From contig NZ_CP012646.1 in assembly GCF_001281025.1 (NCBI RefSeq), forward strand, positions 1,579,001-1,643,000: DNA of 64,000 nt, read 5' to 3'. The notes under the pieces are model-generated. The model was not told the DNA's origin. It saw only the letters and a list, made by a program, of their open reading frames with translations, and ran no database searches. This DNA is from Streptococcus mitis (GTDB lineage Bacteria > Bacillota > Bacilli > Lactobacillales > Streptococcaceae). Shown one piece after another: positions 1-64,000 of the stretch. Each line of letters begins with the position of its first letter. The stretch's first letter is position 1. The position numbers and the translations under genes were made by a program.

Positions 1-233
1 CTGTCTTTCCATTGTAGCATAGTAAAATGCTAGATGCTATTTCTAGGATTTATATTTTATGCCTACTATCACTCTTTCAAGCTGATAAATGCTTTCTCGT
101 TGCCTATAAAGGAGGCAGCTATGCTGACCTGCTTTTCTCGTTCTTATCTCACAAGTTCTAGCTTGTCTACCTCTTGGAAATTCCTTACTTTTATAGCATA
201 ATCTACCATTTTCCTTGCTTTCTCTTTCTTATA

Positions 234-260
234 TTTACTAATACCTTCTTTATTAGTAAA
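234..260. repeat. 10-bp perfect inverted repeat downstream of the MazG-like gene
   Basis: TTTACTAATA is followed seven bases later by its exact reverse complement. It lies just past the stop of the MazG-like gene, so it could end that transcript, but there is no clear T-run on the minus strand. The rest of bases 1-277 shows no supported gene. Confidence 0.4.
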
Positions 261-277
261 AATCATTTATTATTGTC

Positions 278-607
278 TTAGAGGTCCCCCTTCAAAAATC
301 CTTCCAAATCACGTTCATGTTGGTACTTAATGGCTGCAGTTTTGTCTTTCTCAAAGATAGTCTTGATAAGGTCAATATCATTAATAGCTGCGATAGCAAC
401 TGTATAGTGAATGATATCAGCCAGTTCTTTTGCTAGTTCCTCGTTCGAATCTTGAACTCCCTCTTTTCGACCAGAGCGCCCATTCAAAACTTCAGCTACT
501 TCTCCGACTTCCTCCACTAACTTCATAAAGAGACCTTCCTCAGTCCGAGACTGCTGGTAATGTTCCAGTAGGTAGTCTTGTAATTGTCTAAACGTTAAAT
601 CCTTCAT
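278..607 (-). CDS. MazG-like nucleotide pyrophosphohydrolase
   Basis: A 109-residue all-alpha NTP-PPase-fold protein of the MazG/RS21-C6 type, which hydrolyses (d)NTPs to monophosphate and pyrophosphate. The metal-binding acidic pattern is visible: EEVGE at residues 32-36 and E61xxD64 in a second helix. A longer frame begins ten codons upstream, but AAGGAG sits six bases before the ATG at 607, so I use that start. It lies 44 bases after khpA and is probably the last gene of the rpsP-khpA transcript. The substrate cannot be told from sequence; house-cleaning of non-canonical nucleotides is the usual role. Confidence 0.8.
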   Translation of the reverse strand: MKDLTFRQLQDYLLEHYQQSRTEEGLFMKLVEEVGEVAEVLNGRSGRKEGVQDSNEELAKELADIIHYTVAIAAINDIDLIKTIFEKDKTAAIKYQHERDLEGFLKGDL

Positions 608-651
608 ATCCTGCTCCTTGCAAAAAAAGCGAGACATTCGTCCCGCCCTTC

Positions 652-891
652 TTATTTTTCGTCAATAACGATTCTTACTTTTTTGTCTTCAGTTGGGACA
701 GAGTAGACAATCGTTCTTATCGCAGAAATAGTGCGACCCTTACGACCGATTACACGACCCACATCGCTTTGATCAAGATCCAAATGATATTCCAAAAACT
801 CTGGTGTATCTTCAATCTTGATAGTTAAGGCATCTGGTTGTGAAATCAAGGGTTTCACAATCGCAATAATGAGATTTTCAATCGTATCCAT
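652..891 (-). CDS. khpA: KH-domain RNA-binding protein KhpA
   Basis: A 79-residue single KH domain with the RNA-contacting GxxG loop GRKG at about residues 49-52, followed by the helix TISAIRTIV. In streptococci KhpA binds RNA together with KhpB (EloR) and affects cell elongation and division. The start is 19 bases after rpsP, the usual partner in Gram-positive bacteria, and the two are surely co-transcribed. Length is normal for the family. Confidence 0.95.
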
Positions 892-910
892 CTGTCAACC
901 TACTTTAAAC

Positions 911-1183
911 TTATTTTGAGAATTTAGAATCGTGGAATTTCTTCAATACACCTTCTTTTGAAAGGATGTTGCGAACTGTATTTGAAGGTTGAGCTCCATC
1001 AGCCAACCATGCAAGAACGCGGTCTTCTTTCAAAGTTACTTGGTTTTCAGCAACAAGTGGGTTGTAAGTTCCAACTGTTTCGATGAAACGTCCGTCACGT
1101 GGTGAACGTGAATCTGCTACGTTGATACGGTAGAAAGGTTTTTTCTTAGAACCCATACGAGTCAAACGGATTTTAACTGCCAT
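911..1183 (-). CDS. rpsP: 30S ribosomal protein S16
   Basis: A 90-residue S16 with the family start [20 protein letters not shown] and a normal length. It is an assembly protein of the small ribosomal subunit. It is first gene of the rpsP-khpA(-mazG-like) transcript and is preceded by a strong promoter. In related genomes rimM and trmD are often nearby; they are not in this window. Confidence 0.98.
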
Positions 1184-1247
1184 TTTTAAAGTCTCTTTTC
1201 TTATTTTTTATTTCGGTGAAATAGCTGAGCTATTTAGCACATGTTCT

Positions 1248-1275
1248 ATTATAGCAGATTTCTGGCAGGTGTCAA
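1248..1275 (-). promoter_or_regulatory. rpsP promoter (extended -10)
   Basis: On the minus strand a perfect TTGACA (1270-1275) is followed after 16 bases by TATAAT (1248-1253), with TGC directly before the -10. The position, about 65 bases upstream of rpsP, fits a strong ribosomal-protein promoter. Confidence 0.9.
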
Positions 1276-1359
1276 GAAAAAAACTTGACAGACTATAAAA
1301 TTTTTACACCATTTATAAATTGGTTAGACTAATAAAGATAAATTAGAAAGAGAAACTTT

Positions 1360-1559
1360 ATGAATACTACAATAGAGAACATTTACAAAGACCATCAAGT
1401 CAAAACCTTTATCTCTCCTGAACGTGATGTGGATGCTTGGCTCCTAAATCCCAAGCCCGTTCCTAAACGAAATATGGTACTACTTAAAGACAATCTCCTG
1501 GCAGGAGATATCATTCTACTATGGAGAATCCACTTTGGAACTTTTACCACCGAAACATG
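1360..1559 (+). pseudogene. 5' part of a split SAP-domain gene
   Basis: The frame encodes 66 residues beginning MNTTIENIYKDHQVKTFISP and then meets TGA at 1558-1560. The rest of the gene is found 5.1 kb away, from 6698. Joining base 1559 to base 6698 turns the TGA into TGG and continues without a frame change into FPKYFEYTYDIDAPKHLK. This shows that the stop was created by an insertion. The ribosome binding site (AAGAG) is weak. The function of the intact protein is not known to me; the distal half carries a SAP-like helix pair. The fragment alone is unlikely to be functional. Confidence 0.8.
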
Positions 1560-1767
1560 ATTTTAAAAATTTCCATTCGAATATGATTCAAAATTCTCTT
1601 AAAATCAACGTTTTCTCGTTTTTTTAGAAAACAAATTTTCATCTAATTTGAATAACTTTCAATTAAATGGTGTGAATTTCACCCTAAAAACACACGAATT
1701 GAGCTAAATTTTACTAAAAAGTTCATACAATTATATATTCATGAAATTGCGACATATTCATCATTTA

Positions 1768-2670
1768 TCAATCCCCAATAAATAAGTTTTCCCACTGAGT
1801 GATAGATGCTGGTAGGATCAACTTATACTTCTCATAGAAATCTAACAAATCGTTGTCCCCTATCCTAACTACATTTTCAATCTTATCTAAATTTATCACT
1901 CTCGGAGCATATAAATATACTATATAGCCTTCATCTAAGTATTGTTTAAATTCTAAGGCGTCAAGTTCCTTTGCTTTCTTTCCTTTCACTTGAACTACTG
2001 CTTTTCTCGGGTTATCAATTTCTCTTGAAATCATTTCACATTCAATTTTTATAGTAGTTGATTTCTTTGCAATTGAATTAGAAAGGACATAGTAGTTTTC
2101 CTTAATTTGAAGATATGAGATGACAAGTTCTTCTAAATCAAATTCAGGTAGATTATCGAGGAGACCTCCACTATAGGTTGTTACCTCAAAATAATTCTTT
2201 TTCGAAAATTTATTAAATATCAATTTTGAATATTCAATTATGCTTTTATCCCGTATCCTCTCAACTGTACCACCAAGAGGTCTATTAAACGATGACTTTA
2301 TCTGTCCAGGGACTTGCATTCCCACGTTAAATGCATCAACTTGGATAACTGATCCAATATCCAAATGAGTATCACAAACTACTTTGGCTTGAGATTTCGC
2401 TTTACATATCCAATAATTTCCACTTAAATCTCGTGTCCAGAATAAATCATCTATCTGAGCATCCTTAAAAACATTTATTGCTGGATTCGCTCTGCCTCTT
2501 TCTTTTTTTATTCGTCCATAGTATTCATTAAAGTCTTCTTCCCGAATATCGCTACTTAAGCGACTCCAACCAAGTGCAAGATACTGTTCAGAATTATTTA
2601 AACAGAAGCCAATTAACTCTTTCCTAATGTTATCGTCTCTTTTTAAATGTATTCTAGTCACATAATCCAT
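1768..2670 (-). CDS. Putative PUA/EVE-like plus PD-(D/E)XK-like nuclease protein
   Basis: A 300-residue protein with no close family known to me. Residues 1-105 resemble the N-terminal PUA/EVE-like domain found on Mrr-type restriction enzymes: an initial RIHLKRDD strand, ALGWSRL, then DDLFWTRDLSGNYWICKA. Residues 165-285 can be read as a PD-(D/E)XK fold: a helix with LEEL near 179-182, an acidic IECE strand, and KAVVQVKGKK near 222-231, where Q-x-K would be the catalytic pair seen in Mrr-like variants. This is inference from pattern, not a proven match. The start is five bases after the preceding gene, and AGAGAGG lies inside that gene's end, so the two are co-translated. It would be the effector of the inserted module. 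Confidence 0.6.
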   Translation of the reverse strand: MDYVTRIHLKRDDNIRKELIGFCLNNSEQYLALGWSRLSSDIREEDFNEYYGRIKKERGRANPAINVFKDAQIDDLFWTRDLSGNYWICKAKSQAKVVCDTHLDIGSVIQVDAFNVGMQVPGQIKSSFNRPLGGTVERIRDKSIIEYSKLIFNKFSKKNYFEVTTYSGGLLDNLPEFDLEELVISYLQIKENYYVLSNSIAKKSTTIKIECEMISREIDNPRKAVVQVKGKKAKELDALEFKQYLDEGYIVYLYAPRVINLDKIENVVRIGDNDLLDFYEKYKLILPASITQWENLFIGD

Positions 2671-2675
2671 TCAAA

Positions 2676-3479
2676 TTAGCCTCTCTTACTTTTTTCTTTC
2701 AAGATTATTTCGACTCCCGCTTGATGTAAAATATCATATCTAACACGACTTACTTCTGATTCATCGATTAAATTAAGAAGATGATCAATTTCTTTTCTTC
2801 CTTCTTCACTTAACTTTGGCTTTATATCAACTAAGTTTTTTTGTAGTCTTAAAAACAATTGAATAGCTACTTCGTAATCTTTTTTCTCTTGTAATTCTTG
2901 CTGCTTGGCTAAAAATTCTTTTTCTTTCTCTTCGTTTTTCTTCCTATTTTGTTCAGCCATTTCACAAAGTATTTCATAATCCACTGTTTGAGTCTCAAAA
3001 TCTTTTTTTACCAACTCCAACATTTGAGGCGTAATACGAATACGATTATAAGCTTCTTTTACTAAGGAAGTGATTTTATCCCAATAAGGTATTTCTGAGT
3101 CTTCTCGGAACATTAATATTTCCCGATCCGTTATCACAATTTTCTTTTCTTCATCAATGAAATAGCCTTTTTCTTTGTAATTATTTAACTCAAAAATATA
3201 CTTCTCTAATCTCCATTGTTTGACAATTTTTTTGGCATTGTCAGATAAATCAGCGTTGACCACATATCCATATAACCAATCAGGAAGATTAATATCACCT
3301 ATAGTCCATCTTTGTTTCTCATCTGAGTATATTTTATTTCTTAATTCTCTGTCGGGAAATTTAACTTTATTAAAAACGTACTTAATAATCTCGTCACCCT
3401 CTTGAATGTATTCGTTCCAATACTTGCTATACTTAGCGTAGGGGCTAAATGGACGAGTTCTATATATAACTCTACTCAT
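2676..3479 (-). CDS. Unknown charged protein with predicted coiled coil
   Basis: A 267-residue protein that I do not recognise. It begins MSRVIYRTRPFSPYAKYSKY, has an aromatic and acidic N-terminal half, and a very charged helical stretch at about residues 165-210, rich in K, E and Q, that looks like a coiled coil. There is no signal peptide and no membrane segment. AAGGAG lies eight bases upstream of its ATG. Its ATG overlaps the stop of the small ORF upstream (ATGA), and the nuclease-like gene follows after five bases. The tight packing suggests it works as a partner or adaptor between the ATPase and the nuclease-like protein. Confidence 0.75.
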   Translation of the reverse strand: MSRVIYRTRPFSPYAKYSKYWNEYIQEGDEIIKYVFNKVKFPDRELRNKIYSDEKQRWTIGDINLPDWLYGYVVNADLSDNAKKIVKQWRLEKYIFELNNYKEKGYFIDEEKKIVITDREILMFREDSEIPYWDKITSLVKEAYNRIRITPQMLELVKKDFETQTVDYEILCEMAEQNRKKNEEKEKEFLAKQQELQEKKDYEVAIQLFLRLQKNLVDIKPKLSEEGRKEIDHLLNLIDESEVSRVRYDILHQAGVEIILKEKSKRG

Positions 3480-3559
3480 TTCATCTTCTCCTTTAGTTGG
3501 TGAAATTCACAGTATTCTTTTATAACAGATAAAACTTTCTCCCAGTCTTTCTCAAACAT
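3476..3559 (-). CDS. Possible 27-residue ORF between regulator and unknown gene
   Basis: The ATG directly abuts the TAG stop of the WYL regulator (TAGATG). The frame runs 27 codons, beginning MFEKDWEKVLSVIKEY, and ends in a TGA that overlaps the next gene's ATG. The exact fit at both ends argues for a translated coupling peptide or a small subunit. The ribosome binding site is weak (GGAAGAA far upstream), so reinitiation would be needed. It may also just be chance. Confidence 0.4.
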   Translation of the reverse strand: MFEKDWEKVLSVIKEYCEFHQLKEKMK

Positions 3560-4513
3560 CTAGTCAATGTAATTTTCTTCCATTTTCTTAATAAGAATCT
3601 TCATGTCATCAATTAACGACTGTGGAGACAATACCCTTAAGGATTCCGCTTGACCCAATAGCCACCTCTTCAGCCCTGGTGTATCCTGACTCACAAATTC
3701 AATAATATTACCATTTGATGTTTTTTCAATAATTTTTGCTGTTGGGAATTGATCAACAACAATTGCTGAATCATTGACAAATAGGACTCTGATCTTTAAC
3801 TCTTTTCCTATGAATGGATCTACACGTTTATTACGAATGTCTCCATCACGAAATTTTCTTCCATATGAGAGAGAAGGTTTTTTCTTTTCTTTAGATTCTA
3901 CCCAACTAAGAATTCTATCTAGTTTCAAGGTCATATAAGAATCAAAAACTAAATTATAAGCTACTATGTAAAAGTAATGAGTATCATAATAAAGCGATAC
4001 CGGGAAAATGGTATGATGCTTTTTAGTATTATAGGGAGATTGATATTCAATATCTAGTAGCAATTCCTTACGAATCATTTCAGACCATTCCCAAACCTTA
4101 TCAATACGATTTTGTGTATCTGACAATGGTGCATAATTTAGCAACTCACTTGCAATAATACTGGAAACTTCATTTTGCTCATCTTTTGAAATAAGTGCTA
4201 ATAAACTATCAAGTAATGACTTGTTTTCTTCCTTATTCAAAGATCGATTTTCTAGTAAAATCTTTGAAATTACAAGAATATCCTTTTTATTAAACAAAGA
4301 TTTTCCTTTTAAGTATCTTGTATGGTGCTTTGCATCATAAGCAAGCTCTGCTGCAACCATTGGTTGTGTATCTAAGAAACCAGACAAGAGAGAAAAATCT
4401 CGTTGTATAGTTTTTTCACTAACACCAAATTCATCAGCAAGCTGAGCCTTAGATAAATGCGCGCCAGACTGTAAGCGTAAAAATATAGTTAATAAGCGTT
4501 CTTGGTCGTTCAT
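3560..4513 (-). CDS. HTH-WYL-WCX transcriptional regulator
   Basis: A 317-residue protein with a DeoR/YafY-like winged helix at about residues 1-55 (LSKAQLADEFGVSEKTIQRD). A WYL domain spans roughly 140-220, including FPVSLYYDTHYFYIVAYN, and a WCX-type C-terminal extension lies at about 235-310. WYL regulators of this build control many phage-defence loci (for example BrxR and CapW) and sense nucleic acid or nucleotide ligands. It has its own promoter about 25 bases upstream, 134 bases after the ATPase gene, and is followed without a gap by the small ORF and the two effector-side genes. I infer that it represses this operon. Confidence 0.85.
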   Translation of the reverse strand: MNDQERLLTIFLRLQSGAHLSKAQLADEFGVSEKTIQRDFSLLSGFLDTQPMVAAELAYDAKHHTRYLKGKSLFNKKDILVISKILLENRSLNKEENKSLLDSLLALISKDEQNEVSSIIASELLNYAPLSDTQNRIDKVWEWSEMIRKELLLDIEYQSPYNTKKHHTIFPVSLYYDTHYFYIVAYNLVFDSYMTLKLDRILSWVESKEKKKPSLSYGRKFRDGDIRNKRVDPFIGKELKIRVLFVNDSAIVVDQFPTAKIIEKTSNGNIIEFVSQDTPGLKRWLLGQAESLRVLSPQSLIDDMKILIKKMEENYID

Positions 4514-4535
4514 ATAATTCTAATCCTTTACTAAT

Positions 4536-4565
4536 ATTATAGCATTCCCAATGGTTCAGATTCAA
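4536..4565 (-). promoter_or_regulatory. Promoter of the WYL regulator operon
   Basis: On the minus strand TTGAAT (4560-4565), an 18-base spacer and TATAAT (4536-4541) with TGC before it form an extended -10 promoter. It lies inside the inserted module, so the regulator and the three ORFs after it can be expressed separately from the ATPase. Confidence 0.75.
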
Positions 4566-4648
4566 TCAATTTCTTAGTTCAAATCTTTTACTGATAGTAC
4601 TCTTTTTCAAGCACCGATTTCTTCTTTTAGAGCCTACTATAGATTTCT

Positions 4649-6514
4649 CTACCTTCCGAATCCTATCAACGATATTGATTTTGAAGATTTTGCTTCAATA
4701 GCTACAATAGCCTTATTGATATCTGTCAATGTAATTTGATTTAAAAAGTTTTCATCTTCTAATTGAATCTTATCACCTTCAACCACGCGTTGTGCTTGAC
4801 AGAAGACAATCTCATCTACTAATTTACGAACGTATCGAGCATTTCCAAAATTGCTACAATTTACAACTTCTGAAAAATGCTGACGTAGTACCATCTTACA
4901 ATCGTCGGTTAATTGATAATGTCTTTTATTTATCATCAATTCTAAAATAGCAATTAGTTGATCAATTGTATAATCGAAAAATTTTATTTCTCTGGAAATT
5001 CTAGAGGATAATCCTGGATTAGTTTCAATGAATTGAGCCATCAATTCTTCATAACCAGCAAAAATAACCAAAACCTCATCCCGACGATTTTCCATTTCCT
5101 GTATAATCGCTGAAATAGCTTCATGTCCGAAATCTCTATCACTACTTGGAATAAGACTATAGGCCTCATCTATAAAGAGTACTCCCCCTCTTGCATCATC
5201 AAAAACTCTTTTTACTTTTGGAGCAGTTTGACCAACATATTCACCAACTAATTCCGTTCTACCTACCTCCACTAACTTATTCTCTTTAATTATCTTATTG
5301 TTGTATAAAATTTCTGAAAAGAGCCTAGCAACTACAGTTTTCCCAGTCCCAGGATTTCCGGAAAAAACAAGATGACGATTTAATACTTCGTTACTAAATC
5401 CATGTGCCTGACGCATTACAGAAACTCGACTATATGCTAACTGCTGCTTTAGGACCATTTTCACTTCTTCTAAACCAATTAATTCACTCAGCTTTTTCTC
5501 CGCATTTTCTTCATCTTCAACTGAAGATTTATTTTGGAGAATGAATCCATCGAGATTTAATTCATTTTTTTCTGAAGGATCATAATTATTTTGCACTGCA
5601 AATTCAATAAGCTCTTGAACAAAAAGGCGAACTTCTTTGGCATCCTTTAGCACGTGATTTTCAGCTACTAATCGTTCAAAATCTTCGTTACTCAAATGAA
5701 CACCTTTTTGATTTAGCATTTGAATACCAATTCCTTTAAGCTCTGATTCATCATACCGGGGGAAATTAATAATTGATACCTTATTAAAAACATCGAGTAA
5801 CTCTTTTCTAATAGCTTCTGCTTCTTGAATGCTTCTAGAAATAATAATATTAAAGGAATTCCCCTTCTTTTGTCGAAAATTATCAAAAATATCTGATTTT
5901 GTTTTTGATCTTGCCGAAAGATAATCAACTAATACAGCGAAATCTTTTTCACTCATTTTAGGAACAAAATAATGATTGCAATTAACAAATATCGCATTCA
6001 TACCAAAGATAGACTCTAGAAACTTGATTGCAAACTTTCTACCCGTTCCTTTCTCACCAGTAAAAATATAAAAATGTTGTTGATTTTCATTATTGCTTAT
6101 TTTTTCTTGGAAGGATATATAATCAATGAATTCTCGAATAGCTCCTTTAAATTCAATTAGGGCAATAATATCATTCAACTCGTCCAACTTTTCTAAATTG
6201 GGTTTTAATTGTTCAGAAAATCTTTCTTTTTCTGCACTAAGTAAGAATTTGACTAAATCTCCTATATCACTTCTGCCAAGTTTCTTGATAAAATCACTTT
6301 CTATTAAAGGCTCTACCTTAGCTAGTAAGAACTCATAATCAAAAAAATCATTTATTTTTTTCATAATTTCTTGGTCATTGTAATTTTCTTGAGAAATAAG
6401 ATAGTATGATTCTCCTTCTTTCAAAAAAATTAAATGATTAGACGTAATAAAATCATTCGTCTGAGTTTTAAAAAAATCATCAGGATTCTTAAATTCAACT
6501 TGATAGTAATTCAT
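4649..6514 (-). CDS. Tandem AAA ATPase, CbbX/SpoVK type, with degenerate first module
   Basis: A 621-residue cytoplasmic protein. Residues 1-130 are an unknown N-terminal region. Residues 145-310 look like an inactive AAA module: a degenerate P-loop GEKGTGRK near 152-159 and no acidic Walker B (NIIISRS instead). Residues 340-600 are a CbbX/CfxQ/SpoVK-type AAA module with Walker A GNPGTGKT near 383-390, Walker B VLFIDEAYSL near 443-452, a sensor region VIFAGYEE, and an arginine pair after NPGLSSRISREI. AGAGGTGAG precedes the ATG. Hexameric remodelling of a partner protein is the family role; the partner here is probably one of the two genes downstream. Confidence 0.8.
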   Translation of the reverse strand: MNYYQVEFKNPDDFFKTQTNDFITSNHLIFLKEGESYYLISQENYNDQEIMKKINDFFDYEFLLAKVEPLIESDFIKKLGRSDIGDLVKFLLSAEKERFSEQLKPNLEKLDELNDIIALIEFKGAIREFIDYISFQEKISNNENQQHFYIFTGEKGTGRKFAIKFLESIFGMNAIFVNCNHYFVPKMSEKDFAVLVDYLSARSKTKSDIFDNFRQKKGNSFNIIISRSIQEAEAIRKELLDVFNKVSIINFPRYDESELKGIGIQMLNQKGVHLSNEDFERLVAENHVLKDAKEVRLFVQELIEFAVQNNYDPSEKNELNLDGFILQNKSSVEDEENAEKKLSELIGLEEVKMVLKQQLAYSRVSVMRQAHGFSNEVLNRHLVFSGNPGTGKTVVARLFSEILYNNKIIKENKLVEVGRTELVGEYVGQTAPKVKRVFDDARGGVLFIDEAYSLIPSSDRDFGHEAISAIIQEMENRRDEVLVIFAGYEELMAQFIETNPGLSSRISREIKFFDYTIDQLIAILELMINKRHYQLTDDCKMVLRQHFSEVVNCSNFGNARYVRKLVDEIVFCQAQRVVEGDKIQLEDENFLNQITLTDINKAIVAIEAKSSKSISLIGFGR

Positions 6515-6697
6515 TCACTCTCACCTCTTTTTATAATAAATTAATTTTACAAAAAAGGATGGACATTTATTGTCTAGTTAATTATTTTTTAAGAAAATAA
6601 AAAAGAACACCCAAAAAAGTAATCTTTTTAAGTATAGTAATTCTTTCGAATTAACGTTTACTAAATTGTGATGCTTTACGAGCTTTCTTAAGATCTG

Positions 6698-7030
6698 GTT
6701 TCCAAAATACTTTGAGTATACTTATGACATTGATGCCCCTAAACATTTAAAAACTCTGGTGGAAAAAGGTTATGCAGTCATTGAAACAGCTTTTGACTCA
6801 CTTGATCATCTCAATGCTACTATGAAAAAGAATATTCTGAAAAGCAAGGGAATTACAGGACTATCTAAGATGAAGGCTGCAGATCTGGAGCAAACCCTTC
6901 ATAACAACTTTTCAGAAGAAGAATTAGCAAGTCACTTTACCGTTCGTGGCTACAAATTAACTCCAAAGGGGAGCAGATACTGGAACAATACAAGGGAATT
7001 ATCAACCGCCATCCAAAGAAGAATCTCTAA
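6698..7030 (+). pseudogene. 3' part of the split SAP-domain gene, with a second lesion
   Basis: This is the distal part of the gene that begins at 1360. It includes FPKYFEYTYDIDAPKHLKTL and a SAP-like stretch with ILKSKGITGLSKMKAADLEQ. At the G-run 6968-6971 one base is missing: restoring it continues the frame as GEQILEQYKGIINRHPKKNL and a TAA at 7028-7030. Without it the frame runs on into the slrA promoter. The gene is therefore broken twice, by the insertion and by a frameshift. A GTG at 6759 could start translation of the remnant, but no good ribosome binding site is seen. Confidence 0.75.
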
Positions 7031-7080
7031 TCAAGTGATTTTTTGGTCGATTTTCTCTAAAACTACCTTGTCACTAATAT

Positions 7081-7109
7081 TTGAAATCCACTTCCTTTTA
7101 GGGTACAAT
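7081..7109 (+). promoter_or_regulatory. slrA promoter
   Basis: TTGAAA (7081-7086), a 17-base spacer and TACAAT (7104-7109) lie about 30 bases before the slrA start, which has GAGAGGA as ribosome binding site. Confidence 0.8.
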
Positions 7110-7138
7110 GGTAGAAATGAATTTTTGAGAGGATCAGA

Positions 7139-7927
7139 ATGAAAAAACTAGCAACCCTTCTTTTACTATCAACTGTAGCCCTAGCTGGATGTAGCAGCAT
7201 CCAACGTAGTTTGCGTGGTGATGACTATGTAGATTCTAGCTTGGCCGCTGAGGAAAGTTCCAAAGCAGCTGCCCAATCTGCCAAGGAGTTAAATGATGCT
7301 TTGACAAACGAAAACGCCAATTTCCCACAACTATCTAAAGAAGTTGCTGAAGACGAGGCTGAAGTCATTCTCCACACAAGTCAAGGAGATATCCGTATCA
7401 AACTCTTCCCTAAACTCGCTCCTCTAGCGGTTGAAAACTTCCTCACTCATGCTAAAGAAGGCTACTATAACGGTATTACCTTCCACCGTGTCATCGATGG
7501 CTTTATGGTCCAAACTGGAGATCCAAAGGGAGACGGTACAGGTGGTCAGTCTATCTGGCATGACAAGGATAAAACTAAAGACAAGGGAACTGGTTTCAAA
7601 AACGAGATTACTCCTTATCTATATAACATCCGTGGTGCTCTTTCTATGGCTAATACTGGTCAACCAAACACCAATGGTAGCCAGTTCTTCATCAACCAAA
7701 ACTCTACAGATACCTCTGCTAAACTCCCTACAAGCAAGTATCCAAAGAAAATCATCGAAGCCTATAAAGAAGGGGGAAACCCTAGTCTAGATGGCAAACA
7801 CCCAGTCTTTGGTCAAGTGATTGACGGTATGGATGTTGTAGATAAGATTGCCAAAGCAGAAAAAGATGAAAAAGACAAGCCAACTACTGCTATCACAATC
7901 GACAGCATCGAAGTGGTAAAAGACTAA
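7139..7927 (+). CDS. slrA: Cyclophilin-type peptidyl-prolyl isomerase lipoprotein SlrA
   Basis: A 262-residue lipoprotein. The signal peptide [18 protein letters not shown] ends in the lipobox LAGC with the acylated cysteine at 18. A short Ala/Glu-rich linker follows, and then a cyclophilin domain from about residue 75, with [28 protein letters not shown] and GSQFFIN. It catalyses cis-trans isomerisation of prolyl bonds in proteins at the outer face of the membrane. In pneumococcus SlrA contributes to colonisation. It stands alone, with its own promoter and a terminator hairpin shared with the convergent ABC-F gene. Confidence 0.95.
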
Positions 7928-7933
7928 GATTTT

Positions 7934-8038
7934 ATACTCAATGAAAATCAAAGAGCAAACTAGGAAACTAGCCGCAGGCTGTACTTGAGTACGGCAAGGC
8001 GACGTTGACGCGGTTTGAATTTGATTTTCGAAGAGTAT
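7934..8038. repeat. BOX element (A and C modules, no B)
   Basis: A 105-bp repeat bounded by ATACTC and GAGTAT. It contains the boxA core CGGCAAGGCGACGTTGACG and the boxC-like AAATCAAAGAGCAAACTAGG, in minus orientation relative to copies at 9667, 25495 and 28842. BOX elements are scattered non-coding repeats of the mitis group that fold into a hairpin. Confidence 0.9.
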
Positions 8039-8055
8039 TAAATCTTAAAAACCAA

Positions 8056-8092
8056 AAAATACAGTATCCACATTCGGTACTGTATTTCTTTT
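8056..8092. terminator. Bidirectional terminator between slrA and the ABC-F gene
   Basis: AATACAGTA (8058-8066) pairs with TACTGTATT (8078-8086), with an A-run on the left and TCTTTT on the right. It therefore works for both convergent genes. Confidence 0.8.
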
Positions 8093-8102
8093 ACTCTCAT
8101 TC

Positions 8103-9644
8103 TTAAGTTAAATTATTAAAATCCCATATTTGGTCCATCCAGCCTTCATAGAAGTCTGGTTCGTGACAGACCATAAGAATAGATCCCTTGTATTCTTTGA
8201 GAGCACGTTTGAGTTCATCCTTGGCATCCACATCCAAATGGTTGGTCGGCTCGTCCAGCACTAAAACGTTGTTTTCACGATTCATCAAGAGACAGAAACG
8301 AACCTTGGCTTGTTCCCCACCTGACAAAACCTGAATTTGGCTTTCAATATGCTTGGTTGTCAAACCACAACGGGCAAGGGCTGCACGGACTTCTGCTTGA
8401 TTAAGGGCAGGAAAGGCATTCCAGACAGCTTCAAGAGGTGTTTGACGATTGCCTCCTTCTACTTCCTGTTCAAAGTAGCCAAGTTCTAGGTAGTCTCCAC
8501 GTTCAACCTCTCCAGCGATTGGTGGAATAATGCCCAAGAGGGACTTCAAGAGAGTTGTTTTCCCGATACCATTTGCCCCGATAATAGCAACCTTTTGATT
8601 ACGTTCAAAGGTAAGATTTAAAGGCTTGGTCAGAGGACGATCATAACCAATTTGCAAATCCTTGGCTTGGAAAATAAAACGCCCTGGTGTACGAGCTGGT
8701 TTGAAATCAAAGGATGGCTTTGGTTTCTCACTTTGCAGTTCGATAATATCCATCTTATCCAATTTCTTCTGACGGGACATGGCCATGTTTCGTGTTGCAA
8801 CACGCGCTTTGTTTCGGGCAACAAAGTCCTTAAGGTCCGCAATTTCTTTCTGCTGACGTTCGTAGGCTGCCTCTAGCTGAGATTTCTTCATAGCATAGAC
8901 TTCTTGGAACTGGTAGTAGTCACCAGAGTAACGCGTCAGCTGTTGATTTTCCACATGATAGACGATATTGATAACATCGTTCAAGAATGGAATATCGTGT
9001 GAAATAAGGACAAAGGCATTCTCATAGTTTTGGAGATAGCGCTTGAGCCAGTCAATATGCTCAGCATCCAAGTAGTTGGTTGGCTCGTCCAAAAGCAAGA
9101 TATCGGGCTTTTCAAGGAGGAGTTTTGCCAAAAGCACCTTGGTTCTTTGCCCACCTGACAAAGAAGTTACATCTGTATCCATGCCAAAGTCCATGACACC
9201 AAGGGCACGCGCTACTTCGTCAATCTTAGCATCCAAGGTATAGAAATCACGACTCTCTAAACGATCTTGCAGTTCGCCAACTTCTTCCATGAGAGCATCA
9301 ACATCCGCACCGTCTTCAGCCATTTCCATATAAAGGTCATTGATACGAGCTTCAGCTTTAAACAGCTCATCAAAAGCCGTACGGAGAACATCACGCACCG
9401 ACTGGCCTTCAGCAAGGACAGAGTGTTGATCCAAGTAACCCGCAGTCACATATTTGGACCACTCAACCTTTCCTTCATCTGGCAGCATTTTACCAGTCAC
9501 AATGCTCATAAAGGTTGATTTTCCTTCACCATTGGCACCGACCAGACCGATATGTTCTCCCTTAAGGAGGCGGAAGGACACATCTTCAAAAATTGCACGG
9601 TCACCAAAACCATGACTCAGATTTTTAACTTCTAAAATACTCAT
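8103..9644 (-). CDS. ABC-F family ATPase (YbiT/YkpA-like)
   Basis: A 513-residue soluble protein with two ABC domains and no membrane segments. Walker A motifs are GANGEGKST (about 37-45) and GANGIGKTT; signatures are LSGGQ and LSGGEQ; Walker B motifs are LLLDEPTNYLD and VLVLDEPTNHLD. The linker between domains has the charged helices typical of ABC-F proteins, which act on the ribosome. Both catalytic Glu are present. The subfamily looks like YbiT/YkpA rather than an antibiotic-resistance ABC-F, but this needs a tree. It is flanked by BOX elements on both sides. Confidence 0.9.
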   Translation of the reverse strand: MSILEVKNLSHGFGDRAIFEDVSFRLLKGEHIGLVGANGEGKSTFMSIVTGKMLPDEGKVEWSKYVTAGYLDQHSVLAEGQSVRDVLRTAFDELFKAEARINDLYMEMAEDGADVDALMEEVGELQDRLESRDFYTLDAKIDEVARALGVMDFGMDTDVTSLSGGQRTKVLLAKLLLEKPDILLLDEPTNYLDAEHIDWLKRYLQNYENAFVLISHDIPFLNDVINIVYHVENQQLTRYSGDYYQFQEVYAMKKSQLEAAYERQQKEIADLKDFVARNKARVATRNMAMSRQKKLDKMDIIELQSEKPKPSFDFKPARTPGRFIFQAKDLQIGYDRPLTKPLNLTFERNQKVAIIGANGIGKTTLLKSLLGIIPPIAGEVERGDYLELGYFEQEVEGGNRQTPLEAVWNAFPALNQAEVRAALARCGLTTKHIESQIQVLSGGEQAKVRFCLLMNRENNVLVLDEPTNHLDVDAKDELKRALKEYKGSILMVCHEPDFYEGWMDQIWDFNNLT

Positions 9645-9666
9645 TTTAATTCCTTATCTTGTTTTT

Positions 9667-9771
9667 ATACTCTTCGAAAATCAAATTCAAACCACGTCAG
9701 CTTCACCTTGCCGTACTCAAGTACAGCCTGCGGCTAGCTTCCTAGTTTGCTCTTTGATTTTCATTTAGTAT
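9667..9771. repeat. BOX element overlapping the end of the VanZ-like gene
   Basis: A 105-bp copy starting ATACTCTTCGAAAATC and ending TTTCATTTAGTAT, with a boxA part (CCACGTCAGCTTCACCTTGC) and a boxC part (AGCTTCCTAGTTTGCTC). It is nearly the reverse complement of the copy at 7934, so the ABC-F gene sits between an inverted pair of BOX elements. Confidence 0.9.
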
Positions 9772-10234
9772 TATGTAATCGGTTATAGAGGAGCCAAGCC
9801 AGATAGCCACCCAAGGTATTGGTCCACAAATCATCAATCTCAAAGACTCGATTAAAATCAAAGAAAAAGTCCAAGACCAACTGCGTACACTCGATTCCAA
9901 GACTCACTAGAAAACTGAAAAGAAGGACCTTTTTTGTTTTCCGCAAGTTTGGAAGGAGATAAAGGAGTTGGAAAATCAGAGGAAAAAGTAAGAAGACATT
10001 GAGGATATTTTGTAGAAAAATCCAATATAATTGTCCAATGTCACTCACTTCACCTAGTTTCCAGAGAGAATTGAAAGGAGTCAAAAGAAAAACCAGGCGT
10101 CCAAGATGCTGAATACCTGGAGTTTCCACTCCCACGGGAGATTGTTCTTGAGGAGTAAAGCAAAAATAGACGATACAAATGCTATAGAAAATGACTCCCC
10201 AGACCAAAACATGATTATAACTCTTCTTCATCAT
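9761..10234 (-). CDS. VanZ-like membrane protein
   Basis: A 157-residue protein with about four to five membrane segments and the VanZ-family pattern: the NVFLLFPLIFQLLYLLP region, SLGIECTQL and a final DDLWTNTLGGYLAWLLYN. VanZ-type proteins are linked to glycopeptide and lipoglycopeptide tolerance, but the biochemical role is unclear. Its ATG overlaps the TAA of rlmN (TAATG), so it is translationally coupled. The last codons and the stop fall inside the outer 11 bases of a BOX element, which may have replaced the original C-terminus. Confidence 0.8.
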   Translation of the reverse strand: MMKKSYNHVLVWGVIFYSICIVYFCFTPQEQSPVGVETPGIQHLGRLVFLLTPFNSLWKLGEVSDIGQLYWIFLQNILNVFLLFPLIFQLLYLLPNLRKTKKVLLFSFLVSLGIECTQLVLDFFFDFNRVFEIDDLWTNTLGGYLAWLLYNRLHNTK

Positions 10235-11319
10235 TAAGGATTGACTGCTGCGACTGCTTTCTGGCGGTCACGTTTCATTGTGTTAGAGCGCAATTGTCCA
10301 CAAGCTGCATCAATATCTGTACCATGCTCTTGACGAACAACACAGTTGACCCCTTTTTTCTTAAGCGTATCATAGAAGGCCAGGACGCGCTCTTTAGGAC
10401 TACGGCTATATTGGTCATGCTCACTAACTGGGTTATAAGGAATCAAGTTGACATAAGACAATTTCTTGATGTTCTTGAGCAATTCAGCCAATTCTAAGGC
10501 TTGTTCTACACCGTCATTTACTTCATTGAGCATGATATACTCAAAGGTTACACGACGATTGGTTGTTTCGATATAGTACTCAATAGCAGCAAAGAGTTTT
10601 TCAATCGGAAAGGCACGGTTAATCTTCATGATGCTTGAACGCAACTCATTGTTAGGTGCGTGAAGGGAAACGGCAAGATTGACCTGAACTCCTTCATTAG
10701 CAAAATCACGAATTTTATGGGCCAAACCTGAGGTTGAAACCGTAATGTGACGAGCACCGATAGCCATTCCCTTGTCATCATTGATGGTACGGACGAAATT
10801 CAAGACATTGTTGTAGTTATCAAAGGGCTCACCGATACCCATGACAACGATATGGCTGACGCGTTCGTCCTGACCACGCTCATCAAAGTATTTCTGAACC
10901 AGCATGATTTGTGCTACGATTTCACCGTTATTGAGGTCACGTTGTTTCTTAATCAAACCAGAAGCACAGAAGGTACAACCGATATTACAGCCGACCTGAG
11001 TGGTCACACAGACTGACAAACCATAGTGTTGACGCATGAGTACTGTCTCAATCAACATACCATCAGGCAATTCAAAAAGATATTTAACGGTACCATCAGC
11101 AGACTCTTGAACGATACGCTGTTTCAAGGGATTGACCACAAATTGGTCATTGAGCTTAGCAATCAAATCCTTGGAAAGGTTGGTCATCTCTTCAAATGAC
11201 TGGACACGTTTACGATATAGCCATTCCCAAATTTGGTCTGCACGGAATTTCTTTTCTCCCTGCTCCAAAACCCATTCCTGCATGGTTTGACGTGTTAAAC
11301 TATAAATTGACGGTTTCAT
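10234..11319 (-). CDS. rlmN: 23S rRNA/tRNA adenine-C2 methyltransferase RlmN
   Basis: A 361-residue radical-SAM enzyme that methylates C2 of A2503 in 23S rRNA and A37 in some tRNAs. The CxxxCxxC cluster motif is in [12 protein letters not shown]. The conserved second catalytic cysteine is in AACGQLR near the C-terminus, and [13 protein letters not shown] is the GEP region. Length and motifs are normal. It lies 20 bases after yutD and overlaps the VanZ-like gene by one base, so the three form an operon. Confidence 0.97.
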
Positions 11320-11339
11320 TTCTTCTCCTTATTCTCTAC

Positions 11340-11870
11340 TCACTTCTGACGAATGACAAAATGACGTTGTCCCTTGTCCTCTTTCTGAGAATGCTGGTCT
11401 TTCTGACGACGTCTATTTTTCTTATCTGCATTCGGTTTTCGTTTAGTTTGAGTCGATTTCTTTCCTTTTCTAGAAGATGTTTCTTCTTCCTTCTTACGCA
11501 TTTTCTTGTCAAATGATGCTCGCTTAGGGGCTTCATTTTCTAGGACAAAATAGGCACAACCATAACTACAATACTCTAAAAGGTAGTCTTGTAAACGACT
11601 GATTTTTTCAAGTTTTTCTTCTGTTCGGTCATCCTTGTAAAAACCTCGTAGGCGAAGCTGTTCATTACTCCAGTCCCCCACGATATAATCAAACTTTGTT
11701 AAGACTTCTGAAAAACGCTGATTAAAAGCCGTCACATCAAAGGCATCCTTGATATTTTCCACCAAGGAAAAAGCTATCCCTTCCGTTTCAACCTTGTCCC
11801 CGTGTAAATGGAACTCAGGACCAGGAAACTTGTTATAGTTGTATAATTCAGGTGCAATTTCTTTTCGCAT
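11340..11870 (-). CDS. yutD: YutD family protein
   Basis: A 176-residue protein matching the YutD family of Firmicutes: YNYNKFPGPEFH near the start, then DAFDVTAFNQRFSEVLTKFDYIVGDW and GFYKDD, ending in CSYGCAYFVLENE. After about residue 115 comes a long, very basic low-complexity tail (K, R, S, T), which suggests nucleic-acid contact or disorder. Function is unknown. A possible extended -10 (TGGTAGAAT on the minus strand) lies upstream. Confidence 0.8.
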   Translation of the reverse strand: MRKEIAPELYNYNKFPGPEFHLHGDKVETEGIAFSLVENIKDAFDVTAFNQRFSEVLTKFDYIVGDWSNEQLRLRGFYKDDRTEEKLEKISRLQDYLLEYCSYGCAYFVLENEAPKRASFDKKMRKKEEETSSRKGKKSTQTKRKPNADKKNRRRQKDQHSQKEDKGQRHFVIRQK

Positions 11871-11948
11871 AGATATCCTTTTTTCACGATTACTTAATAC
11901 TTTATTCTACCATAATTTCTAACAGTTAGCACGTTTCTCATAAAAATG

Positions 11949-11979
11949 AAAAAAGTCTGACGATTTTGTCAGACCAAAA
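11949..11979 (-). terminator. sodA terminator
   Basis: GTCTGAC (minus strand, from 11974) pairs with GTCAGAC across a six-base loop and is followed by TTTTTT. It lies about 50 bases after the sodA stop. Confidence 0.9.
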
Positions 11980-12026
11980 TAATATAACCTTAAAAAGAGA
12001 AGAACAATTCTTCCCTCCAACTATCA

Positions 12027-12632
12027 TTATTTAGCAGCTGCGTACAATTCATCTACTTTGTTCCAGTTGATCACTGAGAAGAAAGCTTTGATGTAGTCAG
12101 GACGCACGTTGCGGTATTTTACGTAGTAAGCATGTTCCCAAACGTCCAAGCCCAAGATTGGTTTTTTGCCTTCTGAGATTGGTGTGTCTTGATTTGCTGT
12201 TGAAGTCACTTCAAGTTTACCCTCTTTGTTGACAACCAACCATGCCCATCCAGAACCAAAACGAGTTGTTGCTGCTGCAGTGAAGGCTGCTTGGAATTCT
12301 TCAAATGAACCAAATGTTGCATCGATTGCTGCTGCAAGTTCTGCTGAAGGAGCTGTTTTTTCAGGAGTCATCAATTCCCAGAAAAGAGCGTGGTTCAAGT
12401 GTCCACCACCATTGTTAATAAGCGCTTGACGGATATCAGCTGGGATAGATTCTACATCAGCAAGCAAGGCTTCAAGATCTTCACCGATTTCAGGGTGTTT
12501 TTCAAGAGCTGCATTAGCATTGTTGACATAAGTTTGATGGTGTTTGTCATGGTGCAAGTGCATTGTTTCCGCATCGATGTATGGTTCCAAAGCGTCGTAT
12601 GCATATGGAAGTTCTGGTAAGATAATAGCCAT
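12027..12632 (-). CDS. sodA: Superoxide dismutase (Mn/Fe)
   Basis: A 201-residue cytoplasmic enzyme that dismutates superoxide to peroxide and oxygen. Metal ligands are visible: the His in [13 protein letters not shown], the His in [11 protein letters not shown], and D and H in [11 protein letters not shown]. The length is normal. It is a single-gene unit with its own promoter and terminator. The sequence resembles the manganese-using streptococcal enzyme, but metal choice is not certain from sequence. Confidence 0.97.
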
Positions 12633-12663
12633 CTGTAATACCTCTTTTTCTTTCTATATGAAA

Positions 12664-12692
12664 ATGATAACGCAAACATTCACTTTTTTCAA
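12664..12692 (-). promoter_or_regulatory. sodA promoter
   Basis: On the minus strand TTGAAA (12687-12692), 17 bases, then TATCAT (12664-12669). The start codon lies about 30 bases further on, after AAAGAGG. Confidence 0.75.
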
Positions 12693-12804
12693 GTTTTTTG
12701 CTTATAGATGAAGAAATCACTGAAATACTTTCTAATAAAACAAGCAAATCAGCAAGAAACCCACGACAAGATAATCCTGACGCGAGTTGTAGTTTCAAAA
12801 AATG

Positions 12805-13842
12805 TCAATTGGCCTGACTAGCAATCTGTAGGAGTGCCTTTTCAAAAAGGAAACTCTTTTCATAAAGACCTGTCTTAATCTGATAGTCTGTCTCAATCAA
12901 ATAAGAAATAGCTTGCTTCAAAAAGCTCAAGGAAAGTCCTCGTGAATCCCTCAGAGCAAACTTAATCTGATAGGGATTTGGATTGCGTCCGAGAAAACTA
13001 CCTAAACTACTTCCAATCTGCGATTCTGTTTGCCCAGACTCTGACAAAATTTTCACCTGAGTAAAAGTCCGAAATTGTCCTAGCATGACTGCAATCAGTT
13101 TGATTTCATCTTCACCTTGCAAGGTCAAGTCTCTAACCAAATCGCGCGCCTGGTCCATCTTTTTAGTCAGAATAAACTGAGTTAAATCAAAAATATTGTC
13201 CTGCAAGGTCTTGGGAATAGCATTGACAATATCCTCTTCCTCTATAACAGAGTCTTCCTTATAGGACTGTAAAAAGAGGAGATTTTTCTGGATTTCACTA
13301 AATTGAAAACCCGATTTGACAAGAAGATTTTCAAAAGAATGATTGGTAAACTGCAGACCTTGTTTCTGGCTCCACTTTTGGAAATACTGGCGCAATTCTT
13401 GTTCTTTGGCTTCTACTGCATCAAAGACCTTGGCATCACGCTTCAGTAATTTAACCAACCGTCTTTTGCTATCCAACTTTCCTTCTGCAAAGATTAACAA
13501 CTTGGTTGTTGGTGAAGGATTGTCAAAGTATTCCTCAAATGACTTGAGCTCATCATCTGTCAAAAAGCGTTTTTTAGCAGTCGTGATATCAACAAAATGG
13601 TCTAATATCACGATTTTTTCATCCGCAAAGAAAGGAAGACTGACCAACTCCAGTTCCACATCCTTGTAAACTACTTCTTTCATATCAAAGTAGGCAAAGT
13701 TGAGGTCGGCAGAATCATAACCAATCTGTTTCAATACTTGACTCTTCATAACTTCAAACTGACCCTGATCTGTCCCTGTAAATAGGCTCAGGCTCGATAA
13801 ATTTGATAAAGTCAACTTCTGGCTTTCTTCAATGGCTAGCAT
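12805..13842 (-). CDS. holA: DNA polymerase III delta subunit
   Basis: A 345-residue HolA/YqeN-type clamp-loader subunit that opens the beta clamp during DNA replication. The N-terminal AAA-like domain carries SLFTGTDQGQFEVMKSQVLKQ but, as usual for delta, has no working P-loop. The helical collar domain is at the C-terminus. Length is normal. It lies between sodA and pyrD; the 172 bases after its stop hold only the sodA promoter region. Confidence 0.9.
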   Translation of the reverse strand: MLAIEESQKLTLSNLSSLSLFTGTDQGQFEVMKSQVLKQIGYDSADLNFAYFDMKEVVYKDVELELVSLPFFADEKIVILDHFVDITTAKKRFLTDDELKSFEEYFDNPSPTTKLLIFAEGKLDSKRRLVKLLKRDAKVFDAVEAKEQELRQYFQKWSQKQGLQFTNHSFENLLVKSGFQFSEIQKNLLFLQSYKEDSVIEEEDIVNAIPKTLQDNIFDLTQFILTKKMDQARDLVRDLTLQGEDEIKLIAVMLGQFRTFTQVKILSESGQTESQIGSSLGSFLGRNPNPYQIKFALRDSRGLSLSFLKQAISYLIETDYQIKTGLYEKSFLFEKALLQIASQAN

Positions 13843-13874
13843 CTTCTCTCCTTTCTTCTAACTTTTTAGTTCAT

Positions 13875-14810
13875 TTAATCGATATAGCGCAATTTCCCAC
13901 GGAAATCCTCTAGGCTCTCGTACCCTTTTTCCTCCATGATTGCTTTCAGTTCATTGGTAATACGATCAAAAGCACCAACTCCCTCTTTGTGAAGGGTGGT
14001 TCCCACCTGCACCATACTCGCTCCACAGAGGATATGTTCAAAGGCATCACGACCAGTCAAAACGCCACCGGTTCCGATGATTTGGATTTGAGGATTTAAG
14101 CGTTGATAAAAGGCATGAACATTAGCTAGAGCAGTTGGTTTGATATACTCACCACCAATGCCACCGAAACCATTTTTAGGACGAATAACGACAGACTCAT
14201 CTTCTATATAAAGGCCGTTTCCGATAGAGTTGACGCAGTTGACAAACTTAAGAGGATACTTATTGAAAATAGCTGCCGCTTGGTCAAAGTGAACAATGTC
14301 AAAATATGGTGGCAATTTAATTCCTAAAGGTTTGGTAAAATAGGCAAATACCTCTGCCAAAATCCGGTCTGTTGTCTCAAAATCATAGGCAATCTGAGGT
14401 TTTCCTGGAACATTTGGACAGGAGAGGTTTAGCTCAGTCAGACCACGAAAATCACTCTCTTGGACTTTTTTCAAGATAGTATGGGTTTCCTCTGGAGACA
14501 TGCCAACTAGAGATAAAAAGAAAGTTCGGTTTGGCTCTTTTTCCTGCAAGTCCAAAAGATAGTCCAAATAATAGTCTAAACCATTATTTGGCAAGCCCAT
14601 AGAGTTGATAGAACCAAGTGGAACATCTTGGTAGCGTGGCTCAGGATTTCCCTGACGAAAGTCCAAGGTTGCTGTCTTAGTGACAAAGGTTCCTGCCGCT
14701 GAGTTTTTAACCCCTTCTAACTCCTCTATCGTCATACAAGCCACACCTGCTGCATTCATCAAACAATTGTCAAACTCAAAGCCAGCTATTTGTGTTTTCG
14801 TTGATACCAT
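13875..14810 (-). CDS. pyrD: Dihydroorotate dehydrogenase, class 1A
   Basis: A 311-residue cytosolic FMN enzyme that oxidises dihydroorotate to orotate with fumarate as acceptor. The active-site cysteine is in [13 protein letters not shown], and flavin contacts include [10 protein letters not shown] near the N-terminus and [15 protein letters not shown] near the C-terminus. There is no partner pyrK next to it, as expected for class 1A (PyrDA of lactococci and streptococci). An extended -10 (TGATATAAT, 14845-14853 minus) lies 35 bases upstream. Confidence 0.93.
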
Positions 14811-14970
14811 GATTCTAATCCTCCAGATTCCTTTTATTGCTAATATTATATCACATTTTCAGATTTTCTCTTTGAGAAAGATATTTACAAGAAAAAGGTT
14901 CGTTTTTATCTATTTTCAAAAAGTCTCAAAACTAAATTGATAGAATTTTTAGAAAATTTTTGTTTTTCTC

Positions 14971-14999
14971 TTTACAGTTAAAAAATTTTCTGCTATAAT
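14971..14999 (+). promoter_or_regulatory. gdhA promoter (extended -10)
   Basis: TTTACA (14971-14976), 17 bases, TATAAT (14994-14999) with TGC before the -10. AAAGGAGA precedes the gdhA start. Confidence 0.85.
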
Positions 15000-15020
15000 G
15001 ACTCATGTAATAAAATATAA

Positions 15021-16385
<1,365 letters not shown>

Positions 16386-16398
16386 GACTCATTTGCTT

Positions 16399-16428
16399 AA
16401 TCCTCAATCACTCTGATTGGGGATTTTT
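16399..16428 (+). terminator. gdhA terminator
   Basis: AATCC-T-CAATCA pairs with TGATTG-G-GGATT across a three-base loop and runs into TTTTT. Confidence 0.85.
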
Positions 16429-16479
16429 ATATTGGGTTCAAAAAAACTCACCATTAACAGTGAGTTTTAACATCAGAAT

Positions 16480-17124
16480 TTATTTTACTTTCATTAAGGC
16501 AGATGACAAACATTCAACAATTTCATCAACTACTTCATCTATGTTTATAGTTCCTTCATCATTCAACATCATGGGAATAAGATAAGAAAAACTCAATGCT
16601 AAAATGTATCGAACAATTCTTTCATTTGACCAATTTAGAATAAGTCCTTTTTCTTTAAATTGATTCAAAACAGGGCTAATTGGTTCTATTATAGATTGAA
16701 CAATAATATTTCCTAACTGGATAGAAAGATTTTGATCAATAAAAGAACGCCCCAAGAGAATTTTAACATGCATTTGATTCTCCTGAATGAAAAAGAGCCT
16801 ATCTCTAACAATACTTTTTAAAAAGAAGGGAAAAGTTTCTTGATCTACTGTGAATTTCTTTTCTGAGAAATCCGCAATCACTTCTGGAATAACCTGTTCT
16901 AGAAAAGTAGATAAAATGGCTTCTAAAATACCTTCCTTTGTTTTAAAGTAACTAAAAACCGTTCCTTCTGACACTCCAGCGCGTTCGGCAATAAGGCTGG
17001 ACGTTGTATTTTCAAATCCAATTTCTGAGAATAATTTTAAGCTTGATAATAATACTCGACGTTGTTTCAAGCTCAAGTTGCTAGCTTCTAACGTCTGAGC
17101 ATACTTTTGTTCTAAACTTTCCAT
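16480..17124 (-). CDS. TetR family regulator
   Basis: A 214-residue TetR-type repressor. The N-terminal HTH is at about residues 20-65 (GFENTTSSLIAERAGVSEGT, then VFSYFKTKEGIL). The rest is a helical ligand and dimerisation domain. A GTG nine bases upstream would lengthen the frame, but AGAGAGG abuts that GTG and is correctly spaced for the ATG at 17124, which I use. It follows the oxidoreductase gene by 16 bases. A TetR-like palindrome over the start of that transcript suggests that it represses its own operon. The ligand is unknown; a reactive carbonyl or quinone would fit the partner. Confidence 0.88.
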   Translation of the reverse strand: MESLEQKYAQTLEASNLSLKQRRVLLSSLKLFSEIGFENTTSSLIAERAGVSEGTVFSYFKTKEGILEAILSTFLEQVIPEVIADFSEKKFTVDQETFPFFLKSIVRDRLFFIQENQMHVKILLGRSFIDQNLSIQLGNIIVQSIIEPISPVLNQFKEKGLILNWSNERIVRYILALSFSYLIPMMLNDEGTINIDEVVDEIVECLSSALMKVK

Positions 17125-17140
17125 CGCTAGCACCTCTCTT

Positions 17141-18145
17141 CTACTCTCTTACTTTTACAACTTTTTTGCCTCGACTGTGTCCCATTTTCAGACTACGATA
17201 GGCTTCTCTAACTGACTTTAGAGAAAAGTCATACACTTGATCAATTTTCAGCTGAACCTTCCCTTCTGAGACCATTTCATATAAAGTGCTAAAATCATCG
17301 TATGTAGAATGTCTCGGACCAGTAAACTGAGCACCTTTTATCATAACATAGGGTGAAGGTACTAATGTCCCAATAGCTGTTCCCTTTAAACCTAAACTAA
17401 AAGCCAATCTAACATAATCAGATCCATAACAATCCAAAAACTTTGTAATAGGCGTTGGACTAGCTGATAGAAGAGCCTTCTTGATGTTCTCTTCGTAACT
17501 TACTGGTATGGCACCTAAAGACTTCAGATACTCTGCATTTTTCTTACTTGCTATTCCAATCACTGTCGCCCCCTTAGCAACTGCATACTGTACTGCGATA
17601 CTTCCAATACCTCCTGCTGCAGCTGAAATAACTACAACATCTTTAGAGTTTAGCTCAATCTTTCTAAAAGCACCTCCCACTGTTAGAGAAGCTACTCCCA
17701 TAGTAGCTGCGTGAGTCATGTCGATCATCTCTGGTTTCAATGCAATTTCCGATTCATTGACACAAATTTCTGTTGCTAAAGCTCCCCTCTTAGTTCCCAA
17801 ACCAGGATCGCTAATCATTGTTCCAAACACCTTATCCCCTACTGAAAATCTAGTTACTTTATTACCAACTTCTGTAATAACACCAGAAAAATCTCTCCCC
17901 ACACCTTTTGGAAATAAAGATGATTTAGATTCAAACCAACGACTTGGTTTCCTTAATTTCGTCATAAAAGATAAAAATCGAAGGGGTTTCGCTCCTTCAA
18001 AAGTTTTATAATCAATAGGATTTAAACCAACAGCATGAACTTCTACTCTCACTTGATTTACATCCAAGGCTGTAGAGTCGATCTTCACCAAATCCAAGAC
18101 CTCTTCGTTACCGAAACGACTGTACTCTATTGCTTCAACAACCAT
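17141..18145 (-). CDS. NAD(P)-dependent MDR-family oxidoreductase (quinone reductase-like)
   Basis: A 334-residue zinc-free member of the medium-chain dehydrogenase/reductase superfamily. The GroES-like N-terminal part contains VHAVGLNPIDYK and GRDFSGVITEVG, and the Rossmann motif is VVISAAAGGIGSIAVQYA near residue 170. The zinc ligands of alcohol dehydrogenases are missing, so a quinone or enone reductase is more likely. It is first gene of a two-gene unit with the TetR regulator. Confidence 0.85.
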   Translation of the reverse strand: MVVEAIEYSRFGNEEVLDLVKIDSTALDVNQVRVEVHAVGLNPIDYKTFEGAKPLRFLSFMTKLRKPSRWFESKSSLFPKGVGRDFSGVITEVGNKVTRFSVGDKVFGTMISDPGLGTKRGALATEICVNESEIALKPEMIDMTHAATMGVASLTVGGAFRKIELNSKDVVVISAAAGGIGSIAVQYAVAKGATVIGIASKKNAEYLKSLGAIPVSYEENIKKALLSASPTPITKFLDCYGSDYVRLAFSLGLKGTAIGTLVPSPYVMIKGAQFTGPRHSTYDDFSTLYEMVSEGKVQLKIDQVYDFSLKSVREAYRSLKMGHSRGKKVVKVRE

Positions 18146-18173
18146 TTTCTTTACTCCTTAATTTCACAAAAAT

Positions 18174-18225
18174 TGAGTGAACACTCATTTTCATAAATTA
18201 TACTCTTAATTTGTAAGAAAATCAA
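18174..18225 (-). promoter_or_regulatory. Promoter and TetR-type operator of the oxidoreductase operon
   Basis: On the minus strand TTGATT (18220-18225), 17 bases, TATAAT (18197-18202). Ten bases further on is a perfect palindrome TGAGTG-AA-CACTCA (18174-18187), placed over the expected transcription start. This is where a repressor would block initiation. Confidence 0.8.
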
Positions 18226-18353
18226 TATTATCGTTTGATAACGATTTATGACATGATACAAATATCCATCATTTCGATTTACCAATATGATTCTTTCAAT
18301 CTAACTCTCCTCACTTTTAAAGAATACTAGCCCCCTTTTTGCCCCTTCTTGAA

Positions 18354-18390
18354 CAAAAAGAAAAACCGCTAGTCCTAAGAATAGCGGTTT
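18354..18390 (-). terminator. rplJL terminator
   Basis: On the minus strand AAACCGCTA pairs with TAGCGGTTT across ten bases and is followed by TTCTTTTTG. It lies about 35 bases past rplL. Confidence 0.9.
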
Positions 18391-18425
18391 AATCATGTTT
18401 TTAAGCTACTAATATAGTCGCTCTA

Positions 18426-18794
18426 TTATTTAAGAGTAACTGAAGCTCCAGCTTCTTCCAATTTAGCTTTGATTTCTTCAGCTTCTGCAGTTGCAACGCC
18501 TTCTTTAACAAGTGCTGGTGCACCGTCAACAAGTTCTTTAGCTTCTTTAAGTCCAAGACCTGTGATTTCACGTACAACTTTGATAACGCCAACTTTTTTG
18601 TCGCCTGCAGATGTCAATTCAACGTCGAATGAATCTTTAGCAGCACCAGCGTCAGCAGCACCAGCTGCAGCAACAGCTACAGGAGCAGCTGCAGTTACAC
18701 CAAATTCTTCTTCGATAGCTTTTACAAGGTCGTTCAATTCAAGGATTGAAGCTTCTTTAATTTCAGCAATAATGTTTTCAATGTTCAATGCCAT
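18426..18794 (-). CDS. rplL: 50S ribosomal protein L7/L12
   Basis: A 122-residue stalk protein that recruits translation factors. The N-terminal dimerisation helix begins [20 protein letters not shown]. An Ala/Gly hinge lies at about 40-55, and the C-terminal domain contains [21 protein letters not shown] longer frame starts five codons upstream, but GGAGG is correctly spaced for the ATG at 18794. It lies 72 bases after rplJ. Confidence 0.98.
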
Positions 18795-18866
18795 TGTTAT
18801 TTCCTCCAAATATGTTTTAAATTTATAATAGATTTTCGTAGCTAGGCTACGCTGCGTAGCTTAAGA

Positions 18867-19367
18867 TTAAGCTGCGTCTTCTTTGTTGTCTGCAACCGCT
18901 TTGACTGCAAGAGCAACGTTGCGCACTGGCGCTTGAAGTACAGAAAGGAGCATAGAAAGAAGTCCTTCGCGGTTTGGAAGAGTTGCAAGAGCAAGAATCT
19001 CTTCTTTAGATGCGACAGCGCCTTCGATTGCACCACCTTTGATTTCAAGTGCTTCAGCGTTTTTAGAAAAGTCGTTCAAGATTTTCGCTGGTGCGATAAC
19101 ATCTTCGTTAGAAAATGCTACTGCAGATGGTCCAACAAATACAGATGCAAGATCTTCAAGACCAGCTTTTTCAGCTGCACGACGCAAGATTGAGTTTTTA
19201 ATCACTTTATACTCAACTTCGCTTCCACGAAGCTCACGACGAAGAACTGTATCTTGCTCAACTGTCAAACCACGAGCGTCTACAACGACGATAGATGCAG
19301 CAGCTTTCATTTTTTCAGCTACTACGTCAACTAGTTCCGCTTTTTTAGCAATAATTGCTTCACTCAT
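18867..19367 (-). CDS. rplJ: 50S ribosomal protein L10
   Basis: A 166-residue base of the ribosomal stalk. It begins [20 protein letters not shown], and the C-terminal helix binds L7/L12. A GTG four codons upstream is possible, but GGAGGTG sits nine bases before the ATG at 19367, which is the family start. L10 with L12 binds the leader of its own mRNA. Confidence 0.98.
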
Positions 19368-19379
19368 TAGTGTGTTCAC

Positions 19380-19540
19380 CTCCGTTATTATTTTGCTTGG
19401 GGAAATTTTTCAAAAGAAAAACGCGCCCAAACCTAGACACGAAAGTACAATACGCTTCTTTTTACATGATACGTTTTGTCCTCGGTAGGATATTTATGAG
19501 TCGAGCTCCCCTACTGTCTTAGGCAGTTTTTTCAAACCGT
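19380..19540 (-). promoter_or_regulatory. L10 leader (autoregulatory mRNA element)
   Basis: The 5' leader has the conserved pieces of the Firmicute L10 leader: a hairpin with ACTGCCTAAGACAGTAGG, followed by CCTACCGAGGACAAAACGT, and more paired segments before the rplJ ribosome binding site. In the family the L10-L12 complex binds here to repress rplJL. Confidence 0.8.
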
Positions 19541-19545
19541 ATATA

Positions 19546-19574
19546 AGTATAGCATAGTTAAAAAAAGAATGCAA
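19546..19574 (-). promoter_or_regulatory. rplJ promoter (extended -10)
   Basis: On the minus strand TTGCAT (19569-19574), 17 bases, TATACT (19546-19551) preceded by TGC. Confidence 0.85.
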
Positions 19575-19615
19575 GATTTTTGCAAACTTTTTTAAAATTT
19601 TTTGTGATTTTTCTT

Positions 19616-20875
19616 TTAAAGTTCTACTGTTAGGACTTGGCCTTGCTTAACAACCTGTTCTCCAGCGATATAAACATCATCAACGTCACTGGATTTGACT
19701 GCATAAATGAGGTGGGACAGCATATTTTCCTGAGGTTGGAGATGAATTTTCCCTTGTGGTTGGATGACCAGAAAATCTGCTTGCTTGCAAACTTCCAGAC
19801 TTCCTATCTGATTTTCCATTCCTAGGACCTTAGCACCTTCGATTGTCAGAGCCTTGAGAGCTGTTTCGATAGGGAATTGGCTGGCATCCCCACTCTTCAT
19901 TTTCTGTAAGAGAGCTGCTGTTCGTCCTTCCTCAAACATATCAAGGTTGTTGTTGGAAGCAACTGAATCTGTCGCAATTCCTACTGCCATTCCCGCTTTT
20001 TGGAGTTGGATGATTGGAGCGATTCCTGAGGCCAGTTTGAGGTTACTGATAGGATTGTGAGCGATAGCCACTTGAGAAGTTGCCAAACGTTCAATTTCTC
20101 TCTCGTTTAATTCGACCCCGTGAGCAAAGACAGATGGATGATCTAAGTAACCCAGTTCTTCGAGAAAATCAAGAGGACGTTTACCGTATCGTTTCAGGAT
20201 AATTCCTGACTCCTCCTTGGTCTCCGCCACGTGGATATGGATAGGAATATTCAACTCTTTTGCCAGATCTAAGCTTTCTGCCAGCAAGTCTCTACTACAG
20301 CTGTAGGGAGAATGTGGGGCCACCATCACCTTGAAATTTGGATTTTTATATCCAATAATTTCTTCAATGATTGCTCGAGTTCTACTTATAGTCTCAGCAG
20401 TTGTCTCTGCCTCTGAAGAAAAAAGAGTCGGTGAGAAATAACAACGCATCTTGGAATCTTTCACTGCCTGATAAATCCGCTCAATATCCACACCATTGGG
20501 ATTATACATATCATTAAAGGTTGTTGTTCCTGACTGGAGCATCTCTGTCAGAGCTTCTTTGACCGCCTTAGTAGTCATGTCGGGAGTAAATCCTGCTTCT
20601 GCAGGCCAGATATAGTCATTGAGCCATTCATGGAGATTGCTATCATCTCGAATTCCTCTCAATCCGGTCATAGCAGAATGGGTGTGGCAATTAACCAAAC
20701 CAGGCATAATCCAGGCTCCCTGATAGTCTATAATCTGCTCAGCTTGCTCTATAATCTCTGACTGCTCTTGACCAACATAGACGATTTGAGAATCCTTAAC
20801 GGCTAAGATTCCATCTAGATAAACATGGAAATCTTTGTCACAAGTCACGATATTTACATGCTGAAAGACTTTCAT
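19616..20875 (-). CDS. Amidohydrolase, MTA/SAH deaminase-like (MtaD/TrzA family)
   Basis: A 419-residue metal-dependent hydrolase. Metal ligands appear in order: GLVNCHTHSAM (HxH), HIHVAETKEE, FAHGVEL and GIATDSVASNN. The closest biochemical group deaminates 5'-methylthioadenosine or S-adenosylhomocysteine, but guanine- and chlorohydrolase-like enzymes share the fold, so the substrate is inferred only. The protein is cytoplasmic and the length is normal. It is transcribed alone from a promoter that overlaps the terminator of the ABC exporter genes. Confidence 0.85.
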   Translation of the reverse strand: MKVFQHVNIVTCDKDFHVYLDGILAVKDSQIVYVGQEQSEIIEQAEQIIDYQGAWIMPGLVNCHTHSAMTGLRGIRDDSNLHEWLNDYIWPAEAGFTPDMTTKAVKEALTEMLQSGTTTFNDMYNPNGVDIERIYQAVKDSKMRCYFSPTLFSSEAETTAETISRTRAIIEEIIGYKNPNFKVMVAPHSPYSCSRDLLAESLDLAKELNIPIHIHVAETKEESGIILKRYGKRPLDFLEELGYLDHPSVFAHGVELNEREIERLATSQVAIAHNPISNLKLASGIAPIIQLQKAGMAVGIATDSVASNNNLDMFEEGRTAALLQKMKSGDASQFPIETALKALTIEGAKVLGMENQIGSLEVCKQADFLVIQPQGKIHLQPQENMLSHLIYAVKSSDVDDVYIAGEQVVKQGQVLTVEL

Positions 20876-20925
20876 TCTAGGCTCCTTTTCTATAAGACAA
20901 TTTACAGTGAATAATTTTTCTAGCT

Positions 20926-20961
20926 ATTGTAACAAAAAAGTCACCCAAAGGCAACTTTTTT
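20926..20961 (-). promoter_or_regulatory. Amidohydrolase promoter overlapping the upstream terminator
   Basis: On the minus strand AAAAAAGTTGCC pairs with GGGTGACTTTTTT (20934-20961), a terminator for the ABC genes. The -35 TTGCCT (20949-20954) lies in its left arm and the -10 TACAAT (20926-20931, preceded by TGT) follows after 17 bases. Confidence 0.7.
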
Positions 20962-20989
20962 CGTTCATAAGATTTTAAAGTAGAAAGGC

Positions 20990-22738
20990 TTATTCAGAGC
21001 TAAAAGCGGCAGCTTGCTGCATTTGGTAATACTTGCCTTTTCTAGCCATGAGGTCCTGATGATTGCCATGCTCCACAATATCGCCATCCACCAAGACAAG
21101 AATCAAATCTGCATCCTGAATAGTTGACAAACGGTGAGCAATGATAAAGCTTGTACGCCCCTTCATGAGTTTAGCAAATGCATCCTGAACTAGCACTTCT
21201 GTCCGTGTATCGATGGAGGAAGTTGCCTCGTCTAAGATAAGAATCTTAGGGATAGCTAGAAAGACTCGGGCGATGGTCAAGAGTTGGGCTTGACCGACAG
21301 AGAGAGATTCTCCCGCATTTTCCAACTTGGTATCATAGCCTTGAGGTAGCTGTTGGATGAAAAAGTCTGCATTGGCTGCTTTTGCAGCAGCAATCACTTG
21401 CTCCCGACTGGAATCAGGATTTCCAAAGGCAATATTATCATGAATAGTTCCTTGCTTGAGCCAGGTTTCTTGGAGCACCATGCCAAACTGCTGTCTCAAT
21501 GACGCTCGGGTATAGTTGTAAATGGAACGACCGTCCAGCAAGATATCTCCTGAGTTAATAGGGTAAAAACGCATGAGGAGATTGATAAGAGTTGATTTTC
21601 CAGCACCTGTCGGACCAACAATAGCAACCGTGCTACCAGCTGGAATATCAATAGATAAATCCTTAATCAAAATCTTTTCAGGATGGTAGCCAAAAGAAAC
21701 CTGTTTAAAGGAAATAGCTCCCTTAACTTGGTCACTAGTCAACTCTTCCTTACCTGTTTCAGCCACCTCAGGACTATCTAAGACTCCATAAACACGTTCT
21801 GCACAAGCCAAGGCACTTTGCAACTCAGCTAGCACTGAAGAAATATCATTAAAAGGCTTGGTGTACTGTTGAACATAGTTCAAAAAAGTCACTAAGCGTC
21901 CAATGGTCAAGGTAGAGCCTATCATGATACGATAAGCTCCCACTCCAGCTAGAAGGGCATAAATAAGCGCATTGACAAAGCGAGTCGAAGGATTGACCGT
22001 TGAAGAATAAAAGATAGCTGACTGTGAATAACCTGCATAGTTGGCATTCGCCTCGTGCAGTCTTTGGATAAAATCTTCTTGAGCATTAAAGGACTGGATA
22101 ATGGTCTGCTGGTTCAACGATTCTTCAATCAACTGAGTCTGAATTCCCCTAGTCTCTGTTTGCTTTTGGAAGAGATGATAAGATCTCTTGGCAATAAAGC
22201 GTGAAATTACCATAGACAGTGGCGTCAACAGCAAGACCAAGAGAGTCATGAGGAGATGAATTTGAAGCATGGCAAGAATACTAACTAAAATCATCAAGAC
22301 GCCAATGAAAAATTGGTTAAAAATCATGGTCAAGCCAGCTGCCAACTGTTCTATGTCCGTGGTTACACGACTGACCATCTCCCCACTGCCTTGCCGATCG
22401 ACAAAAGCAATCGATAAACGATGGAGCTTATGGATGATTCGCTCTCGCAAATCTTTAGTATAAGAAAAGATTAGGCGATTATAGAGGAGAGGATTGACCC
22501 ACTGCACAAGGGTATTTCCTATAACCACCAAGATCATTTGAATGAAAATATGCCAAAAAACTGGTGAAGAATCAACCACTAGGACTTGGTCAATGACCTG
22601 CCCAATCAATATAGGTAGGTAGATTGATAAGGCAACCTGGGCAATGGTTCCTAGAAAGGCTAGAAAAAGAAGGAAGGTATGACTTGCTAAATCTTTTGCC
22701 AAACGTTTGCTCGTCTGGTTTGCAGTTTGTCGTCTCAT
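20990..22738 (-). CDS. Heterodimeric ABC exporter, subunit with catalytic Walker B
   Basis: A 582-residue half-transporter: six membrane segments over residues 20-310, then an ABC domain with Walker A GPTGAGKST, a non-canonical signature LSVGQ and Walker B ILILDEATSSID with the catalytic Glu. A longer frame exists, but AAGGAGG is six bases before the ATG at 22738, one base after the stop of the partner gene. Together with the partner it fits the LmrCD/TM287-288 type, which exports lipids or drugs. Its unusual signature completes the degenerate site of the partner. Confidence 0.92.
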   Translation of the reverse strand: MRRQTANQTSKRLAKDLASHTFLLFLAFLGTIAQVALSIYLPILIGQVIDQVLVVDSSPVFWHIFIQMILVVIGNTLVQWVNPLLYNRLIFSYTKDLRERIIHKLHRLSIAFVDRQGSGEMVSRVTTDIEQLAAGLTMIFNQFFIGVLMILVSILAMLQIHLLMTLLVLLLTPLSMVISRFIAKRSYHLFQKQTETRGIQTQLIEESLNQQTIIQSFNAQEDFIQRLHEANANYAGYSQSAIFYSSTVNPSTRFVNALIYALLAGVGAYRIMIGSTLTIGRLVTFLNYVQQYTKPFNDISSVLAELQSALACAERVYGVLDSPEVAETGKEELTSDQVKGAISFKQVSFGYHPEKILIKDLSIDIPAGSTVAIVGPTGAGKSTLINLLMRFYPINSGDILLDGRSIYNYTRASLRQQFGMVLQETWLKQGTIHDNIAFGNPDSSREQVIAAAKAANADFFIQQLPQGYDTKLENAGESLSVGQAQLLTIARVFLAIPKILILDEATSSIDTRTEVLVQDAFAKLMKGRTSFIIAHRLSTIQDADLILVLVDGDIVEHGNHQDLMARKGKYYQMQQAAAFSSE

Positions 22739-22739
22739 A

Positions 22740-24464
22740 CTAGTCCTCCTTACCATGTTGGGATGCATTGATTTCACGATAGACTTGACTGGTCTTCATC
22801 AAGTCATCGTGCTTGCCGATAGCTAGGAGCTCACCTTTTTCCAAGAGGAGAATCTGGTCTGCCATCTGAAGCGTCGAAGTCCGTTGAGAAATCAAAATTA
22901 AGCTCGTATTTGGCAAATTTTCTCGGATAGCTTTCAAGAGCTTGGACTCGGTAATGGTGTCAAGAGCCGAAGTCGCATCATCTAGGATGAGAAACGGACC
23001 CTGCCGCAAGACTGCTCGTGCGATAGACAGCCTTTGTTTTTGACCGCCCGAGAAATTTCGCCCTCCTGCCTCAACTAGAGCATCCAAGAGTCCTTCCTTA
23101 TCACTGACAAAATCCTTGGCTTGTGCAATTTCCAAGGCCTGCCAAAGCTCTTGGTCAGTTACTTCTTGATGTAAACCTAGAGTCAAGTTGGAACGAATGG
23201 TTCCTTTAAAGAGTTCGACTTTTTGGGGCACATAGGCAATCCAAGACCGCCACTGCTTCAAATTAAGAGGACTACATCCATCTCGATAAAGGTCAATGCT
23301 CCCCTTGTCTGCTGGATAAAGTCCAAGTAAGACTTGCACCAAGCTTGATTTACCAGAACCCGTCCCTCCGATGATACCAAGGATTTGCCCTTGCTGCATA
23401 TCAAAGGAAATGTCTCTCAGAGAAGGCTGGGCCGCATCAGGATAGGTAAAGGTCAATTCTTGGACTTGTAAAATCTGATTGCTGGTAACTTGCTTTTTCT
23501 CTAATTCTAAATAAATATCTTCTGGAGCCTCAGCAAAAACTTCCTCGATTCGCTTGGCAGAGATATAGGACTGATTGAGAGAATTTATCAGCATAGCTAG
23601 CTTGACCAATTCCACCAAAATCTGTAGGAGATAGTTGATAAGGGCAATGAGAGTACCTTGACTGAGCAATCCTCCTTGAATAGAAACATATCCCTTCCAG
23701 ATAATAATAAGGAGGGTTCCATTGACAATCAGATAGGTCAAAGGGGGTAATAAACTAGACCAGAAACCTGTCTTTTCTTGTAAACTTGCATAGACTTTGT
23801 TAAGGGTTTGAAAAATCTGTAACTCTCGTTTTTCTTGTCCAAAAGCACGAATAACCCGCATACCTTGTAATTGCTGGCGCGTTTCTTGAACCAGTTGGTC
23901 CGTTTTCTTTCTGAGAACACTGTAGAGAGGATTAATCAGTCTAGAGAGCCCTACAATAACAATGGTCAAAATGACAACCATGACCAAGAACCAGAAAGTC
24001 AGCTCAGCTGAGATGCGATAAGCCATAAAAATGGCACCAAAAACGATAATAGGCGCTCGCAAAAAGAGACGCAGGAATTGATTGATACCAGTCTGAATCT
24101 GGTAAGTGTCCGAAGTCAAGCGAGTGACCAAGCTAGAAGTGGTCAAACGATCTCTGCTGTCCTTGGGCAAGGAAAGAATATGGCGATAGAGGTCACCTGT
24201 CAATTCTTTGGCAAATCCAACCGCAGCCTTAGCTGAGTAGAACTGGGCTATTAAGGCTACTACCACACCAATCACTGCAAAGATAAGGAGCAACCCAATC
24301 TGCATCCAGAGATGACCTTGATTTCTTTGGGGCAAGGATTGGTCAACAATCCCAGCAATCACCATGGGAACCAAGAGCTCAAACACAGCTTCAAGTAGCT
24401 TGAACAAGGGTGCTAAAATCGATTCTCTGATGTAGGGTTTAAAGTAAGATAGTAAGTGTTTCAT
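22740..24464 (-). CDS. Heterodimeric ABC exporter, subunit with degenerate Walker B
   Basis: A 574-residue half-transporter with a six-segment membrane domain and an ABC domain: Walker A GGTGSGKSS, canonical signature FSGGQ, and Walker B FLILDDATSALD, where Asp replaces the catalytic Glu. In heterodimeric exporters this pairing gives one active and one inactive ATP site, and the two genes here show exactly the complementary changes. The substrate is unknown. It is first gene of the pair, 60 bases after msrAB, with a weak terminator between. Confidence 0.92.
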   Translation of the reverse strand: MKHLLSYFKPYIRESILAPLFKLLEAVFELLVPMVIAGIVDQSLPQRNQGHLWMQIGLLLIFAVIGVVVALIAQFYSAKAAVGFAKELTGDLYRHILSLPKDSRDRLTTSSLVTRLTSDTYQIQTGINQFLRLFLRAPIIVFGAIFMAYRISAELTFWFLVMVVILTIVIVGLSRLINPLYSVLRKKTDQLVQETRQQLQGMRVIRAFGQEKRELQIFQTLNKVYASLQEKTGFWSSLLPPLTYLIVNGTLLIIIWKGYVSIQGGLLSQGTLIALINYLLQILVELVKLAMLINSLNQSYISAKRIEEVFAEAPEDIYLELEKKQVTSNQILQVQELTFTYPDAAQPSLRDISFDMQQGQILGIIGGTGSGKSSLVQVLLGLYPADKGSIDLYRDGCSPLNLKQWRSWIAYVPQKVELFKGTIRSNLTLGLHQEVTDQELWQALEIAQAKDFVSDKEGLLDALVEAGGRNFSGGQKQRLSIARAVLRQGPFLILDDATSALDTITESKLLKAIRENLPNTSLILISQRTSTLQMADQILLLEKGELLAIGKHDDLMKTSQVYREINASQHGKED

Positions 24465-24490
24465 AAATCCCTTCTATTCGTTTTCTAGAA

Positions 24491-24516
24491 ATGAAGAAAG
24501 TGGGAAGCACCCACCA
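24491..24516 (-). terminator. Weak msrAB terminator
   Basis: On the minus strand GTGGG-TGCTT-CCCAC followed by TTTCTTC. The stem is short, so read-through into the ABC genes is likely. Confidence 0.5.
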
Positions 24517-24524
24517 TCTCTGAT

Positions 24525-25463
24525 TTATTTGTTTAAGTAAGGTAGTAGATAGCCATAGCCTGCTTCTTCCATCTCATCCTTGGCCACAAAGCGCAAGGAA
24601 GCAGAATTGATACAGTAACGGAGGCCACCAAACTCACGCGGTCCATCTGTGAAAACATGACCCAAGTGAGCATTCCCCGACCGAGAACGAACCTCAATTC
24701 GCTCCATTCCATGGCTGAGGTCCTTGTAATAATGAATCAATTCCTTGGAAATCGGACGGCTAAAACTTGGCCAACCACAACCTGAGGCAAACTTATCCTT
24801 GGCAAAAAAGAGTGGCTCACCTGTCGTGATGTCTACATAAATTCCCTCTTCAAAGGTTCGGTCATATGCATTGGTAAATGGAGCCTCTGTAGCAGCTTCT
24901 TGGGTGACACGGTAGGACTCTTCAGTTAAGCTTTCCTTTAACACTTCTTGACTAGGCTTTTCATAGTTAGAGGCATCAATCAACGGCTTCTCAGCATCGG
25001 TCACATCGATATGACAGTAACCTGAAGGATTCTTCTTAAGATAGTCTTGGTGGTAATCTTCAGCTAGAATGTAATGACGTAGTTTCTCCACCTCTACTGC
25101 AATCTTTCTCCCAAGCATGCGCTCCTGCTCCCGCACCACTGTGTAGATAACTGGCAAGTCTGCTTCATCCTGATAATAGATCCCAGTTCGATATTGGCGA
25201 CCACGGTCATTCCCTTGTTGATTGATGGATAAAGGGTCGATGACACGGAAATAATAAAGTAAAATCTCTCTGAGTGACACTGCCTTCTCATCGTAAATCA
25301 CTTGAACCGTTTCAGCATGGTCTGTTTCCTTAAGTAGCTGATAATTTGTCGTTTCGACTTGTCCATTAGCGTAGCCAACACTGGTTGCTAGCACTCCAGA
25401 AATGCGTGAAAAATATTCCTCTAGGCCCCAAAAACAACCACCTGCTAGATAAATTTCTGCCAT
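24525..25463 (-). CDS. msrAB: Fused methionine sulfoxide reductase MsrA-MsrB
   Basis: A 312-residue two-domain repair enzyme. MsrA is at about residues 1-155, with the catalytic Cys in [12 protein letters not shown]. MsrB is at about 175-305, with ASGCGWPSF and the catalytic Cys in [11 protein letters not shown]; its zinc-site CxxC pairs are not seen, as in many streptococcal MsrB. There is no signal peptide, so this is the cytoplasmic paralogue. It reduces both S- and R-sulfoxides of methionine. AAAGGAG precedes the ATG. A BOX element lies just upstream. Confidence 0.95.
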
Positions 25464-25494
25464 CTTTATTTCTCCTTTATCAAGTTTTTAACTA

Positions 25495-25608
25495 ATACTC
25501 TTCGAAAATCTCTTCAAACCACGTCAGCTTCCATATGCAACCTCAAAACAGTATTTTGAGCAGCCTGCGGCTAGCTTCCTAGTTTGTTCTTTGATTTTCA
25601 TTGAGTAT
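25495..25608. repeat. BOX element
   Basis: A 114-bp copy bounded by ATACTC and GAGTAT, with ATACTCTTCGAAAATCTC at the left and AGCTTCCTAGTTTG at the right. The middle (ACCTCAAAACAGTATTTTGA) differs from the 105-bp copies. It stands between the thrB terminator and msrAB, so the msrAB promoter must lie in or very near it. Confidence 0.9.
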
Positions 25609-25616
25609 AAACTTCT

Positions 25617-25668
25617 TTTCAAAAAAAGGATAGGAAGCCCTCTGGTCAAGAGTTTCCCCATCCTATCA
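25617..25668 (-). terminator. hom-thrB terminator
   Basis: On the minus strand GATAGGATGGGGAA pairs with TTCCTATCC through a stem interrupted by an inner CTCT/AGAG pair and ends in TTTTTTTT. Confidence 0.9.
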
Positions 25669-25676
25669 TCTATTCT

Positions 25677-26546
25677 TTATTTTGCTTCGACACGGACACC
25701 TTGGATATCAACTTTCAAGTCATGAAGTTTTCCTTTGAAAGGTTGCTTTTCCAATTCTGTCTTAATCGTTGGCATCTTGTCATGAGAAGCCAAAATCATA
25801 ACTGTCGGCCCAGCACCAGAGAGGTAGGTTGCATAGGCACCATTTTCTTTGGCTACTTGCTTAATCGTCGCAAATTCTCTCACCAAGTCCTGACGATAGC
25901 GCTCGTGGAAGAGGTCTCCTTCGATTGCTTGTCCAGCTATCACCATATCTCCTGCCAACAAGGCCGCAACCGCCACATTGGCGATAGAACTAGCTGCAAC
26001 AGCTTCCTTATAGGACAATTTCTTAGGCAAGACACCACGGCTGTCTCGAGTACGCAATTCATAGTTTGGAATGTAGGCTAGGAAATCACACTCTGGGAAG
26101 TCTGCTACGATAGCAGAAACTTGTCCATCAACAGAGCTTGCAATAACGAGATTACCATAAATGGCTGGAGCCACATTGTCAGGATGTCCTTCAATCTTAG
26201 TCGCCAACTGCAATTTTTCATGATCAGACAAGTTGAGATTCCCCAGTTGGTTGGCTAGTTCAATCCCAGCAACAATAACCGAGCTAGAAGAACCCAACCC
26301 ACGCGCCAAGGGAACATCACTGGTCATTTTCAAGCGTCTTGGTTGCAAGTCTGGTACAATTTGCAAAGCAATTTTGAGCAAGAGATTACGCTCGTCATGA
26401 GGAATCCATTTACCAATCTGGTGTTCAATCAGCCACTCATCTCGTTCTTCACAGACCTCTATTTGAAGATACTTGGTTACAGCTACACCGACCGAGTCAA
26501 AACCTGGCCCGATATTGGCACTGGTTGCGGGTACAATAATCTTCAT
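25677..26546 (-). CDS. thrB: Homoserine kinase
   Basis: A 289-residue GHMP kinase that phosphorylates homoserine on the way to threonine. The ATP loop is [15 protein letters not shown] (about residues 83-97) and the GHMP C-terminal motif is [13 protein letters not shown]. Its ATG is one base after the stop of hom, so the two are co-translated. Length is normal. Confidence 0.96.
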
Positions 26547-26547
26547 C

Positions 26548-27834
26548 TTATTCTCCTAGCACCTTGAAGGTATTCAAGAGGTCGAATTCTGAAACCTTCT
26601 TCAATTCAGCTGAGACATTTTCAAGCTGGGCTTTATTAATCTTGTGTGTGATGATAACAACACGCGCCTTGTCACCCTCTTTTCCATCTTGGAGAATTTT
26701 CTTGAAGGAAATATCTTGGGCATTAAAGATTTCAGCCAATTTCAAGACCTGACCTTTTGAGTCTGGAGCCAAGATTGAGAAGTAGTAATTTGCTTTGACA
26801 TCTTCAGGATTGGCCAAGACCAATTCACGACTATATTCATTGAAGTCTTTACCAATTGTTCCATCATTCAAGCGACGAACAATACGGACAATATCTGCTA
26901 CAACACTTGTTGCAGTTGGTTTTTGACCAGCTCCTGGTCCGTAGTACATAGACTCACCAATACCGATAGATTCTACAAAGACAGCGTTCATTACCCCATT
27001 CACACTAGCAAGTGGGTGTGCTTTAGGTAGGAAGGTTGGAGTTACTTCTGCAGCAATTCCTGAAGGAGTTTCCTCGATTGAACCAACCAATTTCACTACA
27101 TAGCCAAGTTCTTGAGCTACAGCTACGTCTTCTGGTGTGATGTTGCGGATTCCCTTGTGGACTACATCGTCAAATGCAACCTTCATACCAAAGGCAAATT
27201 GGCTCAAAATCACCATCTTGTAGGCTGCATCAATCCCATCTACGTCATTTGTTGGGTCACTTTCTGCAAATCCTAGACGTTGCGCTTCGGCAAGAGCATC
27301 ATCGTAAGACCAGCCTTCTTCGACCATCTTGGTCATCATGAAGTTGGAAGTTCCGTTGACCACGCCAAGGACACGAGTGATTTTGTCAGAAGCCAAGGAA
27401 TTTGCCAAAGTACGAAGAATTGGAATCCCACCAGCTACTGCTGCTTCATAGTAAAGTGCTACCTTGTTAGCTTTAGCGATTTCTAACAATTCTGCACCAT
27501 GGACAGCCAAAAGGTCCTTGTTAGCAGTAACAACGTGTTTTCCAGCTTCCAAGGCACGAGTGATAAAGGTTTTAGCAGGTTCGATACGCCCCATCAATTC
27601 CACTACGATCGTAATGTCTTGATCTGACAAAATGTCATCCACATTGGTTACAAAGTTAAAGTTATTCCCTGCTGCAAGCAAGCGATTTTTCTCATCTTCA
27701 TCCTTGACCAACACCTTAGCAACTTCAATCTCTGAATGTGCTGATTGATTAATTTTTTCTCCATTTTCCTTTAGGAGGAAAGGCACACCACTTGCAACGG
27801 TACCAAATCCTAGTAAAGCAATTTTAACTGTCAT
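26548..27834 (-). CDS. hom: Homoserine dehydrogenase
   Basis: A 428-residue enzyme reducing aspartate semialdehyde to homoserine. The NAD(P) motif GFGTVASG is at residues 8-15, the catalytic region includes [13 protein letters not shown] and [12 protein letters not shown], and an ACT-like regulatory domain is at the C-terminus. A frame beginning 11 codons upstream would start inside the -10 box, so it cannot be translated from that promoter. AGGAG is six bases before the ATG at 27834. Confidence 0.96.
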
Positions 27835-27865
27835 GTTTGTCTCCTCGAAATTTTCTAATATAGCC

Positions 27866-27874
27866 ATTATAACA
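27866..27874 (-). promoter_or_regulatory. hom-thrB promoter (extended -10)
   Basis: TGTTATAAT on the minus strand, about 30 bases before the hom start. No convincing -35 is present, which is common for extended -10 promoters. Confidence 0.65.
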
Positions 27875-27924
27875 GAATTTTGTGAAAATTCCTATTATAG
27901 TAAATCACTATTTCAGTCTAGAAA

Positions 27925-27950
27925 AGAAAAAACGAATCTGATGATTCGCT
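27925..27950 (-). terminator. mecA terminator
   Basis: On the minus strand CGAATC-ATCA-GATTCG followed by TTTTTTC. Confidence 0.85.
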
Positions 27951-27985
27951 CTTCTTAAAATCTAGAAATAGGTTTCCAGAAATGA

Positions 27986-28723
27986 TTATACAATCTTTTG
28001 CAGATTAAGCACTGCATCGTGATTCATCAAGACTTGGCCATACTCTTGCAAAACAGAGCGACTGATGTCACTATCGTCCGCAAACTCGCGCATACGCGCC
28101 AAAAGCCAAGCTGGATATGGACTTGGATGATTTTCAATATCCACTAAAATAGTCAAATAATAGCGCTCATTCATCTTGTAGAGTTCAGAAGTTTCCATCT
28201 CAAAAGTCACTGTCTTGGCAAAAGCCACCAAGTCAGCCAACTTAGCAAAAGAAAGGATGTAGTAGATGTAAGGCTCTTTCTTGCTTTCAGCTTCTTGTTC
28301 AGCCTGCTCCTGCTCTTCTTCCTTGGCTTCAACTTGCTCTAGAGATTGAATGGCTTCAATATCATCCTTGGTTTTATCCGCGATGCTTTTTTCTAAGGTT
28401 TTAATAAACTCATCTGGCGACATTTGAGCCAATTCTTCCATATCTGGCAAATTCGATAAATCTTCAAAATCTAGATTTTGGTCAATCTTTGATTTGGTTA
28501 CAAAGACATCTACCTTATCAGGTTTTGGAGTCACACGGAAGCTCAACATACCTGTATCCAAAAAGCTCTCAGGCATCTCTAATTCATCCAAGATAGCATA
28601 AAAGAACTCTTCTGTTTTTTCTTGAGGAACAAGAAAGTCAGCAATCTCCATTCCTCGATCCATCAAATCCTCTAAAGACATCGTGATTTTTAAAGTTGTA
28701 TCACTAATTTGTTTCATTTTCAT
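27986..28723 (-). CDS. mecA: Adaptor protein MecA
   Basis: A 245-residue ClpC adaptor. The N-terminal substrate-binding part starts MKMKQISDTTLKITMSLEDL, an acidic, Glu-rich linker lies at about residues 105-145, and the C-terminal ClpC-binding domain contains YILSFAKLADLVAFAKTV. In streptococci MecA targets proteins such as ComX for ClpCP and so shuts off competence. A longer frame exists, but GAGG is placed for the ATG at 28723. Confidence 0.93.
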   Translation of the reverse strand: MKMKQISDTTLKITMSLEDLMDRGMEIADFLVPQEKTEEFFYAILDELEMPESFLDTGMLSFRVTPKPDKVDVFVTKSKIDQNLDFEDLSNLPDMEELAQMSPDEFIKTLEKSIADKTKDDIEAIQSLEQVEAKEEEQEQAEQEAESKKEPYIYYILSFAKLADLVAFAKTVTFEMETSELYKMNERYYLTILVDIENHPSPYPAWLLARMREFADDSDISRSVLQEYGQVLMNHDAVLNLQKIV

Positions 28724-28841
28724 TGCTAGTAACCTCATACTTTCAGTTCTATCTATTATACTAGATTTTTACGATTTTATCAAAAGAAGGCTCCTCTGTC
28801 GAGATAGATTTTCCCTAGGGTAACTTCTGTAGAAGACTCTA

Positions 28842-28954
28842 ATACTCTTCGAAAATCTCTTCAAACCACGTCAGCTTTATCTGCAACCTCAAAGCGGTGC
28901 TTTGAGCAGCCTACGGCTAGCTTCCTAGTTTGCTTTTTGATTTTCATTGAGTAT
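28842..28954. repeat. BOX element
   Basis: A 113-bp copy almost identical in build to the one at 25495: ATACTCTTCGAAAATCTC at the left, ACCTCAAAGCGGTGCTTTGA in the middle, ending CATTGAGTAT. It lies upstream of mecA in a stretch of about 300 bases with no gene, which otherwise holds only the terminator of the teichoic-acid operon. Confidence 0.9.
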
Positions 28955-28980
28955 AAAAGAAAATTTCTGCAGACAAATAG

Positions 28981-29018
28981 AAAAAGCCTTCAAAATCGGC
29001 TCTTGCCCAACTTTGAAG
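28981..29018 (-). terminator. Terminator of the teichoic-acid operon
   Basis: On the minus strand CTTCAAA pairs with TTTGAAG, with an inner GGC/GCC stem, and is followed by GCTTTTTC. Confidence 0.85.
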
Positions 29019-29037
29019 ACCTAATACATTAGAAAGT

Positions 29038-30072
29038 TTATAGTTTAAAGGTTGCTACACCGAGGATAGAACGATTTAAGTTTCGAAGAATTTGAAGACT
29101 TTGCTCAAATTTCTTATAACGAGTCACTCCGTATTCTTCAACAAGAAGGACGGTATCTCTTTCTAAAAGAGATGGTACATCTTGTAAATCTACAAAATGC
29201 ATTCCTTTCAAAGCCTCTTGATTTTGTTTTAATTTATCTAGAATAGCTTTATTTGAGCTAACAATAGTCAATTCTTGTCCAGCATTTTTGTATGACAAGA
29301 CATCTGCTAGGTTGGCAATTGTTGTGATCTCTGTTACAAAATCAATTTGATATTGAGAAAAATCACCTGCTCTATTGATTGTTGGATTAAAGAGATAAAC
29401 CAATACATTTCCCATCACAACCAAAATCACACAGACTACTCCAATAACAGCTAAACGTAGAATCAAGTTTTTCACATTCAAGCCAAGCGCTGTCTCACCG
29501 TTTGCATTCAATTCTTTAGAGTTGATAGTTTCCAATTTTTCAATTTTTACATTTGCATAAGTGTGTTTAAATTTCTCAATCAATCCATCAATTTTTCGCT
29601 CCAACAAGTCATTAGCATCTTTACTTGGTGTCAAAATTTTCACACCAACCCCTGCATCGTCAATCATATAGTAGACGGTCAATTTTTTCCACCAATAGTC
29701 ACTTGTAGAATTTTTCAAGGTTGTCTCTGTCGTATCTAATTCACTGGCAATTTTTTTCAACTCACTAGGCTCTACATCATTGAAAAGATAAGCTCCATTC
29801 AAATTCCCATCAATCAATTTCCCGTAGAAATCACTATAACCACCAATTTGATGATTCAAAATCGTTTTGGCTGAATCTTCTGGAGGAGTAATTTTATAGC
29901 TAAGATAAGTTGAATAACTTGTTGTGTCTTTGACAGTGTTTTTATTCTTAACTGCTTTAATTGTAAATGGTACAGCAATGAGAGCAAATAAAGCGATGAG
30001 AGCTAGAATATTTGCTTTTCGTTTTTTATAAAGATTTGCAAACAAATCAGCTACTGAATAATGTTCAAACAT
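29038..30072 (-). CDS. tarQ: Wzz-like chain-length protein of teichoic-acid synthesis
   Basis: A 344-residue membrane protein built like a Wzz/polysaccharide co-polymerase: a membrane segment at about residues 18-40, an external helical region, and a second membrane segment at about 205-230. A C-terminal cytoplasmic part of about 100 residues follows, with no kinase motif. It overlaps the Wzy-like gene by eight bases. At this place in the pneumococcal genome the pair is, as I recall, called TarQ/TarP and polymerises teichoic-acid repeats. Confidence 0.7.
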   Translation of the reverse strand: MFEHYSVADLFANLYKKRKANILALIALFALIAVPFTIKAVKNKNTVKDTTSYSTYLSYKITPPEDSAKTILNHQIGGYSDFYGKLIDGNLNGAYLFNDVEPSELKKIASELDTTETTLKNSTSDYWWKKLTVYYMIDDAGVGVKILTPSKDANDLLERKIDGLIEKFKHTYANVKIEKLETINSKELNANGETALGLNVKNLILRLAVIGVVCVILVVMGNVLVYLFNPTINRAGDFSQYQIDFVTEITTIANLADVLSYKNAGQELTIVSSNKAILDKLKQNQEALKGMHFVDLQDVPSLLERDTVLLVEEYGVTRYKKFEQSLQILRNLNRSILGVATFKL

Positions 30073-31534
30073 GATTTTTTTCTCCTTTGTTTAGTAGATA
30101 CTGGTTCTCTTTTGTAAGCATTTTCGCTACGAATAGAATCACAAGAACAATTCCCCAGAATTGCATTGTAAATAAATTGAAGAAACTTTCTGAAAAGCTA
30201 CTTCTTGGCATAAAGAATAGATTATTCAAGATGAGTAGGGACAAGGCAAATAGAATTGTTCTTGAGCGGTAGGCTACTTGCAACATGGCTATAAATAGCA
30301 TACCGAGTAAGAGACTAAGTAGAAAGACTCCTATCATACCATAGTCTGTATACAACTCCATAATATAACTACTTCCGATACCATGTCCTTTCAAATATTC
30401 CTTATTCAAAACAAGATAGGATAGATTGTGGGCATAACTATTACTATCGATAGCTAGCTCTACACTATTGGTTGTATGCTCAAAGGCTTTTCCTCCGAAA
30501 ATGGCCCCCAAACTCCCCCTTGCAAAATAATCAAGAACAGGACCAAAAGTAAAATTACGGAAATCTCGGTAAGGGAGGCTACTGTTAAATAGAAAACCTC
30601 GAGCCAAAACACCAAAACTGGTTCCTTGTTTATAGATAAAGTCAAGCAGGATATCCCAGAAACCTGTATGGGAAACTTGGACATTATCCCGTACATAATT
30701 GAGCACTCCCATCGCTAACATGAGAATAGGAGAACCTACAAAAATCGCTAACTTCTCTTTAAACCCAATCCATTTTCCCTTTTCTGTTTGCTCCCGCATA
30801 AAGTAATAAACGAAAGCAAATAAAATACTTAAAATAAAGGGATTGCGTGTCCCGATTGCTAAATGAATAGTATTAGCTGCAATAAAGGAGACAAGCACTA
30901 CTGTTGCCTGCCATTTCTTTGGCTTGGTTGCCAAATACATACACATTGCATAGACCGTAAATGTTGATAAGATATAGGTAAAATAAGGCAGTTTACTTTC
31001 AAAGTTTGCATAGTAGGCATAGTAGGAAGTCTGCAAGCGATACAGGAGCCGTTCAAATAAGCGAATGAAATAGAAAGGATAGGTTAGAAGAAAAACTCCT
31101 AGCGATACAAAGCGCAACCGCTTGATGTAAACCTCTTTTAGAGAACTTTCTATCTTCGATACTTGTATTTTCTTTCTAGCTATAAAATAGCGAGCTAGGA
31201 GCCCCCCTGTGGTCAATCCCAATATCGAAACCATGACAACTATAAAGGCAAAACGATAGGCTATGGGATGATAGGTATCCAAAGCGCCATCTCTAAAATA
31301 ATCAATGGTCGGCCTTGATACCAGAAATACAAAAATAGTTAAAAAGAAAATAAAATGGATTAAGTAATACTTGATATCATTCCAACAAGCAATTAAGCTA
31401 CTAACCAGTAAGAACAATAAAGTAGAAAGCAAGCTAACATTGTTATTATTAAACAGATATACAATTCCACTTACTAGCGTCAAGGCATAACTGACTATGG
31501 TCAAACTAAATAATAATCGTTTTCCATCAATCAC
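30065..31534 (-). CDS. tarP: Wzy-like teichoic-acid repeat polymerase
   Basis: A 489-residue protein with about 11-12 predicted membrane segments and a large hydrophilic loop in the second half (about 300-390), as in Wzy/O-antigen polymerases. It has the loose features of that family and no other domain. Position between the glycosyltransferases and the Wzz-like gene supports polymerisation of undecaprenyl-linked repeats at the outer face. The naming as TarP is from locus position, not from a catalytic motif. Confidence 0.75.
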   Translation of the reverse strand: MIDGKRLLFSLTIVSYALTLVSGIVYLFNNNNVSLLSTLLFLLVSSLIACWNDIKYYLIHFIFFLTIFVFLVSRPTIDYFRDGALDTYHPIAYRFAFIVVMVSILGLTTGGLLARYFIARKKIQVSKIESSLKEVYIKRLRFVSLGVFLLTYPFYFIRLFERLLYRLQTSYYAYYANFESKLPYFTYILSTFTVYAMCMYLATKPKKWQATVVLVSFIAANTIHLAIGTRNPFILSILFAFVYYFMREQTEKGKWIGFKEKLAIFVGSPILMLAMGVLNYVRDNVQVSHTGFWDILLDFIYKQGTSFGVLARGFLFNSSLPYRDFRNFTFGPVLDYFARGSLGAIFGGKAFEHTTNSVELAIDSNSYAHNLSYLVLNKEYLKGHGIGSSYIMELYTDYGMIGVFLLSLLLGMLFIAMLQVAYRSRTILFALSLLILNNLFFMPRSSFSESFFNLFTMQFWGIVLVILFVAKMLTKENQYLLNKGEKNHV

Positions 31535-31549
31535 TTGCTCACCCCCGTT

Positions 31550-32536
31550 CTAATGTAATTTTTTAGATTTTTCAATATTTTTTAGTAATAAGAATCGGTA
31601 TAAGGAAATATTTATGAATAGAGCCAAAGCACTAATTCTTCTACCCTTACGAAAAATTGGATTCCTAGCAATAGTAAAGGCATGGCCTTTTAAAAAACGA
31701 TGAATCTGAGAATAGGCTTCAAATTGTTTATACTGATCATCTAGTAACATCTTATCCAGAATAAAGAAGTGGGCATAGGCCAATCTGAAAAAAGCAACCT
31801 CTTTCAAGTCAGGATAGTTTTTCACAACTTCATTGTAAAACTTTTGGTAGATATCAATATAGGCTAAATCCTTCTCTGCATAGGGTTTAGTCGTAATACT
31901 ATCCCCTCTATGGAAATAGTAATAATAGGGTTTGGTATTAACAACGTACTTCTTAGCCAACTTGATTAAATCAAAATGATAATAAGCATCTTCATAAATC
32001 AATCCCTTTGGAAAGGATAGGGCAGTTGCAATCTCTCTCTTGATTAGCTTATTACAAATCGTTCCAGGTATTTTTTCACCTATAAGGTATTCCTTTAGAA
32101 ATGTTTGAGAATCACAGACAAAATACTCATCCTGATTGGCTGACTGTGGACTTTCATCATTAGCATAGACATTCATGACACCACAGCTCGAGACATCCGC
32201 ATCTTCTTGAATTAATTGCTCATATAAGCTCTGAATCATTTCTGGATGGATATAATCATCTGAATCAATAAAAATCAGATAATCTCCGTGAGCCTGTTTC
32301 ATTCCATCGTTTCGTGCTTGCGACAAACCTTCATTCTTTTTATGAAGCACTGACACCCTATCATCTTGTTCAGCGATTGAATCACACAAGCGACCACTTT
32401 CATCCGTTGCTCCATCATCAACAAGAATGATTTCCAGATTCTGATAGGTCTGCTTCTGAATGGAAGCTATCGATTTTTCTAGGTACTGCGCCACATTATA
32501 GACTGGCACAATGACACTGATTAATGCAGTTTCCAT
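31550..32536 (-). CDS. Family 2 glycosyltransferase
   Basis: A 328-residue GT-A enzyme. It begins with SVIVPVYNVAQYLEKSI; the nucleotide-sugar aspartates are in LVDDGATDES and the DxD motif is FIDSDDYIHPEM near residue 95. The C-terminal region has basic and hydrophobic patches but no clear membrane span. It adds a sugar to a lipid-linked intermediate, probably the teichoic-acid repeat. It lies one base after the family 4 enzyme gene. The donor sugar cannot be told. Confidence 0.87.
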   Translation of the reverse strand: METALISVIVPVYNVAQYLEKSIASIQKQTYQNLEIILVDDGATDESGRLCDSIAEQDDRVSVLHKKNEGLSQARNDGMKQAHGDYLIFIDSDDYIHPEMIQSLYEQLIQEDADVSSCGVMNVYANDESPQSANQDEYFVCDSQTFLKEYLIGEKIPGTICNKLIKREIATALSFPKGLIYEDAYYHFDLIKLAKKYVVNTKPYYYYFHRGDSITTKPYAEKDLAYIDIYQKFYNEVVKNYPDLKEVAFFRLAYAHFFILDKMLLDDQYKQFEAYSQIHRFLKGHAFTIARNPIFRKGRRISALALFINISLYRFLLLKNIEKSKKLH

Positions 32537-32537
32537 G

Positions 32538-33641
32538 CTACTCCTCTAATAGTTTTTCTACTTGTTCGATTTGTTTGGCAATTGTAAATTGCTGAATGAA
32601 TTGGTTAGCCTCATTGACATCGAAGTTTGAGGCAGAGGTCATGTAGTCAATAATTGCCTGAGCCGCCTCTTGATTGCTCTCAATGATTTGTCCAAATCGT
32701 CCTTCTTGAGATAATTCCTCAGCTCCTCCGACATCCGTAGAGACAAAAGGAATTCCCAGACTCAAGGCTTCCACATACACTCCAGGAAAACCTTCTTGTT
32801 TAGACATAGACAAGAGAACTTTCATCTGAGACAAATACTGATAAGGATTTTTTTGATAACCAAGGAAATGTACATAGTCTTCAAGCTCATATTCTTTGAC
32901 GCGTTTTTTCAGTTCCTCTTCCATATCCCCAGCCCCGATAAAATAGAGATGATAGTTTTTTCCCTCTCGGTGTAATAATCGTATCACTTCCACCACACGG
33001 TCAGAACCCTTATTTTCCTCAATCCGTCCAATGGTACAGATACTTTGAGGAGCAATCTCGATATCGATCTTCTCTTGAGATTTTTCTAGAATAGTCTTAA
33101 AATCATAACCATTGTAGACCGTCTGTAATTTCGAAGCATAGTCTGGATAGACTTCCTTGATAGAATGACTGGTCTTTTTTGAAATTCCTACAATGGTATC
33201 CGCAGCATCCAACTGGCGTCTATGTGATTCTCTTTTGGAGCTATCCTTAAGAAATTCTTCAATACTTCCATGAATCCAAGAGATTTTCTTGACTTCTTTT
33301 CTTTTAGAGAACAAAAGTGGAGGATTCATAATGGTAAAGGAAACTTCAACATCATAGTCATCTTTCACCAGTAAGCGACGGGTCAGTCTTGGAAAATAAA
33401 TTCTCATTCTCCACAAAAGAGCTCGTAACCATCTGGCTTGGCGGTAATCCTGAAGAGATTTTAAAATGCATACATGTTTAGGAACAGATTCGTATCCCTT
33501 GTCAAAGTGCTCCATTTCAAGAATATCAATATCATACTTTTCTGGATCTAGATTTGAAACAATGGTAGATAGAATCTTCTCTGCTCCACCCCCGAGAGAA
33601 AAAGACCACATAAAAAATAATATTTTTTTCTTAGCCACCAT
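32538..33641 (-). CDS. Family 4-type glycosyltransferase
   Basis: A 367-residue GT-B enzyme starting MVAKKKILFFMWSFSLGGGA. The C-terminal donor site shows CTIGRIEENKGSDRVVEVI, then FLGYQKNPYQYL and EGFPGVYVEALSLGIPFVST with the E-x7-E pattern. A longer frame starts 18 codons upstream, but GGGAG precedes the ATG at 33641, which also matches family starts. It overlaps the licD gene by 11 bases. It probably adds one of the amino-sugars of the teichoic-acid repeat. Confidence 0.87.
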   Translation of the reverse strand: MVAKKKILFFMWSFSLGGGAEKILSTIVSNLDPEKYDIDILEMEHFDKGYESVPKHVCILKSLQDYRQARWLRALLWRMRIYFPRLTRRLLVKDDYDVEVSFTIMNPPLLFSKRKEVKKISWIHGSIEEFLKDSSKRESHRRQLDAADTIVGISKKTSHSIKEVYPDYASKLQTVYNGYDFKTILEKSQEKIDIEIAPQSICTIGRIEENKGSDRVVEVIRLLHREGKNYHLYFIGAGDMEEELKKRVKEYELEDYVHFLGYQKNPYQYLSQMKVLLSMSKQEGFPGVYVEALSLGIPFVSTDVGGAEELSQEGRFGQIIESNQEAAQAIIDYMTSASNFDVNEANQFIQQFTIAKQIEQVEKLLEE

Positions 33642-34476
33642 ATTCTCCCTTGTATTCTGTATAAGACTTATCCATATCAGCGATGACAGCATCATGATGT
33701 GGTAGCTGCTTATCTACTGGTGGCGGCGTCATATAATCCCCAAAAGCAGTGCTGAGATAAGCATCATAGCCGACTGGAACGGGCATCTCTGTCTCTTCAA
33801 ATGGCAAGAAAAGATTATCTTCAAAAGATTCGATTAGGTACTTGTTTCTCATGTAACCAGGACCCGAGCATAATTCCGTGATTCCATCGCTCTCATCTAG
33901 ACTGTACTTGGTCATTTCTTTTTCAGCTTTTTTCCAAATGCGATAACGAAGAGATTTTGGAGTCAAACCGAGTAAAATGCAACTTCCCCATTTCATAAGT
34001 GCGCCATGTTTTTCTGGAATAGTTTGGGCACAAAAGAGTGAATAAATCAGTGCCCAGCGAATCTGCTTCTTTCGCTCAGCTGAATTTTTCGGATAATAAT
34101 CCAAAGGCAACACATCCAAGGCCAAACCATGTGGTAAATTCAAATCCTGCTGGTAAGGTTTGATACAGGTGGTTTCCTTGTCACGAATGGTAATAAAAAG
34201 ATTACGATCGACAAAATCCTTGTTACTCTTTGACAAGAAATAACGCTCATCTGCATAACGAGGCCATATTTCTGCTAATTTCTCATAATCCTTACGAGGC
34301 ATAAAAAAGTCTAGGTCGTCATCCCAAGGAATAAAACCCTTGTTTCGAAGGGCACCAATAGCACCTCCTCCACAGAGATAACAAAGTAAATCATGTTCCT
34401 TGCAAAAAGCAACAAAATATTCAGCCATCTCCAGACTACGAGCCTGAATTGCTTTTAAATCAGTCATATTGTTCAT
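33631..34476 (-). CDS. licD3: LicD-family phosphotransferase
   Basis: A 281-residue LicD/nucleotidyltransferase-fold protein with the family core LCGGGAIGALRNKGFIPWDD followed by DLDFFMPRKDYEKL. LicD proteins transfer phosphocholine from CDP-choline to teichoic-acid sugars in the mitis group. The genomic place, directly upstream of two glycosyltransferases and TarP/TarQ, is that of LicD3 in pneumococcus. The start may be the first or the fourth codon (MNNM). It is first gene of the operon. Confidence 0.82.
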   Translation of the reverse strand: MNNMTDLKAIQARSLEMAEYFVAFCKEHDLLCYLCGGGAIGALRNKGFIPWDDDLDFFMPRKDYEKLAEIWPRYADERYFLSKSNKDFVDRNLFITIRDKETTCIKPYQQDLNLPHGLALDVLPLDYYPKNSAERKKQIRWALIYSLFCAQTIPEKHGALMKWGSCILLGLTPKSLRYRIWKKAEKEMTKYSLDESDGITELCSGPGYMRNKYLIESFEDNLFLPFEETEMPVPVGYDAYLSTAFGDYMTPPPVDKQLPHHDAVIADMDKSYTEYKGEYGG

Positions 34477-34499
34477 TATTCTTTCTATCGTATCGTTTC

Positions 34500-34508
34500 A
34501 TTATACCA
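34500..34508 (-). promoter_or_regulatory. Promoter of the licD-tarQ operon (extended -10)
   Basis: TGGTATAAT on the minus strand, 24 bases before the licD start and just after the psr terminator. No good -35 is seen. Confidence 0.6.
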
Positions 34509-34540
34509 CAAATAAGGGGTGAAAATCTATTGCAGACTGT

Positions 34541-34591
34541 AAAAAATCAAAGCCTGACTGCTGGATACATAGCCTTCAAACTTTGATTTTT
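34541..34591 (-). terminator. psr terminator, end of the aro operon
   Basis: On the minus strand AAAAATCAAAG pairs with CTTTGATTTTT over an internal loop of 28 bases, and the right arm supplies the T-run. Confidence 0.75.
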
Positions 34592-34601
34592 CTGTCTTAA
34601 C

Positions 34602-35912
34602 TTATCTCATTCCCATTTGAGCGAGCTTGGTTTGATATTTATTTTGATCGACCAGCAAGCCCAAGCCTCCATAAACATCATAGGCATCGACCCAATCACC
34701 TAGTTCTGGAACTGTTAATCTCTCAATGCCATTTTGCGCTCCATCTAGGAAGGATAATCCATTGGTCAATAAGAAACTATAGGAAACATTCGTAGAGGTC
34801 ATGCCAAAGACCTTACCAAGTGCTTCTGATCCAGTAAAGAGTTTGGTTGGATCCTTGAGTTGTTGCAGAACAGCTGTCAATACTTGCTGTTGTCTCTTGG
34901 TACGACCATAATCACCTTCGTCATCATCACGGAAGCGAGCATAATTTAGCAAGGTTGAACCGTTCATCTGCTGTTTCCCAACTTTAATCGTCTGGGTTGG
35001 AGACTCTGTTTCTGTAGCATGTAAGTCATCTCCCACCGTAGCTTCGGTTAAAGGTTGACCTTCTAAGGTTGAGAATTTGGCATCAATCGTCACCCCATCA
35101 GGGAAGAGAGTGTCAATAGCGGTTGCGAAGGCCTGAAAATCTACCAAAGCGTAATATTTAATATCCAAGTCAAAATTATCTTTCAATACTTGGCGAACCA
35201 TTTCTGCCCCTTTTTGGCCTTCTTGTTCCCCCAACTCATAGGCCACATTCAACTTATTATCGGATTGCTTTCTACCGTTAATGACTTGGCTATAACCGTC
35301 TATATAAACCAAATTGTCACGCATGAAGCTGGCCAGCTTGATTTTTTTATCTGAGCCACCAACGTTTAGAACCATAATCGAGTCCGTTCTCGTCTCAGCA
35401 CTGTTCTGACCAATCCGTCCATCCGTTCCCATAATCAAGATATTAACCCCATCCTTGGTATCTTGACCATGAAAAACTTCTACTTGAGCTGCCTTAGCAT
35501 TGGCAGGTTTGTTTGGATCAGCATTTGAATAACCTTTTAGGAACATAAAAATCATGCCAAAACCGACACAGGCTAGAAGGGCAAGCAATCCTGCAAAAAT
35601 GCGCCCCCAACGAATCTTACGTTTTTTGGACTTAACCTTTGGAAGAGGATAACTTTTCTGATATTTTTTTGCACGACTACGGTTACCATAGGATGGAAGA
35701 GGAGACTGATTGACTGGTTCCATGAAAGACTCTTCCATATCGTGATTTTCATTATAAATTTCTGGAGAAGCTTTACTACTGCTAGCCATATTTAACTTAC
35801 CTTGCAGGTAAGCAAACTCTTTTTTCTCTCGCTCATTGAGGTAATGAATGTTCTTAAAAAGATAGTCATAACGCAACTGCTCGTGATGGCTTAAGGGATT
35901 TTCTTTACTCAT
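34602..35912 (-). CDS. psr: LytR-CpsA-Psr (LCP) ligase Psr
   Basis: A 436-residue protein with a basic cytoplasmic N-terminus, one membrane segment at about residues 102-128, and an external LCP domain. LCP motifs are visible: NILIMGTDGR, TRTDSIMVLNV, SFMRDNLV, KLNVAYELG and RFRDDDEGDYGRTKRQQQV. LCP enzymes move teichoic acid or capsule chains from undecaprenyl phosphate to peptidoglycan. Its ATG overlaps the pheA stop (ATGA), so it is the last gene of the aromatic operon, yet it faces the teichoic-acid operon in function. Confidence 0.93.
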   Translation of the reverse strand: MSKENPLSHHEQLRYDYLFKNIHYLNEREKKEFAYLQGKLNMASSSKASPEIYNENHDMEESFMEPVNQSPLPSYGNRSRAKKYQKSYPLPKVKSKKRKIRWGRIFAGLLALLACVGFGMIFMFLKGYSNADPNKPANAKAAQVEVFHGQDTKDGVNILIMGTDGRIGQNSAETRTDSIMVLNVGGSDKKIKLASFMRDNLVYIDGYSQVINGRKQSDNKLNVAYELGEQEGQKGAEMVRQVLKDNFDLDIKYYALVDFQAFATAIDTLFPDGVTIDAKFSTLEGQPLTEATVGDDLHATETESPTQTIKVGKQQMNGSTLLNYARFRDDDEGDYGRTKRQQQVLTAVLQQLKDPTKLFTGSEALGKVFGMTSTNVSYSFLLTNGLSFLDGAQNGIERLTVPELGDWVDAYDVYGGLGLLVDQNKYQTKLAQMGMR

Positions 35913-36753
35913 CTTCTCTCCTTTCCATGGTCTGATATTGGATAAATAGGATAGGCGCCCAGTACTTTATACTGGATTCCAATCGCTTCTAGTTCTTTTT
36001 GGGCAAAGTGGACCAAGACCTTATCAGTATAATCCACATCAATAATGAAAAAGTATTCGCCTAGCGCTGTCTTGAGTGGACGACTTTCAATTTTTGTCAG
36101 GTCAATTCCTCGCCAAGCAAAGGTCGAAAGAGCCTTGTAAAGGGCACCTGGAAGATTGTCCGGTAAGGTCAAGGCCAAACTCATTTTCTCAGTTTGTGCT
36201 TTCAAGGGAATAGAAGGCTTTTCAGCTCCTAAAACCCAGAAACGTGTGAAATTGGCTTCCATTTCCTGAATATCCTCGGCAATTAATTCCAAGCCATATT
36301 CTTCGGCAGAACTTCTTGGTGCAATGGCTGCATAAGGCTGGTCATGATGTTCGGAAATAAAGCGGGCCGCATAAGCTGTACTAGCTGTTACCTCGATTTG
36401 GGCCTCTGGATATTGTTCATCGATGAATTTCTTTCCTTGAGCCAAGGCCTGTGGATGTGAAAAAATCTTTTCAATCTTAGTATGACCTGGAATCACCATC
36501 AACTGCTGATGAATAGGCTGAACGATTTCTGCCACTGCTTGAATGCGAGCCTGATGAAAAAGATAGTCCAAGGTTTCATGAACACTACCCTCGATAGAAT
36601 TTTCAACTGGCACCACAGAATAGTCCACCAAGCCTTGCTCATAGGCCTTGATGACATCTGTAATATTGGCAAAGGCCTGCAATTCCTCCTGAGGAAAAGC
36701 TGTCTGCACAACGTGGTGTGAAAATGATCCCTTGGGACCTAGATAAGCAATTT

Positions 36754-36757
<4 letters not shown>
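35909..36757 (-). CDS. pheA: Prephenate dehydratase
   Basis: A 282-residue enzyme that converts prephenate to phenylpyruvate for phenylalanine. The catalytic region includes ASTAYAARF and ANFTRFWVLG (TRF motif). The C-terminal ACT domain has GALYKALSTFAWRGIDL and ESRP, the phenylalanine-feedback signature. There is no chorismate mutase domain, as usual in Gram-positive bacteria. It overlaps aroK and psr by four bases each. Confidence 0.95.
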
Positions 36758-38596
<1,839 letters not shown>

Positions 38597-38935
38597 TTAT
38601 TTTAGCAATTCTGAAACTGGTTCAAAAACAATTTTTTCAATGTCAGAAAGGTAAATTGCCAATTGTTGTTGCTTGGTAAAGAATTCTGACAAGAGGCTGT
38701 TCCCCTGAATCTGCTTGCCAAAACCTTCCATCTTCGCTTGGAAGGAAGCGTCTGGCATTTGACCTGTCTGCGCTAATCTTTGAATTTCCTCTTGAAAGGC
38801 AACATATTCTGTAAAGATTTTGCTTGCCTCAACATCTGCTGAAATAGCATCTTTAGCTGCTTTAACAGCCTTGTATTCTGGCAATTCGCGTAGACCGCGA
38901 CTGAGTTCATTTGCACTATCATAAATATTTGACAT
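38597..38935 (-). CDS. YlbF/YmcA family protein
   Basis: A 112-residue, almost all-helical protein of the YlbF/YmcA family, with [20 protein letters not shown] near the N-terminus and a hydrophobic helical C-terminal half. In Bacillus these proteins join the Y-complex, which assists RNase Y processing. The role in streptococci is not clear. It lies inside the aromatic operon, ten bases after tyrA, which may be chance hitch-hiking. Confidence 0.85.
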
Positions 38936-38945
38936 GATTTTCTCC

Positions 38946-40049
38946 TTATTTAATGACGACTGTATAGTCGGTATTTTCTGTTATGAGGTGCTCGGCTCGT
39001 TCCAAGTCTTGAGCATTTTTAAATGAAATTTGTAGAATCCCGTGAATATCCTCACGGTTTTCCTCATTGATGTGAATATTAACCAAGGAAGTTCCACGTA
39101 GCAGTTCCAAAATCCGCAGGATAACATCTTCTTCATCGGGAACGTCGACATAGAGGTCATAAGAGCTATCCACTCCACCACGCTTATGGATTTCCATGGC
39201 CTGACGTTGCTCACGCGCTTGATTGAAAAAGTTCCAGATTTGCTCTTCATCTCCCTTGCTGATGGCTTGCCCAATCGCTTCCAACCGTTCCTTGAAATCC
39301 TCAATGCGGTCTAGAATAGTCTCACGATTGGACAAGAGAATGGAAGTCCACATACCTGGCTCACTTTCCGCAATTCGAGTCATATCTCGAAAACCACCCG
39401 CCGCAAAGCGTCTTGCCATCTCATGCTTTTGAGCATAAACAGCAGTCTGTTCCATAAGACTGGAAGCCAGAATATGAGGAAAATGGCTAATCTGAGAAGT
39501 GACTCGATCATGCTCCTTGGCATCAATCTCGATAAAACGAGCATGAAGACCTGAAAGCAGATCCTTCATTTCCTCAAGTGTGTCAGGACTTGTCAGGCTC
39601 GAAGGCGTGAAGATATAATAAGCATTTTCAAAAAGATTGACGTCCGCAGAGGCAGCCCCTGTCTTGTGACTACCAGCCATAGGATGGGCTCCGACAAAAC
39701 GAACAGATTTGCCAGCCAAATACTGCTCCGCTGCATCCACAATGGCTGACTTGGTCGAACCAGCATCTGAAATAATGACCCCTTCTTTCAAGTCCAAGTT
39801 GGCCAATACCTTAATGAAAGCAATGGTTTGTTTGATTGGCAAGCTGAGAATGATGATATCCGCAAGAGGAGCAAAACTAGCAAAATCATCCGTTGCACGG
39901 TCAATCATGCCTTCTTTCAAGGCGATATCTCTCGAAGCTTGACTGCGATTATAACCTAAAATTTCATAATCTGGATGATCGCGTTTGATACCTAGGGCCA
40001 TGGAGGCTCCAATCAATCCAAGACCTGCGATATAGACTGTTTTTGCCAT
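38946..40049 (-). CDS. tyrA: Prephenate dehydrogenase
   Basis: A 367-residue enzyme that makes 4-hydroxyphenylpyruvate for tyrosine. The NAD motif [12 protein letters not shown] is at residues 9-20, and the catalytic region has [12 protein letters not shown]. The helical dimer domain follows, and an ACT-type regulatory domain fills the last 75 residues (about 292-367). Length is normal. It is nine bases after aroC. Confidence 0.95.
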
Positions 40050-40058
40050 AGGAACTCC

Positions 40059-41225
40059 TTAATAGTTCTTTGTATAGTCTCGGTGTTTGGCTACTGCTTC
40101 TTTTAATTCCTCTAGATTATCTGATGAGAATTTTTCAAGGATTTCTTGTGCCAGAACCGTTGCAACAACGGCTTCCATGACTACACCTGCTGCTGGAAGA
40201 GCGGTCGGATCACTTCTCTCCACGGTTGCCTTATAAGGTTCGTGGGTTTCGATATCCACACTCATAAGAGGTTTATAAAGAGTAGGAATGGGTTTCATGA
40301 CGCCACGAACAACAATTGGTTGCCCATTGGTCATACCACCTTCAAATCCTCCTAGATTGTTGGTACGGCGGGTATAGCCGTCTTCTTTAGACCAGAGAAT
40401 TTCATCCATGACTTGACTGCCTTTACGATAACCAGCTTCAAAGCCAAGACCAAATTCCACCCCTTTAAAGGCATTGATAGAAACAACTGCTTGGGCCAAT
40501 CGCGCATCCAATTTTCTGTCCCATTGAACATAGGAACCTAGGCCGACTGGAACACCTCCAACGACTGTCTCCACAACCCCACCGATGGTATCACCATCAT
40601 GTTTGATTTGGTCAATATAGTCCTTGATTTCCTGTTCTCTTTCTTGGTTAACAATAGAAACTCCAGACCGGGCAGCTCTTTCCTTAATCTCAGCAACTGT
40701 GATATTCTCAGGAACATCGATTTCCTTGCCACCGAAGACTATGACATGGTTGGCGATTTCTATATCCAGCTCAGCCAAGAGGCGTTTGGCTACTGCCCCA
40801 ACTGCCACCCGCATGGTGGTTTCACGAGCTGATGAACGCTCCAAGGAATTTCTCAAATCGTCAAAACGGTACTTGATGCCCCCAACCAAATCGGCATGTC
40901 CTGGGCGAGGATGGGTGATTTTTCGTTTGCTTTTAAGTCGCTCTTCAATGTCCTCCGCAGACATGATATCCAGCCATTTCTGATGGTCCTTATTGACGAC
41001 ATCCATGGTAATGGGAGCTCCAGTCGTCTTCCCGTGGCGAACACCCGAAGTAAAGACAACCTGGTCACTCTCAATCTTCATACGACCACCGCGGCCGTAG
41101 CCACCCTGACGGCGTTTAAGATCGCCATTGATATCCTCAGCTGTCAAAGGAAGTCCAGCTGGAATTCCTTCAATGATAGCCGTCAGACGGGGACCGTGTG
41201 ATTCTCCTGCAGTTAAATATCTCAT
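40059..41225 (-). CDS. aroC: Chorismate synthase
   Basis: A 388-residue flavin-dependent lyase with the family start [12 protein letters not shown], the FMN and substrate region [14 protein letters not shown], and the C-terminal [16 protein letters not shown]. It forms chorismate from EPSP and needs reduced FMN. It lies nine bases from both neighbours in the operon. Confidence 0.97.
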
Positions 41226-41234
41226 ACACTCTCC

Positions 41235-42302
41235 TTATTTTACCAAGTAGTCTTTCATCTCTTCCAGAGAAACTGGGTAGATGGTTGCAGAACCAAGCTC
41301 TGGCACCAAGACCAATTTCAAGGTATTGCCACGCGCCTTCTTATCATGAGTCAAAGCCTGATAAAGCTTGTCAACATCCCAGTTTTCATAGTCAACAGGC
41401 AAGCCAAATTTCTGACACATTTCTGTGATGGACTGGGTAATGCCAGCTGGCATGAGACCCTTTTTCTCAGCAACCTTGGAAATCTGCACCATGCCCATGG
41501 CCACAGCTTCTCCATGCATGACTTTTCCATAACCGGCCGTTGCTTCAATGGCATGACCAATAGTGTGGCCAAAGTTAAGGTAAAGGCGTACACCATTGTC
41601 CAACTCATCCTCAACTACCATCTTGCGCTTAACCTGACAAGAATGTTCAATCAAAGTCTCCGCATGTTCCAGAATGCTCTCTACAGAACCATCCAGCTCC
41701 GTCAATAGAGTCCATAGTTCTGGATCCTCAATCAAGCCATACTTGATAACTTCACCCATTCCTTCAATCAACTCTCTTTTTCCGAGGGTTTCAAGAACAA
41801 GTGGGTCAATCAGAACCCCATCTGGTTGGGCAAAGGTACCCACCATATTTTTAGCAAATGGAGTATTAACACCCGTCTTTCCACCGATAGAAGAATCCAC
41901 CTGGGCTGTCAAGCTAGTCGGTATCTGAACAAAATGAATGCCCCGCATATAGGTAGAGGCTACAAAACCAGCCAGGTCCCCAACGACACCACCACCAAGA
42001 GCCACGATTCCATCGCTACGAGTCAGACCTTGCTTGACTAAAAATTCATAGACTTTCTGGACAGTGGTTAAATTCTTTCTTTCTTCCCCTTCTAAAAAGT
42101 CAAAAACTGCTACCTGAAAACCAGCATCTTCTAGGCTGAGCTTGACCTTCTCCGCATAGAGAGAGGCTACATGGTTGTCTGTTATGATAACCACTTTTTG
42201 TGGTTGCCAGAGTTCTCGCAACCATTGACCAGCCTGAGCCAGACAACCTTTTTCAATCTGAATATCATAAGGATGATGAGGAATATCGATTCTGATTTTC
42301 AT
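41235..42302 (-). CDS. aroB: 3-dehydroquinate synthase
   Basis: A 355-residue NAD- and zinc/cobalt-dependent enzyme. The NAD loop is [15 protein letters not shown], the phosphate region [13 protein letters not shown], and metal ligands are in [19 protein letters not shown] and MHGEAVAMG. It closes DAHP to dehydroquinate, the second step of the shikimate pathway. The gene for the first step (DAHP synthase) is not in the window. Confidence 0.97.
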
Positions 42303-42320
42303 AGGAGAATCTCCTTTTCT

Positions 42321-43175
42321 TTATTGGTATTTTTCTGTTAGGGACTGCCAAATCTCTTCTGTCGGCATTTCCTTTCCTGTCCACAGTTGAAAAGCTTCTG
42401 CAGCTTGATATAGCAACATTCCCAGGCCATTGATCGCTGGATTGCCCTGACTTCTGGCCCACTTCAAAAATGGCGTTTCATAGGGTTGGTAAATGATATC
42501 TGCTACTAAAAGAGTTTCTGATAGGACAATGCTTTCAGGAACTGGAGATGATTGACCGTCCATCCCTACACTTGTAGCATTGACAAGTAAATCCGACTCG
42601 GCAATCCTTGCTTGCAGTTCAGGAACATCTTCTAAAGCATACAGGTCCACTTTAAAACCTGTCTGCTCCTGTAACTTGTCTAGATAAGGTCTTGTTTTTT
42701 CCATCGAAACTGAACGAACAAAGACCGAAATCTGACTGACGCCGTCCAAAATAGCTTGCGCCAAAATGGATTTAGCCGCACCACCTGCACCCAGCAGGGT
42801 CATCTTCTTACCTGTAATTGTAAAAGAAGGCAAGCTCTTAAAAAATCCCTTGCCATCTGTATTATATCCAATTAAATTGCCATTCTCATTGACAACCGTA
42901 TTAACCGCACCAATCAAGCGCGCTTCGTCGCTCATCTCATCCAAATAAGGAATCACCTGCTCCTTATAGGGCATGGACAGATTGATGCCAAACATCTGGT
43001 AGCGACGAATATTAGCCACTGTGACTTCCAAGTCAGCCGCTTCAATCTCCCAAGCCACGTAAGCACCATTGGTAGCTGTCACCTCAAAGGCACTATTGTG
43101 AATAAAGGGGGAAATAGAATGCTTAATAGGATTAGCAACAACGGCAGCTAAACGTGTATAGCCATCAAGCTTCAT
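42321..43175 (-). CDS. aroE: Shikimate dehydrogenase
   Basis: A 284-residue NADP enzyme with the substrate motif [13 protein letters not shown], the catalytic Lys in LSMPYKEQV, a Rossmann GAGGAAKSI near residue 130, and NATSVGM. It reduces 3-dehydroshikimate. Its start lies within the end of aroD, an 11-base overlap. Confidence 0.96.
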
Positions 43176-43842
43176 CCAAAATCTCCCGAATTTTTTTCAT
43201 GTTAGCTAAGGAAATCTGCCCAGGAGCACTAGCCTCATCTAGACTAGCAAAAGACCAGCTAGAACCCGTCACATCCGCAGTGATACGAGATACCTTGCCC
43301 ACCTTGCCCATAGAAATGGTCACATATTCCTGTTCAGGATTGAGGGTTTTAAAGCCTCGTGTATAGTTCATCAAGTCTAGCACATCCTGCTCCGTGTGAG
43401 CCATCACCGCAACCTTAACAAGTTTTGGATTTAGGCTCGTCAACTCTGACAAGATTTCCATCATGTTCTCAGGTGTTTCTTGGAAATTGTGGTAACTCAA
43501 AATAAGATTTGGGAAGTCCAGCATTTCTTCAAAAACATCCTTGTAGCTGTAGTACTCAAAATCAATATAGTCTGGTTGATAGAGTTGCGCCACTTCCTTG
43601 ATTAGATGGATATATTCTTCTGGAGAAAGGTCGATTTCTCCCCCTTCAGAGCGAGTTCGCAGAGTGAAAACCAACTCACGGCCTGCGAATTTTTCAAAAA
43701 TAGCTGGAGCCACCTGCAAAATCGCTTCTTTAGGCAGATAGTCGGCACGCCATTCAATGATGTCGGCATCCAGATACCTCGTGGCATCCAGAGCCTGAGC
43801 CTCCTCTAAACTTCTTGGCATTACTGAAACGATTAATTTCAT
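43165..43842 (-). CDS. aroD: 3-dehydroquinate dehydratase, type I
   Basis: A 225-residue TIM-barrel enzyme. The Schiff-base lysine is in [12 protein letters not shown], the catalytic His in LILSYHNFQ, and EWRADYL at the start and the C-terminal DEASAPGQI complete the site. It overlaps the methyltransferase gene by four bases and aroE by 11. Confidence 0.96.
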
Positions 43843-45002
43843 TTACTAACCTTCATACTAATCACCTTGAGGTAATTACTACTTTCATCTTTTTTATTAT
43901 AGGCAAAATCTGCTGGAAGACCGTATTTATTTAAAATCTGGTAACTTCTTCCTGCAAAGCCTTTATCAATTTGTTCTGTAAATTTCTGGCGGGATACATT
44001 GGCAGCATTGGTACTGGCAATGATAATCCCTCCCTGATTTAAAATCTCAAGACTCTGGGAAATCAACTTGTGATAATCCTTGGCCACAGAGAACGTTTGT
44101 TTTTTGTTCCGAGCAAAGCTAGGCGGATCTAGGACAATCACATCATAGGTCAAGCCTTTTCGTTTGGCATACTTGAAATACTCAAAGACATCCATGACTA
44201 TAAAACGATGGTCGTCTGTACTGATTCCGTTTGCCTGAAAATGTGCTTGAGACAATTCTCGTGAACGTTTGGCTAAATCAACCGAAGTTGTCTGACTTGC
44301 TCCTCCCATGGCCGCAGCTACTGAAAAGGCTGCTGTGTAGGAAAACATATTGAGCAAGGATTTGCCCATAGCCAAACCGTCAACCAGACTACCACGAACC
44401 TCATGCTGGTCTAGGAAAATCCCTGTCATCAAGCCATCATTCATAAAGACTTGATACAAGACACCATTTTCCAAAACAGTGAAAAAGTCAGGTGCTTCTT
44501 GACCATAAACATGGGCTGATTCATAGTCCAAACCCTTAAAGCGGATCTTCTCATAGGTCCCTAAAACCTCAGGAAAAACCTGTCTAAAGGCTTCTGAGAT
44601 AACCTTGCGAATCTGATAAACATAAGAGTTATACCAAGAAAAGACAGCATAGTCGCCATAAAGGTCCACTGTCAGACCGCCAAAGCCATCTCCCTCTTGG
44701 TTGAAGAGACGAAAGGCAGTTGTCAATTCATCTTGATAGTAGACACTTCTCTTTTCTTTTGCTTGTCTAAACAGTGCTTCAAAGAAAGCTTGATTGAAGG
44801 CCACCTTGTCCTTGCTGACAAACCAACCCAAGCCCTTGTTTTGCTGAGAAAGGTAGGCAGTCCCAAGAAAGTTTCCTTCTTGACGATAGACTTCTACTTC
44901 CTGATCCTTGAGATTGATATTCTCAAGATCGCTGGCTTCTAGTAAAACTAGCCCTTTAGCGAGCTTCTTTTCAACCCGTTTGCTGACTCTTATTCTATTC
45001 AT
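43839..45002 (-). CDS. RlmI-like SAM-dependent rRNA methyltransferase
   Basis: An N-terminal PUA domain ([20 protein letters not shown]) is followed by a Rossmann methyltransferase with [15 protein letters not shown] and the catalytic [10 protein letters not shown], the pattern of RlmI-type 23S rRNA m5C methyltransferases. The length is 387 residues. A longer frame adds 12 codons but would start inside the -35 box. The ATG at 45002 is only seven bases after the -10 hexamer, so the message may have no leader. As first gene it probably sets the transcription of the whole aromatic operon. Confidence 0.87.
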
Positions 45003-45009
45003 AGTCCCT

Positions 45010-45038
45010 ATTATAGCAAATTTTGTGACAATTCTCAA
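45010..45038 (-). promoter_or_regulatory. Promoter of the methyltransferase-aro operon
   Basis: On the minus strand TTGAGA (45033-45038), 17 bases, TATAAT (45010-45015) preceded by TGC. Only seven bases separate the -10 from the ATG. Confidence 0.85.
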
Positions 45039-45059
45039 AAAAGAAACTACCCTTGCTTT

Positions 45060-45088
45060 TTTACTCTAGTTTTAAAAAATGGTATACT
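45060..45088 (+). promoter_or_regulatory. Promoter of the LtaS-like gene
   Basis: TTTACT (45060-45065), 17 bases, TATACT (45083-45088), preceded by TGG. It is divergent from the aro operon promoter; their -35 boxes are about 20 bases apart. Confidence 0.75.
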
Positions 45089-45118
45089 AATACTAATAAA
45101 AACTTAGGAAGTAATTGT

Positions 45119-47269
45119 GTGAGAATCAATTTTAACAAAATCCAAAAAGCCATGGGTACCAGACTGGGTTTTGTCCTAACCCTTTTAATCCTCTATTGGC
45201 TCAAGACCTTACTAGCCTATACCGTTGACTTTAATTTAGATATTCAAGTAGGCAAATTGCAGGGAAATTACCTTGCCTTTATCGCCTTTTTCAACCCCCT
45301 TCCTTTGGGACTCCTCCTGCTGGCTCTAGCTCTCTATGCTCGCTCAACCAAGACCTTTTACAGTCTTAGTATAGCTATTTACAGCCTTTTATTCATTTGG
45401 CTTTATTCCAATGTCTTTTACTATCGAGAATTTAGTGACTTTATCACGGCCAATACCATGAAAGTGGTCAGTAAGGTATCTGTTGGTACTGCAGAACTAG
45501 AGTTACTGCGTTTTTGGGATTTCATCTATTTTATGGATTTCCCACTGCTGGCTTATCTTCTCTATAAAAAGATCATCCAGCTGGATAGGAGACCTTTCAA
45601 ATTCCGCTCCAGTGTTGCTATCACTGCTCTCTCGGCTCTGCTCTTTTCAGCTAACCTTTTCTTGGCTGAAATCGAACGTCCTGATCTCCTATCGCGAGGA
45701 TTTTCTAATTATTATGTTGTCCGCGCCCTTAGTTTGCCAGCCTTTTTGGGCTATAGTGCCAACCAATCCTACAGCGCCAACAAAGAACGTGCTAAGGCTT
45801 CTGAGACCGACCTTCAACCTATTACAGATTATATTCAAGAGCATTCTGCTAAGCCCAATCCAGACTATTTTGGCCTTGCCAAAGGGAAAAATGTGATTTA
45901 TCTCCACTTGGAAAGTTTCCAGCAGTTCCTACTGGACTATAAACTCAACATAGATGGAACTGATCATGAAGTCACTCCCTTCCTTAATTCCCTCTACCAT
46001 TCGCAATCAACCCTAGCCTTTTCGAATATCTTTAACCAAGTCAAGGCTGGTAAAACCTCAGATGCAGAAACCATGCTAGAAACCGGCTTGTTTGGACTTG
46101 ACCAAGGTTCTTTCATGGTCAACTATGGAGGTACCAATACCCAGCAGGCTGCGCCTTTTATCCTATCAAAAAATGGCTACCAATCAAGTGCAGTCTTTCA
46201 CGGTAATATCGGGACCTTCTGGAATCGAAATACAACCTACAAACAATGGGGCTACCAATACTTCTTTGATGCTTCCTATTTTACCAAGCAAGACAGTAGC
46301 AATTCTTTCCAATATGGTTTAAATGATAAAATCATGATGAAAGATTCTATCCAATATCTGGAGCACCTGCAGCAGCCTTTTTATGCCAAGTATATTACAG
46401 TGTCCAATCACTATCCCTATGCTAGCAATCTAACAGGCGATGAGCTTGGTTTCCCACTGGCTAAGACCAAAGATGAAACAATCAACGGCTACTTCCAAAC
46501 AGCTAACTATCTGGATAGTGCTATCAAGGCCTTCTTTGACTATCTCAAAGAAAGTGACCTCTATGAAAAATCCATCATCGTCATCTACGGAGACCATTAT
46601 GGAATTTCTAACTCCCGCAATCCTGACCTGGCTCCCTTGATTGGCAAGACTTCTGAGAACTGGTCGAATTACGACAATGCCATGTTGCAACGAGTTCCTT
46701 TTATGGTGGTCATGCCTGGCTATGAAAAAGGACAAATCATCAATACCTACGGTGGACAAATCGATATCTTACCGACTCTCGAACACCTCCTTGGTATTGA
46801 GTCCAATTCCTTCCTTCAAGTTGGACAAGATCTTCTGTCTCCAGATCATCAAGAAATCGTTGCCTTTCGGACTGCTAATTCCTTCGTCACACCCAAATAT
46901 ACCAGCTACGACGGACGAACCTACTATACTGAGAGTGGTCTTGAAATCAGTAATCTTGATGAACAAGCTCAGACTGAACTAGAAATCGTTCGGCAGGCAG
47001 CCAGCCAACAGCTGAAAATCAGCGACCAAATTCAAACTGGTGATTTGATACGTTTCTACCAAGCAGAGCATCTTGGAAAAGTTGATACAGAAAGTATTTC
47101 TTACCTCAATTCTTTACCAATTCTGCAAAAGATTGAGCAGGAAAAAGGTAGTCAATCAACCAGTCTCTTTAGCCAACGACAAGGTAAAACCAGTGCTGAC
47201 CTTTTCAAGGCACCAAGTTACCAAGAACTCCATCCAGAGTCTGCAGAAACTGAATCAAAATCACAATAA
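45119..47269 (+). CDS. LtaS-like sulfatase-fold membrane transferase
   Basis: A 716-residue protein from a GTG start with AGGAAG seven bases before it; an ATG at 45053 would lie upstream of the promoter -10. About five membrane segments cover residues 15-200, then an external alkaline-phosphatase-like domain. LtaS-type features are VIYLHLESFQ (metal Glu), KTSDAETM with the nucleophile Thr, and IVIYGDHYGISN. LtaS relatives transfer glycerol phosphate from phosphatidylglycerol; mitis-group streptococci lack classical poly-glycerol-phosphate LTA, so the acceptor is open. The C-terminal tail is Gln/Ser-rich. Confidence 0.87.
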   Translation: MRINFNKIQKAMGTRLGFVLTLLILYWLKTLLAYTVDFNLDIQVGKLQGNYLAFIAFFNPLPLGLLLLALALYARSTKTFYSLSIAIYSLLFIWLYSNVFYYREFSDFITANTMKVVSKVSVGTAELELLRFWDFIYFMDFPLLAYLLYKKIIQLDRRPFKFRSSVAITALSALLFSANLFLAEIERPDLLSRGFSNYYVVRALSLPAFLGYSANQSYSANKERAKASETDLQPITDYIQEHSAKPNPDYFGLAKGKNVIYLHLESFQQFLLDYKLNIDGTDHEVTPFLNSLYHSQSTLAFSNIFNQVKAGKTSDAETMLETGLFGLDQGSFMVNYGGTNTQQAAPFILSKNGYQSSAVFHGNIGTFWNRNTTYKQWGYQYFFDASYFTKQDSSNSFQYGLNDKIMMKDSIQYLEHLQQPFYAKYITVSNHYPYASNLTGDELGFPLAKTKDETINGYFQTANYLDSAIKAFFDYLKESDLYEKSIIVIYGDHYGISNSRNPDLAPLIGKTSENWSNYDNAMLQRVPFMVVMPGYEKGQIINTYGGQIDILPTLEHLLGIESNSFLQVGQDLLSPDHQEIVAFRTANSFVTPKYTSYDGRTYYTESGLEISNLDEQAQTELEIVRQAASQQLKISDQIQTGDLIRFYQAEHLGKVDTESISYLNSLPILQKIEQEKGSQSTSLFSQRQGKTSADLFKAPSYQELHPESAETESKSQ

Positions 47270-47271
47270 AA

Positions 47272-47306
47272 GATGCTCTTCCATCGTGGAGGAGCATTTC
47301 TTTTTA
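47272..47306 (+). terminator. Terminator of the LtaS-like gene
   Basis: ATGCTCTTCC pairs with GGAGGAGCAT (one bulge) across five bases and runs into TTCTTTTT. Confidence 0.9.
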
Positions 47307-47314
47307 TAAAATAA

Positions 47315-47479
47315 AATTCAACGAAAATCAAAGAGGAAACTGGCCTCAGGTTAACTGCGAGATTGTAAGTAGAGAGGTTGTATCAGCAATATATGTCTGT
47401 CAAATTTAGTGACGAAGATAGTAGAAGAAATATGAGGATATAAATCAGCTTCGGCAGGTATCTGGAAAATTTGATTTTA
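47315..47479. repeat. Degenerate BOX-like sequence
   Basis: The left end (TCAACGAAAATCAAAGAGGAAACTGG cut short here at its core AAATCAAAGAG) resembles boxC, and AATCAGCTTCGGCAGGTATC resembles a boxA core. The rest does not align by eye with the four good copies. It may be a decayed element. Confidence 0.35.
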
Positions 47480-47494
47480 TAGAAAAGCCTTCTG

Positions 47495-47713
47495 TTACAA
47501 ACTCAATATACTATCAATAAATAATATTATAGAAGCAACAATAATTATAATTTCACCTATCTGCATAATTCTATTTCGAAATCTAAATATATGTTCTATC
47601 AAAAATACTTGGATCACACACATTATAGGAATTAACGTTTTTGAAATTGAAAAATATCCAAATAAATAAACTATAAACAACAATAATAGAACTATATTAT
47701 ATTTCTTATTCAA
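47495..47713 (-). CDS. Small hypothetical membrane protein
   Basis: A 72-residue protein with two or three membrane segments and almost nothing else: NKKYNIVLLLLFIVYLFGY at the start, then PIMCVIQVFLIEHIF, and IIIIVASIILFI near the end. An ATG at 47755 would add 14 residues, but GGGAGG lies six bases before a TTG at 47713 and fits much better. Codon use is AT-rich compared with its neighbours. I do not recognise a family. It stands alone between a terminator and the ABC permease. Confidence 0.55.
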   Translation of the reverse strand: MNKKYNIVLLLLFIVYLFGYFSISKTLIPIMCVIQVFLIEHIFRFRNRIMQIGEIIIIVASIILFIDSILSL

Positions 47714-47826
47714 AACATTCCTCCCTATATATTTTTGATTACCAATCTTAATCATTTACAACTACATTCTAACAAACTATAAAAGCGTTTGTCGAATTGA
47801 ATTTATCAAGCAAGCGACCAACTATC

Positions 47827-49464
47827 TCATCTTTTTTCTATTTCCGTCAATATGCGTGACAGGTAGTAATGATATCCAAAAATAGCAAGACCAAGCAGAA
47901 GGATAAGAGCTCCTACTCCCAAGCTAATGGCAAGGATAGTGGAGAGAGACTGAACCAAGAATAAGCTCCCTATTACAAGGGCCATTAAGATTGCACTATA
48001 AACCAAAATTAAAACAATTGCTACTATACGATTTGAACGGTTCACCAAGTCCGTAATGCTACTCCAATTAGTTGACAGATTTTTCACGTCCTTAAAGTAA
48101 TTGTGGCAAGAAAGGATGACACTGGCAAGGATCCATGCCACAAGAAGATAAATCATCGAAAAGATGGGCAAGCCTAGATATAGAGAAAGGCCAAGTAAAG
48201 TCAGGACTGGTAAAAAGGACTGGACAGCAAATATAATCCAAAATTTCACTTTCACATAACGAGCAAAGTCAAAGGGTAAACTCTTCAGAAAATCAACATT
48301 TTCCCTCTCCAAGGACAAGGCAATTGAATGCAGGCTGGTGATATTGTTATTGACAACTGCTATAAAGAGAGCTATAAAAAACAAGGGTAACCAATATGGA
48401 GGATGAATGTCTGGAACTATCTGAGAATCTCGGATGTTGGAAATCAGACCAATCATCATGAGATAAGGAAGGAAAGCACTTGTAAAAAGCACTGTAATCA
48501 CACCAGTTCCCTGTCCCAAGAGGGTGAGGTGGTAGCGTAAAACCATACGGAAAAAGCCCTTTTTATTAGTAGTTGAAATTCTCTCCTTATTGCGACGTTC
48601 TTTTTTGACCTTCTCCTCACTATTAAGCAGAATCACGTCATAAAAACGAGGAAAAACCTTCTTTTTACTCAAGTAAAGCAAGAAGAGAGTTAGTCCTATC
48701 CAAGCGAGCAGACCCAGGATGGCTTCTGTCGAAAAAGGCTCCACTGCTATTTTGTAAAAGAGATGAAGAGGATAAAGGAGAAATGGAATGTCTCTAACTT
48801 TGTCAACAATACGTCCAGAAGTCGACTGTAGAAAGAAGACAAATATTAAAGGTATGAGAACTCCTATCCCAATCATCACATTCGAAAAAATAGACTGATA
48901 CTTTCTGAAGACCGTAGTCTGAGCCAAGAAATGTACTGCCACTACCATCACTAAAGTAACAGAGACAAATAATAAGGTCAAGGACAGTAGCATCAAAGGC
49001 AAACCCAACCAAAGAGAAGGTGCTAGCCTAATGTAGAGGACTAGAAAATAAGCTAGGATTGGTACAATTCCAGCTAGAGCTGGCAAGAGGACAGACAGAC
49101 CTTTGGCCATTATAATCTCTGATTCTTTAAAGGCATAGGGCCTATAGGAGGCCAGGTCCTTACTCTCATAAAAGACATTGTAAAATGCAGTGAAAGAAGT
49201 TGAAAAGGCAAGCACCAGTAAAATAGCAACCATCGTACTAAAAAAACTTGGCATTTCCTCAAAAGGAAAACGAAAGGCTATATTTATAAACATTAAGAGC
49301 GTCAAGAGACTAGAAAAAATGTAAGAACTTAGGACTCTAGCGGAAGCATTTACTTTTTTCCCAGGATTCTTAGCCTGCTTCTTTCGTAGGTTAGCCAGAT
49401 TAGCTTCTTGAGATGAATAGAGGATATTGATATCCACTAATTTTTTAATGACCTTGAGACGCAT
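47827..49464 (-). CDS. ABC-2 type transporter permease
   Basis: A 545-residue membrane protein with about 12 predicted segments in two halves joined by a charged region near 280-300 (SEEKVKKERRNKERIS). No enzyme motif is present. GGAGG is six bases before the ATG at 49464, inside the end of the ATPase gene (20-base overlap); a longer frame starts nine codons earlier without such a site. It forms a transporter with the ATPase; substrate unknown. Confidence 0.85.
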   Translation of the reverse strand: MRLKVIKKLVDINILYSSQEANLANLRKKQAKNPGKKVNASARVLSSYIFSSLLTLLMFINIAFRFPFEEMPSFFSTMVAILLVLAFSTSFTAFYNVFYESKDLASYRPYAFKESEIIMAKGLSVLLPALAGIVPILAYFLVLYIRLAPSLWLGLPLMLLSLTLLFVSVTLVMVVAVHFLAQTTVFRKYQSIFSNVMIGIGVLIPLIFVFFLQSTSGRIVDKVRDIPFLLYPLHLFYKIAVEPFSTEAILGLLAWIGLTLFLLYLSKKKVFPRFYDVILLNSEEKVKKERRNKERISTTNKKGFFRMVLRYHLTLLGQGTGVITVLFTSAFLPYLMMIGLISNIRDSQIVPDIHPPYWLPLFFIALFIAVVNNNITSLHSIALSLERENVDFLKSLPFDFARYVKVKFWIIFAVQSFLPVLTLLGLSLYLGLPIFSMIYLLVAWILASVILSCHNYFKDVKNLSTNWSSITDLVNRSNRIVAIVLILVYSAILMALVIGSLFLVQSLSTILAISLGVGALILLLGLAIFGYHYYLSRILTEIEKR

Positions 49465-50194
49465 CTGAAACCTCCTCTTTTCTACCAGCAAGGCTAAGGT
49501 AGATACTTTCCAAAGACTGGTCTGGATGGTCTTTTCTCAAGTCCTCTACGCTACCACAATAAATCAAATGCCCTTTTTTCAAAATGGCAATCCGATCACA
49601 GACTTGCTCAGCTACCTCTAGGACATGAGTTGAAAACAAGACTGTCTTCCCTTTTTGTGCATGTTCCTTCATCATTTTCTTCAAATCAAAGGCAGCCTGG
49701 GGATCCAAACCAGTCAAGGGTTCGTCCAAGACCCAAATATCAGGATCGGACAAGAGTGCTCCGATGACAAAGACTTTCTGACGCATTCCGTGAGAAAAAG
49801 TTTCAATGACCTGATAGCGGTTTTCAGCAAAATCAAAAATTTTCAATAGCCTAGCTAGACTAGCTTCCAAGTCAGAGCTAGTCAGATCATAGGATGAAGC
49901 AATCAATTCCCAAAATTCATTGGCCGTTAAGCGTAAAAATAAGTCAGGCGAGTCTGCTACGTAGCCAATCTTCCGTTTGATCGCCAAGCGATTTTCCGAT
50001 AAATCCTGACCGTCCACCAAAATACGACCACTGCTGGGCGAAATGATACTGACTAGGGATTTTATAGTGGTCGATTTTCCAGCCCCATTATGGCCAATCA
50101 AGCCCATAATCTCCCCATTTTCAATCTGCAAATTGAGATTGCTCAAAGCCTCTTTATCACCATACAACTTACTAACATTTTGAAATTCAATCAT
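49445..50194 (-). CDS. ABC transporter ATP-binding protein
   Basis: A 249-residue ABC ATPase with Walker A GHNGAGKSTT (residues 34-43), a signature region FSHGMRQK that departs from LSGGQ as in ABC-2 type exporters, and Walker B IWVLDEPLTGLD. The D-loop and the switch His (FSTHVLE) are present. It is first gene of the pair and has a promoter overlapped by a CcpA-type site. Confidence 0.92.
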   Translation of the reverse strand: MIEFQNVSKLYGDKEALSNLNLQIENGEIMGLIGHNGAGKSTTIKSLVSIISPSSGRILVDGQDLSENRLAIKRKIGYVADSPDLFLRLTANEFWELIASSYDLTSSDLEASLARLLKIFDFAENRYQVIETFSHGMRQKVFVIGALLSDPDIWVLDEPLTGLDPQAAFDLKKMMKEHAQKGKTVLFSTHVLEVAEQVCDRIAILKKGHLIYCGSVEDLRKDHPDQSLESIYLSLAGRKEEVSDASQGH

Positions 50195-50231
50195 GAGAAA
50201 TCTCCTCTCTTTATCTATGTAATTTACTATA

Positions 50232-50259
50232 ATTATAGCGCTTTCATTTTAAAAATCAA
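50232..50259 (-). promoter_or_regulatory. ABC operon promoter with overlapping cre-like site
   Basis: On the minus strand TTGATT (50254-50259), 16 bases, TATAAT (50232-50237). The sequence ATGAAAGCGCTATAA (50233-50247) matches the cre consensus WTGNAANCGNWNNCW at all but one fixed position and overlaps the -10, so CcpA binding would block transcription. Confidence 0.65.
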
Positions 50260-50299
50260 CATTTTATATAAAATAGTCAAAAACTTATTATTCAGTTTT

Positions 50300-50338
50300 A
50301 CGCAAACGTTTGAGCTAACCGATACTTTATGATAGAAT
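50300..50338 (+). promoter_or_regulatory. amy promoter with cre-like palindrome
   Basis: TTGAGC (50310-50315), 17 bases, TAGAAT (50333-50338) preceded by TGA. The palindrome CAAACGTTTG (50303-50312) overlaps the -35; it is a weaker match to the cre consensus than the site at 50233. Confidence 0.6.
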
Positions 50339-50371
50339 AAAGAACAAGATTGACAAGTAAGAGGAAACATC

Positions 50372-51826
50372 ATGCAAAATCAAACACTCATGCAATACTT
50401 TGAATGGTATCTGCCCCACGATGGTCAGCACTGGACGCGTCTGGCTGAAGATGCTCCACACCTAGCTCATCTGGGGATTAGCCACGTCTGGATGCCACCA
50501 GCTTTTAAGGCAACCAATGAAAAAGATGTAGGTTATGGGGTCTATGACTTATTCGACTTAGGAGAGTTTAATCAAAAAGGAACTGTCCGCACCAAGTATG
50601 GTTTTAAAGAGGACTATCTTCAAGCCATTCAAGCCCTAAAAGCACAGGGAATTCAACCTATGGCCGATGTGGTGCTCAATCACAAGGCTGCTGCTGATCA
50701 CATGGAAGCCTTTCAGGTTATTGAAGTGGATCCTGTAGACCGTACAGTTGAACTTGGGGAACCCTTCACCATCAATGGCTGGACTAGCTTTACCTTCGAT
50801 GGTCGCCAAGATACCTACAATGACTTCCACTGGCACTGGTACCACTTCACCGGTACAGACTATGATGCCAAACGCCGAAAGTCTGGGATTTATCTGATTC
50901 AAGGAGACAACAAGGGGTGGGCAAATGAGGAATTGGTCGATAATGAAAACGGTAACTATGACTACCTCATGTATGCCGACCTAGACTTTAAACATCCTGA
51001 AGTCATCCAAAATATCTATGACTGGGCTGACTGGTTCATGGAAACGACTGGTGTAGCTGGTTTCCGCTTGGATGCCGTTAAACACATTGACTCTTTCTTC
51101 ATGAGCAATTTTATCCGTGATATGAAGGAAAAATACGGTGAGGATTTCTATGTTTTTGGTGAATTTTGGAATCCTGACAAGGAAGCCAATCTAGACTATC
51201 TTGAAAAAACGGAAGAACGATTCGACCTTGTTGATGTTCGTCTCCACCAGAATCTCTTTGAAGCCAGTCAAGCTGGCGCAAACTATGACCTTCGTGGTAT
51301 TTTCACAGATAGCTTGGTTGAACTCAAACCTTACAAGGCTGTAACCTTTGTCGACAACCACGATACCCAACGTGGTCAGGCTCTTGAGTCTACTGTTGAA
51401 GAATGGTTCAAACCAGCAGCCTATGCCCTCATTCTATTACGCCAAGACGGCCTTCCATGTGTCTTTTACGGAGACTACTATGGGATTTCAGGGCAGTATG
51501 CTCAGCAAGATTTCAAAGAAGTCCTTGACCGCCTCCTAGCTATCCGAAAAGATTTGGCTTATGGAGAACAAAATGACTACTTTGATGATCCTAACTGTAT
51601 TGGTTGGGTACGCTCAGGCGCTGAAAATCAATCCCCAATCGCAGTCTTGATTTCAAATGACCAAGAAAACAGCAAATCAATGTTTGTCGGCCAAGAATGG
51701 GCTAACCAAACCTTTGTAGATTTACTTGAAAACCACCTAGGTCAAGTTACAATTGATGAGGAAGGTTATGGACAATTTCCAGTCTCAACTGCTTCGGTAA
51801 GTGTCTGGGCAGCCAATACAATCTAA
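50372..51826 (+). CDS. amy: Intracellular alpha-amylase (GH13)
   Basis: A 484-residue endo-alpha-1,4-glucanase of the liquefying GH13 type. The catalytic nucleophile Asp is in GFRLDAVKHID, the acid/base Glu in VFGEFWNPD and the third Asp in VTFVDNHDTQR. MADVVLNHKA is conserved region I. There is no signal peptide, so it acts on internal glycogen or imported maltodextrins. It is a single-gene unit with a terminator; GAGGAAA precedes the ATG. Confidence 0.95.
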   Translation: MQNQTLMQYFEWYLPHDGQHWTRLAEDAPHLAHLGISHVWMPPAFKATNEKDVGYGVYDLFDLGEFNQKGTVRTKYGFKEDYLQAIQALKAQGIQPMADVVLNHKAAADHMEAFQVIEVDPVDRTVELGEPFTINGWTSFTFDGRQDTYNDFHWHWYHFTGTDYDAKRRKSGIYLIQGDNKGWANEELVDNENGNYDYLMYADLDFKHPEVIQNIYDWADWFMETTGVAGFRLDAVKHIDSFFMSNFIRDMKEKYGEDFYVFGEFWNPDKEANLDYLEKTEERFDLVDVRLHQNLFEASQAGANYDLRGIFTDSLVELKPYKAVTFVDNHDTQRGQALESTVEEWFKPAAYALILLRQDGLPCVFYGDYYGISGQYAQQDFKEVLDRLLAIRKDLAYGEQNDYFDDPNCIGWVRSGAENQSPIAVLISNDQENSKSMFVGQEWANQTFVDLLENHLGQVTIDEEGYGQFPVSTASVSVWAANTI

Positions 51827-51841
51827 TTGCCAATGATTATC

Positions 51842-51871
51842 AAGCCAGATCCAAACGGATTTGGCTTTTTT
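51842..51871 (+). terminator. amy terminator
   Basis: AAGCCAGATCC pairs with GGATTTGGCTT across AAAC and runs into TTTTTT. Confidence 0.9.
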
Positions 51872-51916
51872 GTAGTCAAAAAGACCTACCCACCAAATGG
51901 ATAGATCTTTACTTGA

Positions 51917-54535
51917 TTACAATTTACCTGCTACTGCATCCAACAATTCTTGGATCTTAGCTTGGTTGCTTCCTCCTGCCATGGCCATGTCTGGTTTACC
52001 ACCACCACGTCCATCGACGATTGGTGCCAATTCTTTGACAAGATTTCCTGCATGAAGGTCTTTTGTCTTGCTTGCTACAAGAACATTGACTTTGTCACCG
52101 ATAGCAGCAACTAGGACAAGAAGATCAGAGTAGTCTTTTTGTTTCCAGTTATCCGCAAAAGTACGAAGGGCACCAGCGTCAGATACAGATACTTGGCTAG
52201 CAATGTAACGGTGACCGTTGACTTCCTTAACCTCCTTGAAGATATCGCCTGCAGCAGCCGCTGCGGCTTTTTCTTTCAATTCAGCATTTTCTTTTTGAAG
52301 TTGACGAAGTTGTTCTTGAAGTCCTTCTACCTTGTGAGGTACTTCCTTGACTTGAGGTGCTTTCAAGGTTGCTGCGACAGCTTTAAGAGCGTCTTCTTGT
52401 TCACGGTAGGCTTCAAAGGCTTCCTTACCAGTCACTGCTAAAATACGGCGAGTTCCTGATCCGATACCTTCTTCTTTGACAATCTTGAAAAGGCCAATTT
52501 CAGAAGTGTTGCCAACGTGGGTACCCCCACAAAGCTCGATAGAGTAGTCACCGATAGTAACAACACGGACTTCCTTGCCGTATTTCTCACCAAAGAGGGC
52601 CATAGCTCCCATTTCCTTGGCAGTGTCAATATCCGTTTCAACTGTCTTCACTTCAAGAGCTTCCCAGATTTTCTCGTTGACTTGCTGTTCAATCGCGCGC
52701 AATTCTTCAGCAGTCACTGCTTGGAAGTGGGTAAAGTCAAAGCGGAGGAATTCAACTTCATTAAGAGATCCTGCCTGAGTTGCATGGCTTCCAAGGATAT
52801 TGTGAAGGGCAGCGTGAAGCAAGTGAGTCGCAGTGTGGTTTTTCATGACACGGTGACGACGATTTGTATCGATTGCCAAGGTATATTCTTGGTTCAAGGC
52901 AAGCGGTGCAAGGACTTCAACTGTATGAAGAGCTTGTCCGTTTGGTGCTTTTTGAACATTTGTCACAGTAGCCACAACCTTACCTGACTCATCCAAGATT
53001 TGTCCATGGTCAGCGACCTGTCCACCCATTTCAGCATAGAATGGCGTTTCCGCAAAGATAAGAGAGGTAGTTCCTTCTGACACAGCTTCTACTTCTGCAT
53101 TGTCAGCCACGATAGCCACCAATTTAGAAGACAATTGGCTAGCATTGTAGTTGAAGACACTTTCTACAGTGATGTTTTGAAGGGTTTCATTTTGCATCCC
53201 CATTGAGCCACCCTTGACAGCTGAGGCACGCGCACGCTCTTGCTGTTCTTTCATGGCTGCTTCAAATCCTTCACGGTCCACAGTCATCCCAGCTTCTTCA
53301 GCGATTTCTTCAGTCAATTCAACTGGGAATCCATAAGTGTCATAAAGTTTGAATACATCTGAACCAGCAATGACAGATTGACCTTTTTCTTTCAAGTCTG
53401 CTACAATGCCTTGGGCAAAGTGTTGACCTGAGTGAAGAGTACGCGCAAATGATTCTTCTTCGCTCTTAACGATTTTCTCAATAAAGTCATGTTTCTCAAG
53501 CACTTCTGGATAGTAGCTTTCCATGATTTTTCCAACAGTTGGAACGAGTTTGTAAAGGAAAGGCTCGTTGATACCCAATTTTTGACCATGCATAGAAGCA
53601 CGACGGAGAAGACGACGAAGGACATAACCACGACCTTCATTTCCTGGAAGGGCACCATCACCGATGGCAAATGAAAGAGAACGGATGTGGTCAGCGATAA
53701 CCTTGAAGCTCATGTTATCGCCATCTTGGTCATAGACCTTACCAGACAATTTCTCCACTTCACGAATGATTGGCATGAAGAGGTCCGTTTCAAAGTTAGT
53801 CTTAGCCCCTTGGATAACGGCTACCAAACGCTCCAAACCAGCGCCCGTATCAATGTTCTTATGTGGCAATTCCTTGTACTCGCTACGAGGAACAGCAGGA
53901 TCTGCGTTAAATTGTGACAAAACGATGTTCCAGATTTCGATGTAACGGTCGTTTTCGATATCTTCTGCAAGCAGGCGAATACCGATATTTTCTGGGTCAA
54001 AGGCTTCTCCACGGTCAAAGAAGATTTCTGTATCTGGTCCAGAAGGTCCTGCACCGATTTCCCAGAAGTTGTCCTCGATTGGAATCAAGTGACTTGGATC
54101 CACTCCCACTTCAATCCAGCGGTTATAAGAATCTTTATCATCTGGATAGTAGGTCATGTATAGTTTTTCAGCAGGAAAATCAAACCATTCAGGGCTTGTC
54201 AAAAGCTCATAAGCCCAAGTGATCGCTTCGTCACGGAAGTAATCCCCGATAGAGAAGTTCCCCAACATTTCAAACATGGTATGATGACGAGCAGTTTTCC
54301 CTACGTTTTCGATGTCATTGGTACGGATAGCCTTTTGCGCATTGGTAATACGGGGATTTTCAGGGATGATGGTCCCGTCAAAGTATTTCTTAAGGGTTGC
54401 TACCCCAGAGTTGATCCACAAAAGAGTTGGGTCATTTACAGGAACCAAACTCACTGATGGTTCTACTGAGTGACCTTTGGTCGCCCAGAAATCAAGCCAC
54501 ATTTGGCGTACTTGTGCACTAGATAGTTGTTTCAT
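51917..54535 (-). CDS. alaS: Alanyl-tRNA synthetase
   Basis: An 872-residue class II synthetase. The aminoacylation domain starts at [20 protein letters not shown]. The editing domain zinc motifs are [11 protein letters not shown] and, 100 residues on, [11 protein letters not shown]. The C-terminal C-Ala region ends [16 protein letters not shown]. Length is normal. It is 21 bases after the LURP-one gene and shares the T-box leader in front of that gene. Confidence 0.98.
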
Positions 54536-54556
54536 ATTGTCTCCTTATTTACTTGT

Positions 54557-55042
54557 TTAATGTGATTGGCTTTCCAGCATCTCCACATAGTCAATCGCGA
54601 CGCAGAGGGAAATGACTAGGTCTGCATAAGCGTCCTCAAGAACCGTTACGGTATAGGTAGAGGTCAGATGGAAGAGTTCCTTCTTAATTTCCGCAATCAG
54701 CTGATCGCGATCATCCAGCAATTTGAAATCCAAATCCCAGATATTGCCCTCGATACGAAGACCTAGATTATCAAACTCATACTTATCTCGCCAGAAGGTC
54801 AACTTCTTACGAATGACAAAACTCGAGCCATCCTGAAGCTGAATCTCAAAACGAGGGAGCAAGGTCAAGATTTCTTTACTAATCTGACTGACCTGTTCAC
54901 CAGCCGCATCATAGATGGTAAAAGTTTTGGGAATCTTAAAAAATGATCCCTCCACCTGATAGGCGATTTCTCCCCTGTCATCCTTGATAGCGAAGCGTTC
55001 GCCTCCAAGACGAAACTTTTGTTTGACAAGAAATGTTTTCAT
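54557..55042 (-). CDS. LURP-one-related (YxjI-like) protein
   Basis: A 161-residue protein of the LURP-one/tubby-like beta-barrel family. It shows the pattern FRLGGERFAIKDDRGEIAYQ at the start, FKIPKTFTIYDAAGE, then FWRDKYEF and FHLTSTYTV. The biochemical role is unknown; some members bind membranes or lipids. GGAGG precedes the ATG at 55042; a start four codons earlier lacks such a site. It lies between the T-box and alaS, so its expression follows uncharged tRNA-Ala. Confidence 0.85.
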   Translation of the reverse strand: MKTFLVKQKFRLGGERFAIKDDRGEIAYQVEGSFFKIPKTFTIYDAAGEQVSQISKEILTLLPRFEIQLQDGSSFVIRKKLTFWRDKYEFDNLGLRIEGNIWDLDFKLLDDRDQLIAEIKKELFHLTSTYTVTVLEDAYADLVISLCVAIDYVEMLESQSH

Positions 55043-55060
55043 CAACACCTCCAAAAATCA

Positions 55061-55236
55061 AAAGACAAGCTCATATCACGAAGGGCGAAAAACCGCGGTA
55101 CCACCTTCATTCAATGAACTTGTCATTCTCTTATTCTTATGCAATTGTTAAATTGAGTAGCATGACTTCCTAGCTTAGATGGCTCGCAGCACCGCCATTT
55201 CTCTGGACTAAGACAAGAGAAAATCAATTCTCAACT
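55061..55236 (-). promoter_or_regulatory. T-box leader (alanine) before LURP-one and alaS
   Basis: The minus strand holds the T-box core GGTGGTACCGCGG (55093-55105). The terminator stem is GACAAGTTCAT (55114-55124) pairing with ATGAGCTTGTC (55064-55074), followed by TTTTGATTTTT. Upstream is a stem I-like region with the GCGAGCC distal loop and GCTAC, where GCT would be the alanine specifier codon. Pairing of uncharged tRNA with TGGT-type bases favours read-through. The specifier is inferred from position and from alaS. Confidence 0.92.
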
Positions 55237-55241
55237 TTCTT

Positions 55242-55270
55242 ATTATAACGTTTTTTTAAGCTTGCGTCAA
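55242..55270 (-). promoter_or_regulatory. T-box/alaS promoter
   Basis: On the minus strand TTGACG (55265-55270), 17 bases, TATAAT (55242-55247). Confidence 0.85.
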
Positions 55271-55316
55271 CTGGAAATCATTCCCATTGAATCAGACCAA
55301 TTACCTGTATCTTTGA

Positions 55317-55382
55317 TTACTCTTTCAGGCGAACAAAATTAGCCAATATAATTGTTGATATTAAACAAATCCAAAATAACAT
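55317..55382 (-). CDS. Possible 21-residue hydrophobic peptide ORF
   Basis: ATG is two bases after the stop of the 31-codon ORF (TGATATG), with AGAGAG as a possible ribosome binding site. The product begins MLFWICLISTIILANF and ends in a charged tail. It looks like a single membrane span or a leader peptide. It could be noise. Confidence 0.3.
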   Translation of the reverse strand: MLFWICLISTIILANFVRLKE

Positions 55383-55383
55383 A

Positions 55384-55479
55384 TCACTCTCTCGCTTTAA
55401 TATTATCTAGACTGTCAATTGCATATCTACATTCTTTAAGATAAAGCAAACTAATAACAAAACCTAAATGTAAAATCAT
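55384..55479 (-). CDS. Possible 31-residue ORF coupled to the TPR gene
   Basis: Its ATG overlaps the TGA of the TPR gene (ATGA), the usual mark of coupled genes. The frame runs 31 codons, with a hydrophobic start (MILHLGFVISLLYLKE) and a polar end (DSLDNIKARE). Function unknown; a secreted signalling peptide is one guess. Confidence 0.35.
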   Translation of the reverse strand: MILHLGFVISLLYLKECRYAIDSLDNIKARE

Positions 55480-56096
55480 TCATTAATCAATTCCTCAATT
55501 TCCTTTATCCCTTCAAATTCTCCAACACTTTCGAAAAGTTCTATAGCTCGTTTGAAATGTGTGTTGGATAATTCCGTATCTTCCAAGGCTAAATAGATTT
55601 CACCTAACCCTCTATAGCTACAAGCTTGAGAAATTACATCATCAGTCTCTAAAGATTGTTCCAATGACAGATTCATGAATGTAAGAGCCTCATCAAGATT
55701 GTTTAATTTAAATCTCACATAGCCCTGTTCGTAATTATTCACAGCTTTCTTTAGATTATCATTTGGAAAATGCTCTTCAACTATCTTCTCTTCATCTTCA
55801 ATAAGTTTTAAAGCCTTATGAAAATCCCCCTGATCTCTGTAGATCATAGCTAATTGATGTAAGCCAATGTGTTCATTTTCTTTATCTTCATTTTGTTGCG
55901 CTAATAAAATGTATTTCTCAAAGATATGGGTACATGAAACATAGTCTTTTTCTGCTAACAATAAATATCCCATCAAATTTAAAAGACTAAAATCCGCACA
56001 GGTATCAATGGAAAACTCTTGTTCAACTAACTTTTTAGCTTCTGATATTTTTCCTTCCAGAAACAAGTTCCAAGCTGTATCAATTTTAGAGTCCAT
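55476..56096 (-). CDS. TPR-repeat protein
   Basis: A 206-residue helical protein with about four to five tetratricopeptide repeats, for example LHQLAMIYRDQGDFHKALKL, NYEQGYVRFKLNNLDEALTF and SYRGLGEIYLALEDTELSNT. There is no DNA-binding domain. It lies 97 bases after an XRE-type gene. Together they resemble a PlcR/Rgg-like HTH-TPR regulator divided over two genes, where the TPR part would sense a peptide. That link is inference. Base use is more AT-rich than alaS or pot. Confidence 0.75.
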   Translation of the reverse strand: MDSKIDTAWNLFLEGKISEAKKLVEQEFSIDTCADFSLLNLMGYLLLAEKDYVSCTHIFEKYILLAQQNEDKENEHIGLHQLAMIYRDQGDFHKALKLIEDEEKIVEEHFPNDNLKKAVNNYEQGYVRFKLNNLDEALTFMNLSLEQSLETDDVISQACSYRGLGEIYLALEDTELSNTHFKRAIELFESVGEFEGIKEIEELINE

Positions 56097-56193
56097 CTAT
56101 TTCCCCCTTCAACTACAAACAACCTTCATAAAATAGAATCACTCAACAAGAATATATTATTCTCTATCTATTGAGGCTTAATCTTATAAACCA

Positions 56194-56646
56194 TTAATCT
56201 GCATTAAAATAATCATAAACCTCTTTAAAGAGAGTCGGCAATATTCCTTGCTCTTCTTTGTCTAAATTATATTCAGAAACTAGCTCATCCATATAGTCAA
56301 ATACAGTGAAATGTTTTTTTATTCCATTCATAACAAGCGCAAATTTCAAATCATTAAGTTCAGTTTTATTAAACTCTTTTAACTTCTTCATATCAATTCT
56401 AGTGATTGGATGAGAAATACCATCTAGAGTACTATAAATCGTTTTTCCTAGTAAATAATCTGTCGTGGTATCAAATAATTTTGCTAATTTGACAACGGCG
56501 TCTAAATTAGGCTCTAAAGTTCCATTCTCCCAACGAAAATAAGTACCTTGTTATACACCAATCATCTCAGAAATTTGTACCTGAGTTAACTTCTTGATCT
56601 TTCTCAGTTCCTTAAGACGAGCTCTAAAAAAATCATTATTAAACAT
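56194..56646 (-). pseudogene. XRE-family regulator with an in-frame stop codon
   Basis: One continuous frame of 150 codons is broken only by TAA at codon 32 (56551-56553). Before it: MFNNDFFRARLKELRKIKKL and TQVQISEMIGV. After it: QGTYFRWENGTLEPNLDAVV and KLAKLFDTTTDYLLGKTIY, together a standard HTH_3 domain. The stop falls at the beginning of the recognition helix. The last 65 codons are open from an internal ATG and could look like a separate gene, but they are the C-terminal part of this one. The loss seems recent, as no other lesion is visible. Confidence 0.85.
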
Positions 56647-56680
56647 TGTATCCTCTCAAATATTCTAAACGGTATAAAAC

Positions 56681-56700
56681 GGAATTATTCCATAAGGAAT
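56681..56700. promoter_or_regulatory. Candidate operator of the XRE gene
   Basis: Overlapping palindromes GGAATTATTCC and ATTCC-ATAA-GGAAT lie 35-55 bases before the XRE start, between its likely promoter and its ATG. This arrangement suits binding of an XRE dimer for autoregulation. Confidence 0.45.
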
Positions 56701-56831
56701 ATTTATTTGAAGATTAAAGATTCTATTGAGAATATTATAGCATAAAAGGAGGTAAAAGCGTATGTAGCTAGTAGTCAATTTTAAAAATTTTAATGAAGCA
56801 ATTTTAATGAAGGAGATAGAATTCAACAAAT

Positions 56832-56919
56832 AAAAAAATCTTGAAATAAATGCGCCGTTATTTCACTTATCACTATTTTTATCCTCAATTTTCATATTAC
56901 TAAACACAGCAACTATCAT
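56832..56919 (-). other. Possible 18-codon ORF ending in a terminator hairpin
   Basis: The ATG at 56919 opens MIVAVFSNMKIEDKNSDK and a TGA at 56863-56865. The stop overlaps a hairpin GAAATAA/TTATTTC (56843-56864) followed by AAGATTTTTTT. The hydrophobic reading continues upstream without a start codon, so this may be the tail of a decayed membrane gene. Confidence 0.3.
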
Positions 56920-56952
56920 AGAAAAACATACAGTTACAAAAATTGCCTTCTA

Positions 56953-56990
56953 TTTTTTAAAAAACGAACCAGCTCTAACTGATTCGTTTT
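56953..56990 (-). terminator. murB-potABCD terminator
   Basis: On the minus strand AAACGAATCAG pairs with CTGGTTCGTTT and is followed by TTTTAAAAAA. Confidence 0.85.
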
Positions 56991-57004
56991 CTTACGTTCT
57001 ACTC

Positions 57005-58075
57005 CTACTTCCGATACATTTTAAACTGTAGGAAGAGGTCGCTGTATTTGCCTGTCCATTTATGGTCAAATTTCTCATAAACTTCTAGGTGTTTCATGGT
57101 TTCAGGATCTGGATAGAAGGCCTTGTCTTCTTTCTTCTCCTCTGGGAGTAATTCCTTAGCTGGTAGGTTTGGTGTTGAATAGCCTACATACTCCGCATTT
57201 TTGAGAGCATTTTCAGGTTTCAACATAAAGTTAATAAAGGCATAGGCTGCGTCTTGGTTTTTAACTGTTTTGGGAATGACCATATTGTCAAACCAAAGGT
57301 TGCTGGCCTCAGTCGGTACCACATAGCGTAGATTTTCATTTTTTTCTAGCATTTGGCTAGCTTCACCAGAGAAGGTCACGCCGATAGCAGCATTATTCTG
57401 AATCATGTAACCCTTCATCTCGTCCGCCACAATAGCCTTGATATTTGGAGTCAGTTTGTAGAGCTTGTCCACTGTCTCTTCCAACTGCTGGGTGTCCTTG
57501 GAGTTGAGGCTGTAGTCTAGCGAGTTGAGTCCTAGTCCCAGTACCTCACGCGCCCCATCAAAGAGCATGATAGAGTTCTTATACTCTGGCTTCCAAAGGT
57601 CATCCCAATGTTCAGGCGCTTCCTCTACCATGGTTTCATTGTAGACAATTCCCAAGGTTCCCCAGAAGTAAGGGATGGAGAATTTATTGCCTGGGTCAAA
57701 GGACTGGTTGAGGAACTCTGGTCCGATATTTTCAAGACCTTCAAGTTTTGAATAGTCAAGCGGTACCAAGAGGTCTTCGTCCTTCATCTTGTTAATCATG
57801 TATTCACTAGGAATGGTAATATCGTAGGTCGTTCCACCCTGCTTGATTTTGGTATACATGGCTTCGTTGGAGTCAAAGGTCTCATACTGGACTTGGATGC
57901 CTGTTTCTTCTGTGAATTGCTCCAATAGTTCAGGATCGATATAGTCCCCCCAGTTGTAGATAACCAGTTTTTGACTATCTCGGCTATTGATTTTACTATC
58001 GAGATGAGTCGCAATTCCCCACAAGACGAGGATAATGGCTACAATTCCTGCTAAAAATGAATAGAGTTTTTTCAT
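57005..58075 (-). CDS. potD: Spermidine/putrescine-binding protein PotD
   Basis: A 356-residue extracytoplasmic binding protein. After a membrane segment at residues 4-24 come VIYNWGDYIDPELLEQF and PYFWGTLGIVYNET, the polyamine-site regions of PotD/PotF. The N-terminal segment has no cysteine and no lipobox, so the protein appears to be held by an uncleaved anchor or cut by ordinary signal peptidase. Its ATG overlaps the potC stop (ATGA). Confidence 0.95.
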   Translation of the reverse strand: MKKLYSFLAGIVAIILVLWGIATHLDSKINSRDSQKLVIYNWGDYIDPELLEQFTEETGIQVQYETFDSNEAMYTKIKQGGTTYDITIPSEYMINKMKDEDLLVPLDYSKLEGLENIGPEFLNQSFDPGNKFSIPYFWGTLGIVYNETMVEEAPEHWDDLWKPEYKNSIMLFDGAREVLGLGLNSLDYSLNSKDTQQLEETVDKLYKLTPNIKAIVADEMKGYMIQNNAAIGVTFSGEASQMLEKNENLRYVVPTEASNLWFDNMVIPKTVKNQDAAYAFINFMLKPENALKNAEYVGYSTPNLPAKELLPEEKKEDKAFYPDPETMKHLEVYEKFDHKWTGKYSDLFLQFKMYRK

Positions 58076-58845
58076 GCTTTCTCCTCCTTCTCACGAGAGA
58101 TAAAGTAATATCCAACCACTAGGATAATACTAAAGAGAAAGACAAGGGCAGACAGGGCATTGATTTCTAGTGAAATCCCCTTACGAGCACGAGAGTAAAT
58201 CTCGACTGACAAGGTTGAAAAGCCATTTCCCGTTACAAAGAAGGTTACGGCAAAGTCATCTAGTGAATAGGTGAAGGCCATGAAATAACCTGCAATGATA
58301 GACGGAGTCAGGTAAGGAAGCATGATTTCCTTGAACATCTGAAATTGACTGGCACCAAGGTCATAGGCCGCATGAATCATGTCGCCATTCATTTCCTTAA
58401 GACGTGGCAAGACCATCAAGACCACGATAGGAATGGAGAAGGCCACGTGACTAGATAGAACGGTCAAAAAGCCAAGTGAAAACTTGAGTTGGGTAAAGAG
58501 AATCAAGAAGCTGGCACCAATCATAACATCAGGCGCAACCATGAGGATATTATTGAGTGAAAGAAAGGCTTCTTGGTATTTCTTACGAGATTGGTAAATA
58601 TAAATGGCACCAAAAGTCCCGATAATGGTCGCAATCAAGGCTGACAGGAAGGCCAAGAAAAAGGTCTGAGTCACAATTAACATAAGGCGACCATCGCCAA
58701 ACATGGTTTTAAAATGACTCAAACTAAAGCCTGTAAAGCTATTCATGTCGTTGCCTGCATTAAAGGCATAGCCAATCAAGTAAAATATTGGCAGGTAGAG
58801 GACAAGAAAGACCAGTCCCAGATATAGATTGGCAAATTTTTTCAT
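58072..58845 (-). CDS. potC: Spermidine/putrescine ABC permease PotC
   Basis: A 257-residue permease with six membrane segments and the EAA motif DLGASQFQMFKEIMLPYLTP. AAAGGAG is correctly spaced for the ATG at 58845, which overlaps the potB stop by four bases; the longer frame adds nine codons without a site. Confidence 0.95.
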   Translation of the reverse strand: MKKFANLYLGLVFLVLYLPIFYLIGYAFNAGNDMNSFTGFSLSHFKTMFGDGRLMLIVTQTFFLAFLSALIATIIGTFGAIYIYQSRKKYQEAFLSLNNILMVAPDVMIGASFLILFTQLKFSLGFLTVLSSHVAFSIPIVVLMVLPRLKEMNGDMIHAAYDLGASQFQMFKEIMLPYLTPSIIAGYFMAFTYSLDDFAVTFFVTGNGFSTLSVEIYSRARKGISLEINALSALVFLFSIILVVGYYFISREKEEKA

Positions 58846-59648
58846 CGTTCTCTCCTTTCCTTGGTAACCCACATGGTGATGAACATGGTCAGGATGAGAA
58901 TTACACCGATGGTTGAACCCATACCGTAGTTGTCATTGGTTAGGAAATTCTGTTCAATAGCCGTTCCCAGCGTAATAACACGGTTCCCACCAATCAAACG
59001 GGTCAGCATGAAGAGACTCAAGCTGGGGATAAAGACCGACTGAACTCCACTTCGCACACCATTCATAGACAGAGGGAAGATGACATGTCGGAAGGTCTCC
59101 CACTTGGTCGCACCGAGGTCATAGCTGGCATTGATGAGATTGTTATCCATATCGTCCAAGACATTGAAGATTGGCAATATCATAAAAGGAAGCTCGATGT
59201 AGCTTGCGACAAAGATAAAGGAGAAATCGGTAAAGAGCAACTGTTGCGAACCAATTCCGATAAATTCCAAGAATTGGTTAATAGAGCCATTTTGACCAAA
59301 AATTCCGATAAAGGCATAAGCTTTAAGAAGAAGGTTGATCCAGGTTGGTAAAATAATCAGCATGAGCCAGAGTTGACGGTGCTTGAGACGAGTCAAAAAG
59401 AGGGCTGTTGGATAGCTGATAAGCAAGGTCACAAAGGTCACAATTCCTGCATAAAGTACAGAGTTAAAGCTCATTTTGAGGTAGGTCAAGTTTTGTGACG
59501 CAAAGTAGGATTTATAATTTTCTAAACTAAACTGGCCTTCGATATTGAAAAAGGATTGTCCGAAAATCAAGACCAAGGGTGCCAGGACAAAGAGTGCAAT
59601 CCAGAGCATGTAGGGCACTACAAAGAGTTTAGAGCTTGTTTTCTTCAT
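58842..59648 (-). CDS. potB: Spermidine/putrescine ABC permease PotB
   Basis: A 268-residue permease with six membrane segments and the EAA motif [27 protein letters not shown] precedes the ATG at 59648. The gene starts 20 bases before the end of potA. PotB and PotC form the channel of the importer. Confidence 0.95.
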
Positions 59649-60786
59649 CTCTTTCCTCCTCGATTGCATTGATCAGACCTGCTTCTTGCTCTTCAATTTC
59701 CACGTATTCTTCGATACGGGCATCGAACTCTTCTTCGGTTTCGTTGAGACGCATGATATGGATGTCTTCTGGCTCAAAGTCCAAACCGATTTCCTCACCC
59801 ACGATGGCCTTACGGGTTGAGTGGATTATCCATTCATTTCCAAGTTCGTCATAGGCGATAATTTCATAGTGCACCCCACGGAAGAGCTGGGTATCGACCT
59901 TAACTTGGAGCTTGCCTTCTTCAGGAAGGGTAATCCGCAAGTCCTCTGGACGAATCACGACCTCAACAGGTTCATTTGGCTTCATCCCACCATCGACCGC
60001 TTCGAAGCGTTTGCCGTTAAACTCAACCAAGTAGTCCTCAATCATGGTTCCTGGCAAGATATTTGACTCACCGATAAAGGTGGCAACAAAGTGGTTAATC
60101 GGCTCGTCGTAGATGTCCACAGGTGTTCCTGACTGGACAATCTCACCATCGTTCATAACAAAAATCCAGTCACTCATAGCCAGGGCTTCTTCCTGATCGT
60201 GAGTGACAAAGACAAAGGTAATGCCCAATCGTTGTTGCAGTTCACGCAGTTCATACTGCATGTCTGTTCTCAATTTCAAGTCCAGCGCTGATAAAGGCTC
60301 GTCTAGCAAGACCACACGGGGTTGGTTGATGATGGCGCGGGCAATGGCCACACGCTGACGTTGTCCTCCAGAAAGTTTACGAATAGAACGTTTTTCGTAC
60401 CCTTCCAACTGAACCATCTTGAGAACTTCCGCTACGCGTTGCTCGATTTCTTTCTTGTCAATCTTGCGCAAGCGTAGTGGAAAGGCAACATTTTCAAACA
60501 CATTCATATGTGGAAACAAGGCATAGGATTGGAAGACCGTATGGACGTCTCGCTTGTTGGTTGGGATGTCATTGATACGGACACCGTCCAATAAAATATC
60601 TCCTGTCGTCGCATCCAGTAAACCTGCAATAATGTTAAGGATAGTTGATTTCCCTGAACCAGACGCGCCTAGAAGGGTGTAGAATTTCCCTTCTTCCAAC
60701 TCAAAGTTGATATCTTTGAGAACCTTGGTGTTGCTGTCTTCAAAAACTTTAGAGACGTTTTTGAATTCAATAATTGGTTTTTTCAA
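59629..60786 (-). CDS. potA: Spermidine/putrescine ABC ATPase PotA
   Basis: A 385-residue MalK-type ATPase: Walker [10 protein letters not shown] (about 39-47), signature [14 protein letters not shown], Walker [14 protein letters not shown], and a C-terminal TOBE-like regulatory domain from about residue 240. The start is TTG (the frame reads [16 protein letters not shown] after it), with AAGGA 11 bases upstream. The rare start and poor spacing suggest low initiation. An acidic tail with many Glu ends the protein. Confidence 0.95.
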
Positions 60787-60945
60787 TTGTCATTTATTCC
60801 TTCTTTTTCATAGATTAACAGATCAGGGCTCTGTCAGGCCGCTACTACCTCGTGTAGGAGATTGAACTGCCTACATTCTTCTGCACTAACGATAGGCTTT
60901 CACCCCCTTTCCATGACATAGCAGCAGCTTTTCAACTACAGCTTC
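60787..60945 (-). promoter_or_regulatory. Structured leader between murB and potA
   Basis: In 159 bases the minus strand has several inverted repeats: GCCTA...TAGGC, CTCCTAC-ACGAG-GTAGTAG and TGACAGAGCCCTGATCTGTTA. There is also a strong AAAGGGGGTG ribosome binding-like sequence with a 13-codon GTG frame after it. No terminator or promoter is clear. It may regulate potA translation or mRNA processing. Confidence 0.4.
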
Positions 60946-61851
60946 CTACATGCTTTCACCTAAAATACGGACTTCTCTCTCAAGAGTGACACCAGAGTGT
61001 TCCTTGACTTTTTCAATCACAGACTCAATCAAGTCCTCGTAGTCTTTGGCCGTTCCGTCAGCAACATTAATCATAAAACCTGCGTGTTTTTCTGAGACTT
61101 CAACACCACCGATACGATAACCTTTCAAGCCAGCTTCTGAAATTAATTGACCTGCAAAATGCCCTACTGGACGCTTAAAGACCGAACCACAAGATGGATA
61201 TTCTAAAGGTTGCTTGAGTTCACGTAGATGCGTCAAACGATCCATTTCTTGCTTGATAACCTGATGACTTCCTGGAGCAAGGGCAAATTTAGCTGACAAG
61301 ACAACTGCACCAGATTCTTGAATGGCTGATTGGCGGTAACCAAAAGCCAAATCTTTGGCAGACAGGGTCTCGATTTCTCCGTCCTTGGTCAAAACCTTAC
61401 AAGACTGCAAGATATGGGCAATCTCGCCACCATAGGCACCCGCATTCATAAAGACAGCACCGCCAACGCTTCCAGGAATGCCGCAAGCAAACTCAAAGCC
61501 AGTCAAACTGTGACGAAGGGCAATGCGAGTTGTTTCAATCAAGTTAGCACCAGCTTCAGCTTCAATGGTATAGCCATCAACGGAAACATTATTAAGCTTG
61601 TCACACAAGATAACAAATCCACGAATCCCACCATCACGAACGATGATGTTGCTGGCATTCCCAAGAACCATCCAAGGGATATTTTCTTGATTGGCAAATT
61701 TGACAACGCGAGCCAACTCAAAACGATTTCGTGGAAAGACCAAATAATCGGCCTCTCCACCTACTTTTGTATAACTATAGCTATGCAAGGGTTCCTTGAA
61801 ACGGATATCAATCCCTTCTAAGATTTCAAGCATTTTTTCTTTTACTGACAT
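60946..61851 (-). CDS. murB: UDP-N-acetylenolpyruvoylglucosamine reductase
   Basis: A 301-residue FAD enzyme of peptidoglycan precursor synthesis. FAD contacts are in [17 protein letters not shown] and [18 protein letters not shown]; the catalytic Ser is in [11 protein letters not shown], type II MurB. It is the usual first gene before potABCD in streptococci and is expected to be co-transcribed with them. Confidence 0.97.
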
Positions 61852-61880
61852 GACACTCTTCCTTTTACAAAATTCATTCC

Positions 61881-61909
61881 ATTATACCATTTTTAAGACC
61901 ATTTGACGA
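61881..61909 (-). promoter_or_regulatory. murB-pot promoter (extended -10)
   Basis: On the minus strand TATAAT (61881-61886) with TGG before it; a poor -35 TCGTCA lies 17 bases upstream. Confidence 0.65.
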
Positions 61910-61937
61910 CCCTAAAAAAAATCTCGTTTGGTTTTTG

Positions 61938-61971
61938 CATAAGAAAAAGAGGTTCCCCCCTTTTTCTTATG
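61938..61971. terminator. Strong hairpin at the end of the YhfC-like gene
   Basis: GCATAAGAAAAAGAGG pairs with CCTTTTTCTTATG across a C-rich loop. The stop codon of the YhfC-like gene is inside the stem. The T-run (GATTTTTT) is on the plus strand, so as a minus-strand terminator it is not canonical. Confidence 0.55.
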
Positions 61972-62719
61972 ATTTTTTGCAAAAGATTGCCTTAGTTCCA
62001 TAGGCAACCAGAACAAGTTCAAGTGCTAGGACAATTTCAACCAAGACTGGATTGGTCAACCAGCCAACTTGGGCAAGAGATGGTGTCAGGTCAAAGAAGG
62101 CATGTAGTCCATAGGCCGCTAGGAGATAAATCCATTTTTTCTGGCGAACAGCTTGGTAAACCCAAACAGTCAAGAGTAATTGGAAACCTAGCGCCAAGAT
62201 TCTCTCAAAACCAAGCAAATAAATCTGCCAGACTGATAGCGACTGAATAGTTTTCAACATATTTTCAGACAGCAATTGCATGACCTGTGGATTCTGAGTT
62301 TGAACTGCTGAGAGAACGATGTAGAGATTAATCAAACTAGTAAGACCTAGGAAAATCAACTCCAAGCCACCATGCCCCAATCCATAAGCCAAGGCATCTG
62401 CCTTTTCCAAACTTCTCTTTTTCTCCAACCATTTGAAGAAAATAAGACGAGCAGTTTCCTCAAAAAATGCTGCCATGGCTAAACCATAGATGATATAGAC
62501 AAGCGGATGGTCTTGCAAGAGGGCAATACTACCGTCTTTTTGAGGATGTAAAACGAAGATATGCACCAGTTTTTCCAAAATCTGTGAAGAGACAAAGAAG
62601 GCTACAGCCCCCAAGCCCAAAACAGCTAAATTAATCTGGTACTTCTTTTTGGCATACCAAATGCTCCCTATTAGAAAAGTCAGCAAAAACACAATGGTAA
62701 TAATGATATGAATGTTCAT
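61967..62719 (-). CDS. YhfC family putative intramembrane protease
   Basis: A 250-residue protein with about seven membrane segments and the motifs of the YhfC branch of CPBP/PrsW-like proteases: FFEETARLIFF, ALAYGLGHGGLELIFLG and YGLHAFFDL. The Glu pair and His residues would form the active site. The natural substrate is unknown. It starts nine bases after acetolactate decarboxylase, so it is the second gene of that unit. Confidence 0.8.
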   Translation of the reverse strand: MNIHIIITIVFLLTFLIGSIWYAKKKYQINLAVLGLGAVAFFVSSQILEKLVHIFVLHPQKDGSIALLQDHPLVYIIYGLAMAAFFEETARLIFFKWLEKKRSLEKADALAYGLGHGGLELIFLGLTSLINLYIVLSAVQTQNPQVMQLLSENMLKTIQSLSVWQIYLLGFERILALGFQLLLTVWVYQAVRQKKWIYLLAAYGLHAFFDLTPSLAQVGWLTNPVLVEIVLALELVLVAYGTKAIFCKKS

Positions 62720-62728
62720 TTTCTTCTC

Positions 62729-63460
62729 CTATTCTGCCTTTTCAATATCTTTTTTCATCTCATCAACATTGAACTTGGCAAACAAGTATTGGCGGTCTTG
62801 AACTGGGAAACGTTGGTCTAATTGGTCAACTGCCCCCACTTCGATGATTCCTTCTTTTATGACAAAATCCATGACATGCCCACCGAAGGTCAAGTCATCT
62901 GAGATGAAGTGCAGATGGTAGCCTGCCACACTAACTCCATGAAAAATCTCTGGCGTCCAGAAACCAACGATGGTTCCTGCGACATTGTCACGACGATATT
63001 CAGGTTGATGGGTTGCAACATCAGCAAACTTGGTCTCTGGTGTTGACTTGGGAATCATGCGCACATGCATATGTGAAAATTCCCCACGAATCTTGATAGA
63101 GCGGAAAAGATTTTCCCCGTCATAATAAGACTCAATTCGCTCCTCCAATTCCTTGTCCGTCATCTCAAAGCGCTGTCGGAAAATAACCTCTGCCTGATGC
63201 GGTACTACTGCTGCATAAGGAATAAGGGCATCTGGTGACACCTCCACAATCTCTGGCTGGTCGCCTGATCCTTTGGCCTGATAAGCCTTGCCATCCAAGA
63301 CAATCAATTCTCCATCAATGGAATCCAAGGTTCCCAAACCAAGGTCACCATGCTCTAGCAATTCTCCTACTGTCATAGTCCCACCATAAAGGCCAGCCAT
63401 CAAGGCTCCAAGGGTATTGTATTGAAATAATTTCACTGGTTCCTGCACGTTCTTATCCAT
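62729..63460 (-). CDS. budA: Alpha-acetolactate decarboxylase
   Basis: A 243-residue zinc enzyme that converts acetolactate to acetoin, also called AldB. Zinc-site histidines are in GYHLHFISDD and FGGHVMDF; QYNTLGALMAGLYGG is the N-terminal signature. It removes acid and keeps branched-chain synthesis in balance. It shares its intergenic space with a divergent MocR regulator. Confidence 0.95.
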   Translation of the reverse strand: MDKNVQEPVKLFQYNTLGALMAGLYGGTMTVGELLEHGDLGLGTLDSIDGELIVLDGKAYQAKGSGDQPEIVEVSPDALIPYAAVVPHQAEVIFRQRFEMTDKELEERIESYYDGENLFRSIKIRGEFSHMHVRMIPKSTPETKFADVATHQPEYRRDNVAGTIVGFWTPEIFHGVSVAGYHLHFISDDLTFGGHVMDFVIKEGIIEVGAVDQLDQRFPVQDRQYLFAKFNVDEMKKDIEKAE

Positions 63461-63498
63461 TCACTTTCTTGTCTGTTATTCTATAAATGTTACTCCTA

Positions 63499-63527
63499 AG
63501 TATACCACATTTGCCCCTAGATGTGAA
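63499..63527 (-). promoter_or_regulatory. budA promoter
   Basis: On the minus strand TTCACA (63522-63527), 17 bases, TATACT (63499-63504), preceded by TGG. Confidence 0.75.
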
Positions 63528-63547
63528 CGAGAGAAACACCCTAGACA

Positions 63548-63576
63548 TTGCCAAGAAGGAAAAAAAAGGGTACAAT
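63548..63576 (+). promoter_or_regulatory. Promoter of the MocR-type gene
   Basis: TTGCCA (63548-63553), 17 bases, TACAAT (63571-63576). GGGAGG is six bases before the ATG at 63601. Confidence 0.75.
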
Positions 63577-63600
63577 GTAACAAAATCAAGGGAGGTCTGG

Positions 63601-64000
63601 AATGAAGAAACAAAGCAAGTACCAAGAGGTCGTATCTTATCTGAAAAACGGTATCGAGTCTGGACGCTTTCCAACGGGAAGTCGCCTGCCTTCTATTCGT
63701 CAACTGAGCCTTGACTTTCACTGTAGCAAGGACACTATTCAGAGAGCCCTACTGGAATTACGGCACGAACAATACCTCTATGCCAAGCCCCAGAGTGGCT
63801 ACTATGTCCTAGAACAAGGGCAACACCAGGACCTAGAAATTGAGGTTACCGACGAACATGCCAGTGCCTATGACGATTTCCGACTCTGTGTCAATGAAAC
63901 CCTGATTGGACGGGAAAACTACCTCTTCAACTACTATGACAACCAAGAAGGATTAGAAGACTTAAGGCAATCCATTCATAAACTCCTCTTTGACCAAGCT
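63601..64000 (+). CDS. GntR/MocR-family regulator (partial, runs off the end)
   Basis: The first 133 codons are present. A winged GntR domain is clear: VVSYLKNGIESGRFPTGSRL followed by PSIRQLSLDFHCSKDTIQRA and YYVLEQG. From about residue 95 the reading (ENYLFNYYDNQEGLEDLRQS) is the start of an aminotransferase-like fold, so this is a MocR-type PLP-binding regulator rather than a plain GntR. The true end lies outside the window. The target may be the divergent budA unit. Confidence 0.85.

Follow-up and report, generated by a model that had tools for sequence, protein, structure and literature searches.

An AT-rich Streptococcus mitis island predicted to encode an ATPase-assisted, WYL-controlled, type IV-like restriction system

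A four-gene island absent from a close relative

The window, a 64,000-nt stretch of a Streptococcus mitis contig, contains an AT-rich island of ~5.1 kb whose four same-strand genes occupy positions 1768–6514 and which has no counterpart in a close relative (L176). The alignment revealed that L176 8240–8439 corresponds to window 1373–1573 and L176 8421–10725 to window 6695–9000, with no intervening sequence. The GC content is 0.318–0.325 in the blocks covering 2001–6000 versus 0.35–0.47 in the remaining blocks of the window, and the island DNA has no plasmid match by megablast. The genes and features of the locus are as follows.

1565–1732, unstranded: left end of the island, second half of a dispersed repeat (~270 bp), which aligns to L042 1279–1446, directly after the first half
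1574–6694 (limits approximate), unstranded: island absent from the close relative, from the alignment to L176
1768–2670, minus strand: 300-residue PDC-S02 protein with a PUA/EVE/YTH-like reader (residues 1–162) and a PD-(D/E)XK nuclease domain (residues 168–293), from the PADLOC profile, AF2 model and PDB matches
2676–3479, minus strand: 267-residue protein (C267) with an N-terminal β-sheet, a long helix and a C-terminal helical part in the predicted model
3560–4513, minus strand: 317-residue HTH-WYL-WCX transcription regulator, with HTH_11, WYL and WCX above the Pfam gathering scores
4649–6514, minus strand: 621-residue tandem AAA ATPase, a degenerate AAA domain (residues about 110–303) followed by an intact CbbX/SpoVK-type AAA domain (residues about 339–600), from profiles and alignment
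6560–6576, unstranded: predicted WYL operator, inverted repeat TGGAC-N7-GTCTA
6598–6700, unstranded: right end of the island, first half of the ~270 bp dispersed repeat, which aligns to L042 1174–1276

All four open reading frames lie on the minus strand, and each has an ATG start and a stop codon. The genes are arranged in the order ATPase, WYL, C267 and nuclease, with intergenic gaps of 135, 80 and 5 bp. The initial annotation had described them as overlapping or nearly touching; given these gaps, near-contact is limited to the last two genes and none overlap. None of the four proteins reaches a curated Pfam or NCBIfam cut-off for a methyltransferase family.

Domain architecture of the four proteins

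The ATPase passes the Pfam cut-offs for AAA (residues 383–511, 71.4 bits) and AAA_lid_6 (residues 537–599, 45 bits). In a profile–profile comparison, its N-terminal AAA copy (residues about 110–303) aligns to the C-terminal copy with an hhalign probability of 96% (E 3.8e-9). The intact domain carries GxxGTGKT, FIDEA and, at the pore-loop position, Y426-V427-G428, which are invariant or at least 90% conserved in a 12-row alignment. In the aligned first domain, GxxGxG is followed by [RK]K in place of the usual Lys-Ser/Thr, and the Asp-Glu position is taken by D197-Y198. The motif alignment and the hhalign result agree with the tandem of a dead and an active AAA domain proposed at the outset. The YVG pore-loop-like motif suggests that the ATPase threads protein rather than translocating DNA. 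The protein stays below every NCBIfam equivalog cut-off, including SpoVK (277.1 versus 422.95 bits), CbbX (257.4 versus 459.25), EccA (208.3 versus 466.65) and IetA of the IetAS system (IteA_antiphage, 30.8 versus 510), and it falls narrowly short of the McrB-type AAA_5 cut-off (21.9 versus 22), with the P-loop part alone aligned (1–74 of 139). Eleven phage records match the ATPase at E ≤ 1e-20, all confined to residues 334–612, and residues 1–334 have no plasmid match by tblastn. Relatives of the N-terminus seemed to occur in many genomes; the single case examined proved to be an isolated piece of an ATPase gene of this kind.

The three Pfam domains of the regulator confirm its assignment to the WYL type. 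Its relatives at E ≤ 1e-40 occupy 33 loci in 32 of 147 Streptococcus genomes. All 17 loci compared have the inverted repeat 46–53 bp ahead of the ATPase start. In front of several ATPase genes it is followed by a T-run, which raised the possibility of a terminator, but second copies of the repeat, located after WYL genes, lack the T-run, which favors an operator over a terminator. The repeat is probably the WYL operator.

The 300-residue protein matches the PADLOC candidate PDC-S02 nearly end to end (E 2.4e-50, 169.8 bits, residues 3–296, profile positions 2–293 of 299). This protein is therefore not wholly undescribed, which qualifies the initial view of an undescribed system; for the ATPase-WYL-PDC-S02 set itself, no description was found in the literature covered, which comprised titles and abstract openings, with most subscription papers and bioRxiv outside that coverage. 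The AF2 model (pLDDT 89) and its PDB matches agree with the annotated PUA plus PD-(D/E)XK architecture, and the protein folds as a nuclease type in the structure prediction. The reader domain aligns with EVE, YTH and McrB N-domains in the PDB structure comparison, and the modification-dependent restriction endonucleases MspJI and AspBHI are the best solved matches for the C-terminal domain. The nuclease motif, consisting of E180, E210 and Q227-V-K229, is conserved across 26 sequences. A PUA-superfamily reader joined to a nuclease domain with conserved catalytic residues, as predicted by the model, marks the protein as type IV-like. Seven profile matches cover the N-terminal part only, three of which fall in short frames (L112, L113 and L134) whose products reach no Pfam cut-off. 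Phage records contain no PDC-S02 match at E ≤ 1e-5, and a close relative on viral contigs was not confirmed with a single-protein query.

The predicted model of C267 (pLDDT 87.2, pTM 0.58) has no PDB match at E ≤ 0.001, and the protein belongs to no Pfam or NCBIfam family at curated cut-off. A distant homologue (28–30% identity) adjoins PDC-S02 in two S. suis loci.

The ATPase-WYL core and its effectors in related loci

The full ATPase is present in 13 of 147 Streptococcus genomes, and the WYL gene stands in the same gene row in all 13. The effector is PDC-S02 in six of these loci and, in seven, a GmrSD pair, which is also a type IV enzyme. The co-occurrence sought for the four genes was found: the complete set recurs in the same order in L041, L042 and L115, and also in L144 with a broken WYL gene. 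The constant pairing of ATPase and WYL and the recurrence of the full set indicate an association beyond chance. Between S. suis YS161 and a close relative, the ATPase-WYL core shares 96% DNA identity and is then followed by different effectors, which indicates that effectors have been exchanged. A comparison of gene rows shows a stable ATPase-WYL core, accompanied by one or the other of two unrelated effectors. Genes resembling DnaA and DnaB recur in related loci.

Because the same core elsewhere carries GmrSD-domain proteins, the locus is restriction-like; this upholds one half of the earlier proposal of a restriction or abortive-infection module, and nothing was found that points specifically to the other. 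From sequence and predicted structure, the island was probably acquired horizontally and probably encodes modification-dependent (type IV-like) restriction under WYL control, with a putative role in defense. The set recurs as a unit in streptococci, and PDC-S02 is often found without the other three genes.

PDC-S02 could instead be a self-sufficient type IV enzyme, with the ATPase and WYL protein as an independent unit, regulatory or housekeeping in nature, that shares an operator-tagged neighborhood with various restriction genes. Apparently intact PDC-S02 copies without the ATPase, as found in Veillonella, Clostridia, Streptococcus and on plasmids, support self-sufficiency and leave the dependence of PDC-S02 on the ATPase a proposal; two plasmid stretches with PDC-S02 have neither an ATPase nor a WYL match. 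Loci with WYL and GmrSD genes that lack the long ATPase also exist, in keeping with a separate unit. This reading is nevertheless rather unlikely, as all 13 full-length ATPase genes sit with WYL and a PDC-S02 or GmrSD effector, and PDC-S02 is intact in six of six loci with the ATPase versus one of five without it in the genus survey (Fisher P 0.015), though two further intact solitary Streptococcus copies were found beyond that survey.

The tight operon and its regulator would also suit an abortive-infection or toxin–antitoxin-like module, in which PDC-S02 is a self-toxic nuclease that the ATPase, C267 or the WYL protein restrains until the cell is infected. The decayed PDC-S02 copies where the ATPase is missing (L053, L054, L056 and L057) could then resemble the loss of a restrained toxin. 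However, a reader-type domain would be superfluous for a general suicide nuclease, and the many genomes with apparently intact PDC-S02 but no ATPase further render this explanation improbable. Many streptococci are naturally competent, and all eight loci with ATPase, WYL and PDC-S02 in the search for PDC-S02 relatives belong to streptococci, which is compatible with a non-immune role in the control of DNA uptake, such as limiting certain DNA during competence; the DnaA- and DnaB-like genes would fit a role in host DNA metabolism. We regard such roles as very unlikely, since the patchy presence at an empty site, the low GC content and the exchange with GmrSD domains fit defense better. The island thus reads best as an ATPase-assisted, WYL-controlled, modification-dependent restriction island, a predicted function that we favor with some confidence.

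Proposed mechanism and comparison with known systems

In the proposed mechanism, the WYL protein would bind the inverted repeat and alter transcription in response to infection, sensed through a nucleic acid or nucleotide. An aromatic pocket of the reader (W35, W78 and possibly W87) would hold a modified base of the incoming DNA, and the PD-(D/E)XK domain would cut this DNA. The ATPase may remodel the nuclease complex or license it, and C267 might act as an adaptor. Because the same core accompanies GmrSD pairs, the ATPase and WYL protein could form a common chassis that assists and controls interchangeable type IV nucleases. We tentatively extend this to a cassette-switching type IV system, in which a streptococcal chassis of CbbX-type unfoldase-like ATPase, WYL protein and shared operator would swap unrelated modification-dependent nucleases (PUA-PD-(D/E)XK or GmrSD) by recombination, and the motor would thread protein, not DNA. 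If true, streptococcal restriction of modified phage DNA would combine a fixed motor-regulator core with exchangeable nucleases, and type IV nucleases would be linked to an AAA type that remodels protein instead of to a DNA motor like McrB. Genome pairs with a common core and differing effectors offer natural experiments on the role of the ATPase.

The structures of CbbX and EccA give the best alignments of the C-terminal AAA domain; compared with CbbX, SpoVK and EccA, the window ATPase has a preceding degenerate AAA domain and a restriction-like context. An AAA motor and a PD-(D/E)XK nuclease are combined in both McrBC and the island, and four loci with McrC genes have a match to the PDC-S02 reader region either within the neighboring McrB-type AAA_5 protein or ahead of it. 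However, the lid of the window ATPase is of the CbbX type (AAA_lid_6), and Pfam detects neither the McrC partner (PF10117) nor McrBC families in the four island proteins. Pairs of GmrSD domains, which relate to the GmrSD/BrxU/SspE family, replace PDC-S02 after the same core in sister loci, whereas the window island contains no GmrSD_N or GmrSD_C domain by Pfam. MspJI carries a Q-x-K motif, which is also conserved in the PDC-S02 protein. The reader of MspJI and AspBHI is an SRA-like domain, in contrast to the EVE/YTH/McrB-N type of the PDC-S02 reader. In the EVE-HNH endonuclease VcaM4I, the nuclease is HNH rather than PD-(D/E)XK.

By domain type and context, BrxR-type regulators are likewise HTH-WYL proteins adjoining restriction genes; according to PMC9122601, type IV enzymes account for 37 of 210 BrxR-associated defense systems, and 607 Firmicutes genomes contain six BrxR homologues. 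The name PDC-S02 occurs in four papers, and the passages of PMC11719660 list it only as a predicted candidate. The window copy places this PADLOC candidate in an ATPase-WYL-C267 operon; its predicted structure suggests a mechanism, and the repeat offers a candidate operator that can be tested.

Layout, ends and predicted operator of the island

The four genes described in the initial annotation are all present on the minus strand, with the following order and boundaries in the window:

4649-6514, minus strand: ATPase gene (tandem AAA protein), first in operon order
3560-4513, minus strand: WYL regulator gene, second, after a 135-bp gap
2676-3479, minus strand: gene of the 267-aa protein (C267), third, after an 80-bp gap
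1768-2670, minus strand: gene of the protein matching PADLOC candidate PDC-S02 (S02), fourth, after a 5-bp gap
6560-6576: predicted operator repeat, from the inverted-repeat pattern
1565-1732: left island end, half of a dispersed ~270-bp repeat, from alignment
6598-6700: right island end, the other half of this repeat, from alignment

The GC content of the 2001-6000 blocks is 0.318–0.325, compared with 0.35–0.47 in the remaining window blocks. The flanking genes presumably encode ribosomal protein S16 (911-1183) and a peptidyl-prolyl isomerase (7139-7927). In the DNA alignment with the close relative G001 (locus L176), window positions 1373-1573 and 6695-9000 correspond to adjoining stretches (8240-8439 and 8421-10725), which indicates that ~5.1 kb is missing in this relative. 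Locus L177 is also devoid of the island, with window positions 293-1306 and 7079-7932 aligning ~31 bp apart. The island reads second repeat half, genes, first repeat half, and the repeat is whole elsewhere (e.g. L042 1174-1446); the swapped halves would fit recombination of the island through a single copy of the repeat, or its circularisation with that copy.

In 17/17 loci examined, the ATPase start is preceded at 46–53 bp by the inverted repeat RGAC-N7-GTCY, the predicted WYL operator. A second copy lies 7–26 bp past the WYL stop in 9/15 loci and is absent in the window type. The repeat also precedes the small gene before WYL in all nine loci beside a gene that we take to be polC (L195-L203). 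The loose pattern was observed twice per 64 kb (2.7 expected from simple shuffles), which makes chance an unlikely explanation for a repeat found within so narrow an interval 17 times, with the reservation that the loci are related. A point against its specificity is that the genome has the strict pattern at 5 places versus 10 for the reversed control.

The ATPase and C267

The C-terminal half of the ATPase comprises AAA and AAA_lid_6, has CbbX and EccA as its nearest structures and falls under every equivalog cut-off. The GTGKT Walker A, FIDEA Walker B, NPGLxSR segment and YVG/YIG motif are kept among 12 aligned proteins; by analogy with AAA+ proteins in general, the YVG may form a substrate-threading pore loop. 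By hhalign, the N-terminal half can be matched to the C-terminal one (probability 96%, E 3.8e-9, 183 columns). In the 12-protein alignment it keeps GxxGxG, with Arg/Lys-Lys at the expected Lys-Ser/Thr position and Asp-Tyr (Asp-Thr in one row) replacing Asp-Glu, which supports the earlier proposal of a dead/active tandem at the sequence level.

For C267, no family reaches its curated cut-off. The predicted model (pLDDT 87.2, pTM 0.58, built from 7 sequences) has a β-sheet at the N-terminus and a long helical part at the C-terminus, and matches no PDB entry at E≤0.001. Matches were found in 4/299 class genomes, all four of genus Streptococcus, and locus L139 of another genus has one relative near a CbbX-type gene. 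The S02-adjoining proteins of S. suis loci L150 and L151 are distant homologues (28–30% identity). A 113-aa frame in L193 (6732-7073), preceded by the operator repeat and followed by a GmrSD pair, shows weak blastp similarity to a portion of C267 (E 0.001–0.009).

Recurrence of the set and exchange of effectors

The genus survey (147 Streptococcus genomes, source genome included) gave matches to S02 in 11, C267 in 7 and the ATPase in 58. Thirteen of the 58 ATPase matches span the N-terminus through the AAA domain (one, L049/L188, is split by an insertion), and a WYL gene lies in the same row in 13/13 of these loci, adjacent or with one small gene between. Their effectors are S02 in six (with C267 or a homologue in four) and a GmrSD-domain pair in seven, called by Pfam for two pairs and by similarity for the others. 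At the order level (E≤1e-60), full-length ATPases occur in 4/246 genomes, all in the genus.

The PDC-S02 profile matched 14/348 genomes at the phylum level, seven of them N-terminally only. A scan of species genomes gave 33 S02 loci, of which eight, all Streptococcus, hold ATPase, WYL and S02 (L143, L144 with a broken WYL gene, L145, L146, L150, L151, L153 and L159); several of these records had already come up in the other surveys. Four Streptococcus S02 loci have no ATPase in the flank (L147, L148, L149 and the broken L171), L148 having a 102-aa AAA fragment at the far edge. None of the 21 non-Streptococcus loci has a full-length ATPase in the flank; S02 frames of at least 299 aa are present in 18, a different CbbX-type gene lies 5 kb away in L169, and WYL matches occur in six, directly adjoining S02 in L154 and L169. 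An FtsH-like AAA-M41 gene lies near S02 in four (L154, L164, L168 and L169), and these Clostridia-type genomes, with WYL directly beside S02 in L154 and L169, show a parallel to the streptococcal combination of AAA, WYL and S02. S02 is also found on five S. salivarius plasmids, and the ATPase, WYL and C267 have no match in the two plasmid neighbourhoods read. Intact S02 genes were seen in 6/6 loci with the ATPase versus 1/5 without in the genus survey (P 0.015), a difference not to be pressed because the species scan added two intact copies without the ATPase (L147, L148).

S02 and C267 are carried by L151 (S. suis YS161), L150 (S. suis YS56) and L045, whose ATPases are >90% identical to those of the Streptococcus GmrSD-pair carriers L046 and L047. 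The DNA of L151 and L046 is 96.1% identical along 4762 bp that start upstream of the ATPase and run past the WYL stop; unrelated effectors follow, and the alignment then resumes downstream. L151 also keeps 357 bp from the second GmrSD gene, and 359 bp copied from the ATPase 5´ region. The ATPases of L151 and L046, with different effectors, are 95.6% identical, versus 92.6% for L151 and L150 with the same effector. The tree of 16 ATPases, which carries a long-branch warning for L048, requires three effector changes (3–4 across bootstrap trees), at least two forced by starred branches. Effectors thus move between cores that are closely related.

A similar 39–41-codon frame lies between WYL and either effector type in three loci, and was seen by eye in the DNA of L045, L047 and L051; the window-type gap is too short for it:

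L046 5315-5434, minus strand: 39–41-codon frame
L050 11668-11790, plus strand: 39–41-codon frame
L151 4708-4833, plus strand: 39–41-codon frame

WYL relatives (E≤1e-40) occupy 33 loci in 32/147 genomes. Besides the 13 with the ATPase, 13 of the other 20 have a GmrSD pair (~2 kb off on the opposite strand in L193), two have a ClpB-like AAA protein with a 176–179-aa protein and a UvrD-type protein, and five are truncated or ambiguous; S02 or GmrSD is thus present in 26/33. Small genes of this kind before WYL exceed the Bac_DnaA cut-off in L195, L203 and L189, and miss it by 0.1 bit in L196. DnaA-like or DnaB-like small genes and a family-less 187-aa protein recur beside WYL, instead of or along with the long ATPase (L045 8811-9374 and equivalents; L044 11024-13414; L189 6853-9241). 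UvrD-PD-(D/E)XK-type and HAD-type genes adjoin the island in L041 (11658-16349, the former gene split) and L042 (10504-15636), with an operator-repeat copy at the far side; the L042 protein shares 77% identity with a protein of the WYL and ClpB-like locus L205. One WYL regulator may govern several defence modules. A 520-bp fragment in L187 (2250-2769), 93% identical to the operator and ATPase 5´ end of L044, precedes genes of the mef(A) and msr types; ATPase matches of this kind (36–44 residues) occur in 33 genomes of the genus survey, L187 being the one read.

Proposed mechanism and relation to known systems

WYL most likely controls expression of the island, and S02 most likely cuts modified invading DNA under the guidance of its reader, as predicted fold and conservation suggest for both the reader and the nuclease. 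The ATPase and C267 probably assist S02, to judge only from association and exchange. The strongest counter-evidence is that S02 so often occurs without the ATPase, 18/21 non-Streptococcus loci having a frame of at least 299 aa. In the portions of the literature searched, we found no description of this combination, of effector exchange on one core or of the shared operator. The parts themselves are of known kinds, namely a PADLOC-candidate modification-dependent nuclease, a WYL regulator and a CbbX-type ATPase, and WYL regulators of this sort are reported with type IV enzymes (PMC9122601).
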